This document shows, one piece after another, positions 1 to 64,000 of a DNA stretch of 64,000 nt. Both the position numbers and the translations under genes were made by a program. The notes under the pieces are model-generated. The model made no database searches and had not been told where the DNA came from. It worked only from the letters and a program-made list of their open reading frames with translations. This DNA comes from Polytrichum commune (taxonomy: Eukaryota; Streptophyta; Polytrichopsida; Polytrichales; Polytrichaceae): assembly GCA_950295325.1 (NCBI GenBank), contig OX485804.1, forward strand, positions 64,572,533 to 64,636,532. Direction: 5' to 3'. Every line of letters starts with the position of its first letter. Positions within the stretch are counted from its first letter, which is position 1.

Positions 1-325
1 GTGGACATGACTCTTGAGGTGAGCTACGTGGTTCTTGAGATTCGTGCCATGCATGTGGTGAGTGTCTATAAGGGGAGTTGTTTGATTTTGAGATGTGTTT
101 CATTTGTATATATGTTTCGCTTGTCGGAAAGAGGAGGGTTATAACACCACATTCAATGATTCATGTGAGTTTTCAAATGTGGGTAAGCGAGCCCTATGTT
201 GAATCAATGGGCGGGGTTTATGATGTTGGTCAAATTGGGGTTGATTGTAGTCTGAGAGGGTGATATGTTGATGTTCTCTTGGCCTTTCCTATGTTGCAGC
301 TTCAAGGGAACAGGAAGTTCGAGCT

Positions 326-3300
326 ATGGCTTTGTTGCTGGAGAAGCTGCAGATCCAACGCAATGGGGATCCCAAGGATGTAAGCTGCGCAACGAGAGAG
401 AGAGGGTTTCTTGTTTGTGTCCTGAGTGGCAATGATTTATTGCTTAAGATTTGTTGATGAAGAACCCTAGAGAGGGTTTTAGCACATAGTCGAGTGATTA
501 ATTCTCAGGTGTTGCATGGGTAGAAGATCTTGTGAATCATGTTTAGCTGGTTTGAATATGGTGTTCAAGAAAGCAATCAGAAAGGATTTATTTCTACAAA
601 TGACGCTTTCTCAATGGCATAACAATTGTAATTGGCACACAAGCAGGGCTGAAGGATGTAGTGGGTCTTCAGTTGTTGATTTTGTTGATTGAATCTTTTC
701 ACATCGCTCTAAATCACAAACTTGGGAGTGCAAGAACATAGGATTAAGTGCCCGAATTTGTCCTTCAAAGTCTCGAGTTTGAAATATCTGTAGATTCTTC
801 GACTTCTGTAGTGCTTGGGTGGAGCTGAAATTGAAGTTTATTGATTTGGTTTGGTGATTACAGGTCTTTGACGTGTATGTAGTGGGCGAGGAGACTGCTC
901 CGGGTATTGTGGTGGTGCAAGAGTGGTGGGGAGTGGATTTTGAGATCAAGAACCATGCCATGACTATCGCTCAGAAGGGCTACCGTGCTCTTATCCCGGA
1001 GTGAGTAACTTATCTTTTGGACTTGTACTCAAAAGAGTTTCAAGCAGTTTTTAGAAGTTGGCAGAGATGTTGTATTGACATGTACAATAGATTAATCAAA
1101 TATTCAGTTGTTCCATATGCGGAAATCAGTTGAAGCATTGGCAAGAGAGTGTGATGTGGTGATGAGGAAGATATAGGTTGATTTATGCATGCTGTGTACA
1201 CCAAAATTGGACTGGTGTCACCTTTTTTTTTTAATATCACTGGTTTTTACTTTTATTTTTACTTTTTTAATATATTGGTAGGGTATGGGTATTTGAGGAT
1301 ATTTCTTATTTCTGATGCCATTCAGGTCTATTATACCATGCAAGAACCTTTACACAAAGGTAAAAATTCCGTAGTATGAATATGGCATAAGGATGGGTAT
1401 ACAAAGATTCTTATCATCTTGTGATACCCACCAGTATCAATATTTGATTGGTATTACAATTTTGATATCAGTCAAAGAGGTTCCTTGTTGACATTGTATA
1501 TTGATTCCTTGCATTCACCTACATACCAGTCCAACATTAGTATAATCTCCTCAGATTGATGCCGGATATTTTTTAAGGGATTGTTGACTTTGTAATCTGC
1601 AATGCAGTTTGTACCGTGGCAAGCTGGGACTGGATGCAGCTGAAGCCCAGCATCTGATGGAGGGTTTGGATTGGCCTGGGGCTGTTGCTGACATTGCTGC
1701 CTCTGCCAAGTGGTTGAAACACCATGGTTCTCCAAAGGTTAATTCACTCACCCAAACTGTTTTTTCTAAGCTCCTTGCTCTGTTAGATTGGTGAGCTTGT
1801 TACGCTTTGCATTTCTTGCCAGTTGAGCACCGAGGGCTTTCTGAAAAAGGTAAAACCCAGTGCATGTAAGGTAGGTGCATGTACTTCGGTTTGTGACCTA
1901 ATATTTTTGGGTATTCTGGACATGATGCATTTGTGACATTGTCCCCCCCGGCCCAATAAAAATTAAAAAATTAAAATCAAGAGGAGCATGACCTATGTGC
2001 AGACATGGCAAGTCCATTGTAGAACATTGTCACATATACAAGTGAGTGGAGCCTCCAACATAGTTAAGACCATGAATTTGTCAATTTTACACTTCAATGA
2101 ACTTTATACAGGGCACTAAAAGCAAGTGTAGCATGTCACTTGTGGGCCCACATTCTCACAATCATGAGGTGTTAGGCAAGATCATAATATTTATACGAGA
2201 ATCATTTCATCTTATGCAAAAGATGGGGCATGACCAAGATGGGTAGCTCAAACAAATGCCCTTATGTGACCACAATGGGTTTGGATTATATTTGACTTCA
2301 ATTTTATGTAAGAGATTGAGATTTGATTCAAATATTTTGGGTTTGCATGGCTTCTGAATCCACTTTGAAAGATTGAGAGCATTACCACATGTTGTACACT
2401 AAATCCAATGGGTGCTAAATTGGGTAACATTACTCTAGAGAAGAGGAGTCCCACTGTATGTCCCACATGTTCACTCTATATGAGCACTAGAAATTGTAGG
2501 TCCCATGTTCAAAACTAATATCTTACACTACACAAGGCTTACAAGAAAATAGTTCAAGCTAAGATTCAATTCAGTCAAAGATTGTGAGATATTGATAGTT
2601 GATTCCTTATAGAGGAGTTGAAAGTCATCCCTCGAAAAGTTGCATATTTGAAGGTGCAGAAGTGGTGTTAATGAGAATGTGTGGGTGTCTATTTTGTCAA
2701 AATTCACCTTGGTGGCATAGGTTTAGAGCTGTGCGTAATGAGAATGTGTGGGCTTGCTTTAACCCAAGGAGATCAATAACATATAAATTGGAGCATTCTA
2801 AGTACCCAACTACGCTGTAGTGTCGAGAATAGGTGCACTCACCTTTGGAGCTCTTATGATGTTGCCTTTCTATCCCATGGTCTTCCCATCATGGTTGACT
2901 AAGGTGATCACATGTTGTGAAACAGGTTGGAGTGACAGGCTTCTGCATGGGTGGAGCATTGTCTATTGCAAGTGCTTGCCGCGTCCCCGAAGTTGATGCA
3001 GTTGTAGCTTTCTATGGTATTCCTCCTGTTGAACTTGCCGATCCTACACATGCCAAAGCTCCAGTGCAAGCCCATTTTGGAGCAAATGACACCATGAAGG
3101 GCTTCTCAGACCCAGAGGTAACGACTTTCTCTGAGCATGTTTTCCCATCCTTGTCTCCTAAGTCTATTTTCATATGGTCCACCATCTCTTGCACCCTCAA
3201 TTTCACCACTCAATTATGATAATTGTTGTCCTCTATGATTTTCTTTATCTAGCAAGCTAAGCATATCATTGACTTATTCTAAAAATTTCATATTATTTTG

Positions 3301-4006
3301 AATTGTAGAACATGAAATAATAAATCAAAACATAACAATTATGAAACAAATCCCAAAAATCACAAAAGTTTCACAAACTATGTAACATATGAACAAATTT
3401 ACCAGTGGTAAGGTTACATTTAGCCATAATTTCTGAATTTGAATAATTGATAGACAAAACTTGCTAGTTGAAATGCCAGACCCATATAGCTTGCAAACGC
3501 AATATAAAAAACTCAATTATTGGATTTCTTCAGACCTGTTAAGTAAAGTAGACTTTACAACGTTCATTTCATGAGTTGAGCTCAGAAACATCCGAAATCA
3601 TATTGGTGTTGAATAATAGTTTGACAAATAAAAACCCCCAAGGGGGTTTATCAGGCAATTAAGAGTTAACACTTATTGAGGCAATAATCACTGTTTTTAA
3701 ACTGGATTTGGATCTATTCCAGGTTTTCATTCTCTGTTGTGAATGTGGAAGTAGATAGAATGAAACATCACTGAACTTGTTCTTGATGATTTGCAGTCAG
3801 CCAAGCAGTTAGAGGAGAACTTAAAGAAGGCAGAGGTGCCATCTGAAGTGTACTTGTATCCAAATGTTGGTCATGCATTCATGAACAAGTCCCCTGAAGC
3901 CATTGAGCGCAAGAAGGCAACTGGGTTCGGTGAACATAACCAAGATGCTGTTGACCTCGCATGGTCTCGCTTCGAGGCTTGGTTTGGAAAGTACTTGAAA
4001 GCTTGA
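326..4006 (+). CDS. Dienelactone hydrolase family protein (five exons)
   Basis: Exons 326-379, 864-1000, 1608-1737, 2926-3117 and 3797-4006, all with GT-AG borders and matching phases, give a 240-residue alpha/beta hydrolase, the usual length for the plant family. The nucleophile elbow GFCMGG holds Cys114. Asp162 (GANDTMKGF) and His197 (NVGHAF) complete the Cys-Asp-His triad of dienelactone hydrolases. The QEWWG motif follows the first core strand. No transit peptide is visible if translation starts at the ATG at 326, which was chosen because MALLLEKLQIQR fits the short N-terminus of plant homologues. The open frame extends upstream to an acceptor at 298-299, so another 5' exon may lie before the window. 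The family hydrolyses cyclic ester or lactone bonds; the substrate here is unknown, and the protein is probably cytosolic. Confidence 0.9.
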
Positions 4007-6031
4007 GTATATCATAGTCCAAGCTTAAAACTGTGAAGAGGTTGACAATATGATGTGCAAAACAACAGCTCTGTATTTTTTATGTATATCTCTATAATGA
4101 ATGGCGATTGTAAGTACTGGATTTCGTGGACTGAAAATGATACAGAAGTCCATGATAAAAATGCATGTATGATGTCCTGTATGAGCTTGTTCCTTCTAAT
4201 TTTGTGTTATTCAATGGAAATGGAGTAAGAATGGAGTAGAATAACAATGAAAAAACTGTCAATTGAGAAATGTACAGTTCAGAAAATTGGCACTGGAACA
4301 TCTCCTTCCCAATTATCTTCCTCAATAACTTTTGGTTTATCAGCCAGCACTATAATTAATAATATTCAAGATTTCTCCTAAAATTTGATAGGCATGCTCC
4401 ACAACAACTCTACACCAGATTGTAAAGAAATCCCTCGAATATGCACCTCAAACAAATACGACAGTTCACATGTAGCACACATCGACTCAGCCAATAAAAA
4501 AACTTAGATCAAATTTTGAAACCCAAATTTAATATTACACTATGCAAATCAACGACATTCATACACACACATTAGAAGAATGTAATCACTTGCTCTCAGA
4601 GTTTGGTATACCACTCTTTTATTGATGCAAAAAGAGTGCTTATATGACCTCCATTTTCAATACATAACCTTAGTATCCAAGGAGTATTTAATATGTCAGT
4701 ATCCACCTGTGACCCAAGGTAATACACTAAGGAACTGCTCAACACCTACAATATCAATTTATCCATATCAGTACTGAACACGATCCCTAAAGTGGCAATC
4801 CCTCGCTCAGATTTCTCAAAAAATTTAATATTAAAGTCCTGCACAGGACTGTAAAGGCCATGAAGATAAAGAGCTTTTTAGATAAACAGACATCTCCTCT
4901 GATCCTGAACCACATACCCTGCTGTGCCCAATTGCACCAAGATTTCATCTACATCCTCAATTGCCATTATACTCCATTGCACCCTTAATTGTATTTATGC
5001 TCCTTGGGCTAACTCTTACTTCATCCAGCAATGCTACCAGTGTGAAGGATTCTCGGACTCCAAAAATATCATGGAAAATCTGGATCTTAAGCCAAGGATG
5101 TTACAATTTCTCAAACCTACATGCCGTTGTGGTAGAACGAGAATTTGATTCTACCACACGATGCGTGTCCCACTTGACATCCTCCATGCAAGAGAGTGGA
5201 ATTCTATTTACCTACAAGTATTCAATATCATCTACAAGACATGCAATGAACACACCAACCATACCAAGGACTTAAAAGCCTGCCATATTGGCCAACGGTC
5301 TAAACAGGCATAGGATTTTGTGTGAATCTTCTATTTTCCAATTGTGGATTCCATCGTCATAATGGAATCAATTCCCATGCATTGATTTGATGCACATGAA
5401 CTTGATGAACAGCTGTCTCTTTAGACATCATCTCCACTGACAAGAAAAAATCGAGGTACCTGCTCAGAGAATTCCACCAGGATCCTGTGTTGGTTAACTT
5501 CCAGAAAGTATTTGCCATTCATAACAGTTTCAGATGCCAGATTGTTAAAGTAGGAATTATACAGACAGGATATCTACCAATAATGAACATCATCTATCCC
5601 ATCCAGAACCCCTTGACAGGTATCTGCAGAGTGATGTAAATCTCCAATCATAAAGTTCCAAGATGAATACATTGCAACAGAAACCACCTCCTCAATATGC
5701 ATGATGGGCAGTATTCACTTGATCCCAATAGAGGTGTAAGGGTATGCTCTGACCTAACGTCAATCCCTGTCCACATTCATAAGGATGTATACCAAGTCCA
5801 AAGAATGATAGGAATTTAGTGAAGCTATTTGGATCATATTGAGCATAGCTGAAAAGTTTGTTCCTCCTTCAAGCAGCACCTTAGGAGATGAGTGTTCAAT
5901 GTGATTGAGCTCACTGTGTGAGATTGAAACATCTCAACCTTGAAAATGCTCATAAAAGTAGCCAAATACCATGGGCGGCCTTGAAAGGTTAGAAGCAAAT
6001 TACCTGCTAACAATCAGGAGATGCATCAGAA
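4007..6031. other. Convergent intergenic region
   Basis: This stretch lies between the 3' ends of the hydrolase gene (+) and the AAA ATPase gene (-). It should hold the 3' untranslated regions of both. I see no coding exon, RNA gene or repeat in it. Short open frames near 4.9-5.3 kb show no recognisable protein. Confidence 0.5.
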
Positions 6032-9000
6032 TCAACGGCTGGTAGCAGCACTAGCAGCACCAAATGCTGCTAAAAGCTTGAGCAAGTCTGTCACTGAAGA
6101 GTCTGCAGCATCATCGGAAGAAGTTCCTGAAGGCCTTGACTGAGCCCCATCTGTAGCATTTCTTCGATTATGCTGGTACTCAAAGGCTGCAGTTTTGGAT
6201 GTTCGTGCTGTTGCCAACACACTCAGGAAATCAGATTGCTTGAGTGGCCTTGGACCCTGTAGAACATGCTCAGTCAGATATAGTATCAACAATAGACTTC
6301 TCATCAATGACTGCTATTCTATCACATGTAAGATTGACAAATATTCACAAAGACAGATGAATGCTCCCAAACTGTACGTAGAAATCCTTACAGCAACATA
6401 ACCAGTGAATTAGGTTAGTAGAAATTTTTTTTACCTTCGCTGTTCCAAACTCAGAATCCTTTTCTTCATCCAAAAGATCACGAATAGGCATGTAGGCTGC
6501 TTGTTTACAAAGTTCTGTTAGGTCTGAGCCACTGTAGCCCTCTGTAAGGCCTGCAAGTTGGTCAATATCTAAACAGGACTCCACATTTTCATCCTTGAGA
6601 ATGACTTTCAGGATGCTACCACGCTGTTTCCGATCAGGCATGCCCACTTCAAAAGCTCTGGGCAGACGCCGTAAAATTGCCTCATCAAGCTCCCATGGCC
6701 TATTTGTTGCAGCCAAAACCATCACACGGGCATTTTCTGCGTGTAATCAAGGACCACATTATCTGTCTATTTAATGCAATCAATGAAGGTCTATAATGAT
6801 AAGATGTGTAGTTAGAAACAGTTCCTCATCAAACATGGAGTGCTGTGAGGAGAATCAACAGAAATACAGGTGAAATTGATGTACTTTGAAAAGGTGAGAA
6901 CATTACGATCTGTGGTAAATCCGTCCCAAAGAGCCATGAACTCTGTCTTCATGTTTGTGAGAGCCTCATGCTCACTGACACGGCGCTGCCCAAGAAAGCT
7001 GTCAACCTCATCGATAAAAATGATTGAAGGCTGCAGCTTATATGCCAATGTGAAGACTGCTGTAACTGTTTTGAGCATATACACAAACACCCTGGTGTCA
7101 GATAAGCACCAAGACTGATACCAAATTTACTGAAGTTCACTAAAATATAGGTTTCAGATACGAGTCTCAAGTAACATGATGCCAAACCTACTGAAGACAC
7201 TGTATTAAGCATGCTGGAAAATAGCTTCAATCTCTTGATTAAACCCATCAAATAGAAAGAGGAAGAGTGTATAATTACCCAGCTTCTGGGCATCACCGAA
7301 CCACTTGCTCATCAGGTTTGCAATGCGAACATTGATGAAGACAGCTCGTGACTCCTTCGCAATAGCCTTGGCTAACAGTGTCTTTCCGGTACCAGGTGGA
7401 CCAAACAAAAGCACACCCTTTTGGGGCCGTAGTAGCTTGCCATGTGTGAACAGGTCAGGGCGCTGTAATGGTAGAATGACAAGCTCATTTAGGGACTGCT
7501 TGACCGAGTCAAGGCCTCCAATGGAACTGAAAGTCACATCAATGTCTTCTGGGTTGATAACATCACATGCTATCATGTCCTGCAGCACAAACATTGCCAA
7601 TATCATTTCTGTACAACTCACAGGCGGCTTAAATCCTTGTAGAAGTGAAGGGTTTTGTACTCCATTTATCTGAAAATAGACCTTCCGGAAATTGAATGTA
7701 GGTGCCAGTCAATGGAAAGTGCAAGGGATCATCAGTAGACAGCAGCCCACTTGGTAACTGTAAACCCAGGTAATAAAAGTCAAGATCAATGAAACAAATC
7801 AACAGGATACAACAAGGAATTGCAGTCATGGTACTACGAGATTCTCAGTTTCTCTGCGGATCACCCAGCCTGGTCGTTGTATGGCAATGAACGATCGTGA
7901 TAAAACCATGCTCACCCATTCCCATGGACGTAAAGGACGTCCCTTTCCAACCACCAAAAAAGTGGTTCAACGACTGCAACTGTAAAACATATGACACATA
8001 GTCGATAGTCCCAGCTCTTCACAGATGCAGCACATCGTACAGAATAAACCGAAAAGCCCATTCTCACTATCAAACCATGCTTGGAAGGCACACCAGGAAC
8101 TTGATAGTCGTTCCAAAGTCACCACAATAATTCAATTGATTCCTTGCAACATTACTTCTTGCAAGGGTATGTTATGCAAAAACTCAAATTTCAAACTCAG
8201 GGCAGCTGAGAGACGTCAGTAAGTTGCCTAAATTAAGATCAATTCCTGTCAAAGTCCATATCAACGTGTTCACGGTCCTCGGATAGCGATGGTCATCACT
8301 CAGATAGCGATTTTGGAATCACGTAAGGAAGACTCATGGATGGATGGATGCAACTGGCGGCTCCATCCAAGCTGTGGAATCCTAGAATATGATCTTGCTA
8401 TTCTCACCAAGATTGTGACAAGAAAGGAAGAAGGGTGGCTTAAACCCAAGGCCTTAACATGGATCCCATGTGAACTCCGAGGTTAAGCTGCCTAGGGCCG
8501 GAATAGTACTCAAATGATGGTGACCTTCTGAGCACTTGATTTTCAGTGCGCCTACCACCTATGGTCCACACCCAATCAATAATAGTGTGGGGTATTTGGG
8601 TGAAACGGATATTTTCAACCAACCATGCGGGAAGCCAGGGCTTGCCTTGGAAGATATTAGGTGTGGGCCCATCCGTTCAAGATGTTCACCTTTGACAAAA
8701 AGGCTGTTTTCTTCGAGAGCCTCAAATTCTCGCATTGCAAGTCTGTGAAGACTTAACCAACTCGGACAATCGACAATCGTAGTGGAGGTATAAGGGTGAA
8801 CCAGATACTTTCAATCCAAGAGAGATTAGGTGCGGGTCCGCTTGTCCGCACCCGCAGTTCAAGGTGTTATCCTTTGAAAAGAGGCAGTAAAGAGGCAGTA
8901 ACCTTAGGGGGGCCTCTATTTCTCATGCGAGCAGGCTTCGGGCCCCTCTAATTCTCGTGATGCCGTGATGCCCGTTTCGGGATTACATAAAGACTTAGAC

Positions 9001-9291
9001 GAACTCGATGCAAGATAAAGCAACACCATAATTCACGCCAGTGGTGGCAACGTCGGAGTCATCTCTTCTCAAGGAAACATGTGACAGTACCTCATAGGTG
9101 TTGGTTTGGATGAGCGGGCGGCCCAGGCGCTTAGCTATCTCCTTCTTCTGCTCCTGCGCTTTTTTTATCTGCGCTCGGTTAGGGTCCAGATGGCGAAGAC
9201 CTACAAACAGCACCAAGCAACTCAACGCAGCGCTTACGGCATACAGAAATAATTCCTGCCCCACCGACGCTGCCCTGGTTCCAGCCCCCAT
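6032..9291 (-). CDS. MSP1: Msp1/ATAD1-type membrane-anchored AAA ATPase
   Basis: Minus-strand exons 9291-9091, 7579-7279, 7065-6907, 6736-6435 and 6256-6032 join in phase into 395 codons, the size of plant Msp1/ATAD1 proteins. A hydrophobic segment at about residues 13-32 is the N-terminal membrane anchor. The AAA core has Walker A GPPGTGKT at 127-134, Walker B IIFIDEVDSF with Asp186-Glu187, the ATNRP sensor stretch and the RRLPRAF arginine-finger region. A GYSGSDL motif and a helical C-terminus (PRPLKQSDF) follow. The family extracts mislocalised tail-anchored proteins from the outer mitochondrial and peroxisomal membranes. The exon 3/4 junction creates Gln inside TTDQNAR, the conserved residue there, which supports that splice choice. 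The first intron is 1.5 kb. The start is the first ATG, directly before the anchor. Confidence 0.93.
8461..8552 (+). pseudogene. 5S rRNA-like fragment
   Basis: Beginning GGATCCCATGTGAACTCCGA, this stretch follows plant 5S rRNA from about nucleotide 30 onward. It includes an A-box-like GGTTAAGCTGCCTAGGG, TAGTACT, and the C-box-like GATGGTGACCTTCTG. The first 30 nucleotides of 5S and a clean 3' end are missing, so this is a pseudogene or the head of a 5S-derived SINE, not a working gene. It sits inside the first intron of the minus-strand AAA ATPase gene. Confidence 0.65.
8570..8960 (+). repeat. Two diverged copies of a roughly 160-bp unit
   Basis: Two successive blocks share the order: GGGTGAA(A/C), GATA(T/C)TTTCAA, GATATTAGGTGTGGG or GAGATTAGGTGCGGG, GTTCAAG, TGTT followed by CCTTTGA, then a GCCTC(A/T)A stretch and TTCTC. 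The first block starts near 8598, the second near 8796. They directly follow the 5S-like fragment and may be the body of the same old element. The second copy has a local hairpin (GCGGGTCCGCTTGTCCGC). Confidence 0.5.
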
Positions 9292-9895
9292 TTAGCGCCG
9301 TCGCTTCCCCCTCCCGCCGCGCTTATTCCTACGGCTTCTCAATCAGTCAATTTTCCCACATAGTCCTTCGTAAACCACCAATCCCTCGAACAATCAATCT
9401 TCCGCACCACCTCGCAAACCCTATCAAACCCTAATCCTCTGTCTGCACCGAGAAAACGCTTGCCAGCGCCAATTCTTCCTCCGAAACTGTTGAAAATTGG
9501 GCGGAGCACGGATACGAAGAGAAATGGAGCTGCGCGGGGATGTGCGAGGGATGGAGGTGGCAATTGGGCGAGAATCGTGATGACGAAATTTGGGTGGGGG
9601 AGGAGGAGCAAGAAACCTCAGCGGACATAGGGGGTGATGTGAATTGTCAGGAAAGAAAAGAGGGAAAGGAAGAAGGCCGGCTGATGGAGAAGTGGAAAGG
9701 AGGTTGGGGATTAGGACACATGTTATCTATGTTATGATGATGGATGGATGGATGAATGTGTGTAATTGGATGAAATTCACTCTTCACTTGCTTTGCCATC
9801 CTTGACGATTGTCACGTGTTCATGTCACGTGGAATTACATTAGATACAGTATACACTCTAAAAAACTCCTTAAATGTCACTCCTTCACTTATATC
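9292..9895. other. Probable 5' UTR and promoter of the AAA ATPase gene
   Basis: This GC-richer stretch lies upstream of the minus-strand start at 9291 and extends to about 9.7 kb before composition falls. It likely holds the 5' untranslated region and promoter. No clear TATA box was identified. Confidence 0.35.
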
Positions 9896-10352
9896 CCCAA
9901 ACCCTAGGGAACGATGTTCTCAATTTAAATCTCACTCCTTATTGTCACGTTTACCTCCCAATATCACAGGTTTTAACATTAAAGTAAACCACCAAAGAAT
10001 TCAATCACATGCTCGCACACATCACGTTGTCATGATTATACTTATTGTCATTACACTCTTAACTTTCCTAATATTGCACATGTAGCAACCAAAGTGCACA
10101 CAATATTAATGTATAATGTTAACATGGATGCTTGATAATAGAGAACTAGTGTAGCATGTGACATTGTGGAATAACACGAAGTCAACATTGCAATAATGAT
10201 AATAATGACAATGATGACAACGTGATGCATGTGAGTGTGTGGTTTGAATTCTTCAATGGATTATTGTAATGTCAGAAACCTGTGATATTTGAGAAGTAAA
10301 TGTGACAACAAGGAGGGAGATTTAAACTAAGCACATCTGTTCCCTAGGGGGT
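9896..10352. repeat. Foldback (long inverted repeat) element
   Basis: The left arm, about 9896-10060, is the diverged reverse complement of the right arm, about 10183-10352. Both outer ends carry CCCTAGGG (9902-9909 and 10342-10349). Shared inner blocks include TTTAAATCTC, ATATCACAGGTTT, GAATTCAA and ATCACGTTGTCAT. The arms are about 165-170 bp around a spacer of about 120 bp. There is no coding capacity. This is a MITE or foldback transposon of unassigned superfamily; I could not define a target duplication. Confidence 0.7.
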
Positions 10353-13151
10353 GCCACAATGCATCAAAAAGTATGTTAATTGAGATAAGTCGTAAGCTTA
10401 ATTCATAAATCATAGATCATTTTTGTTTTGACAACATTTGCTTAATAATAAAGGCAAAACAAAGGGCAAGCTTTTTGTGTCACATATATTCATGTTCTTG
10501 CATGGATAAACATGAATTTCAAATCTTAATTTTTATGAACCTCGAGGTTATTTTACACACATGACAAGGGTTGTGTGAAAAAATGATTTAGGATTTCTTG
10601 TGATCATGGTGGGCAGTCCATAGGAAATCTTAAATCATTTTTGAAAAGCCTTGGTCATGAGACATAGTGTAAAGCAAACTTAGACCTAGACGTAGTGTTT
10701 GAATGAATATTAAAATTATGTTTGCTTAAAATAAGTATGAAAATGTTTAATAACAAATGGTTTTTATTTTGATGTATAGTGTTGTCTTCTGACATGGTCA
10801 CCTTCATTTATGCAAAGACAACCTATTTGGGTTCCTTTGCTACAAAAATTGGGTGACCATCAAACATTATCCAATTTTGGACATGTAGGATTTCATGTCA
10901 CTTTCACATCCATTTCTCAACTTGGTCACTCTTGTGTTTTGGTGACCTTGTGTAAAACAAAGTCAGACTGCCACTCATTTATCAACCAATAAGAGAATTT
11001 AAAAAGTGGTGGTCATGATCAATGGTCACTTGTGTAAACATACACTTACAAGAACGTCTCATAAAATTTGCGCAACCTTTACATTAAGTAGTATTGGTTA
11101 CATGTTATGTAAGCAAGGGTATGCAAATGAACTAAGTTACCCATGTGTTATGCCGAGTTTATGATGTTATTCCAATATCCTATCGATATTTCAAAAAACA
11201 AAAAGAAGACTAGGTATAACTAATTCCTAGCATTCACCATGGATGAACTACATTGATTCTCTCATGTACTGAGGGTGGCTAATAGTGCGTATGCGAAATT
11301 AGTGATGGTGATACTAAATTTCTTTATGCTATGAAATTAGTGTCAACAGAAGATCTAGGATTTTGAGAGCCCTACCGAAAACTCTTAATGCAAGCTCTCT
11401 TCATTTGCATAGTGTTAGGAAATGCCTTAGATGTAAGTGGCGCTGACTAAAAAGAAGAGGAAGCCTCTTCAAAGCTCACCAAAACAAATTATGCACTCTA
11501 CAAACACCTTAAAACATGCACTAATTTTTTGACATGTAAAATGAATGAGCATGTAAATATTCATGAATTTATTAACATTTAGTAAAAATATCAACCCTCA
11601 CTAATTTCGAGATTTGGCAAAATAGTGTGTGTTTTGGGAATTACAAAATGGTATAATCAATGTAGAGTACCTCTTACAGGAAGCAACACCCAATAATTAC
11701 CCACTGCCACTCCACATGTACCATCATGAATGGATGAACATCGCAAACGTAGCTTACAAGTGACGGGATGCAGGCGTATCATCCATATAAATCATTCATC
11801 CATTTCGAAGTTTACCCACGCTTTACCCTCCCAAAATTACCGCACAGCTTCTCCGTGGATGAAGAAAGTGGCGATGGCGAAGAAAGGCCAGAGCAAGAGA
11901 GCTTCGCCAACTCCACGATGGATCGCTAGGTCAACTATCGATATATCGGTGCACTTTTGCATCATTATTGCTCGCTCTTCTGATATCTATGTCGGCAATC
12001 AAATTCTGAATTAGAGGGTACCAGTTTTCCAATCACTCCATGCAATTATCTAGTGTTGTGCCTTACTCTGAATTCGGATCACTTCACATCTTCTTCGGCC
12101 AAATGGATGGCAGAGGATCGTGTTTTTTTGGAGACTCCAGGGCTACTGGCTTGCTGAGGACATTTTCAGATTGGTGGTGTAACGGCTCGGAGGTGCAGAA
12201 TTTGGTGTAGGCAGGCAGTAAAAAAATGTGATCAGGTGGTTTGAACTTTGGAAGTGGTTTTTATTGTGGAGGATCAAGAGCTGAGGGGAGTTTATCTTTT
12301 TCGACATTCTCTCTATGTGAAGGTTGGGATATTGGTCCGAGGGAGCTGATTAAAAAAGGGGGCTCGATGATAGTCTTTCAGGTTCTTTCTGAAAGTGGTG
12401 CAGGATTCAATTGGTAGGGTGTAAAACCTAATTTACGCCTGTCTGTTACGGGGTAATCTGAAGCTGGTCCTTCATAAGAAAAATCCAATCGTGCTGGGAC
12501 AAAATGCAAGTGTATTATCGTGCAAGGAGGGTGAGCTGAGGGGATTGGTTAGAAGAATCTTCTCCCGAAGGTAAGCTGAAATTCCAATCGACATTCTCTT
12601 TTGTAAAAGGCGGATAATATCGAAGTGGTTTTAGAATGTCCATAATAGCCGCACATACGTGCCTTATGAAAGTTAAAGCTCAAAAGAAGTGAAGAATCTC
12701 TCGAATCCGAAGTAGCTGGAATAAGGTATGTGGGCTTTGTGTGGTCACTCTTCGTAACTGGACACCCATGTTTGAGTGGTATATGACAAGCCTTGTAGTT
12801 AAGAACACTAAACAAACGCATGTTACGATGAGATTAGTTTGTGTGCTCAAAACATATACACCATTTTAGGTTCAATAGTGAACACAATTGGGAGGGTCTA
12901 TGTGATTATTTTAAAGAAATAAAATCTTCGCTCTCAGGCTCTTTCTCAGGGGTTTCTTTAGGGTTCATGGTGGAACGACAGAACAGAGACTTGTCAGCAG
13001 CAATAAGTCAGCATGTTCTGTGAACTTTTGCTCTTGCATACTTGTATGAGGTGAGCTGGCAGGTATGCGTCGGATTGCAAAGGTTCTGCAAGAGACTGGA
13101 CAGTTGGAAAGTCTGTTTCTGAGTTAAGGATTTTGACTGCAGGAGGCTGTG
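10353..13151. other. Intergenic region upstream of the RING/PHD gene
   Basis: The part from 10.35 to 11.7 kb is AT-rich and contains no recognisable gene. From about 11.7 to 13.1 kb composition rises and may include promoter and untranslated exons of the downstream plus-strand gene. No RNA gene or further transposon was recognised. Confidence 0.4.
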
Positions 13152-16100
13152 ATGGCTGCCAATTACATTCCCACTGGTATGGGCAGAACTTCAAGTAGAG
13201 GTCTATACCAGGAGAGGAGGGAAAGGAAAGGAGGAGAAGGTGCATCCAGCAGGGTTCCCAGTGGAAGTCGGAAGGTTACGGTACATCTGTCTTCTACTAT
13301 CTGGCATTGCTCTAGTTTGTGATGCATGTGCTGTCAACCCAAAGTAGATGGGTTTTATTTGGTTAATTTTTTCTGTTTGATACCTTGTATTACTTGGATT
13401 TGTGAGGTTGAAATTTCTGTGCATCCGCAAATGTATCAAGAAGCAAGGATTGATCCCAAAAGTTTGGAGCTAATCTCAAATTGTTTCAAATTATCAAAGT
13501 CCACTGACAGTGAGCCATAAGAAGGCCACATAGGTCTGCCCAAATTATGTTGATTCTTGAGCCTAGAATGGCTAACAAATATTTTGAGCACATAGTCAAG
13601 TCTCTTCTTTAAACACATGCCTTTCTGGTGTCCATTCTTAAATCTGCACCTAACCACCCACCACTAAAATATAGGTGTCTGATTAAGTGAAGTAACCAAA
13701 TTAAGCCCGCTCACTTCAATGAAATGCTTCTGAGAATATTACACAGTTGGTTAACTTGCTAATTTAGAAACGAGCATCAAAGAAAATCTGTAACCTCAAT
13801 TTTATTCTTTACTTCACAATTGAGCATTATCATACTTTCAACATTCTCAAGTTAGGTATGAGGTTTATTTGGATTGTAAAGATTATAAGGAGCAATTCTT
13901 TAGCAGCAATGTGGTCTCTTATTGTGTTTGGTAAAGCAGGAGGTTGGCGATGATGGAAGTGATCAATGTGGTATATGCTCAACAGATGTTTTAGTGCGGG
14001 GAGTGCTTGATTGTTGCAGCCATGTGTAAGTGTCCAGTTTCAACCTTCAAAGAGCAGTTGAAAACTTTGTGGTCATTTGACACTAGTGCTGTATACTCTG
14101 CTAAGCAAGCCATGTGAATTGTGAAAATGTTGTATGGTATACTGAAGTTTTTGTATTGGCCTTGTGAGCAGGTTCTGCTTTGACTGTATTGACAATTGGT
14201 CTACAGTGTCCAATCTGTGTCCTCTCTGTAAATTACAGTTTCGTTTCATATCTGTAAGTTACAATGCGTATGCTTATACCTGATCCTATGGTTACTGAAT
14301 TTTTGAGGTCATTATTTGTTCCTTCTTTGTAAGCACTTTCTGGCTACCTGACTATATCAGTCACCTCTTGGTGGGGTACTGCACTTTTTCTATTTGTGGG
14401 GCTGTTGCTAGCAAATAATTGGCCTAACTGTTCCATCTGTTGGTGCAACTTTCGATCCCTGAATCCATATCTCTAGCAAGATTGATTGGAGTTGTCGTTG
14501 TAAGCATCTTTTAAGCATCTTTTAAGCATCTTTGCAAGATGCTTTGAAAAGCTGCCGCACTTAAGTCCTCCTTAGCTTTGAAGCCAAAGTAATGACTCTG
14601 GGCAACTGATAGACTCTATATTCTCTGTTCCTTTTTAGTCAAAGGTCTTTGATTGGACGTTCAACGAAGTGAAGAAATCAAATTCTAGACTTTTAAAGGA
14701 TTCATTATACTGTTATAATGTGAACATGCATATTTTCTCAGTTACTTGTGTAATTCCATGTCCCAAAGTCTGAAAGAATACGACCTGAAAAAATCTCCTA
14801 GAAACACTTTCTGCAAATTTGTCAACTTTGAAGCTTCTTGTGTTGTCAGAAACTATTGGACTGGAGTTGCTGTTTCTGGTATACATGTACAAATATATGT
14901 ATACATAAGTTGATTCTGTTGATTTTGTCCATGGTATACTCAAGGAATAATGTGGTCAAAAAGTAATAGTTACTAAAAAATGGTGCTGGTCCTATTTGCA
15001 CTTTGTTGTCAAGGAGTCTCCACAACATGCAAGAGTTAAGGTGGATTGTGTTGAGTCACTCAAACACTAAACTGATATGGAATTGAATTCTGATTTCATG
15101 GTCATTGACATTGACACATGCACACACACACACACACACCATCTCTAGAATTTTGGGCTGGAGTATTATATAGGGGACATATCCTTGTCATAAATATTGC
15201 TACGGGAAAAGAATATAGAAACAAAGGGTGCTCTCTCTCCTTAACTCGTCCCAATATTTGGGGCAAATTTTGAGCTACCTCCAGCCAATTTCTGCTTTGG
15301 TCTATAATCAACAATGGTCCCTGCTTTCTCCTTTAAATTTGGAATCCACTGGGACTGAGGGACGGGCATGTTCAATACAGAGTTTGAGTTTTCCACCTAT
15401 AAATTTGTCACAGTTTTCACACCTATTTTGTAGTGTCTGACATGGGCAGGTGGAGAGTACAACTGTTCATGGAAGTCAAAATGGCAGACATCAGTTTCCA
15501 CCTTTGGCTGTTAAGGAGGAAAGGTTTGCTGCTCACCTATTCTTCCAATCTTTGATGTAGAGATTTCTTGCATAAGGTACATGTGTTCTGGCATTCTGAC
15601 TGATGGAATCCTAGTCTTCCTGATATGAGTTTGTACTGGTGTTGTTGCAGAGAAGAGGAAGCTTGGGGTGATGAAGATGACCTTCCTTTCTCATTTCCAT
15701 CTTTCTTCATTGATGAGGATGTAAGTATTGTCGAATCTGGGTCCATCTTTATTGTTGTTAATGCAGTCAATGCATTTTATAGTGTGTGCTAATGACATTC
15801 TGTTAGGTGTTTGGTTCTGAATATGGCTCACAGAATGCCAAGTTTCAATGCAATGTCTTCTTCTTCAACTTCTGCTTGATATTGACATTAATAAACAATG
15901 ATGTTTGCTTGTGAATTGGCAGGCGGTGGCATGCTTGGAAGGAGACAGGTGCCTTATCCGTGCTGGTGTACCTCTTGAGGACGAAGATGCAGCTGACACA
16001 TCTGTTGCTTGTGATTCATGTGATCGCTGGTGAAACATCACAGCTTATTGCACCCTTTGTTTTTGATTCACAGTTTGGGATGGAATGATTTGAATGGCTG

Positions 16101-19100
16101 GAAACATATGAAACTTACAATGTAAGTCTGTAACATTAACAGATTGCATCGAAATAATTTGATGAGAACAAAATTTACATGCTTGAGGGAATTGTTTCCA
16201 TTGCCAGTGTTCTGGGTTACACTCAAACTCTTCTCCAAGTTATTGTACACTTCATGTGGAAGTTGAGAACAGATGCTACATTTTGGAATCTCATCAATTG
16301 GAAATTTTGGGGTTTTTCAGGTACCATGCAGGCTGCGTTGGTTTTGATCCTTCAGTTTCATGGGGTTCCTGGCTATGTCCAAGGTGTGAGATGCTCTTGA
16401 CATTTGGATAATTTCTTTTGAACTTTCAATAAATGGATGTATATTATTTGAACTCAAGGTTTCATTTGGACTTAGGCGTACGTAGTGCCTTTCAAGCTTT
16501 GCATGGGCTTCGTTTCTGGTTATTTTGATGGAGAGCGTTCAACTTGCAGTTTGAGGGAGCTTCAGTTTTAACACTGCAGAAGATTAATATTGCTAATATG
16601 GGTAGATAAACACTTATAGATGTTTTTTTTGTTTGGTTTTAGGTGCTCTGAAAAGGCTTCATTGCGGCAAATGCCAACAGTACCCTCGTTTCCAGTTATG
16701 TTACCTCCTACGACAGTTGTCTCATCATCTGCGAGTGGACAAGTGCCTGTTGCTGAGCTTGCATACAATGCCCCAATGCCGCCAGATCATGACTCTTCAG
16801 TCTCTATATCAATGGCTGAGGAGGGCGAATCAGCTCTGATATTCTCAACACGCAGAGTGGCAGAATACACAATTCTTCCCTCTCCAAAAGTGGAACCTCA
16901 ATATGAGCAACAAATCACCAATACAAGTCTGTTTCCCAGTCTGGTCTTTTTTGGACCTGTAGCAGCTTCGTTGCTTCTGTGATAATAACTTTTGTTTGGC
17001 AAGCTGTGAATATCACCCCAAAATGTGCTGACTAATAATTAAAGTGAGATTGTATTTCAAAACGATCTCAGGAAATTATTGTTTTGGTTGTTACCCAGAT
17101 GACGTAGCTACAAGATCCATCACGCAGGCTTCAATCTTGGTCAAGAATGAGGACGTGACACTTCCGGCTTTGGATGAGAAGGTAAGTCTTATTGTCTCCC
17201 TCAAATGGGTGCTTCATAAGTTTCCACTTCATGACTTGCACACTCCAATCTTTGTTGCTTGTCACATATGATTTTTGAATTCAAACTAGTCCACTTTGCA
17301 AAGTGTACCTGAGTTTTATCCTTTATTGACCATGTTTTCAGGGAGCCAGTTCCCAAACACTTGAACCTGTTGCTGGAAAACAGTTAAGTATCGGAGACCA
17401 GAAGCTGATTGAATCAACAAATGCGACAAGCGGTCAATCAATTATAACGAGTCTTTTTGAGAATAAGGTGGTAGCTGATCCAAATTTGGGAAACCAGAAG
17501 CCTAGAGAAATACTGAATCCTTTGCCTACACAAATTTCTAAAGTCAAAGTTGAGCAGGTTGATCTTCCAGAAGATCCACAAGGGAAGGTTCAATTGGATT
17601 CCAATCTTGAGAAGTCTAAGGTGAATCTAAGCAGAGAAAATGGAGCAAAAGATGGGGGCATAATTGACCTTGATTTGCCATCAAGTTTTTTTAATGTGTC
17701 ATCATCAGAAGCCGAGGAAGAGAAAAAGGGCAAGAGGAAGCAAACAAAGCAGGATCGGTGGGTCTTCTATATCATATTATATAGATAACAAGGAATTTGA
17801 TGGAGTACAACTATAACAGCATGAACAGTCAGCAGCACTTGCAGTGACAAGGTTTTTTAAGAAAATATCAATAGTATTTTTGGAATGAGCTAATTGGTTG
17901 CATCTGACCTGGTTTGTTTCATAATTTCCATTACTGATGCTCATGTATCAACCTGAAGTACTTGGCATGTCAACAGGGTATGTTGTTACTGGCTGCACAA
18001 CAACAAGAGGGAAGTCTTTTAGTAGAAGAGATCAAATATTGAGAGAGCAACTACCCCTTTCACTAGATTATTGCCAAATGAGCTGTAAAAGTCTCGTTAC
18101 AACTCTATTATTCGATCCATGACAGGAGCTGATTATCTCAAAGACTTGTGCAGAGATTTTGTTCGTGCAGAAGACCTGCCAGAACCACCACGTAAAGTAG
18201 CACGCACAGCGGCAAAGAAAAAGGATGGAGTACAAGCATCTTCTAATCGACCACCCATGGCCGATGCCACTGCTACTGGTCTGCCAAAGAGTCAGAAAGA
18301 TATCACTGATCAGAAAGATATCACTGATCAGAAAGGTATCACTGATCAGAAAGATATTCCTGATCAGAAAGAATTACAACTTGCTTTGGTTGAAACAAGT
18401 GAGGCAAAAGTTCCTTTCACAGAAGGTGTGCCTTTGGAAGATCTTGTTCAAATGGTCAAGGATGAGAATATAGGGGGGCATGAAAGCAATACTGCAGGTG
18501 GGGTGCGTACTAGGGTGGTGATGCGAAGGAATTCAGATGGAAGAGCTGCCCAGCTTGTTGAGGATATCCGTCAGCAAATGATATCTGCTGCAGGATACGG
18601 TGCATCAGATGATCTTGGCAAGGTGGCCGTTTCTGATGATAAATTTTTTGCAGCATTCAAAGTAATCATTTTCACCTTTCTTGCGGTGAAGAGCCTGGAC
18701 TTTCGTTTTGCACATAGCATTCTTAGTGGTGTAGTGGGTGTTCTCCTTAGATAAGCATCTTGGAGAGTATACGCTTGGTGAGATTCTTTTGGGCCAATTC
18801 TTTAAGTCGAATCTTGGTAGATGGTAGAAGGTTAGTCCGGAGACAGTTAACAATGAGGTGTCAACCAATGAGAGCTTGCCGCTTGATTATGCTTGGCATT
18901 CATGCATGTAATCAGGGACCTTGATTCTTAGTTTTATTCTTGCAGCTAGAATAGAGAGAGAATGTCCTTTTACATGCTTAAGAATGCTATCCACAAGAAC
19001 TGCACTACAACTCACAATGCTCTCATCTTGTGGTATTTATTCCTTAGGCTGCCCTGGTTCGCACGAATGAGCACAGCCGGGGAGCAAAAGGTCAGGCTCT

Positions 19101-22100
19101 GAAGCGGCGACGTCAGTCTTGGATGTCCAAAATGCTAGATGATGCTCCTCGTGGCAAAGCAGGTGGAGTTCGTGAGAGCCTGACAAAGAAGTTATATGCT
19201 GGTGGAGTTTCACGCAAAACTTGGGACAGAGATTGGGACATTTCTTTCTGGAAAGAGCAGTCCGTGCGGATCAAGAAGGCCAAGCAAGAGGCTTCTGACG
19301 TGGTGGACAGTAGAGCGGGTCAGAGTGTCAAGGAAGAAGTTCTGATGCGCATTAAGAATGAAGATGCTGATGGCGACTCCATTTTGACCAGGCTTTATGT
19401 CGCGGACACATCACTCTTCCCTCGGAATGACGATATTAAGCCTCTTTCAATGCTGACCAGTCTTAAAGTTGAGGACAGTGAGAAAGGTACGATGTTTGCT
19501 GTTTGGATCTTTCTTTGTGCACCAGCTAGATTGTGATTTGCTGGGATGAGTGCTCATATTTTATGATGAATCTGAAGGTTTGTACACATGTTAAATGCAT
19601 CACCATCTGTGGAAAATGCTGCTTGCTGTCTGCACCTCTTACCTCTTGTCCTCTTATCTTCTCAGCTGATTCAATATTTGGAGGTGGATTATTCTTGTTT
19701 AATTTTAGCAAACTCCTCATTTGTCTTTAATCTGATTATTGTTGTCTGGGTTTTCTCCCCTTTAGCCTGTTTGATTTTTTGTGTTGCTCTTGAATATGAT
19801 GGAGGGTGTCCTAGCATAATCATCTCATGATAGTCCGTGCAGGTGGATCTGGACATGGAAGTCTGGCAAAAATGCAACCAAAAGTTGCAGAAACAAGGCC
19901 CAGTCGCATAGGAGGCAGTGTGGAACCTTGCCTTGGCCACTTGCCGATTCCTTCATTGCAGGGGGTGAAAGCATCTTCAGTTGACAAATCAGTAGCAAAA
20001 CCATCATGTAGTCCTCCACCATCAGATGAGAAGAAGGATAAACGACAGTGGGCACTTGAGCTTTTGGCCAGGAAGTCTGGAGCAACTGCATCATCATCAG
20101 CAAAAGGGATCAAGAAAGAATCTTCCCTTCTGGTACAAGTTTTAAATTGTGTCACTTGGTCAATGTCAAGGATTTGTTTGGTATAGCCTACAGGCCTTGA
20201 GTTTTGGTAGGAAGCTTTCCTCCTGACCTTGGCTTTGCTGGATGCTCTGCCTCAAGTGTTGATGCCTAACACCACACCATTATGGTGAAGAACGTCTTGC
20301 AAGTGTAATTTCTTTGTTGTCAACTTCCAAAGTCACGCTTGGTTGTTGGGTTCCAACTTCTGGATCAACAGGGGCAGGTTCCAGAGGAACTAAAGCCAAC
20401 ACTACCTCCTGATCGCCGAAGCAGAGTTCCAACAGCAGTTCGACAGGTACTTTCCTTTAATTGGAATGTTGCCCTGAAATTAACTCAGTTTTTTTATTTT
20501 AGTTTCTTAGCAAAACGTTGGGAAATGTACGAATCTGGGGACACTGCCTTGTAATGTTGCTCAAATTTTTGTACTCTTTTGGCTTGTCCCCATTTCATAT
20601 GCATATTGCCAGTCACTTCTCCCCAGGTCCCAACTGGCCCTTTTAGAAAATTGGGCACTTGAAGATTTTGTAGTGATAGATGCTGATGAAAATATAAGCA
20701 GATCTCTCATCCATACAGGTTTGTACATACTTAAGAATATGTTTGTGCTAAATCACACTGGCTTTGCAACTGGTATTTTTTAGAAGCTGCGACCATCAGT
20801 TCATGTGCGTTTGGTAGCTCTACATGTGTTTGGTGGAATAATTGACAAGGGAATCTTATTTTAATCCTGAAACAGGCCCAACTGAATCGTATCCTGGAGC
20901 AATATTTGCGAAATGCAAAATTGGCAAGCCTTCAAGGGGGTTACAAACTGAAGTCGGTCATTGCTGCAGCAGTTGCTAAGGAGAATGAAGTCTATGAGAA
21001 TTCCAATACCAAAGGGGTTTATGTGAATCTCTGTGTAAGGGCTTTGGCTCAGCAGGATGAAGGAAAACTTAAGGTTGAAATTCCTCAACCCTCTAAGGCA
21101 GAAGAGGATGCCGCTGTTACTAATGCTTTACTGGCAACAGGTCTTCTTTCTGATTCTCCTCCCGGAAGTCCCTGTGAGAATCGGAGCCTTTCTATAGAGA
21201 ACACTCCTGAAGTGTCAAATACTTGTGCATCTGCTGATGTCTCAGCATTGCAAGAAGATACGCAAGCAACAGCAGCAAGGTCAATGACTAGTGAAGATTT
21301 TGTGAGTAATAGTGGATCCACTCATATGGTGGATCCCATCAATCTGCACACAGGAAAACATGAGCCTGGAGAAGCAGAAAATGTCCTGGAGCTTGCTAAA
21401 CCTTTGTCCAATGATGCTTATAAAGATCTGGATCTGGAATTGGAAGATTTTGAACCTTCAAAGTCACTCCATAGTGACGATAAATTAGGAGTGCCTGGTC
21501 CTGCAGCCTCTTCAGGATTGCTAGGATCTCCATGCAAGAGAATGAAGGTTGTACTTACCACAACCAACAGTACCAACTCCTTAAAAAGTAAAGAGGTTGG
21601 CAAAGATGATCAGAAAAACTCAGGTGGAGGATCAGGTAAAACCTAACACCTCCTTGGACTCAGAATAGAAGCTGTGCTCATTTTGGCTGTGTCTGAGAAA
21701 CTTCTAAAATTGTTTTGGGTTTAGTGTCATTTGGTACTCTCATTAGTGATTACGTGATTGCTTATGAGGATTTTTGCGATCTTCTTGTACACAGTGACTA
21801 CACTTAGCACTCAGATTTCCTTTTGGGGCTTACTTGATTGTTTCTTTTCACTGAATGTAAGTTTGCCAAAAAAATATACTTGCATAGATGACCAAACCCC
21901 CCCCCCCCCCCATTTTGAATTTGTCCTGAGCTTGCAGAGATTTCTGCAGATGCCTCAGAAGATGCAAGGACGAACATGGTGCCCATTCTTGCAGAGTTGC
22001 TTTCACAAAACGATTCAGATAAAAAACTTGGCCAAATCTCTCAGACCAAAGAGCAGTTGAATGACGCAAACAATGCAAATCTCACAGACAGTACAGATGG

Positions 22101-22935
22101 CATGAGAGGTAAGACTGAAAGGGTTCACAAGGATTTGCAATCCAAAGTCCGGCAGAAGGAGAAGACAAAGGAATCAATTGGAGGGGTGAAAGTAGCTGAC
22201 AAATTCTCTAAAAATCCAGTCAAAGGCAAGAATGACTCAACAAAAGCGTCAAAGGTTGCAACAGTGGAGAAGCAAAGAGGTTCAGCTGGCGAGTCACAGG
22301 GGGACGACTGGATGAATTCTGGGAAGTTCCCTGACTTGGAGAGCCGTATTGATAAGATGAGGAAAGATGTACTAGGAATGAACCCCACATTTTTGTCTCA
22401 ATTTGGTGAAGAGCGTATATTTGGTGGACCACTTCAGGTACTTTCTTCACTCGACAATGTTCAGGAAGGTGGTATCACAACCTCTCAATCAGGAGAGGAC
22501 ATTGCTTGTTCTGCGGCTGGAGAGCCAAAAGATCACATTCCTGAGAAACAGGAAACAGATGCTTTGAGGCAATCAGTTCAGAAACAGGTGCACTCTCTCT
22601 CAAGTTTGTTGAACTGAATAGTATGGAGGTGAATACTATGCTAGTTGTGATGATGTTTGCATTTATGACCTCAATGTTTCTGTGTGATTTCATACAGAAA
22701 ATTCATGACACTTATTGCTGTGCAGGTGGAGGCTTACGTGAAAGAACACTTAAAGCCTCTGTATAAAAGTGGTGTTATCAAGTCTGATCAATTCCGATTT
22801 GCAGTAGCAAAGACGGCTTCCAAGGTCATGCAGCACCATGGGCATGCAACCTCTGCAGATTTCCTCATTGTTGAAGGAAGCAAAGTCAAGAAGCTAGCTG
22901 ATCAGTATCTCCAGACCTTTGTGCACAAGAAGTGA
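13152..22935 (+). CDS. RING and PHD finger protein with SRI-like C-terminus (PHRF1-like)
   Basis: Clear exons are 13940-14025, 14172-14253, 15450-15523, 15651-15720, 15923-16029, 16321-16383, 16643-16926, 17099-17181, 17342-17757, about 18100-18661, 19048-19486, 19843-20132, 20378-20446, 20876-21635, 21938-22587 and 22726-22935. The first three recognisable domains are a C3HC4 RING (CGIC, CCSH, FCFDC, CPLC), an acidic linker and a C4HC3 PHD finger (CDSCDRW, YHAGC, WLCPRC). A long disordered middle follows, then a conserved core (WDRDWDISFW, RLYVADTSLFPR, AVRQ-AQLNRILEQYL). The C-terminal 70 residues (KPLYKSGVI, FRFAVAKTASKV) resemble the SRI fold that binds the RNA polymerase II tail. This is the order in the Arabidopsis At4g10940 group and animal PHRF1, suggesting a nuclear ubiquitin ligase linked to transcription. 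The first exon (ATG 13152, MAANYIPTGMG) is a guess. The junction between 17757 and about 18100 is unresolved. The 16926 donor is GTCTGT, which is weak. Confidence 0.85.
15118..15140 (+). repeat. (CA)n microsatellite
   Basis: About ten CA dinucleotides run within an intron of the RING/PHD gene. Simple sequence repeat; no function inferred. Confidence 0.9.
18292..18372 (+). repeat. Coding 18-bp minisatellite in the RING/PHD gene
   Basis: The unit CAGAAAGATATCACTGAT is repeated about four and a half times in frame, giving a QKDITD hexapeptide array in the disordered region. One unit has Gly for Asp and one has Pro for Thr. Low divergence between units suggests recent expansion by slippage. Confidence 0.9.
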
Positions 22936-24060
22936 TAAACTTCCAAATTGAAACTAACATAAATTGTGGGTGGGAAACCTCTACCACACGTATTGAGATA
23001 GAGTATCTGTTTAGATGCCATTTCCATAAGCAGATACACATCTGTAAGGTTCTATATCTTGTTTATGGTTGGTATCACGAAGTTTCAAACACGAGAGTTT
23101 CAGACGACTCTCTCAACAGCCTCACCTTTATCAGGACTCCCTCTGCTGTGTATGTACTGCTTCATTGACTCCAGAGGCCTCTTCATTTACTATCCATCCC
23201 CGACAAATCAACGCATAGAAGTTGTTTCAGGCATTCTTTTTACATTGCAGAGAATGAAGGCCATGTACTTAACTTATCACCACACAATCTGAGCAATAGA
23301 GTAAATGCGTTTGAGAAACTAATGTCGCGTATTGCTGTTGGAGGCAAAGTCTTTTGGTTTGAATTTAGTTTTGTTGTGAGCAGGGAGACTCATCAGCAGA
23401 TTGATCTGTACTCAAGCTGGTACTTGGCAAGAACAGCACCATCTACAAGGTAAAGAAATCATTTCACCATTTTACGAACTTTGTTGTGCCCTATTGACAA
23501 GTTAATTCCAACTTGCACTTGTTGATGTGTGAATAGGATCAGCAGCACCTTGTCTTCTGAGTAGCATGGAAGGGTCCGAGTAGGTTACTCTGTCAATCAC
23601 CACAAATCTTATTATGCAGTCGCAGCCTACAGCAGACCTCGCCAGCTGAGCATTGATAACAAATATTTTTTATCCCTGTGCAAGTGTGCATTACTTGTCG
23701 GCTGAAAGGTAACTTACGGCCTTGGATTCTGGCAAATGGTGTTGTAATAGCTTGCAAGTGAAAAGAAACTCAATTCAAGCACGGATGGAATGTTTGCTGG
23801 ACGACTCTTGGTCTTCCTGGACTCACAAAAACACTCATCAGACACAGGAGCATGGGGTTTAATATCAGCTTATGATTATCGGCAGCTTATGATTAACTTG
23901 AGATGGACACTTTCTTTTTAAAGAGTAGGAATCAAAGGGCCACTTTCAGCTTCTTCAAATGATCAACAGTGGAAGAGAACAAGAAATGCCAATTTCAAAT
24001 TTTGATGATTGTTGGTGAACGGCGATTGCAGTTGGGCAGAAACCTCCCATATGTTTTGAC
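22936..24060 (+). other. 3' flank of the RING/PHD gene
   Basis: This probably holds the 3' untranslated region. A donor-like GGTAAAGAAA near 23450 could mark a spliced untranslated region. No coding exon or RNA gene was found. Confidence 0.35.
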
Positions 24061-25091
24061 GTACTTACTCCTTTGGTAAGATGACTTCACAGAAGTGCAC
24101 TCAATTTCATGAAAGTTCCAACCTAGTTCATGAACCTTCTAAATTAGGTTATGTTCCTTCTAAACCAACTTGACATGTGTCAAACCTCAATTTCATGATA
24201 GTGCACCTTTACCTCTAGCAACTTCATGAATCTTCCAAACCAATTTCATAAATCTTTTCACACTCTACGGTTTGTGTATTCTCAACTTCTCAACTTCTTG
24301 CCTTCATGTCATTCTTTGCCTTCTTGTTGTTCATCGATTCCTCTTTGTTATGTATTTTCTCGGAAGCTTCTAGCTTTGATGCCGATTTTTCTTTGGTCTT
24401 TCATTACCGTTTTTCAAAGCCGAAAGCAAGCAGTGTCCCTATGGTCTTTGATAATTGTACATTGATTGCCATGTCCAATGGAATGATCTCCAAAATCATA
24501 CGATATGGTCGCATTAATGATGATGTACAAGCAATCACTATAGACATGGTCCAAGATTGGATAAAAGAGGTCAATCGAAATTTTGGTGGAGCTAGTTGTG
24601 GGGAGCGATTAGGAGAATCTTATACATGATGTACTATTATTTGTGAAATAAAGTTATACAGTGCATGAAAATGATTTTGTGAAGTTGTGAATATGGGTAT
24701 CAAATCATGAAATCATTCACAACATGTAATGAAATTGGCTGAGAGTTCAAATGAAATAGGCGGTCTATATAGTGAAACTTGGTTCATGGTTTCAATGCAA
24801 TTGGTAGAACCTATTGCTAAATTGGTATTGTAAAATCATGAAGTTGAGATGCAATTATGTGGATTCATATTACCAAAGGAGTATTTGAAATTAAGCATGA
24901 AAATTCAGCTTGTTGAGTATGCTTTTTGATAGATTCCCGGATATTCTAGAATATTCATTGTCGTGAAATTAAATCAGATTGGTAGTTGAAGTCCAACTAA
25001 CCAAAAGGTCTACGGGACTAGAAGTACATCAAGGTTGAGTTAGAAATGCTAATTCCTTAAAGTAATGGAGTACACTAGCCTATCTGAAATA
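24061..25091. other. AT-rich intergenic stretch
   Basis: It contains repeated TTCATGAA-type words near 24.1-24.25 kb. No gene is recognised. A 107-codon frame at 24306-24629 (+) has no recognisable domain. Confidence 0.3.
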
Positions 25092-25367
25092 TTAGTTAAC
25101 ATCAACTTGATGACCCAATTGGACCAAATACTTGAGAGTATTTGGTGCTACATTTAAAATAGGGCAAGAACCTATCTCTACCAGAGTTGCAAGGGGGACA
25201 CTCCAACACAAACCATGCGCCTCATTTTCAACTACATTGTATGAGCATAAGTGACATAATTTGTTATATCTAAGGATTGGGATAGTTGGCCACCGGCCAA
25301 TTTCAATGGCAAATCTATGGAATAAGGTACGGTAAGCAACAATGACTTTGCGTTTGGGGTGTGGCAA
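25092..25367 (-). pseudogene. Possible LINE ORF2 C-terminal fragment (zf-RVT-like)
   Basis: A 91-codon minus frame contains RFAIEIGRWPTIPI followed by CHLCSYNVVENEAHGLC, a C-x2-C-x9-H-x2-C pattern. This resembles the zinc-binding tail after reverse transcriptase in non-LTR elements. No reverse transcriptase motifs are visible nearby, so it is a remnant at most. The assignment rests on one short motif. Confidence 0.4.
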
Positions 25368-25781
25368 AGGTTGCTTAAAATACGCTTTACATTCATAGGT
25401 GATAAAGTCCTTGATGTATAAGACATATTACAAGGCCTACATTATCCACTCACATGGTCCAACGGGTTTTACGGTGGAAGAGGTGAAAAAGATGCTTTGG
25501 TAGAGAAAGGCAAGGGCCCATGGTAGAAAAATATTGTTATAATAAAATTTTAATGAATTTTTTTTGGGGGGGAAGAGAAGATGAAGGCAAGAGAAGACAA
25601 AAGAATGATCAAACTTGATTTTTCTTTTTCTTTTTCTTTTTCAAAATTTCCCTTTTTGAACATATATTTTAAAAATCAGCACGTTCACTTTTTGGTGCAT
25701 TGGTCCACATTCGGTGTACACCCAGTGAGGGGCCCAAAGGCTTTGTAAATTATATTTTAAAGATATCGGACCATGGAAGTT

Positions 25782-25839
25782 GGATCATGAAGTCGGACCA
25801 TGGAAAAAGGCCATCTTCCATGGTCCGACTTCATGGTCC
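25782..25839. repeat. Strong hairpin with 24-bp arms
   Basis: Arms 25782-25805 and 25816-25839 are reverse complements (around GAAGTCGGACCATGGAA) with one mismatch and a 10-base loop. A further partial copy of the arm precedes it (CGGACCATGGAAGTTGGA at about 25767). It may be the centre of a decayed MITE. Confidence 0.75.
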
Positions 25840-26568
25840 ATGATGTAAACCAACCCTTAGAACCATGATGTCTCAAACCTAGTGTCCGCATCCACAACCC
25901 CATGCATCTCAAGACTACACCAACTGTATGAAAGCATTGTCTAGTGCATGTGTCTTTGGAGTCTCATCTCTCACTTAAAGGCATGGTTTACACCTGTGGG
26001 TATCTTTTCTTAACATTGCGGTTACTTTTAACTACATGCATACTTGGCCCAATGCTAACTTACCTCATACAATAATCTCCCGCTTAAATATGCACTTTGA
26101 ACCGGAGCCGTTTGTGCGCACTTAGTTGGTAGGTGCGTACTTTCCTCATATCGCTAGTGTTCCATATTGAAGTCTTCAATGCCCTTCTAGTTCTGGAAAC
26201 GATGCGAATTGAAGAAGAATCACCTATCGATGACGAAATCCAACTTCGAGACATTTGCTGAAACCGAAAGTACTACTAACTTCAAAGGCTTTGAAGCTCT
26301 ACACAACATTGTCTTTGACATCGGCGACCAATTGCTTTTCTCCAATGTTCAAACGGAAGCAGGATAGATGTATGCTGAACTGCGATGATCGTTTGAGACG
26401 TTTCAACGAAACGTTAACAAACGGACATTGAATGTCAAAGGTAAGAAATTCATGCATTTGCGACAAATGACTTTGCTTGACATGTTCAAACAATAAAGTA
26501 TGAACCCTGATTTTTGTCAAAAAAATTGCGCACTTAACTGGGATGCGTACTTAAATCAATGTGTACTT

Positions 26569-26960
26569 AAGGGGGAGATTATTGTACAAGGTCTAGCTGC
26601 ACATCTTGGTTAAGGCTCCGTTTAGAGCAAGTAACCATTCAAATTAGTTATATTGCGCCTGCACTAGTTAAGAGAGTTAGCTAACATATAAGGTAGTTTA
26701 ACTTATGTGAGAATCAATCTATCTCATGGTTGCACCACCTAGTTATAAGTATTCTATAAATAGAAATGATCATAATAGAAGTTAGCTAACTTTTGGGACC
26801 TTGCTTTTTTGTAGAAATCTTAACTCATTCATACCTCTATTACTAACTAACATTTACAAATGAATAGCCCAAATTTTTGTCTTGAATGCATGCCTTTCAT
26901 TTTTACCATCTCTCCATTCTGCTAGGAGGTAAACCACACTATTTCTTACATCGTCTTAAA
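26569..26960 (+). mobile_element. Possible decayed Ty1/copia 3' end
   Basis: The purine tract AAGGGGGAGATTATTGT is typical of the polypurine tract and LTR junction of copia elements. The following 380 bases include CTATAAATAG, a possible TATA box. An inverted version, ACAATAATCTCCCGCTTAA, lies at about 26070. No second LTR or intact pol was found. Confidence 0.35.
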
Positions 26961-27249
26961 TTAGCATACATTTTAAATAATAGAATAGTACCAATTTTTC
27001 ATTTATATTCTATATATATATATATAATAATTTAATCATAGGTATAATCTTTTAATCATAATGAAACACAAATGGCCTAGGCCATATAATTATAATGTAT
27101 CATAATTAGTGTCATGTTCAAAACTTGGGCAAGTTGAGCAAAACTTTGGTCGGTCAACCTTAACTCCTCTCTTAAATTGGTCAACCTTTGGTTAGTGGTA
27201 ACTGGGACGTGTGGCCATGCAATCGGTTAGCTCGCATATGAGTCACTGT

Positions 27250-27350
27250 ACAAAGCTCCCTATCCCATCTTTACATGTGCCAGAATGTAGTTTCCACATT
27301 TGGTCGTGGCAAATGTGAGCATGACACGTGGCAAATTTTGAAGGGAAAAT
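27250..27350 (+). repeat. Dispersed repeat shared with 41.96-42.06 kb
   Basis: The stretch TGCCAGAATGTAGTTTCCAC and its flanks (CATCTTTAC before, GACA(C/T)GTG(G/T)C after) recur near 41985-42005. This is a short dispersed repeat of unknown type. Confidence 0.6.
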
Positions 27351-28452
27351 CATTATTTTGTGCTAGAATACAAAGCCCTCTATGGTAGTTGATTTCACTA
27401 ACTCACATTATTAGCTACTTCTCCTAGCTAGGTGGTGCAATCATAATTTTGGTTAGCTAGTCCTCACTAACTCGTAAGTTAGCTAATTCTTCTCTTAACT
27501 AGGTGGTGCGGTTGGAACTACATTAAGTTAACATTGTTAGATTAACTAACCGCATAGCTATAACCTAACAACACAATTAGTGCCTAACCTTGGTAGTAAC
27601 TTACCACGTGCGTACTAGAATGGTCAGCTAAATTTAAAGACAATCATAGTGAATAGTGACTTACAAGTGATCAAGTGACATATTGACTTGATGACATGTG
27701 ACAAGCAAGGTGAGGTTAAGAATGGTTATGTGTGAATAGAAGTAGTAACCCACTCTAGATAGGTGACATCTTTAATAAAATTGCCTATAGGTGTGAATGA
27801 AATGACATTTCGGGTAAGTTAAAGGTAGGTTAGTTTACCATCAATATTGGTAAGTTTACCAATCACAATGAGGACTTACCCGTAGGTGTGAACCATCCCT
27901 TCATTACGTGGAATTATGTGCAAGGAATCCATGCAAATCTTTTGCAATGATAGCATACAGGTTGCTTGTTGGTGTTGAACATCTTCTGGGTCATATATAT
28001 CAGTCGCAACACCCGATCTGGAGACAGGTTTTGTGTGTTCTCCTGTCCATCCCGGAACTCTGAACCATAGTGACAATCACAATTGTGAGGCAGAAAGTAA
28101 ATCATCATATACTACTTGAATCGAAACACAAGGGCAACAAAACCACAGTATACTCCTCATTGTTCATGTCAGGATTGCCTGCCAGTCGCCGAGCGCCGCC
28201 AATCCAATGAGATCATTGTATGGACAGTTCCATTTGATTGATGCGATGGTATTCAACATGTGCACAGCCAATATAGTGACACACAGCGTCCAATCCAGGA
28301 AAGATATACAACATGTAAGCCCTAGTCAAACACACTGGCCAGATTCCCCCAAAAAATTAATTCAAGGTTTTATGCAACAGGTAATCTCACATTTCGTTTA
28401 CCAGTGTAGACAGGTGTATAGAAGTACTTGTTGAGACTCAACTGTTACAAAC

Positions 28453-28874
28453 TCAACTGTCGCACCAGTGTAAACAGGTGTATTGAACCTCAACTGTAAT
28501 CCTATCAGTTCTAATCAGATAATGACTTTGTATACCGTCATTAACATGAAGATCTGTACGGAGCTCCAGTTGTAAGTGTTGCACATCCGGTTCCCAATTG
28601 TCAAACTTGCGGGTTCTCAACTGGTTCACGTTGAAGCCGAAATCATCAAATAAAATAGATACAAATATGTAATTATGGCCTGCATTGCATTTTTCCACTA
28701 TGGTCGTATGTATGGGTTAGAATTTAGCAACCCCGCGAAGATAAACTCCGATTGCGACTTCATGAGGCTTAGCAGAAGAATCACCAGCACGTACTTACCG
28801 AAATTGTAAGTGCGACAGGCTGGGAAGAAGAGGCACCAAGAGGCGGAAGCTGGGAAATACTGGTATACCCGCAT
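28453..28874 (-). CDS. Candidate two-exon small protein, unknown
   Basis: Exon 28874-28799 ends at a strong GTAAGT donor and joins in phase to 28679-28453 after an ATGCAG acceptor, giving about 100 residues (starting MRVYQYFPAS, with KFDNWEPDVQ in the middle). The N-terminus is hydrophobic and could be a signal sequence. Copy B keeps a related start (MGIYSCC) but lacks the donor and most of exon 2. No family is recognised; it may be non-coding. Confidence 0.22.
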
Positions 28875-29597
28875 TTAGAAGTGCTCCCAGGATAACCAAT
28901 CGACGCTCAGCTTATACAATAGCATCGATGAAGTCAAGGGGTGGATCATGCGATTGCTGCACCATATTCATAGGCACTATTCTGGCCATCCTGAGCACAT
29001 TTTTGCACGTTCTCAATCGTCAGCCTGATCAGAGCATCTGCGAGAGAGAACGAAGGGAAGTATATAATAATCATGCCAACCTTTACTCAATATGCAATCC
29101 TTCACTTCATGCCATGATGCAGACCGTTCCGTTCAAGCTAAGGAAGACTATGGAGAGTACACACCCTTTATTCTTACCTGGTGATGGAATGCGAAACCGA
29201 GGAGCAGGCACCTGAGATCACACAGACTGCAGAGTCATTCCAACTTCGACTCATTAACACTGTCTGTCGATAATGGATCTCAATGAATGTTTTACTACGT
29301 CTCTAAGTGGAAGTAATTTCAGATATGCTCTTTCCTCCTCTGCGCATAATGACGATGATTTTAGTTGTTTGTGAGAGAGTATCTATCGGTGCCATAAGGC
29401 AACTTGAGAAAGCGATGATGCTTGGAGGCCCTTTTGGAGGATAATTTAAATTGCGTCATTAAGCTGCGGACAAACCGGACATCTGCTTCATCAAATTCTT
29501 ATGGGATATGGACAACAACTGGAAGAAACTACAACATATATATGAGAATACGTAGATCAAGACGCACCACTGAAGCCCTGTTCATATACTGGTGATG

Positions 29598-29807
29598 TCA
29601 GTGAGCATGAACATATAGTACAAGAAATTTACAAATCTTCCCAAATTGCATGAAGAGATGAAGGACCTGATTGGAGTTCTGAGCGCCATGAGCGTGGCAG
29701 CATGGTGTCGTGCGTTGTGATGTCTTGCAAATTCTCAGTTCGCCCTGCTGAAACTCAGCTGTTGTACTTAGAGGTATTTTTATTCCGGTAATCTTCGTTG
29801 CGTCCAT
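29598..29807 (-). CDS. Small ORF MDATKIT, unknown
   Basis: A 69-codon ORF with a copy B counterpart at 34312-34139. Both begin MDA(T/A)K(I/F)T and share QQ(G/S)E and NSNQVL. The upstream sequence is also conserved but in a different frame, so nucleotide similarity alone could explain the match. No domain or membrane segment. Confidence 0.2.
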   Translation of the reverse strand: MDATKITGIKIPLSTTAEFQQGELRICKTSQRTTPCCHAHGAQNSNQVLHLFMQFGKICKFLVLYVHAH

Positions 29808-30313
29808 TCTCTATTGTAAATTGGCGACAATCATTGACTTCTCCATGAACCTCACCATGGGTAGAGGTCGTCTCAGCTGTTACAATGAACGTGCCCTTTA
29901 ACGTGTCTGAGGATAAGCGGTTGGTTGCCTTGTTTCTTCGTGGGACAAACCGCATCCTTACATTCCACCACTGCAATGCCTCCACCGTCAAGCTAGGAAA
30001 ATGCAATGCTCTCAGGTAAATCTATGTTTGGTCGACACTGCCATTATATCGGAAATTAAGACAAAAGCCGAAAGGTCGAAAGCCGTTATGGAACTTCAAG
30101 GTTTCTCTCCTGCGGTATCAGACTATTAGAGTTCAATAGAGAATGATGTTCCCAAGACAAGCAACTAGTCCCCGCCAAGGTTACAAGAGACATATGGTGC
30201 GTTTGTATCTTCTGCCACCTGTGTGCAATTTAAATTGTGAATGTGAAACCCTAAAGTTAAAAGCACTCCTAGCTCAATATCTCACTCTTTAAGTGAACCT
30301 AACGCCAAAGCAC

Positions 30314-30478
30314 TTAGAGGCCCTGTTGATGATCAGCATTTTCACCCTGATCTGCTTCGCGTATTCTGGAGTTCCGTCTCGTCATTATTCTCCAAACCAA
30401 GCAAGATATTATGGCCACAAAGACCACGAATCCAAGTACAGCGATCTCTGCTATGTAAAAAGTTCCCAACGAATCCAT
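30314..30478 (-). CDS. Small single-pass membrane peptide, copy A second ORF
   Basis: This 54-codon ORF from ATG 30478 begins MDSLGTFYIAEIAVLGF. A hydrophobic segment of about 22 residues follows, then a basic stretch (WRIMTRRNSR) and a polar acidic tail. That is the layout of an N-out, C-in single-pass peptide. It lies 90 bp downstream of the MDNVLNT ORF, the same arrangement as in copy B (35016-34864). No known family is recognised. It is short and unproven, but a second copy with preserved topology supports coding. Confidence 0.38.
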   Translation of the reverse strand: MDSLGTFYIAEIAVLGFVVFVAIISCLVWRIMTRRNSRIREADQGENADHQQGL

Positions 30479-30567
30479 TGTGTATCACGATGTGAAATCT
30501 GACAGGAACGTTTTGTTGAAGGATGAGATCAATATGTCACTCGTTGAATGATATTCAAGCAGGCCAC

Positions 30568-30735
30568 CTACTTAGCGGTCATTTCAGTTTCAGAAGGCGC
30601 GAGGTCCTGAGGTTCTGCACTTTGATCAGTGCTCTTACAGGCCTGTATACAGGTGGCATATATGATCCAAAGTAAAGGAAGAATGACTATAAGACAAGCC
30701 GCTACGATAGCCGCTGTATTCAAGACGTTATCCAT
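30568..30735 (-). CDS. Small single-pass membrane peptide, copy A first ORF
   Basis: This 55-codon ORF starts MDNVLNTAAIV, has a hydrophobic span of about 20 residues (LIVILPLLWIIY), a Cys-rich turn and the tail PQDLAPSETEMT. Its partner at 35282-35112 shares the first seven residues apart from V/I and the tail, while the membrane span has diverged with hydrophobicity and frame kept. Upstream is a block conserved in all copies (GTCATTTGCATCGGT) and a TATA-like ACTATATCC about 50 bp before the ATG. No known family is recognised. Confidence 0.42.
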   Translation of the reverse strand: MDNVLNTAAIVAACLIVILPLLWIIYATCIQACKSTDQSAEPQDLAPSETEMTAK

Positions 30736-30889
30736 CGATAGAAATTAATCCATGTGGCACCGATGCAAATGACTTTTGATGCAGGATATAGTGCGGCTTT
30801 AGCGTGACATCTGATAGGAGTGTGGTATTGAAGGATGAGATCAATATATCTCCTCTAAAAAGACATTAGAAGCAAAAAGAGTCTAGATC

Positions 30890-31033
30890 AGTTTCAGGAG
30901 GCTCGAGATTGACCTAAGGTGCTTCACTTCAAGTGAAGGAATTACAGCTGGCCTATATGATTCAGAGAAAAGTAGGAAAGACTAAAATACAAGTCACTAC
31001 GATGCAGTCTGCCGTATTCAAGGTGTTATCCAT
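30890..31033 (-). pseudogene. Decayed third copy of the MDN membrane peptide
   Basis: ATG 31033 begins MDNTLNTADC with the same upstream block and a TATA-like ACTATATATATCC. Stop codons interrupt the membrane span and the tail remains only as a degenerate CCTCCTGAAACTGAT. It shows local tandem amplification of the small gene followed by loss. Confidence 0.5.
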
Positions 31034-31499
31034 TGAGAGAAATTCATCCTTGCGGGACCGATGCAAATGACTCTCTAGGCCGGATATATATAGTGCGTCT
31101 TAATCAGCTACACCTAAGATAGACTTCTGATATCTGACTAAATAGTGTATAGAGGCACGAGATTAACATGACACTCTTAAGAACGACCTTTCACTCGAAC
31201 GTCATAACGTCGAAGATAATAACCCTGGCCTTGGAAGAATCGACTGTGAGCAAAAGAAGAAGGTGGAGAGGTACATGGTGCGCAAATTTAGTCTTCCAAC
31301 TGTGTGGAATGTGATTGAACGAATCTACAGGCATACAGGCCTCCCTCCCGTGTGTGACGTCGGAGAAATAAGCTCAAGGATAGAAAGACACTCGAATTAA
31401 CCCCCTCCCTAACTCTTCATCACGGTGTCATCCATTGGAAGAAACTACTCCAAATATGATGTTTAGTGTCCTATGGTGTTTAATGTCACTATGGTAAGC

Positions 31500-32272
31500 T
31501 TTTCGGATGACGCTTCCTATGAATAAGTTTGCAAATACTGTCATGGATGATGGACGAGTTCATCCATTGGCCAAAACCATACCTTCTCTTGTCAGCAACT
31601 TGTGATGAAATATTGCCTTGGATGATTAAAAAATCATTTGGTAAGTGACAGTAATTTCAATACTGTAAATCTATAATCACCCCAAAAAATTACAAGAGAT
31701 GACAAATAATGTTGGATTAACATTTAGTGTCGGTGATCCTATGCTTCGGTTTACAACTAGTATTGAGCAAGACAATCAGAATTGGTGACACTAAATATGA
31801 TATTTAGTGTTCATATTTATCCGTGTCTATCCCATTCGGGGACAAAATGATGCATAAGGTATGTGGTGAAATATTTTGAGCAGGCTAGAGATTGGAGTTA
31901 CATGTCGAAGGAATGAGTTTCTGTCTGTGGATGTACATGGTAAGGCATGATTGCTCGGGCGGAATACAGCGTGTAACAAACATGATAATATCCTAGTGAT
32001 TAATATTGTCCAGTTGTGATTCTCGATAGAAATCTCTTTGCCTGAATTCCAAACGTTACTGCACATGGCAATGATAGATGATAATGTGGAAAGATAGGCA
32101 AATAAAGTTGCAAAAAGCCAGTCATGAGAGTGATGAACAACAAGGCTGAAGAAGATTGTCGTATGGGCTGTAAGATCGAAGGTCGCGTGAGAGCCCGTGC
32201 CAAGCATTCTTGGAGACATCGACGCATGGTAGAGGATTTGAAGGAGCTGCGACCAACAATGCTCAGAACAGC
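31500..32272. other. Spacer between copy A and the U2 copy
   Basis: A 158-codon minus frame at 32303-31827 overlaps the U2 start and has no recognisable domain; I regard it as chance. Repeated TTTAGTGT words near 31.46, 31.72 and 31.80 kb suggest a decayed MITE, but I could not define its ends. Confidence 0.3.
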
Positions 32273-32468
32273 ATATCTTTCTCGGCCGATTGGCTAAGAT
32301 CAAGTGTAGTATCTGTTCTTATCAGTTTAATATCTGATACGAGGCTCATCGAGCCTCATGGTATTAATCTAGTAATTATTTCTTGGGTGCGAGTCCATCC
32401 AGCAGCTTGCTGTTGGGACTAGCACGCGTCGCCTTGGTATTGCACTTCCTCCTTGGCAGGCGCAACCC
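32273..32468 (+). ncRNA. U2 snRNA, near-full-length copy
   Basis: The copy is 196 nt, the plant U2 length. The 5' stem region is changed to TCTCGGCCGATTGGCTAAGA. The branch-site pairing segment GTGTAGTATCTG is intact, followed by TCTTATCAGTTTAATATCTG. A 7-bp hairpin GAGGCTC-ATC-GAGCCTC forms stem II. An Sm-like AATTATTTCTTGG and two 3' stem-loops ending in CGCAACCC follow. No canonical plant upstream element or TATA box is clear at -70 or -30, so it may be a pseudogene or a gene with an unusual promoter. Confidence 0.75.
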
Positions 32469-34138
32469 TTCCCTCCAGGGACCTAAACAATTACATGTGG
32501 GAATCACTGCTTCCAAACTCTTAGAATGTGATTAGATCAAATACAAGAAGATTCTGAAGCAGTATCGGAATTTGTCGGCTTCTCATCTTAGAACCATGTC
32601 TCGAACCCATGTCCGAGAACCATGGCCCGTGCATCCAGATATTACACCGACCATGCTCTTCCTCCTCTCACTTGCTTCATCATGTGTAAGGTTGTCCATG
32701 TACAAACCTTTCGGTAACCTTTCCAACCGATAGCACACAGTTTGAAGGTCTGGTTGTTGGTGCTGAGCATCTTCTGGGTCATATTAGTCGCAACACCCGA
32801 TGTAGACACATGTTCTGTGTCTTCTCACGTCCATCTTGGAATTCTGGACCATAGTGACAATCACAATCTTGACGCAGAAAGCAAACTATTATATACTAAG
32901 GGTATGCTACTTGAATTGAAACACAACTGAAAGGAAACCACAGAGCGCTCCTTCGTGTTCCTACATTAGAATTGCTTTCGAGGCGCTGCTTAATGTAACC
33001 ATTGGTCGAACACAGCCAGATTCCCCACATAAAATCACGCAAGTTTTTATGTACCAGATAATCTCAAAATTCATGTTGTTTACCGGTGTAGACAAGGTGT
33101 ATATTGAGTCTACAGGAAAGTTCCAATCAAAATGGTACTCTGTAAATCGACATTAACATGAAATCCCATATGAAGCTCCAGTTACAGGTGTTTAGAGACC
33201 CGGAGAAGATTAACTCCGATTGTCACTTCAGGCTTATCCGAAGAATTACCAGCATCTAAGGACAGAAATTCCGAGTGCGACAGAAGGTAAGAGGCACCAA
33301 GAGGTGGAATCTGCAGCAGGAGTATATCCCCATTTTGAAATGGTCTCCAGATTACCTATCGACGCTCAACTTGTAGAAATGTTGATGAATGCGAGATGTC
33401 GATTATGCGATCACTACACTATATTCAAAGGCAATATTCTGACTATGGTGAGCAAATTTGCGGACGTTGTCAAATCATCTGCCTCACCAGAGCATCTACG
33501 AGAATGAACAAATGGAAGTAATTAATGATTATGTCCACCTTGTATTGGGCTTGGTATCCAATCCCTCATTTCATGCCATAGATACAGGGGAATCCCTTTA
33601 AGTTACGGAACACTATAGAGTGTCCTCACCATTTATTCGTATCTGCTGGGGAAATTCGAAGCCAAGGAGCAGGGCCCACCTGAGATCACACACAATACAT
33701 GATCACTCCAACTTCTTTGGAAGTTAATGGCTCCATGGAGCATTTTCAATACTGGACGACTCATTAACCTTGTCTATTGATCATGGATCTTAATGGAAGT
33801 TTTACTACGTCTGTAAGTGGAACAAATTTCACATAAGCCCTTGCCTCCTCTGGATATACTGAATATAAAGTAATGATTATTTGTGTGAGTATTTATCGGC
33901 ACCATAAGGCAGCTTGATATGAAATCCACAATGTTTGGATGCCCCTCTGGAGGATCAAATAACTATACGTCATTAAATTGTGGACACACTGGACATCTGC
34001 TTCATCAAATTCTTATGGGAAATACACAAGACCTAGAAGATACTGTAACATATGAGATCACGCAGATCTCATCGTACATGAAGCCATGTTCATGTACTGG
34101 CGATCTCAATGAGAATGAGCATATACTACACAAGTAAT

Positions 34139-34312
34139 TCACAAATTCTCCAATAAATGCATGCAAAGTTTAAGGACCTGATTGGAATTATGAGCGTCAT
34201 GAAAGAGTTTCCTGCGTCGTGATATCTTGCAAACTATGTGCTCGCTCTGCTGCAATTTTGGTGACGTCCTTGAAGGCATTTCTTCTCTTAGAGTGAACTT
34301 TGCCGCGTCCAT
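34139..34312 (-). CDS. Small ORF MDAAKFT, unknown
   Basis: 57 codons, the copy B partner of 29807-29598, sharing QQSE, CKIS and HNSNQVL. The frame is open upstream to 34468. No domain is recognised. Coding is doubtful. Confidence 0.2.
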   Translation of the reverse strand: MDAAKFTLREEMPSRTSPKLQQSEHIVCKISRRRKLFHDAHNSNQVLKLCMHLLENL

Positions 34313-34863
34313 TTTGCAGTGTAAACTGGCGACAGTCATTGAATTCTCTATGAAATGTACATGAACCTCACCAAGGGTGGTGGTCATCTCAGCTGTTACA
34401 ATGAACGTCATCCTCCAAGTTAGTCCGCACTGTGTGAAGAGTGAGACGTGCTGAGTAGCCATTGCCAAAGCTGTTGTGTGCGCGGCTGAATGGTCATTTG
34501 TCGCCTCTGCTTGGGACTAAGCACAACCTAGAATCCACCACCGGAAATACGTCGTCCATCCTTGAGCCAAATGGAGTGCTCTCATATCAATCTCTGTTTG
34601 TTCAATTCTGCCATTATTTCGGAATGGAAATGCATATTCCGCTTTGGAAAAGCCAGTTACTAAACCTCAAGGTCTCACTGCTGCAGTATATGTTAGTCAG
34701 CTAATAGAGTTCGATGGAGAATTAAAGCTCCCTTTATAAGAAACTGGTGTACTCGACAAACATATGGTGCACTTAAGTCTACTACTGCCAATGTAATTTT
34801 AACGAATTTTGAGTAAGAAACCCTAGAGAACTACTAGCTCGATGTCTCAATCATCTAGAGGCC

Positions 34864-35016
34864 CTATTCATCAATGGGATCGCCACCGAGATCTTGTGGC
34901 CATAATATCCTGATGCGCCATTTCAAGAGTATTACCAAAAACAAGAATATTATGGTTAGAAGGCTTATAAATCCGAGTGTGATTTCTACTATGAATAAAA
35001 CCTCCATTGGATCCAT
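34864..35016 (-). CDS. Small single-pass membrane peptide, copy B second ORF
   Basis: 50 codons from ATG 35016: MDPMEVLFIVEITLGF, then a long hydrophobic span (LLTIIFLFLVILL), a basic boundary KWRIRILW and an acidic tail. The layout and position match the copy A ORF at 30478-30314 (shared I-x-EI, WRI). It lies about 95 bp after the MDNILNT ORF. No family is recognised. Confidence 0.38.
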   Translation of the reverse strand: MDPMEVLFIVEITLGFISLLTIIFLFLVILLKWRIRILWPQDLGGDPIDE

Positions 35017-35111
35017 TCTGTATCCCAGACAAATCTGACTTGCACGTTTTGTTGAAGGATGAGAGCAATATGCCGCTCTTACAACGACATTCAAGCAAAT
35101 TAAAATAGACC

Positions 35112-35282
35112 CTACGTAGAGGTCATTTCAGTTTCAGGAGGCGGCGCGAGGTCCTGAGGTTTTGCCCTACGCCCAGGCAGATTGTTCAAGGCCTTACACT
35201 TCGAATATATGACCCAGGAGAATCCAAGAAAAACTAGAGCAGTGGCCAGCACGATGACTGTCGTATTCAAGATGTTATCCAT
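35112..35282 (-). CDS. Small single-pass membrane peptide, copy B first ORF
   Basis: 56 codons from ATG 35282: MDNILNTTVIVLATALVFLG, then FSWVIYSKC and the tail KPQDLAPPPETEMTST. Compared with the copy A ORF, the two ends are nearly identical and the middle is diverged but still hydrophobic, with a one-codon length change that keeps frame. A TATA-like ATATATCC lies only about 35 bp before the ATG, so a start site there would leave almost no leader. Confidence 0.42.
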   Translation of the reverse strand: MDNILNTTVIVLATALVFLGFSWVIYSKCKALNNLPGRRAKPQDLAPPPETEMTST

Positions 35283-36350
35283 ATGGAACCGATGCAAATG
35301 ACTCTTGAGGTCGGATATATTGCGGCGTAATGAGCTGTACTTACCTAAGATAGACTTCTGATATCGGACTGCACACTGTACAGTGGCACATCAACATGCA
35401 ACTCATCAAACGGCCTTCCAAGCTACTTAGTGACGAGGATCTACATCACTGGAGGGTCCTTGGGAGCGCCGTTTGAGCTTGAAGTGCACACGAGTGTAAG
35501 CGCCACAACGCAATCAAATTCAACCCTTATGATTTCCTTCTTCAAGCAGGGAGAAAATCTATAATCAGTTTAGTGCAAGAAAATCAGAAGGCGGCGGAAT
35601 AATGGGAAGAATATTAAATCAAGCAGACAGTCAACTCAAAGGTAACGTCGAAGATAATAATCCTAGTATTGTGAGAAACCACTGTGCGAAAAAAGTACTG
35701 CAGCGGTATATGGTGCGGAGCTTTGGGCTAGTACTATTTCCAACTGTGTGGAATGTGTTTGAATGCTCTACAGACATAAAGGCTTAATTTCTGCGTGTGG
35801 CGTCGGAGTTGTAAGCTCAAGGACAAAAAGCACTGATCGAAATAAGCGCTAACACTAACTCTTCTTCAATTTCTGGAAACTAATGCATGCAAATAGGCTG
35901 ACTCTTGAGGCGTATGGTCTTGCTTAATCTGCTCTTCCTAGTGTGGAATCTGACTGAACATCGTGCGGCGGAACAAGCTAATTTAACTGATTCTTTATGA
36001 TTTCAGAGAAAGCCTAACATCAATTTAGTGGAAGGACGGTGGAAGTAGATGAAAACGGGAAGAGAAAAAAATCATAGAAACAATGAACTCGAAGACGAAG
36101 ACGATGACGAAGATAATAAACCTGGCGTCGTAAGAAACTACTGTGCGCAACAAGGGCTGGAAATATAAATGGTCTGGAGCCTTTAGTGTGCTAATTTTCT
36201 TTTCAACTGTATGGAATCTGTTTATAAAGGCTTTTTCCCTGAATGTGACGTAGGAGAAGTAAGATCGAGGAGAGAAGCTACACCGAATGATCAATCGAAT
36301 GCGCTACACCGAAATGCTCAATCGAGAACTCACCAAAGCGGCGGGAATGC

Positions 36351-37223
36351 ACATAAGAATGGAGACCAAAGATGTGACACGTGTAATGTCCATGTCAGCA
36401 TAAATAGTTGCCAACTAGATGTTTGTTAACCCTTCTCCATCTCATGTTGCTACGGTTCAAGGGACTCTATGGATTTAACTCTGTATGCAATTATCAACCT
36501 TCCCTATATGAAATTATTCTACATGCATGTAGTCATGTGTATGTCACAATAATATTAAAGTGTGTCAACAAAATAATTTTTCTTTGGAGATCGATCTATC
36601 AGTGTTTGGAATTGAATCCTAAAAAGTAAATTATGACGTTTATTTTTGAGAATGTCATCATTCGAGTTGTGAGTAGTTTTTTGTTTGATATATGAGAATC
36701 ACTTAGTAATGATCTCATCCCCTTAGAAATCACATGGCTTCCACAAATGTCATTGGTGTACAACATTTAAGGCAAGCATAATGAACATCTGAGAAAACTT
36801 AGAACAAGCAAGAAGGTTGAAGGCATCAAAGTAATATTCCAAGTTATCTTAAATTGTTCCCATTCAGCTATTTCAAATTCAAAATCAAGTATCTTTGTTC
36901 CCATTGGTTGTCTGACATGCTCAACATGTGATAATGAGGCAACAATATGTTGAGAGGTAATGAAATTAACCGAATTTGATGCCCAATCATAAAATACTCT
37001 TCATTTTTTGTATGAAAATCATGGAATTGTCGATGACAAATTAATGCAAGAGGTTAAAATGTTAGCATAATAAATATTTAGTTACCGATCAAATCAAATA
37101 CTCAATCATAATCTTTCTATGAATCAACAATTCCTACTATCAGTCCATAGGATTATGGGGACACTAGCACAAATTTAAGCACTTGAGAACCCTACAGAGT
37201 TTGCACATTGTTTACAATCCTTA
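36351..37223. repeat. AT-rich region with left part of a dispersed repeat (R1)
   Basis: From about 37060 this sequence matches 50.88-50.98 kb (ATCAACAATTCCTACTATCA and AAGCAC(T/C)TGAGAAC). It is the left part of a repeat family called R here, of which R2 lies at 50.88-52.7 kb. Nothing recognisable was found at 36.35-37.05 kb. Confidence 0.5.
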
Positions 37224-37585
37224 GGGCCGGTTCACACTATGCCCAAGTCGAGAGGAGAAGCGTCACTTTTCTAGACCAAACTATGTCGAGAGGAGAAGCC
37301 TTTGGGTTGAAAATATATATTAAAATAATCCACGGCTAAAAATGTTCGGCCTCTCAACGGAAGTTTGGGTCGAGCATTTTGCTCGACCCAAACTTGGCTC
37401 GAGAGGCCGAACTCTTGGCGCCATATTTTCCTAAAAGTGTTGCCACCTAGGCTCTTTTGGAGGCGACGTCCTTTGGACTTCGGCCTCTAGTGTGAAGGCC
37501 GAGAGGACAAACTTTGGACATTTATGCATTTTCATTGGTCGAAACACTTCTTCTCTCAAAGTCTGGCCATAGTGTGAACCGGCCC
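37224..37585. mobile_element. PIF/Harbinger-like (Tourist) MITE
   Basis: This 362-bp element has terminal inverted repeats GGGCCGGTTCACACTATG and an exact TTA duplication at 37221-37223 and 37586-37588. The TWA 3-bp target and GGGCC termini are the mark of the Harbinger group. It has no coding capacity and is inserted in repeat R1, which is uninterrupted at this point in R2. Confidence 0.8.
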
Positions 37586-37678
37586 TTAGATGCAATTACC
37601 ACAATCTAGGTATTTGGAGGGACTCTTGATTCCAACTAGGCTTTAACGGCTTATTTTGAAGATCGCTTGCCATGTGTG

Positions 37679-37964
37679 CTCGGGGGGTTCACTCCCTCTT
37701 ATATTTTGCATACACGTGCGTTCAGGACCTATTTATTGGGGGGGTTATTTACCTTGCAGAAAAGATAATAAGGTGATGGTATTTTACATGTAAAAAGCCT
37801 AAAAATATTATATGTGATGGTATTTTACATGTAAGCATGTTTCATTATTTTTAAATCCCCTATTTTACATGTAGATTTTTTCCAAATTTTATCTACAATG
37901 AATATATTGGACCCTATTTTTTATCACACGTTGTTCTACGATTTTCGCCAGTGAACCCCCCAAG
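37679..37964. mobile_element. hAT-like MITE
   Basis: This 286-bp element has inverted termini CT(C/T)GGGGGGTTCACT and an exact 8-bp duplication CATGTGTG (37671-37678 and 37965-37972), the hAT target length. It is also inserted in repeat R1. No ORF. Confidence 0.78.
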
Positions 37965-37998
37965 CATGTGTGATTATTTTAGGACTGGAGAGTAGGTT

Positions 37999-38022
37999 GC
38001 TCTAAACCCTAAACCCTAAAAC
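37999..38022 (+). repeat. Short telomere-type motif
   Basis: Tandem CCCTAAA-type units (CTAAACCCTAAACCCTAAAA) lie in repeat R1. The homologous site in R2 near 52.65 kb has degenerate AACCCTAACCC. Confidence 0.8.
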
Positions 38023-38267
38023 TAATACAAGGGTACCATGGATATCAACATAAATTATGTCTACTAATGATGATACTACTTGGAAACTTCATAAGCATGT
38101 GTTCGGGCCAAGGTTAGACATCCATGTCTTTGATTGGGCCCTCACCAACATTATTTAATTTGAAAACACAATCAATTATATTTTGCATGTATTTTCTTCT
38201 TTTGGATGATCTAATTTTGGAATTAGTATTAAAGATTCTAGATTAGTCTAGAGGGATCCATTCCCGG

Positions 38268-40296
38268 GGGGTGGACTCTTCATACCACATACGAACTAAC
38301 ATGAGTGTACGAAGGGGTATTATTTGGCTGGGGATTCGTGGCACTCAAGTAAAATCATCCATCCAAGATATCGTGGATGAAGTGGCTCCAATAAAAAAAA
38401 GCCCCCCTATGGGGTTGAGGGCCGATTCATTCGAATGTGACGTCACTAGACTAATTCGGGGCCTTTGACTCTATTTCCGGAATCAATTTGCCCAAAAATA
38501 GCCATTTAGATGATTCCGCACGGATGATTTTACTTGAGTGCCACGAATCCCTGGCCGTATTATTTGAGGCACTAGCATACATAAGAGAAAGGTATTGTTA
38601 TTTCTCTAGTATGTACATTTCAAAGGGCTATTAAGAATTTTGAAGCACATATAGATGTACAAAAGGGACCTTAAGTTTAGAGAAAACAAATTGACAATAG
38701 ATGTGTTAGTTTCATCCAATACACCTTTTCATCAATAGTTGTCATATGATAATAGTCCTCAATTTCTATTATCTCGATTCATCTCGGGGGGGGGGGGGGC
38801 AGTGTGTTAAAAAGTTAAGGATATAGGTGTGAACAACCACTATTTTATAGGGGGGGTATTACTTTCAATTCTCTTTTTTTTTTCACATGCTATCATTATG
38901 TAAATTTCTACTTTGGGTTAATAGAAAAATGGGTTGCATTACTTATGATTCCAAATTACCTTTTATTCCATACCCTATAGTACTTTAAAGATGTCTAGTG
39001 CCATTTTTGATACCCTATATTACTCTTAAGCCCAATTATAATTTTTTGCTCCCATGTTTTTAAAATACCCTATCATTTGTTCGCACGTGTATTGCTACTC
39101 CAACCAATGACTACCCCCCCCCCCCAAGCGATTCATTCTTGTTAGGGTTTGCATTTGTGTTTTAGTTTTTTACCCATGAGGCTCTTGAAGCACTTATGGG
39201 CTCCCTTGAGTTTCACTCCACATATTAAGGCTACAATATTATGCTTTTGTCTTTGTTTGTTTGATGAAATTGTTGAGTTACATGCTATGGATGAAAAAAT
39301 GTTCAATGACTTTCTCATTAAAAAGTGAAAGTGGGTTCTATATGTAACAAAGGCCTATTTAATTATGAATCATATTGTGTATCCTTAGTGGAGGCATTAT
39401 CATATTATTCTAAAAAGCTTAGTAAAAATACATGAGTCCATTTTCTAGCATTCCGTTTGTATGTATATAATTTTATTTTTCTCTACAAACCTCTCATATA
39501 TAGGGGGTTTGATTTCATAGTGACCCATGCCCGTCATTTAGGATTCCAATGAAGAGTCCAACCCCCAAGGATCCATTTGAGATGAATTGACCACACATTT
39601 ATGGGGGTCAAGTTTTTACTAGATCCTCTTTACATTGGTTATAGCGACCATGGGGGGGGGGGGGGATTCAAAGAGGTGGGTGTCTAGCACTAGCATGTGT
39701 TCAAAGGCAAATTTTAGAGATTCTCTTATGACCATGTAAGTTATTGTTTGTAATTGTTTGGATGCACGAAGGGAAGTTTTTCACGTTCCCAAGGAGTAAG
39801 ATATGTGGGTCTTAACTTGGGGAGTGAACTCTTCATTGGAAACCTCAATGACATACGTGGGTAACTATGAAATAAACCCCTTATATACAAGAATTTTATA
39901 CTAAAAAACAAATGTACATGTACTAACGGTAGGCTAGAAAATGGGCTCATGTATTTATACTAAGATTTTTATTGAAATGTTGTTAATGCCTCCTAGAGAA
40001 TACAAATCGTGATATAAACGTGCCTTCATTACATATAGAAGTCATTGGGGATGATTATCATACGACAACAATGAATGAAAACAGTAAATTGGATGAAACT
40101 AACACATCAAATGTTGTTCTTCGGACCCCCTTTTGTACATCTACCTTTAGTCCAAAATAATTAATAGTCCTTTTAGATGTGCACACTAGAGGAAGCACAA
40201 TAACTCTCCCTTTTGTATAGTATTTACGATATTGTCTCAGATAATACTTCCTTCTAAACTCACGTTAGTTCGTACGTGGTATGAAGAGTCCACCTC
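38268..40296. mobile_element. Foldback element with 0.5-kb arms
   Basis: The right arm, about 39795-40296, is the reverse complement of the left arm, about 38268-39580. The left arm is interrupted by the MITE at 38326-38556 and by about 530 bp near 38790-39325. Shared arm blocks include GTGGACTCTTCATACCAC, GATGTGTTAGTTTCATCCAA, AGATGTACAAAAGGG and AATACATGAG. The spacer is about 39580-39795. No transposase ORF is seen. Superfamily unassigned. Confidence 0.75.
38326..38556. mobile_element. Mutator-like MITE
   Basis: This 231-bp element has inverted termini of about 35 bp sharing GGGATTCGTGGCACTCAAGT onward, and an exact 9-bp duplication GTATTATTT at 38317-38325 and 38557-38565. The 9-bp target length indicates the Mutator superfamily. 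It is nested in the left arm of the foldback element, so it is the younger insertion. Confidence 0.83.
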
Positions 40297-43200
40297 CTAG
40301 GGTCTTGAGTGGTTCATTTTTCTTGTTCTCAATCTTCTATCGATCAGATTTACGTCCTCAAACTTGTGTTCTAGGTCTTGCAAATCTATGGGGAAACATC
40401 AACAACAACAAAAAAAACATATTCAAAATTGGACCTACAACGACAAGCTCTCGGTTAAAATCTAAGCTACCTCATGGAGGTCGCTTTAGAGTGTTTGAAA
40501 GTTCGAGCTCTTGACTTTTTAAGCACAAGCTAATCTTGTTTGTCAATCCTTTAACAAAATAGTACAATTCTCCTCCCGATTACATTCATTATTGAGTGTG
40601 GAGTACTTCTTGAAACTTGAAGACTTGGTCCAATCTCTTTAAAACATATGTCTTTATGATGTTTGTTCTTTGATATTTACTTAACCACACACCAATAAAA
40701 AGTGAAGTGTCACATTAATCGAGACAAGTGACCAAATAACACTAGCATAGGTCTTTAATGCATGCAACGCCAAGGTGACACTCACTAATCATGATAGCAA
40801 GTTGCCAAATGGATCGGAACCCCACAGAAGTTAGTATGCCATGATTAACTATGCATGAAAATATTTAGTTTGAACACTAAAAAAGTTAAGATGACATGGT
40901 TGATAAAAATGAATACATGTAGCTCAAATATGCTACTTTTTGCTTGGAAAGGCCCAACATGGGCCTCTTAGACGCTTAGGGGTTAAGATGAGTGAGTTTC
41001 TATACATAGTGGATATTAAACTAATAAGAACAGATACTACACTTGAACTTAGCCAAAAGGCCGAGAAGTGTGTGCTTTTGTAACCCAATTAATGATGATG
41101 ACCACATAAGGCCACATACTTTACTTGTGAACAACCCCTTGAGGCTTAATTGGCTTACTAGGTATGGAACTTGCAATCTCCTCACATATTGATTGTCGAG
41201 AAGAAGTCTATGGGCGATGAAAACAACTTCTGGCTTCTGGTGAGGCCACGTTGCCTGTGCTTTCTCAACCGTCGGATTTGACCGATGTAACCCTCCTCCC
41301 CTGATCTCCTCCGTCCACTGCGAGTATGTTGATGAGTATGATACAAGACTAAAGGTTAGTTATGACATATAATCAAACTTAACTTCAAGATAGCCTATGA
41401 AGTTTCAATTCATTAAGGTTGAGGCATCTACAACTAATAAAGTAAGAGATGTTTGCATTTGTTTAGGAGGAGTAATAGCAAGGGATTTCTTTCCTTGCGA
41501 AGAGAAACAAATTCTGAGGAGAATGTAATTCTCTTTACATGTTTTTCATGAATATGGAAATCCTTACAAATTCCAAAGCGGTAAAGTTTAGGGGAACACA
41601 TAGACAATCTGTAGGTTAACCCATAACCGCTCATCTAAATGCTAATACTTGGCTATGACAGTCGTCAAAACTCTATGAAGGTAATCAATCACAAGCCGCC
41701 ACCACATAGACCTTACCTACATTCACCTAAAAAATATAAATCTCATCCATGTTGGCATTACATGTTCCCCAATGAGTGGTTCAATGAACCTAGTTGACTT
41801 TGGATGCCTCGACCTTAGACATGTATATCCTCTCAAAACAAAACCGCGTCTTTCAAATATTATGTACAACCCTAATTTAAAACTCCCATGATAAAAAATA
41901 ACATCTATACATTGATTATCCCGCAGCTAGAACTGGTGTTGATTTCAAAGTACACTAAAGGGTACTCTATTTCATCTTTACCAATGCCAGAATGTAGTTT
42001 CCACGTGGAATTCAACTGTTCCAAATTGATGCAAGATTGACATGTGTCAAGATATAAGGAAAAATATATTATTATTTATCATAATGGATTATCCTTTACA
42101 AAAGTGTGGACCACACCATTGGTACATTTCACACACCGACTGCATATGACCAATAAAGTTACCAATGTACGTTATATGTCACCCTAAAAAATAGTTTATA
42201 TGAATGCTATTATTAAAAAAAATGCATTAGATAAGTGATGGATTTTGAGTGGGGTCACCATTAGTCATTCTAAGCTTACAATAAGAGCAAGTAACCTTAA
42301 ACACCTAGATCAAATGACAATGATGTTCACGCCACAACCATTGTGAGGAGGAAATTATCACAATGATGTGGCATCATTCTATTGGCTATAAAGAGGATGG
42401 TTATAGTCCACAGGGGACCCACAACCATTTACTCTCATGATTGGTATGCTAAAAATAACATGATCACTTATAATATTGGTTTCTCACTTAGGTCAATTCT
42501 CCCTCAATTTGCTTATGTATGAAACCAACACATAACATTGCCCAAAACTAGGATTTAAGTATATTTGGATTTTTGCATGAATTTTGGACAATTTCAACCA
42601 TTGATATAACGTACACTAGATCACAAACTTCACAAATATGGAGGTTGGTGAACATGGAATACAAACATTCGAAGTTGTGGTTGTTGTGTTGTTGTTTTAT
42701 TGTTGTCATTTGATGTTTTTGTCCTCACAAGTGCACATTTCTTATTCTTTTTGGACAAATGTTACTTAGATGTTACATCCAAGTACGGATAATAATTGTG
42801 CCCTTCTTTGCACTCCTGCAATTTGTGAAGGCAATTGGCTATAAAAATTCAAAGTTGAGCTCCCTATGTCATTTATCATAATCTCTAAACACTTGAGGGG
42901 GTTTCCTTTGCTAATTGACATGCTTTCAATAATGGAATTTATGATGTAGTGCAAAACACACATGTGCTAGTGCATTCCATAGTGGTGGAATGCATTGTGA
43001 AGCTCAAAACCATGTGAAGGTACCAAGGTTTCCCGAAGCCTTTTTTAAACATGGTAAGGCCCTCCGTGTCTCACTTTACATAAATCAAGGACCTTGCCCT
43101 TGGGTCACAACCCTTGCTTCCTATAGAACCCTCCCCTCAATGCCTTCCCCTACACATAATGGACCTTTAGGACATTTAAGGGTAAAGGTATGTATACGCA

Positions 43201-43500
43201 AAACCGACACTAACCTAAAACCAACACTTGAAAATCTTGTACAATAGGTACTTATCAAAAACCGATAAGAATACACGCCACGTGAAACATCTCATACATG
43301 TGTTGATTTTAGGTCACCTACAACCAAACTTAAAACCCTTCAAACATTCGCGTACGATATCCGGATGATGCGTTCTTTGATGCATTGGAAATTTGGAATC
43401 CTTCTAAACTTGTGAAGAGTTTAAATACATAAAATTTTCATGCATAATAATACAAGATATGCTCAGCGCCTATTTTTAATGTTGTAGGTGTGCTGATCTT
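40297..43500. other. AT-rich intergenic region
   Basis: No gene is recognised apart from the U2 fragment at 41.0 kb and the dispersed repeat at about 41.96-42.06 kb. Open frames here are short and have no family signal. Confidence 0.4.
41008..41073 (-). pseudogene. U2 snRNA 5' fragment
   Basis: The minus strand reads CTTCTCGGCCTTTTGGCTAA, then CAAGTGTAGTATCTGTTCTT and TTTAATATC, about nucleotides 5-65 of U2 with few changes. Homology stops at stem II. No U2 3' half follows, and no plant snRNA promoter element is evident upstream. Confidence 0.75.
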
Positions 43501-43860
43501 AGAAGCTTTAGTGTGCTGTAGGAGCGAACTAAGCATCACGCTAACTTCCAGTCAGCTTAAGTTCCCGAATTGGAAGCAGGGATGAGGTTCCCGTGTTCCC
43601 AATGCATCCCCAAGGCGTTCCCAAGGAGTTCCCAAGGCGTTCCCGAGTCGGCAGTGAAACGACCGACCTAGTCGCGCGAAGGCAGCGTGAAAGACAAGGA
43701 AGGAAGGAAGGGGAGAGAGAGAGACAGAGAGAGAGCTCTCGTGAAAGGGGGAGTTCTCTTTTGTGGTTGGCGGTGTTCAATGTTGCGACTCGCGGAGTTG
43801 GAGAGAGCGCGGCGGTCGATTACGGTAACCAATTACGGAAGACTGTTACAGAAATTTTCT

Positions 43861-44756
43861 GTAGGAAGAGGATCGGGGAGGTCTGGACCAGAAGGCGAGG
43901 GTTTGATATAGAGACTACTGTGTTCGTTCGGCGGAGCAGTTGTTGTTGCTGCTGCTGCTGCATGTATCATAATTTATGCAAATTGAAGAGTCAGTGGCAG
44001 TCGGTATGTTGTTCTTGTGCATGTAGTTTTAGCTTTGTTGTCCAGGAGGATGCAGAAGTTGGGGGAGTGATGATGAGGAGGGAGGGGAATTGGAAGGGGG
44101 AGAGGGTTTGACGGTAGCGGTGGTCCTGGTAACTAATTAGGGGCGAATTGCTAGAGAATCCTTCTGTAGGGAGAGGATCGGGGAGGTCTGAAAAAGAAAA
44201 CGTGGGTTTGAAAGAGAGAAACTGTGTTCGGCGGAGCAGTTGTTGCTGTATGTATCATAATTTATGCAAATTGAAGAGTCGGTGGCAGTCTGTATGCTGT
44301 TCTTGTGCATGTAGCGTTAGGTTTATGTCTTTAGGATGATGCAGAAGGTGGAGTGAGTAGGGAAGGGAATTGGTAGGGAAGGGTTTGACGTTGGCAGTAG
44401 CGGTGGTCTCGGTAACAATTTAGGGGAAGATTGTTATTTAGAGTCTTTCTGTAGGGAGGGGATCGGGGTCGTTTGGAGAAGAAGTGAGGGCTTGGTAAAG
44501 AGACTATGTGCGGCGGAAAGCGTGATGATGTGCATGTTGATGCAGCATGTGTCATAATTTGTACAAATTGAAGAGTCGGTGGCAGTCGGTGTGTTGTTGT
44601 TCTTGTGCATGTAGCGTTAGGTTTTTTTTTACTTACCTTTCTTTAGGAAGTTGCAAAGGTGGTGAAGTGAGGAGGAGGGAGGGGAATTGGTAGGGGAGAG
44701 GGTTTGGCGGTTGTGTGTGGTGGTGGTCCTGGCAGCGGATGATGAGTTTGGTAACT
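43861..44756 (+). repeat. Three tandem copies of a roughly 300-bp unit
   Basis: Units 43861-44165, 44166-44450 and 44451 to about 44756 each start GTAGG(G/A)AG(A/G)GGATCGGGG. Each continues with GGCGGA, TCATAATTT(A/G)T(G/A)CAAATTG, AAGAGTC(A/G)GTGGCAGTC, CTTGTGCATGTAG and GGGAATTGG. They lie 0.3-1.2 kb upstream of the CUE gene start and may be promoter or 5' untranslated sequence. A short GTTCCCAAGG(C/A)GTTCCC array precedes them at about 43590-43650. Confidence 0.85.
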
Positions 44757-45085
44757 CGACCGGTGCAGGGGGGAGGATCCATCTAAGGGAGTCAGTCGGG
44801 GTTATATTGAGAGTTGGGGTTGCATGAGTTCGGGGTATGAACGGTCCCTTCCATGCATTTTAGTCGACCATGGAGCCGAACTCGATTGCGCATCTCTGGC
44901 GTTCTTTGCGTGACCGTAAGTCAGAAGAAACTGAGTCTAGTTATTGTGTGTTGCTAGGGACTGTCTGTGTGCAGCGTATTGTGCTCTGTTTTTTGTAAAC
45001 ATTGCCCTACGTCGGAAATTGCGTTTTTGAGGGAATCGGCCACCTTGTGGGCTTTGCCGTGATTCTGAATTGTTCCAATTTGCCA

Positions 45086-48000
45086 ATGGCAGGTACAATG
45101 GAGAAGGATGCGAAGGAGTGGGGAAACAAGGTGCAACGTGCGTCGTTGAAGGCTTTGAGGGAAATTTTTCCGGAGGTTAGTGCTGACCAGGGTTTCCTCC
45201 ATGGGGTTATTGAAAAGAAGGATTGTTATAGAGAGTCTTCCAATCGGAACACCTTGCAATCGTATAGCAGGCAGGAAGAGGGATGACATGATAATGGTTG
45301 TGTGAGCGGTTTGATATTTTTTAAAACTATGCTCAGAGGGCCAGAGTGGTCAATAATGCATATATCGTGCATGCTTATTATTCACTTCTATATTAGAAGC
45401 ACACGCTTATTGTGTTTGTTGCCCTCTCTTTATTTTTTGTTACTATTCTGAGAGGTATCACATCATGTTTCTATGTCATTCCCACACCACTTGTCTTTCT
45501 CAAACAACATTGTGTTCTTTTTTGATTGATATGTTTCATCTATGAGAATAATTTTGACACATGCACATGATCAGGTGGATTTACGCATCCTTAAAGGGAC
45601 AGTGCTTGATCATGGAGATGATATTAAGGGAGCTGTCAAGTTTATAGTTACAGAAGTGCTCGAGCAACCCTTCAACGAGCACATGACAGATGCACCTGTA
45701 TCTGAACCTGTCAAGGATTTTAGTGATACGAACCTTACTGAATCACATGTGGAGGAGCAGAATCCTGGAACTGCTGATGACAAATTAATTCAAATGACTG
45801 AAGTGACAGTGGATACAATTGACTTAGACCCTTTTGGTTTCCACACAAAGTTTCTTGACAACATATCTTGTGAGAAACGACAAGGTTCCCACTTCTCATT
45901 TAGGGATGATTATGAAGGGACTGCTTTTGAACTACAAGCAGAAAGTCCATCATCAACAAAAGGGATATTGATTGCAAACATGACAGGACTGGAATCTGGT
46001 ACGTCTGATGCTGTGCTAAACTCATCACATTTGGAATTTTCAAGTCTGAGACATCAGGGAATAGATGTTTAGCAGATTGCAGTTTGATTTTTCATATGTG
46101 AATTTAGTGTGACTCAATTTGGCAGTATTTTCAATCTCACATCTATGACAAACTCGAGCTAAATGATGGGCTTGTTGTTCATAAACGGAGTTATCTTTTC
46201 TGTGTGCATCATTGTTGGGTGCAGAAACACAAATGGATTATAATGTACCCGACATGTGTATTGCAGATATGATGTCAGAATCAATGACAGAGTGCAGGTC
46301 AAATGAATTGGCCTTTGGTGAGATGTCTGTGCAACAGCATCCAGGTGATGAGAAGGACGGAGGTGAAACTCTGATAATCAGCCAAATTCATGATTCACCT
46401 TCTGATGTGGAAGTAAAGGAAGAGACTGCACCCCTCGTAGAATCTCTATATGGGAGCGTTTTGGATGTTGGAATTGAAGCAGATTTTCTATCGGGCAACA
46501 TGGGTAACAAGAGAATGGAGCAATCATGGAGTGATGGTGACAAAAGTGAGAAGCAAATTGTTAGTAGAGGTAGTAGATGGGCTTACGATAGTGATGATGA
46601 TTACTCGGACATGCAGGAGTCAAAGAGCTCACTTGTGGTAGGTCCTTCCGGACAGTTTGGTTCTATGTCCTCTTATGCAGATGAAGGTGGCAGGCTGATG
46701 GAATCATCAATATTGGATGAGACAACAGATGGACTATTTAATAGTAGCTCCAACAGCCTCATCAACATTTCATCACAACAACTTAGTGTGGACGCACTTG
46801 AAGAGTTGGTAAATGACGCCAAGTCTGACAAGGTAATTATCTCCTGAGGTTCACTATGCTTGCATATAGGCCTCTCATAAATCTGTCATGTAGAGGATTG
46901 AAAAATACTTGGGAAATGCTTGTGAAGGGATTACTGAAGTCTCCCAGATGATGCTGCAGTTTAATTTAATGAATTGCCATCACTGTGCAATGTAGAATTG
47001 GTACATATGTACGTATGTACGTACATTTTTGTACACATGCCGGATTTGACCTATACCGAATATGACTTGTGCTCAGGATGCCTTGACTTCAGCAATTGAG
47101 GAGATGAGATTAATGAGAAGGACAGTGGAAGTAGCCGAGTCAGCTGCTCAGCAAGCCAAGAAAGCTGCACTGAATGGTGGTGTGGACATCCTTGCAAAAG
47201 TTGATGAGATGCATCTTATGCTTGAGCGAGCTCGTGCAGCCAATGAGACGGTATTATCTGGATGCACATTATCTTTATTTTGTAATTTCAGTATAGGAAT
47301 TTGAGATGGAGATTGCTCTGTAAATATTTGTGCTGTGGTTATTATCATTTCATGGTGGGGAAGGGGCGTTACAAGTGTGATTCAATTCCTGTGCCTTGAG
47401 ATTGCAGCGTGCTGGGGAGGTGTATGGAGAAAAAGCTGTTCTTGGAACTGAATCTCAAGAATTGCAGCGTCGACTTGCTCAACTGAAAATAGAGAAGGAT
47501 AAAGCGTTTGCAGCTGTTAATGAAGTATGTGACATCCTGTATCATTGAAGCCTTTTTGAGTTCACACTTGAACCTTTCTTGGTTGACACAGTACTAGCTT
47601 TGTAGCAGCATATTTTACATTACGCAGTCATGTTCATCTCTGAAACACTTTCTTTAGTGTCTTCATCCTAATGGCTTTCTTGAATTATATTGCAATTGTA
47701 TCTCAGATTTTGTCATATAATCTGATTGTGTTGCCTATGATATCTAATCAGATGCGGGCAACCCTCCAAGCACGAATTGATCAAGCAAATCAGGAGAAAG
47801 AGCAAGCAGAAGCAGAGAAACAGCAAAAAGAAGAGAGCGCTTTGAACTTGTTAAATATAGAGAATGAGTTCATGGCAAAGGTGGCGGATGAATCACGCAA
47901 CCTTGATGCTGAAGAAGAGGCATGCACTAAGGTAATCTTACCCTTTACTGTCTGGGGGGCTAGGTCTTCATAAAAGACAAAGACCATGTCTTATGTTTGA

Positions 48001-49352
48001 ACACTTTCAAGGACCTCACTTTATATGCATGTCTGGGAAAGCATGTTAACAACTCCAATTTCTCCTTTTTGAACAAACTCCAAAGCATTTGGATCATGTG
48101 AGATTGAGAGTGCCAGGAAAATTTGTATGACCAGATAAATGAGGACTTTGCTCTCATCCACTATGCTTGATAACATATTGTATCTTAATTAAAGATGTAG
48201 GTCTTTGAATTTGAAGATGTAAAATCCAGTTTACCCTGTCACCAAGTGACCCAAGCGATCCCTGCAGACAAAATACTATGACCTAACATGTATCATGAAC
48301 TTGCTTGCAAACGTCCATCTTGTTTTGGGCTCCTTCCTACATTGAACTGAGTCTTTTTCTTCCATGTTGCAGCTCCGAGACTTCCTGATAGAGAGGGGCA
48401 GCATTGTCGACTCACTGCAGTAAGTATTGCTCCACATGCTCTAGGTTTGTAATTTTGCTCTTAGGATGCTACAACTACACTCTAAGGTGCATTCTTGCAG
48501 AGCATCTCTTTTGGTCTCATGGGGATTGAACTATAGTTTCTATAGGGATTGGTCTCAAACTGTTCCATTATTTTTTCAATGAACAAACTGTTTCATGGTT
48601 GTAGAATGTTTTGCTGTCTTTGAGATTTCAATAGTGTCTGCCATGGCTTTATTACTCCACAAATGAGAGTCATGTGGATTATTCTACATACAGATGTGAC
48701 TTCTTGAGTCTTGTCTACAAGGTTGATACCGCAGTGAGCTGTATACTATGAGGATGAAAGATCTTACATTGCACAATGCAGCACAGAATATTGTCACGTT
48801 CATATGTCTTGTCTCCATTGCCTGAGTAGTCCTGATTCCTGTGTGGTGGGCTGCAGAGGGGAAGTGGCTATCATTTGTGAGGATGTAAAAGCTGTTCAGA
48901 AGCAGCTAGATGAGGGGTTATTAATAGGGGGAGGCAGTTTTGTACAAATGATGAGTTCACGTTCCTCCCATCAAAGCTCTGTTTTATCATCTGTAGCATC
49001 AGGAGCAGGATCTGGCATTCTAAAGACAGGTGATGGCGGGAGTATTCACTCTGGTGCACTGAGCCACTCGGGCAGCAGCTATTTGAGTGCCACTCGAGCT
49101 GGAGAAGTCGAGGCTCGGCTCGAGGATTTTTCAGCTTCCGAGCTTATGAATGAAGTGGCAAAAATGACACTTCTTGAAAGTGGTGCTGACCAGGCATTGC
49201 AATCTCAAAGATCTAGGCCTCTGACTTTCCTTTATGACTCTGGTGATGAAGAAGGGTGGGATCTGCTGGAAACATCCTCTGCTAAGAGTAACAGAAGCTC
49301 TCTTTCTTCAAGCTCAGTGAAGCGGACCAGGTCAGAGGCTTTTGAGTTTTGA
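45086..49352 (+). CDS. CUE-domain, coiled-coil protein (plant CUE protein family)
   Basis: Exons 45086-45175, 45575-45998, 46225-46832, 47077-47250, 47408-47524, 47752-47931, 48373-48419 and 48857-49352 join in phase to 711 codons. Exons 1 and 2 form an N-terminal CUE ubiquitin-binding domain: LKALREIFPE is followed by VDLRILKG, then a final helix IKGAVKFIVTEVL. An acidic low-complexity middle follows, then a long coiled coil (EEMRLMRRTVEVAESAAQQA through LRDFLIERG), and a Ser-rich C-terminus (SSRSSHQSSVLSSVASGAGS). The arrangement matches the plant CUE-protein family (Arabidopsis At5g32440 type). The role is probably binding of ubiquitin or ubiquitinated partners; the pathway is unknown. The start could be ATG 45086 or 45098, both in frame. 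No membrane segment. Confidence 0.88.
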
Positions 49353-50880
49353 TCTGCATACTGTTTGCTTGCAGCGGCCATGCCTCACATTTACATGGAC
49401 TAGAAAGATTATCCAAGCCTGGCCTGGTTTTGATATTCAAGGAAGTCCCATGTTGGTGAATAGCCCCAAATTACACAAGTCACCTGAACAGATGGCTATG
49501 GTGGTATCATTACTATGGTGACAATGGTGGTATGATTAGGCTATGGTGTCTGTGGTGGCCAGGGTCAGGGCATGTCTCTCTTCCCTACCTGTCTGACTCA
49601 CAGGCACACAAATCACTTCAAGATCACCTAGATTTTGATTCAATAATCTCATCTACACATAAACTTGCAGCAGCCACAACCTAATTACACCAAACTTGAA
49701 GAGGTTGAAGGTTGCATTTATATTGTAGTGAAGGATCAGCATTGGTGCAGATTTTTGCAGAAGCAGGTTGATGAAGGTGGTCCTGAAGGATCATTGGATG
49801 CTTATTAATGAAGGACCCTTATGGAAAATATCTGATTTGGAAGCTGCTAAAGGTTTTTGATAAAATCACAACATATTCCCATTTTGCAAGTTGTAACCAT
49901 GGATGGGGTGGAGCTTGTAAAAGGTTCCAACATGCACACCTATGTTTGATTCTCGCACTGTGGATTGGGGTTTCCGAGCATAATTTTTGCCAAGGTTTCC
50001 GAGGAACTGTGCTTTGGTGTTTTGTCACTTTGGCTGAGCAATACCTTTGTCACTGGTGTTGTCAGGTAGCTTCCAAGATTCAGCTGCTACTAGGCCCTAG
50101 ATTTTCTCTCATGTTTGCAGATGTACTGCTTATTCGTTGTGTATATGTATATATCATTCACAAGTTATGACAGCACGAATTGCCAGCTATAGTACACTAT
50201 GCATAGGTCCTAAGCACATATGTAAGCTCTCATTGACTTTCATGTTGGCTGGGAACTATCTTTTCTATCTGTGCAGCATGTGAAAGTGGAATCCTCTGTT
50301 TAGATAGCTACACTATTTATGGATGTTATGTAATTGCAGCACTGTGTGAATTTTGCTTCCTGAAGATGGTCATGGTTTAGGTTTTTATTGAATGATGGCT
50401 GCAAATCTGTTGCAATCTATAACCAAAACATTGTGCATGTGCAGTAAAGGTGGTTTTCAGGGTATCTCTTTTGCACAGATGACTTTTGTGTGGATCATTG
50501 TCAAGATTTATCAAGATTAGTATATACTGGCTTTGGGATGACAAGATATTTACATGCATGCTGGTTATCATGAGTGCCTTTAGAAACCATTGAACAGAAC
50601 AAGTATTCCAGAGATTCTTGGCAGATAATTAACCTTTTATCTAAGGTATGTGGCCCTATTGTGGCCACTTCCAATTCCAGAGACGATTTTGGCTGTTCAA
50701 TCAGATTGGGAAGTGTCTTATCCAGTTAGCAATTGTGAACCACATATATTGGCATTTCAAGTTCAGACTCAATGCAAAACTCATATGAAGTTAAAGAAGA
50801 AGATCCGTTGAAGTGATCACATAGGCCCTCCGTATTCTGTAAACTATTGAACATACTCGAGCATGAAGCAGTCAAATACA
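49353..50880 (+). other. 3' flank of the CUE gene
   Basis: Probably 3' untranslated sequence in its first part. A 120-codon frame at 49808-50170 has no recognisable domain. No RNA gene seen. Confidence 0.35.
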
Positions 50881-50980
50881 ACAGTGAATCATACTCTCTC
50901 AATCAACAATGTCTACAATTAGTTCATAGCACGATGGGATACTACAAATTAAGCACCTGAGAACATTAGAGACATTGTAC

Positions 50981-52534
50981 CAGGCCATAAATTTGACACC
51001 CTAGCCAAATTTCCAAGGGACACCCTGTCCCAAGGACACCCTACTCCAATTTTTGGGTGTCCTCATAAATTTCTCTTAAATTTTTTTTTTTGTCAAAATA
51101 GGTACAATTTTGAAAAATATATAATATCATTTCAAATTTTCAATTAAAAATCAAAAAAATCACTACATATCATAACTTGCAATGCAAATCAAACCTACAA
51201 GCGGCGGCCTTTCATAGCACACCACTTTACCCATACTTGTTCAAAGTCAATGGCCTCTATGGGGATTTTTGCCATTGCAACTCTCATTTGTGCTTCCAAA
51301 GTCTCTAATACCAAACTACACCGTAAAGTAGATTTAATATGATTTTGAGTAGAAAATCCTCTCTCACAAGAAGCTGTACTAGCAGGAATTACAACATAGT
51401 CCAAATTGGAAGAATAAACCATCCAAGCTTGGTGCATTTTAAGACCATCACATGAAATATGAAGTGTATCCAAAAAACCTCGAAGCTCTGATTTTAAACC
51501 ACGCTCATCAAAAAGATTCCCTCCATTAGTGCAGAAGTGGTCAATGAAACTCTGAAGCCATAAACGAGCATTTCGATGAAGAAGTGTCAAGTCTGTTGAA
51601 AAACAGACAGGGCTAAATAGCTTAGCTGCATTGAAGAGCTTCAAATCAGGAAATCGTTGCTGCAATGATTCTATCACCTTAACCACATAGGCCTGTGCAA
51701 TCACCTTGCACCCATGGAGGGTACCATCACCACCAAACTCAATTGCATGAGGCAATGGTGCATAATGCAATATATGTGAATGCACCACTCCTGTAGAGTC
51801 TTGAAAATGGATCTCACCACCTCTAGAAATGTCCAAAAATTGTGCCACAAATTTGGTATCCGCACCAAATTCCTCATATTCATACACCAGTGATTCAAAG
51901 GGAATTGCTCAAAACAGTTTTGGTTGAAAAGCAAGAAAAACTCACATTGGTTGGAAGCAAGAAAAAACTCATATTGAGTGGAGGATGTGGAGGCACCACG
52001 GTGATAGAAACATTTGCCTCACCATGTTCCTAGTTAGTCTCGCTCTCCATTCACCGTCCTAGCTCCCGGTTACAAAGGAAATTGCAAGAGCAAAGTTGAA
52101 CTTAAGTATGTGAGTGAGTGTAGGAAGTTCTCCTACTGTTATGGGTTATGTTTTCCGGATACTTGAGCTGCACTTTATAGTACTCAAGTAATACATGTCA
52201 TTTCAATTTCTAGTGTGTCAATTGACGTGTGATTTTTTTCTTCACAAGTCACAGTACGTGTCAATTTCTAGAATGTACATGTCAATTGACGTGTATTTTT
52301 TTTTTGTGCAAGTTTTTGCGTGTCAAAAAAGAAAAACTTGCAAAAACTTTTGTCAAACATATACGCTGATAGGCCCTACAAGTACAGGGGACACCCTGAA
52401 TTTTTTTTGGGTGTAAAAAGGACACCCTTGTAGGATTTTTGGGTGTCCTCGGGGACACCCTGTTTGAGATTTGGGTGTCCTAGGACACTCTAGGAAGCAA
52501 AATACACCCCCCAGGGTGTCAATTTTATGCCTTG
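50981..52534 (-). mobile_element. hAT-family DNA transposon, internally reduced
   Basis: This 1,554-bp element has inverted termini CAGGCCATAAATTTGACACC and CAAGGCATAAAATTGACACC, and an exact 8-bp duplication CATTGTAC at 50973-50980 and 52535-52542. Many GGACACCC and GGGTGTCC words crowd both subterminal regions, as expected for hAT transposase binding sites. The only large ORF is the minus-strand transposase C-terminus. Confidence 0.9.
51195..51887 (-). pseudogene. hAT transposase, C-terminal part
   Basis: The open frame has 230 codons. Its last third contains VIPASTASCERGFSTQNHIK, the conserved core of the hAT C-terminal dimerisation domain, followed by the usual arginine and leucine pattern (STLRCSLVLETLEAQMRVAM). 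The N-terminal BED finger and the first part of the RNase H-like catalytic core are absent. The element is therefore non-autonomous unless upstream exons exist, for which there is little room. Confidence 0.85.
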
Positions 52535-52728
52535 CATTGTACACTTTTTATAATCCTTCTATACAATTTACGGAACCTTGGTATTTGGAGACTCTTGAAC
52601 CTGACTAGGGTTTAGGGTATACTTATTTGGGTCTGGAGAGTAGGTTGCTCTGAACCCTAACCCAAAATCAAAAACTAACCGCAGGTTGTACCAATGATGA
52701 TTATGTTCAGAAACTTGACAAGCAACCA

Positions 52729-52815
52729 ATGAGCCTCAATGAGCCTCATATCAGATATTAAATTGATAAGAATAGATACTACACTTGATGCTAGCCAAAA
52801 GGCCAAGAAAGGTAT
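52729..52815 (-). pseudogene. U2 snRNA 5' fragment with snRNA-type promoter remnants
   Basis: The minus strand starts ATACCTTTCTTGGCC, keeps the branch-site segment AAGTGTAGTATCT, and ends after stem II (GAGGCTCATTGAGGCTCATT). The 3' half is replaced by repeat R2. Upstream on the minus strand lie TACAAATA at -32 to -25 and CCCCATATGGG at about -70 to -60. These are the spacing and partial sequence of the plant Pol II snRNA TATA box and upstream element (RTCCCACATCG). It therefore looks like a former gene copy, not a retropseudogene. Confidence 0.7.
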
Positions 52816-52959
52816 GCTTTCATAAAGCAAATCCTCTCCTATTTGTATCTCATTGAATCCCTTCCACCACACAGCCCATATGGGGCAACAAATCCCACGT
52901 TTAGTCTCAAGTTGCTTGTCTAGCTTCTTTTGGAATAACTTGTTTTATCTGGGAAATCT

Positions 52960-53314
52960 AGTTGTATTGAACAAGTGGTTAAGTTACATGATGTGAACTT
53001 TTCCTGGATTGAGCATTGTGTGTCACTAGATTGGTTATACACCTGGTGAATACCATTCCCATCAAGCAGATTTTCCACACTGCATACAATCATTTCATTG
53101 GATTGGCGGCGTTGGGCGATGGGCTTAATCCTAACATGAACAAGAACGAGCATACTTTGCTTTGCTACCCTTGTATTTCAATTCAAGGATTTATTTTTTG
53201 CGTCTCAAGTGTGGCTCTTAGTTTCTGGATGCACATGAAAACATACAGAGCCTTTCTCCAAATGGGGTGTTGCGGCTGATATGACCTAGAGGATGTTCAA
53301 CACCAACAAGCAGA
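52960..53314 (+). repeat. Fragment C of the 27.9-36.4 kb family
   Basis: In opposite orientation this matches the minus strand of 28.30-27.97 kb (TTCCTGGATTG, TGTGTGTCACTA, TGAATACCAT, ATTGGATTGGCGGCG, TGTTCAACACCAACAAGCA). Similarity stops at about 53312, where the retrotransposon-associated sequence begins. It carries none of the membrane-peptide ORFs. Confidence 0.75.
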
Positions 53315-53315
53315 T

Positions 53316-55039
53316 TGTCACGGTATGCGGCGTCGACGGCCGCACCTTATCCGTTGGGTTTCATCCATCTAGATTTGGATGGATGAATCTAGATGTGGAG
53401 AGGAAGGCTCCTAAGTGAGGAGCCTCCTCCTTGGCTTGGCATTCTTGCCAAGTCAAGTCTTGTGAGTTAGTGTGTGGAGAGAGCTTGTGTGAGGTGTAGA
53501 TTGCATGATTTTGCAATAAATCTTGAGTTCTTCTTCCCCTACTTACACTCTTGGATTCTCCCTTGGTGGAGTGAGAGATAGCTTGACTAGTTGTGTGCAT
53601 TTGGAGAGAAATTAGAGCTCTTATGAGTGTTCTACTCTCATCCATCTCACTTGACAAGAATGCCTCATTTTTTATGTTTTCTTCTTCATTCTTGAGATTT
53701 AACGCGCTAGGGAGGGCGTGAAGACAAGGAGCGACGAAGTGTCGGAGTTGTGGAGTGGAGAACACCAAAAATTCATGAAACAACAAGAAGAAACACGCTT
53801 GCTTGTAAATGTCACAATGAGGTGAATTGTGATGACAAATTCTTGAATTTCCACGGAATTTCATGTTGTTGTTCTCAGATTCAAGCTTGAATTCGAGACA
53901 TTGATCTTTGGAACCCCCGTTGTGATTCTAAAGAGGAAGTTTGAATCAAACAATCACTAAAAAAAAAATTAAAAAAAAGGGGGAGGAGCTCTCTGGGGGC
54001 CGGAGCCCCCTGGCTCCCCCTGCTGGCCGGCGTCTGTCGGCGGTAGACGGCGTCAGCCGACTGTTGTTGGGCCGGCTGCTACAGGGGCCAGCAGCTGTGG
54101 GGGGCCAGCATCAAGGCAGCTGCTGCTGCCTCTTTTTATTTTTATTTTTATTTTTGGTGTTCTAATTAATTAATTGAAACAAAAACTAGGACTTTTTATA
54201 ATTAATTTAATTTAAATAATTAATTTAAAAACTGGAATTTTTTATTTTAATTTTTTTAATTAATTATTAAATGTTTTCTTTCAACTTCTAATTTTTCTTT
54301 TCTCCCTAAGAGGTTTATTTTATTTTTTTCATTAATCAAAAACACAAGATGAACCTTAAACCTCTTATGAAATATTAGGGTATTTGGGATTTCTTTTAAG
54401 GGTTGTGTTGCACCAAATTTCCAAAGGAGTGTCATTGGAAATTGGATGGCATGTGGAATTCCGTTCGGCCTCAAATAAATTCTTATTAGGGTCGAATTGT
54501 GTTTGTCAACACATAATCCTGGCATTCTTACGAGGAGGGATTCTTAGGTTGTAGTGGGAAGATGAGAGATATGCATACGTAGCATTTCTTTTTCTTAAGC
54601 AACAGGGGCTTTTCATTGTTGACCACCAACTGCAGGCGGGTGCCAGTTGGTTGCGGTCGGTTTCAATTTCAGCTTGAATGTTGTTTTGGGGAAGAGGATC
54701 CACTGCTGTTCTTGCATTGTTCCTTGTATTTTGTTTTGGTACCTTCCCTTGTGGCGGGCTGTAGTGCTGGAGTGTTCTAGTACTGCCCCATTTTGTATAG
54801 TCCTAGATTGTGATAGGGTACTGTGGAGGTGAGGTCGGATTAATGACCGACGTGACCTTTGTTTGTGCACCAAGTGGACGGTGCTTGTTTTCACTTGTGG
54901 TGAGGCTGGGTTAATGACCAACAGACCATAAGTTTTGGTGGTGGTTGCAGGTGCAGGTTGCCTTTGACCCTTTTTCTCTTTGTACCTGGATACTAATTCA
55001 TTTGGGTTGTTGATTCGGTGACCATCCCATTGTGGATTT
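53316..55039 (+). other. LTR-like and leader region of the retrotransposon
   Basis: It starts TGTCACGGTATGCGGCG exactly where family C similarity ends, consistent with an LTR edge. GCAATAAATCTTGAG near 53514 could be a polyadenylation signal. TGGAACCCCCG near 53909 could be a primer site, but I could not match it to a tRNA. GC-rich palindromic sequence lies at 53990-54120 and T-rich sequence at 54125-54260. No matching 3' LTR was found, so the boundary is tentative. Confidence 0.35.
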
Positions 55040-55443
55040 ATGGTTACAACTCGTACTCAACATTATCGTTCTCCGTCCCCAGGAGCATCGGAAGGTCATC
55101 CCTCGGACCTCTCGGACCCAACGAGGCTTTTCAGCCTACTTCGGCGTGGGGGACTATCACTCGGTCTCACGTCCTGTGGGTGGGAACCTTTGACGATATG
55201 GAGGAGGAGACTAGGGGAGGGATACGGGACCGGTTTTCCGGTCGAGCAGGGACCATTTCTCTGCAAGACTGGAAAATCCGGTTTCGTACGTGGATGCGAG
55301 AGAAACGCCAACGCAATACCAATTTTAACGATTGGTATGCGTTCGAGCTTCTGCCTCAACATTTGGAGCATGAAGCTCTCCAAACTTATGAGCAGTGGAC
55401 GGAGGCTCATTGGATGGAGCTACGCCAGGTGGAACGGTACTAG
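55040..55443 (+). pseudogene. Gag N-terminal part, frameshifted
   Basis: ATG 55040 opens MVTTRTQHYRSPSPGASEG, the basic Ser/Pro-rich start usual for plant Ty3/gypsy Gag. Between about 55125 and 55190 the coding frame shifts to that of the rest of the polyprotein (SLQDWKIRFRTWMREK, LLPQHLEHEALQTYEQW). A TAG at 55441 ends this part. The main frame then continues without gap. Confidence 0.65.
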
Positions 55444-58400
55444 GAGACTCATGTTGAGTTGGTATCCACATTGAAGGAAGGCGTAGCTTCCAGTTTCATG
55501 GCCGTCCCTGAGGTTAAGTCGGAGGTGCCGGAGGGAGTATTTATAGTGGATGTGGAGGGAGCTTCTCCTGGTGAACCCAATGATAAGGGTTATGCTCCCG
55601 CTGTGGCGAGTACGTCGAGTCCCATTTTTCCACTCTCCCGTTATGCCCAGGCTACCCAGGCGGCTTTAGCCTCTTTGGGGGCTCCGCCAGTTTGTGAGCC
55701 GTTGCGGGCATTTGAGCTGCATCTACATGAGGAATACGGAGGTTTCCGTCGGGACCAAATGCAGCGAATACAAGATTTTAGACGGGAGAAGGACGATACA
55801 CCTCGTACCATGTATACGAGGTTGGCGATGTTTGCTAGAGAATCTGGAGGTGTGTTTGCGGAAAGTCAATTGGTGAAGGTGTTTTTGTCCAAGATTGACA
55901 AACGCCTCCTTGACTTGGCGCTGCCCAGGATCATCATGGATTATGATGGTCGGGCGACACTCGCAGAGGCATTCGCCATTGTGGAGCAGTGTGATCGTGC
56001 ATTGTGTCAACATGATGCCACTGATTTAGTGTCCTTGCTAGTGGATTCTAGCAAATCCCGGAAGGCGCCGGTCGCGACTGTGGGATTGGCGGAGGTCGAG
56101 GTACATAAGACCATGTATTGTTGGTCTTGTGGGCAGGCTGGCCACGCTAAGAAGGACTATCCTTCAAAGCAAAGGCAAGCCCAGACCGTCACTACTCCGA
56201 AGCGGAAATCATTTGTTCCCGCTAAGGGCTCGGCGAAGGGAACGACGGATAATCAGTTACCTAAGCAATTGAAGTGTTCCCATTGTGGGCGGAACAATCA
56301 CGCGGTAGAGAACTGCTTTGCTCTCCATCCTGAGAAACGTCCTTCTTCCGACCGGGAGAAGACGTTGGAGGCGAAGATTGGAGCCATGGAGGAGAGGTTC
56401 AAAAGCTTGGCGTCATCCGGCCAAATCTTGGCCTCACCGTCTTCCTCCGGAACTCAGGCTAGTTCTTCCACTCCGAATTACTATATGTTCGGAGCCTCGG
56501 GCGAGGTGGTGAGTTCCGCGGCCGTGACACGTGCTCAAGCCGTGTCACAATCCATACCTTCGACCACAAATGAATATGTGGCAAGCTCGCGAGCTCGGGA
56601 CAATGCGCCCGCGGACCAAATTGGTCATGCACGACTACCATTATCTTTTGGATTGGCCGATGCCATCCAATCTATCAGTGGTCGTCATCCGAACGATGAG
56701 GTTTCACAATCAGCGACCGATGTGGCGCACACGTTGGCATCCAAGGTGTTGCACACACCTTTGTTCACGGCCATGAAGTGGTCATCGCCAGAGTTCCAAC
56801 CTGCTAAGGTTTTTCACTTAGCATGTAGGATTTTGGAAGGGAAGGCATCCTTATCTTCTCCGACCGTGGCTCAAGCCACTACGGACATCTCTGCTTCTGA
56901 AGATCTTGAGGATGTGGCCAAACGGCGAGCGAGACTTGCGACAGAGACCATTGCGTCTTTTGACGCACACGCCTCAGATGACAAGACACCGATCACGTCT
57001 TATGACTCACCAGTATCCGCAGGTGCAGCCTATCTGTCTGATGTCGCTGCTAGACCTGTCCGCGAACGCCGCGGTATTCGACCCGGCGTTGTGCGTATGG
57101 TGAATGATACCGGAATTTTGGTGGCCAGTCGCACTGGGAGCAATGCTACTCGGGTTGCTCCCCGTTGTGTGATGATGGATTCAGGGGCACAGCCAGTTAT
57201 GATCGGCAAAAGGCTTGCCCAAGAGTTGACGTTGACGGCCGAGAATTTGGCTCCATGTCCATTCACAATTGTCACATCCATTGGTCACGTGGAGTGGGCC
57301 ATGGGTTATACTCGAGAGCCATTACAACTTAGCTTCCGAGTGAAGCCTGGAGATTCACCCGCACCTCTTCTTCTTAGGTGTGCGGTGACGGATGCGACCA
57401 ACTATGACATTTTAGTCGGTCAGCAAGCACTTTACCCTCTTGGTTTTGGTTTGGACAACTGGACTGAGGAGGCGTGGATCCGACCAGGTTGGTCAGCTGG
57501 GGATGGTCGCAGGGAACTTTTTCCCGTGGCTTTTGCGGCGGCCGCGACCATAACACCATTATCTATGGTTTTTGGATGTGGTGCTATGGTGGACATATTG
57601 CCTTATGGTTCCGCACTGTTGGAGGAGTCATTGGCATTCATGGGGAGTACAGACGATCAACGGGATATGGCACCTAAGGGTGCATTGCTGCGCCATCCCA
57701 AGGATCCCCTTCCTCCTTGGCGTGATTCCGCCGAGCTATTTCGGAGGTGCGAGGATATTGTTCATTCTCTCACTCCTAGGACACCGGTCATACCGGGTGT
57801 CCTCTCGGCATTGGCACATTCCATTTTATGGCAGCCGCCAGACGCGGGGATTACTTTGGTGGAACTGTTTGGGGGCATCGGCACAGGCTTAGCGGCCGTA
57901 TTGGAGGCTGGCCTCACGGTTAGACAGTATGTCTATGTGGACAACTGTCAAGTGTCCACCCGTGTGGCTCGTCACCATCTTCACCAATTGATGGTATTGT
58001 ATCCCCAGCAGTTACCTCCAACTGCCATTCGTGGGTGTTTTTCACGTCTCCCTCGTGATGTCACACTCATCAGTGAGGCCGACTTACGATACTTAGGACC
58101 GGTGGATATGGTGATTGCGGGATGGCCATGCCAGGGCCATTCACGTGCTGGAGCAGGCGGAGGACTAGAGGATCCCAGGTCTACTCTATTTTGGGACCTC
58201 ATCCGCCTCATGCAGTGGTGGTATTCCCACCAACATTTCCCTCCAGGGTATATTTTTGATAATGTACCTTTGTTGGGAGACTCTCGGGACAAGGTGTTGG
58301 AAGGCGATTATTATGTTCGTCAACACCTTGGAGATCCCATTTTTGTAGATGCCGCGAGCATTGGTTCTTATGCCCACCGACCTCGGTGGATTTTGACCAA

Positions 58401-58965
58401 CCTCGCACCGTCATCTACTTTAGCTGCAGCATTTTCTGCAGTGTCTTCACCTTTGGATCAAAAGGTGGATGACATCTTGGATCCAAACCGGACTTCTTTG
58501 CCGGTTGTTCGAGATGATTTACTCCCGTTGGCATTGGTCAACAAAATGGGGGCACCACGGCGGGCTTTTCCCACATTTATGACGTTTCCACAGTCATTCG
58601 CTTTTCGCGATAGGGGGCCGGGTATGGTGTGGGATGTTCACACCAAAACCCACACAGAACCATTGGCTGACGAACGGGAGCGTGCCATGGGATTCCGCAC
58701 TGGCACCACCGCAGCTCCCGGCCTTTCTGAGGGCCAACGACGCTTCGTATTGGGCCAAGCTATGGATCTTCATACTATAGTGTGGACTGTTGTTTTATGC
58801 CTTTCATTGCAAAGGCATCGTGGTGACCAGTGGTTGTCTCTGGGGACAGAGGACTCTGGTCAGGGGGCACAGCGGTCCACACTCATGGAAGAGGGAATTC
58901 ACGCCATGGTTGGAGAAGCCGAACGAATTTTTCAATTCGAGCAGCATGTGATGGAAGAGCTTTGA
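55444..58965 (+). CDS. Gag-protease-DNA methyltransferase polyprotein segment
   Basis: An open stretch of 1,168 codons from 55459, counted here as residue 1. It is preceded in frame by a stop at 55441, so it is part of a larger polyprotein and has no start of its own. Order: Gag capsid-like helices (about 70-210), zinc knuckles at 221 and 273, a long linker, aspartic protease with DSGA at Asp574 and YDILVG, then a C5-cytosine methyltransferase from about 800 to 1110. Methyltransferase motifs are I (LVELFGGIGTGL), IV with catalytic Cys891 (GWPCQGHSRAG), VI (FDNV, Asp934), VIII (AHRPRW), and IX-X (ERERAMGF, LGQAMDLHT). The motif order I to X is the canonical one, not the rearranged order of plant DRM enzymes. 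The last Cys of the first knuckle is Tyr. A TGA at 58963 ends the segment. Confidence 0.9.
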   Translation, partial: ETHVELVSTLKEGVASSFMAVPEVKSEVPEGVFIVDVEGASPGEPNDKGYAPAVASTSSPIFPLSRYAQATQAALASLGAPPVCEPLRAFELHLHEEYGGFRRDQMQRIQDFRREKDDTPRTMYTRLAMFARESGGVFAESQLVKVFLSKIDKRLLDLALPRIIMDYDGRATLAEAFAIVEQCDRALCQHDATDLVSLLVDSSKSRKAPVATVGLAEVEVHKTMYCWSCGQAGHAKKDYPSKQRQAQTVTTPKRKSFVPAKGSAKGTTDNQLPKQLKCSHCGRNNHAVENCFALHPEKRPSSDREKTLEAKIGAMEERFKSLASSGQILASPSSSGTQASSSTPNYYMFGASGEVVSSAAVTRAQAVSQSIPSTTNEYVASSRARDNAPADQIGHARLPLSFGLADAIQSISGRHPNDEVSQSATDVAHTLASKVLHTPLFTAMKWSSPEFQPAKVFHLACRILEGKASLSSPTVAQATTDISASEDLEDVAKRRARLATETIASFDAHASDDKTPITSYDSPVSAGAAYLSDVAARPVRERRGIRPGVVRMVNDTGILVASRTGSNATRVAPRCVMMDSGAQPVMIGKRLAQELTLTAENLAPCPFTIVTSIGHVEWAMGYTREPLQLSFRVKPGDSPAPLLLRCAVTDATNYDILVGQQALYPLGFGLDNWTEEAWIRPGWSAGDGRRELFPVAFAAAATITPLSMVFGCGAMVDILPYGSALLEESLAFMGSTDDQRDMAPKGALLRHPKDPLPPWRDSAELFRRCEDIVHSLTPRTPVIPGVLSALAHSILWQPPDAGITLVELFGGIGTGLAAVLEAGLTVRQYVYVDNCQVSTRVARHHLHQLMVLYPQQLPPTAIRGCFSRLPRDVTLISEADLRYLGPVDMVIAGWPCQGHSRAGAGGGLEDPRSTLFWDLIRLMQWWYSHQHFPPGYIFDNVPLLGDSRDKVLEGDYYVRQHLGDPIFVDAASIGSYAHRPRWILTNLAPSSTLAAAFSAVSSPLDQKVDDILDPNRTSLPVVRDDLLPLALVNKMGAPRRAFPTFMTFPQSFAFRDRGPGMVWDVHTKTHTEPLADERERAMGFRTGTTAAPGLSEGQRRFVLGQAMDLHTIVWTVVLCLSLQRHRGDQWLSLGTEDSGQGAQRSTLMEEGIHAMVGEAERIFQFEQHVMEEL

Positions 58966-60870
58966 GCTCAACATTTTTACACTGCTTCGGTTTCTTCACC
59001 TCCGGTGGTGGCTTCATCATCACATATTGGTGGTGATGAAGAAATGTCAGACTCTAGTACTAGCACCGAGACTGGGGGCATGGTTAATGCCCCCTCCTCT
59101 CATTAGCAATTAGAGTTTGTGCCAGCATCAGGTGGTTCTCCTTTGGTGGAGAGGAAGACTACAGAGTTTGATGATTGGCCACTTGAATTAGGCCCTCGTC
59201 TCACTGGTGCTGAGGCACGGAAGGTACGAGCATTTATTCGCTCGTACCGTAGATGTTTTGCTTTTAGCCTTCAAGATCTTGAAGGTTATAAAGGAAAACC
59301 CATCCACATTCAGTTGGAGGATGACTATCCCATTTTTCGGAGACCTTAAAGGCTCAGTGTTTCCGAGCGGATTGGCGTTCAGGCTCGTTGCCGAGAGCTC
59401 TTGGCAGCAGGGCTAATCTAATTTTCCAACGGGGAGTATGCTTGTGCTACGGTTATGCCATCGAAGAAGGATATCTTTGGCAATTGGACGGAGAAGCGGA
59501 TGTGTGGGGATTACCGTCCAGTTAATCGGAAGACCAAGTCGGATCGATATCCCATGCCAATCCCGGAGGAGTTGTTCGATGCCCTCGGATTTGCTCGAGT
59601 CTTTAGTACGTTGGACTTGAGATCCGGCTATCACCAACTCCCATTACTTGTGGGAGACCGAGTGAAAACCACATTCTGGGGAGTTGATCAAGATGGGAAG
59701 GATCAACTTTACCATTGGAGGTTTCTTCCATTTGGCCTGAATAATGCACCCGCTGAGTTTCAGCGGGTGATGGATCAGGTTCTCTCTGGCTTGCCCTTTG
59801 CTCGGTGTTACATAGACGATGTGATCATCTTCAGCACAACACCACAGGAGCATGTGAGGCATCTGCAAGCCGTTTTTGAACGGTTGCAGCGGTGGGGATT
59901 GCGCTTGCACCACGGCAAGTGTAAGTTTTTCCATGACCGGTCGGCATATTTGGGGCATATGATTGTTCCAGAAGGTCTTGGGATACAACAAGCTAAGGTG
60001 GACGCATTGCAGAAGATTCCGGCACCGGTAGATGTGCCGAGACTTCGTGCTTTCTTGGGCTTGGCGAATTACTATCGGCGATTTGTCAAGAACTTTAGCT
60101 TGATTGCCAAGTCGCTCACCATTCTCACGAGCAAGGACCAACTTTGGACTTGGGGTCATGAGCATCAACAGGCATTTGAGACATTGAAGCAGAAACTGGG
60201 TACAGCTCCAGTGCTTCGACGTCCAGATGTCTCCAAATCTTTCCAGTTGCATACAGACTGGAGCTCATTGGGTTTGGGAGCAGTTCTTACTCAGAAAGAT
60301 GATGTTGGCCAGGAGTATGTTGTTGCTTACGCGTCGCAAAGCAACAACACGGCGGAGGCCAATTATTCGTCATATGAGAGAGAAGCATTGGCGGCGGTGT
60401 GGGCTATTGTCCATTTCCGGCCATATCTTTATGGTCAACACTTTACTTTGGTGACTGACCATCAGCCGTTACGGTGGCTCATGGAGTCGGATAAGCTTAC
60501 TGGCAAGCTTGCCAGGTGGGCTTTGTTGCTCCAGGAGTATGACTTTGAGGTGGTACACCGTGCTAGGATTACCAACATGGATGCAGATGGACTCTCACGC
60601 AATCCAAGTCCTTCGGATAAGGACTTGACCGGGGCCAGGTGGCATGGAGATTGTGATCGAGAGGCGGTTCCAGGTTGGCACGCGGTTGCCTACCTCACTT
60701 TATTTTCTGGTGTATCTGTTGAGATTCCGATCCAGGGCTCGGATGATGAGACTGATCGGCCTCAAGCTATTGCGGATATATGGGTGGATCTTCCCGTATT
60801 GCATAAGCTTCAACAGGGTACCTTTCCTTTGTCTATTTCGGCAATGAAAAGGGATAGGATTGGACATTGA
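58966..60870 (+). pseudogene. Reverse transcriptase and RNase H, interrupted
   Basis: In the same frame as the upstream segment. Stops at 59104 (TAG), 59347 (TAA) and 59419 (TAA) fall in the linker and N-terminal fingers. The 471 codons from 59455 are open and hold CGDYRPVN, STLDLRSGYHQ, FGLNNAPAEFQ, the active site YIDDVIIFS at 59809, and the thumb (LGLANYYRRFV). RNase H follows with TDWSSLGLGAVL, YEREALAAVWA and TDHQPLRWL. The TGA at 60868 ends it. Typical Ty3/gypsy layout. Confidence 0.93.
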
Positions 60871-62004
60871 ATAACAAGGTTCCGTTGGGAGAACGGTTTG
60901 TTATTTCGATTGTGGCCGGATGGGACAAGGCGTATTGTTCCTAGGCCGGATCAGAGGGCCTCCTTGGTGCGACAAGTGCACGAGGAACTTGGCCATTTTG
61001 GCATACGCAGGACACATTCGATGTTGCGTGGCCAATATTGGTGGACTGGCATGTATCAGCAGGTGGCTGTATATGTCGGGAGATGTGAAGTTTGTGACCG
61101 GGTCAGGTCTAGCTTTAACACCTTATCACCTCAGTTACAGCCCTTACCTATCATGGAATTAGGCTACCGTTGGTCGCTGGACTTTGCAGGGCCGTTGGTA
61201 GTTACACCACATGGAGCAAAGTACGTTTTGGTGATGGTGGAGCATTTTAGCAAATGGATTGAGCTTGTTGCTCTACCCCAGAACTCTGCAGAGTTGGCCG
61301 CGGCCGCCTTTTTGGATCGTGTGTTAGCACGTTTTGGAGCACCAGATGAGGTGTTGACGGACCAAGGAAGGGAGTTCCTTGGTGCTTTTGAGTAGTTGTG
61401 CACTAAGGCTCTTATAGATCACCGCACCACCTCTCGGGATCATCCGGAGGCAGATGGCTTGGCTGAACGGGTTGTTCAGACAACCAAGCGTGGCTTGAGG
61501 AAGTATGGATTACTTCGGGGAAGCCACCGGGATTGGGACCTTATGTTGCCATGGATTGCTATGGGCTATCGATTTAGTAGGCAGGCCTCTTTGGCATCCT
61601 ACAGCCCGTATCAATTATTGTATGGATGTGAGCCTATACTCCCGAGTTCTATTCGGGAAAAACTAGCCCCTGTTGTGAACTTGGATGACCCAGACCTTTG
61701 GGCAGAGTGTTTGCAGGAGCGGGCTCAATTCTTCCAGAGGGCCATGCCTATGGCCATGGAGAATTTGTCCATTGCTCAGCACTACGACACATTGCGTTAT
61801 GCACGCATTCGTAGTGGTGCTTACCGACCTCAGTTGCGGAGATTTCGGCAAGGGGATTATGTTTATCTTCAACGTGAGGCGCCTACGACATTGGATGTCA
61901 GGGCGCGGGGCACTATCCTTCGAGTGAAGGAGGTGTTGCCAAGTGGTTTGTTGTTGTTGGAAGGCAAAGATGGCAGGGAATGTCGCGAGCATTCCAAAAA
62001 CTGA
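60871..62004 (+). pseudogene. Integrase, one internal stop
   Basis: Same frame again. The zinc-binding HHCC part is HEELGHFGIRRTH followed by CEVCDR. The DDE core has WSLDFAGPL, VLTDQGREF and HPEADGLAERVV. A TAG at 61393 lies between the second Asp and the Glu. The C-terminal DNA-binding fold (RFRQGDYVYLQ) follows. A TGA at 62002 separates it from the PHD finger in the same frame. Confidence 0.9.
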
Positions 62005-62253
62005 GCCCCATATCATCTACCTATTAAGGGTACAGTTCATTCTGAACTGGCCGTCGTACCAAAGGGTCTTCCATGTTTTGTGTGTGGAGAGAAGAAATGA
62101 GCGGCTACTATGCTCTTGTGTGATCAGTGTCAACGCGGTTGGCACATGGCATGCTTACGGCCACCCTTGACTTCTCTACCATCTGGACAGTGGAGTTGTC
62201 CTCGCTGTCGAGGATCTTCGGTACTTGGTGCTTCCACCAATCGTACTCAGTGA
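62005..62253 (+). pseudogene. C-terminal PHD finger of the retrotransposon polyprotein
   Basis: Still in the polyprotein frame, CFVCGEKK, MLLCDQCQRGWHMACL and GQWSCPRC supply the complete C4HC3 zinc pattern, with the aromatic residue before the sixth and seventh ligands (Trp before the H-x2-C pair and W two residues before the last C-x2-C). A TGA at 62098 lies in the variable loop. The terminal stop is at 62251. PHD fingers commonly read histone H3 tails; here it occupies the place where chromoviruses carry a chromodomain. Confidence 0.85.
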
Positions 62254-62963
62254 TCCTGTGTGGTTTTCATCATCTTGTGCCTGCCCAAATGGAATATGAG
62301 AAGTTACGACCTAGAGACGCAATCAACATGAGGCGGTGGATTTAATTCTTTGGGATCTGATGGCCAAACATCAGAGGTGATTAAGGATGGGGCTCACCTT
62401 GCACCCAGCCTACAGTTCCTTGGAATAACGTTTACCACACTAGTTAGTTGCGGAGCAATCTTTCATTATCCATGCCCTTTAGATTGGCATTGGTCCTAGC
62501 TGCTTGGCGGGACTCCATAGTCAGCTGAGGGGGGGCATGTCGAGGTGTATTGTTTATGTGTGACTTTACTATGTTTTAGTGTTGTTTGTTAGTGGTGGTT
62601 GGTACTCGAGCTGCAATGACACACGATCGCTATTTACACGACAAGACACTGAATACTCTGTACAAACACTTTAAGAAATTATGGAAACTCTGGAGTGGAC
62701 ATCCTTACACATGTTGAAGCAAGTGAGACAAGAGATGTTCCACATTGTCTAAAATATTCCTACAAAGTTGTTGGAATCTTTGTATGCACGGGCTCTTAGT
62801 TCTTGTTGGGGTTTGTGAATACATCTAAAAGTGCCACAATTTTGATATGTTTTGGTCCAGAATGGCAAGGCTACTACTTGCAAGCAAAGTGTAAGCATCC
62901 AAAATTTGCGAAGATTGTAGATTTAGTAGTTTCTTTTTGTGATTGTTTGGATCCCCGAAGCAA
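62254..62963. other. Retrotransposon 3' end and flank
   Basis: It holds the polypurine tract at 62524-62537 and the putative LTR start at 62538. I could not find the LTR end or a copy at the 5' side. No other gene is seen before the U2 copy. Confidence 0.4.
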
Positions 62964-63155
62964 GGGTTGCACCTCCCAAGAAGATAGTACAATACCCAGG
63001 TGATGCACGTAGGTCTTGACAGCAGGCTACCAAATAGTCTCACACCCGAGAAAAAATAGATTAATATCATGAGGCTCAATGAGCCTTGTATCAGATATGT
63101 AACCGATAAGAACATATACTACATTTGATCTTAGCCTAAAGGCCAAGAAAGGTAT
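62964..63155 (-). ncRNA. U2 snRNA, second near-full-length copy
   Basis: The minus strand starts ATACCTTTCTTGGCC. The branch-site segment is AATGTAGTATATG (GUAGUA core kept). Stem II is AAGGCTC-ATT-GAGCCTC. An Sm-like CTATTTTTTCTCGG follows, then 3' stem-loops ending GGTGCAACCC, about 192 nt in all. Upstream on the minus strand are TACATAAA at -31 to -24 and ATCCCATATGT at -54 to -44. These resemble plant snRNA elements, but the upstream element is closer than usual. It is a gene or a young pseudogene. Confidence 0.75.
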
Positions 63156-64000
63156 GCCTATCCCATTTCATCCTTTTGTTTATGTACCTCGCTGAAGCAC
63201 ATATGGGATATCCCTTCATCTTGATTTTCCTCTCCTCCTTTATTTTGTCTCAAGGTTCTTACTATGTTTCCGCTATTCTACATGTCTCCATCTTAGCAGG
63301 CATCAGGTTCTTGCCACCCCTCAACTTCATTCTCCTAACCTTACCTTCAACCCAGCTACATAGAAATGCAGAGAAATACTCTTGCTAACAAGCGTTTATG
63401 AAGTTGGATTCGGTATTATAGTGTTGTGTGTCGTATATGAAAGCCAAAGCCCAAGTGTAAGATGATTGCTTCATTTACTTAAATGCCAGCAATCATCTTA
63501 CATTTAGACGCTTGGGTTTTCTTGTACACCTAGCAACTTTTTAATCTTATTGAATCCTCATGAATGCCTGTCAGATTCCATATTTGCAAGAAGACCTCGA
63601 TGATTAATTTAATAATTCCGAGACACGATTAGTTGTGTAAAACCAACTTTTAGAGTGAATCTTGTGTTGAATTGAGAAGAGGTCCATCTTGGTTGAATTC
63701 ATATGGTGTACATGTGACATGTTGCATGCCTTGATGATCGATATTCTACTTTTTGGGTGAGACAAAAAATGTAGACAGTGTTCACTATCCACATTGATCT
63801 ATCTAGTCCAATGCCCAAGACACCTACATAGAGATACTTGGGAGCAGCGAATTTTATTTGGGCGATTATTCGTATTTAATGCTATATTCTAAATGATGCC
63901 ACGAAATTCCCTATTAGAATAATCAAATCTAGGTGTCCCCAAATCGCCCAAATCTACCATGAATAGAAGCAGTAAAGCTCCTCCATGCTGCCCCCACCTC
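63156..64000. other. Intergenic end of window
   Basis: A hairpin lies at about 63448-63518 (CCCAAGTGTAAGATGATTGC and its diverged complement). Otherwise there is no recognisable gene or repeat. Confidence 0.4.

What the first reader, a model, noticed from the sequence alone, without database searches (positions are those of the whole stretch)
57841..58860. Cytosine DNA methyltransferase built into a Ty3/gypsy polyprotein
A complete C5-cytosine methyltransferase domain (motifs I, IV, VI, VIII, IX, X in canonical order, PCQ loop with Cys at 58129-58131) lies in frame between the aspartic protease and the reverse transcriptase. Seen directly in one open frame of 1,168 codons. DNMT capture by retrotransposons is known from dinoflagellates and charophytes. 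If this species is a land plant, this would extend the phenomenon. The enzyme could methylate the element's own cDNA, either to hide from other defences or to limit damage to the host.
Basis: partly seen in the sequence, partly recalled or inferred. Interest (0 to 1): 0.95.

Follow-up and report, generated by a model that had tools for sequence, protein, structure and literature searches.

The report
DNA-methylating enzyme inside moss retrotransposons
A moss genome carries more than a hundred copies of a jumping element that has a DNA-methylating enzyme built into its own protein, so the parasite carries the kind of enzyme that hosts normally use to silence such parasites; similar elements were reported before from algae, and here they also appear in land plants.

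Summary
Confirmed. Window 57847-58812 is a full C5-cytosine methyltransferase domain (Cys codon 58129-58131) in a decayed Ty3/gypsy copy. It is DNMT3-type by sequence and fold. It is not a one-off: in the same genome 124 of 590 candidates were scored and all 124 match, on seven large contigs. Of the 47 best protease matches, 46 have the DNMT beside them; none was seen to join protease to RT without it. Plastid psaB points to a moss; named relatives are from Marchantia, Calypogeia, Closterium and Klebsormidium nitens.

Anatomy: A1 - Gag - PR - DNMT - UAG - RT - RNaseH - IN - PHD finger - PPT - B1 - A2 - B2. The stop between DNMT and RT is UAG in 33 of 33 alignable copies (35 examined), 32 with the tobamovirus-type leaky context CARYYA; an RNA stem follows. 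So the DNMT is most likely made at Gag level and pol by readthrough (inferred). Nine of nine copies read at both ends have perfect 4-bp target duplications.

KnitGypsy-Dnmt3 of K. nitens (de Mendoza 2018) is the known kind. Additions here: land plants, the leaky stop, the PHD finger, target duplications with split repeats, and a sister group with DNMT between RNaseH and IN. Activity and purpose are untested.

The parts
53316..53648 (+). 5' terminal repeat A1 (starts TGTCAC); left element end
   Evidence: 96.4% identical to A2 of copy L042; flank AGAT at 53312-53315
55040..55474 (+). start of Gag (MVTTRTQHYRSPSP...), out of frame with the rest in this copy
   Evidence: resembles the Gag start of P0002 and L033
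55444..58965 (+). open frame Gag-PR-DNMT, 1173 codons; ends at a copy-specific TGA (58963-58965)
   Evidence: intact copies run on to a shared UAG
56119..56316 (+). two CCHC zinc knuckles (56119-56160, with Tyr for the last Cys; 56275-56316)
   Evidence: L042 has Cys there
57172..57600 (+). retroviral-type aspartic protease, motif DSGA within 57172-57210; right bound approximate
   Evidence: weak Pfam matches in L033, below Pfam's cut-off (E 0.0012 and 0.0019), above it in the relative P0103
57847..58812 (+). DNMT3-type C5-cytosine methyltransferase domain, 322 aa
   Evidence: family level: (model and single-sequence search made with copy L033)
58129..58131 (+). catalytic Cys codon of motif IV (PCQ)
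58258..58266 (+). motif VI, here DNV instead of ENV
59104..59112 (+). UAG CAA UUA: conserved stop between DNMT and RT in type I readthrough context
   Evidence: motif as given in PMC5382211
59119..59218 (+). predicted RNA stem 3' of the UAG (arms 59119-59130 and 59205-59218)
59422..60870 (+). reverse transcriptase and RNase H
60871..62004 (+). integrase (H2C2 zinc domain, rve core, C-terminal part), split by TAG at 61393-61395
62074..62208 (+). PHD finger at the end of pol, in another frame and with one stop in this copy
   Evidence: Pfam PHD E 2e-10 in L033 and L042
62527..62537 (+). polypurine tract GAGGGGGGGCA (by eye)
62538..62643 (+). repeat B1 (TGTCGAGG...CACGACA); A2 and B2 are missing here; flank AGAC at 62644-62647

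Best explanation
A multicopy, recently active Ty3/gypsy family of a moss that carries a captured DNMT3-type methyltransferase as a standing part of its polyprotein. SHOWN by sequence: domain identity, copy number, copies with both frames open, purifying selection on the domain between subfamilies, the shared in-frame UAG after the DNMT, split terminal repeats with 4-bp target duplications. INFERRED: most ribosomes stop at the UAG and make Gag-PR-DNMT; a minority reads through and makes Gag-PR-DNMT-RT-RH-IN-PHD, as retroviruses with a gag-pol stop do. The DNMT therefore enters the virus-like particle at Gag level, where the cDNA is made, and most likely puts 5-methylcytosine (CpG, by analogy with DNMT3) on the element's own cDNA. 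The integrase then joins TGTC...GACA ends to a 4-bp staggered cut; the PHD finger may steer this to particular chromatin.
Against: No activity, readthrough or methylation data. The KnitGypsy-Dnmt3 domain gave no methylation in yeast, which its authors call inconclusive (PMC5890265). DNMT is under weaker constraint than RT-RH and IN (0.11 against 0.03 and 0.02), and within subfamilies its ratio is 0.33 (I) and 0.58 (II); the PHD finger within II gives 1.44 on very few changes. dS between subfamilies is saturated: only 9 of 18 DNMT pairs could be computed, none for Gag and PR. Elements are not CpG-poor (0.68-0.77; rest of window 0.47). The Pfam protease match in this genome is below the cut-off. 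For the stem, two of five measures do not exceed the shuffles (pairs with a change on both sides, further pair types), and the double changes sit mostly on one subfamily split.
Confidence: 0.6

Rival explanations
1. The DNMT is kept but acts elsewhere: released by the protease, it methylates host DNA or competing elements, or changes chromatin at the target, rather than the element's own cDNA.
For: DNMT lies beside the protease and could be cut free. In a sister group it sits between RNaseH and IN (35 of the 174 fetched proteins), so a Gag-side place is not required. The Symbiodinium authors discuss genome-wide effects (PMC5890265).
Against: Co-synthesis with Gag and RT favours action in the particle; no evidence of release either way.
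Confidence: 0.22
2. The domain has lost catalysis and serves as a nucleic-acid binding or structural part of the particle.
For: Selection on it is weaker than on RT. Three of 35 aligned rows have E for P just before the catalytic Cys: P0032 (Closterium), P0027, P0034; the window copy has DNV for ENV.
Against: The Cys is kept in 35 of 35 rows, ENV in 33 of 34; the model is confident.
Confidence: 0.13
3. The UAG is an ordinary terminator and RT-RH-IN-PHD is translated separately, by reinitiation or from another RNA.
For: Relatives are often predicted as two proteins: 38 of 174 are PR-DNMT and 46 of 174 RT-RH-IN-PHD. K. nitens KFL_013780020 and KFL_013780010 are named as neighbours on a contig of the same length. 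ORF2 of L033 has an ATG at its codon 14.
Against: Same frame in 14 of 15 copies, CARYYA in 32 of 33, the stem, and relatives predicted without a stop (P0103, P0110).
Confidence: 0.15
4. Moss and charophyte elements took up DNMT3 independently.
For: Host plant DNMT3 genes could not be brought into the trees; only a piece of human DNMT3A and P0059, which I judge by eye to be DIRS-like, stand outside. P0059 is 41% identical to the L033 domain over 128 residues, locally more than K. nitens (34% over 320).
Against: Same place in ORF1, same repeat plan as told for K. nitens; DNMT and RT trees both keep most of the RH-DNMT-IN group together; K. nitens scores 170 bits against L033, P0059 72 and the human piece 58.
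Confidence: 0.25
5. One-off insertion of a host gene, or an assembly chimera.
For: None found.
Against: Same seams in copies on seven large contigs; 46 of the 47 best protease matches carry the DNMT.
Confidence: 0.01

Closest known systems
KnitGypsy-Dnmt3 of Klebsormidium nitens (de Mendoza et al. 2018, PMC5890265; abstract, sections on K. nitens, yeast assay and discussion read, plus passages)
   Same: Ty3/gypsy pol with an inserted Dnmt3 domain, DIRS-like order of repeats, purifying selection on the domain; the K. nitens proteins P0048 and P0110 align over profile positions 1-322 and 69-319
   Different: Host is a land plant; more than a hundred copies; UAG in readthrough context after the DNMT, PHD finger and 4-bp target duplications. 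The main text has 0 occurrences of PHD, read-through and target site; its supplement was not seen. K. nitens has a relative with a PHD finger (P0131), so part of the difference may be one of description.
SymbioDIRS-Dnmt3 of dinoflagellates (same paper)
   Same: Retrotransposon with Dnmt3 and A-coding-B-A-B repeats
   Different: Uses a tyrosine recombinase; here a DDE integrase with 4-bp target duplications
Orchid Ty3/gypsy with an AlkB RNA demethylase (PMC9289625; outline and abstract read)
   Same: Gypsy element of a plant that captured a nucleic-acid modifying enzyme
   Different: RNA demethylase in an additional ORF, not a DNA methyltransferase inside ORF1
Chromoviruses (gypsy with a chromodomain behind the integrase; recalled, papers seen only in the listing)
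   Same: Chromatin reader behind the integrase
   Different: PHD finger instead of chromodomain; best PDB relatives are PHD fingers of CHD4, PHF12, KAT6A, PHF21A, ATXR5, UHRF1, KDM5, AIRE, several of which read H3 unmethylated at K4 (recalled)
Type I stop-codon readthrough of tobamoviruses (PMC5382211, passages read)
   Same: UAG followed by CARYYA
   Different: Here between Gag-PR-DNMT and RT of a retrotransposon; readthrough not measured

Membership tests
DNMT3-type C5 methyltransferase | closest to DNMT3 among solved C5 methyltransferases by sequence | tested here: met
   L033 domain: DNMT3A E 1.6e-8 (over residues 5-188), HaeIII 4.3e-6, HhaI 4e-4, 4onj 1.4e-3 (recalled as tobacco DRM), DRM2 0.19; A1 profile: 4.4e-18 against HaeIII 3.8e-8
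DNMT3-type C5 methyltransferase | DNMT3 fold, motifs in canonical (not DRM-rearranged) order | tested here: met
DNMT3-type C5 methyltransferase | groups with host DNMT3 in a tree with DNMT1, CMT, DRM | not tested
   host DNMT3 search unanswered
DNMT3-type C5 methyltransferase | methylates DNA | not testable with these tools
   needs an enzyme assay
Ty3/gypsy | PR-RT-RH-IN order with DDE integrase | tested here: met
   protease by motif, Pfam match below cut-off in this genome
Ty3/gypsy | short target-site duplication | tested here: met
   4 bp, 9 of 9 copies read at both ends
Ty3/gypsy | plain long terminal repeats at both ends | tested here: not met
   A1...B1-A2-B2 in 9 of 9 copies read at both ends; a split-repeat variant, as told for K. 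nitens
DIRS order | tyrosine recombinase, no target duplication | tested here: not met
   DDE integrase and 4-bp duplications
KnitGypsy-Dnmt3 lineage | homologous DNMT at the same place before RT | tested here: met
   P0048 and P0110 (K. nitens):
KnitGypsy-Dnmt3 lineage | common origin of the capture | tested here: inconclusive
   trees fit it but lack plant host DNMT3
type I readthrough (tobamovirus) | UAG + CARYYA | tested here: met
   32 of 33 alignable copies, 35 examined
type I readthrough (tobamovirus) | measured readthrough | not testable with these tools
   needs a reporter

The most novel reading that the evidence does not exclude
These elements are one ancient lineage of streptophyte Ty3/gypsy elements that joined a DNMT3 writer and a PHD reader in one polyprotein: the DNMT, made at Gag level through a leaky stop, methylates the cDNA inside the particle, and the integrase-PHD guides it to chromatin with unmethylated H3K4. 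The element thus arrives already marked as silent DNA, in silent chromatin, which spares both host and element; the split repeats let it regenerate complete ends from an internal junction (GACAGCTGTC) that keeps the uncut termini.
Probability: 0.2. Interest if true: 0.92.

Novelty: new variant of a known kind. Interest (0 to 1): 0.72.

Why it matters
A parasite that carries the host's kind of silencing enzyme, kept by selection, makes the question 'why would a transposon methylate DNA' testable in land plants. The leaky stop gives a concrete handle on the dose of the enzyme, and a moss with young insertions gives material for methylome work on new insertions. The finding also suggests that DNMT-bearing gypsy elements are not a curiosity of one alga but spread over charophytes, liverworts and a moss, with two different places for the DNMT in the polyprotein.

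Tried and rejected
U2 snRNA targeting: the element lies between two U2 matches (52621-52815 and 62962-63155). No U2 match in 14 other 10-kb stretches nor in the upstream pieces of 8 copies (one snoU36a in L046). The 3' flanks seen there are only 410-754 bases for nine copies, so the idea is unsupported rather than excluded. One-off insertion or chimera: rejected. Viral origin: 3 stretches of viral contigs matched a pattern, none is a relative; BFVD matches are mostly phage and giant-virus C5 methylases with larger rmsd. CpG depletion as a footprint of self-methylation: not found. DNMT1 and CMT do not appear among the rows shown; that is no exclusion. Papers: the listings show no report of such elements in bryophytes; one search lists PMC5890265 alone; PMC12344493 (passages) repeats the streptophyte and dinoflagellate cases. 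Species: Polytrichum guessed from seven large contigs (recalled n=7); the listing held 3 papers, none read; not claimed. tRNA primer site: looked for by eye behind A1, no clear answer. Inner stem pairs differ between my structure and RNAalifold; outer pairs agree. Host DNMT3 in the tree: not obtained.
Full report
Observation. The frame 55444-58965 holds, in order, Gag with two CCHC knuckles, an aspartic protease motif DSGA (57172-57210) and a complete C5-cytosine methyltransferase domain (57847-58812). This copy is decayed: motif VI is DNV, Gag is frameshifted near its start, TGA stands at 58963, more stops lie at 59347-59349, 59419-59421, 60868-60870 and 61393-61395, and the PHD finger is out of frame with a stop in it.

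Not a single case. In the same genome (408 Mb, 64 contigs; seven large ones of 42-78 Mb) the Pfam search scored 123 of 353 candidates and the domain search 124 of 590; all scored ones match, on all seven large contigs. I read 14 other copies as 10-kb stretches, chosen for long frames. Six of the 14 have both frames open, ORF1 1356-1386 and ORF2 1047-1048 codons (L031, L033-L037). The copies fall into two subfamilies whose DNMT domains are about 64% identical. To test for copies without the domain I searched with the protease (150 of 459 candidates scored, all match). Of the 47 best, 41 have a listed DNMT match downstream, 38 of them within 50 bases of the window's spacing. I fetched the other six: five have the DNMT, broken, and in one neither DNMT nor RT was found in 2.7 kb. 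None was seen to join protease to RT directly. The other 103 protease matches were not checked.

The stop between DNMT and RT. In 15 of 15 copies (14 loci and the window) a UAG stands between DNMT and RT, followed by CAA and YYA. Of 20 further copies, 18 could be aligned; 18 have UAG and 17 fit CARYYA (L065 does not); L060 and L069 could not be aligned. In the 32 that fit, the codon after CAR is TCA, TTA or CCA, that is Ser, Leu or Pro, so what is kept is the nucleotide motif rather than the amino acid. UAG CARYYA is the type I readthrough motif of tobamoviruses (PMC5382211, passages). The stop is in frame with the DNMT in 15 of 15 and with RT in 14 of 15 copies. Behind it lies a predicted RNA stem: z -2.97 in L033 and -4.44 in L042. 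On 32 copies (26 distinct; L064 left out for an indel) 97.1% of the cells pair, 17 cells have changes on both sides (shuffled mean 5.7), and sliding the partner drops pairing to 21-44%; but the number of pairs with double changes (3) and of pair types (8) does not exceed the shuffles. The double changes lie mainly on the split of the two subfamilies, so they are few events. RNAalifold keeps the outer pairs and pairs the inner ones otherwise. The likely meaning is that Gag-PR-DNMT is the main product and Gag-Pol the minor one. This is inferred.

Ends and insertion. Nine copies were read at both ends; all nine have the order A1-internal-PPT-B1-GC-A2-B2, with A of 334-335 bp in subfamily I and about 420-567 bp in II, and B of about 106 bp. 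Element ends are TGTCAC and CACGACA, and all nine have perfect 4-bp target duplications (L033 GAAG, L034 TTAT, L035 TCTT, L036 GAAG, L037 GATG, L043 ATTG, L044 CTCC, L041 ATGC, L042 CCAC; read by eye). This points to a DDE integrase reaction although the repeats are arranged as in DIRS elements. The B1-A2 junction is the palindrome GACAGCTGTC in all nine, as if it stored the uncut ends. A1 and A2 are 97.9-100% identical, which speaks for recent insertion. The other five of the 14 copies were not read at their 5' ends; at the 3' end L038 has B1-A2-B2, L031 and L032 have one B and no A2, L039 has neither, and L040 is rearranged. The window copy has A1 and one B; its flanks AGAT and AGAC suggest a worn duplication and loss of A2-B2 by recombination between B1 and B2 (inferred).

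PHD finger. ORF2 ends in a PHD finger (Pfam E 2e-10). Its best PDB relatives are PHD fingers of CHD4, PHF12, KAT6A, PHF21A, ATXR5, UHRF1, KDM5 and AIRE; from memory several of these read H3 with unmethylated K4. Whether this one does is open.

Who has it. psaB from contig C8, the plastid by its genes, matches chains 7ksq, 6l35 and 8htu best (1671.8 bits, next 1634.3); from memory these are of the moss Physcomitrium. Relatives by name: Marchantia polymorpha, Calypogeia fissa, Closterium and Klebsormidium nitens (DNMT) and, for the pol part, also Riccia (best 120 of 2879 listed); many are proteins without a name. Among 174 fetched proteins 38 are PR-DNMT, 46 RT-RH-IN-PHD without DNMT in the same protein, 20 have DNMT before RT in one protein (P0059, DIRS-like by eye, included), and 35 have it between RNaseH and IN. 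The latter form one group in the DNMT tree (66 rows; 34 of 35 in a supported clade, the long row P0137 beside it together with the long row P0103 of the other kind) and nearly so in the RT-RH-IN tree (84 rows; 27 of them in a clade of 30, the other three without DNMT in the protein). Both trees are quick ones. This fits one move of the DNMT within the polyprotein; a second capture is not excluded. Host plant DNMT3 genes are missing from the trees, so a single origin is likely but not shown; P0059 is locally as similar to our domain as K. nitens is, though over 128 residues only.

Compared with what is known. de Mendoza et al. 2018 (PMC5890265; abstract, the sections on K. nitens, the yeast assay and the discussion, plus passages; supplement not seen) describe Dnmt3 in a K. 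nitens gypsy element with DIRS-like repeats and purifying selection, and call it an acquisition in the K. nitens lineage. Marchantia, Physcomitrella, PHD, read-through and target site do not occur in the main text. The present elements are of that kind; the land-plant hosts, the leaky stop placing DNMT on the Gag side, the PHD finger, the target duplications and the second position of the DNMT are additions. K. nitens elements may share several of them: P0048 ends right behind its DNMT, P0163 with the neighbouring locus tag carries RT, and P0131 has a PHD finger.

Function. Best guess: methylation of the element's own cDNA in the particle. For: position, dose, selection. Against: no activity data, the K. 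nitens domain was silent in yeast (inconclusive), no CpG loss in the elements.

Noticed in passing
window 32273-32470 (+), 40977-41072 (-), 52621-52815 (-), 62962-63155 (-): Four U2 spliceosomal RNA matches of differing score (156, 66, 88, 128 bits in order of position), probably a dispersed cluster of U2 genes and pseudogenes; the element lies between the last two.
   Followed up: partly
window 51195-51908 (-): Possible remnant of an hAT transposase dimerisation region (Pfam E 0.0019, below the cut-off).
   Followed up: no
L033 829-1119 and other subfamily II copies: Tandem repeats of about 147 bp in the 5' leader of subfamily II copies; function unknown.
   Followed up: no
P0047, P0049, P0053 and about 30 more proteins: Sister group of elements with the order RT-RH-DNMT-IN-PHD, mostly from unnamed sources; P0109, P0112 and P0113 in the same RT clade show no DNMT in the protein.
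   Followed up: partly
L042 8839-8848 and eight other copies: Perfect palindrome GACAGCTGTC at the B1-A2 junction in 9 of 9 copies read at both ends, equal to the two element ends joined with GC between them.
   Followed up: partly
P0032, P0027, P0034: Three of 35 aligned rows, one from Closterium, have GWECQ instead of GWPCQ around the catalytic Cys; effect on activity unknown.
   Followed up: no
L046 41-130: A snoU36a match (77.4 bits) about 1.2 kb upstream of the element copy L034.
   Followed up: no
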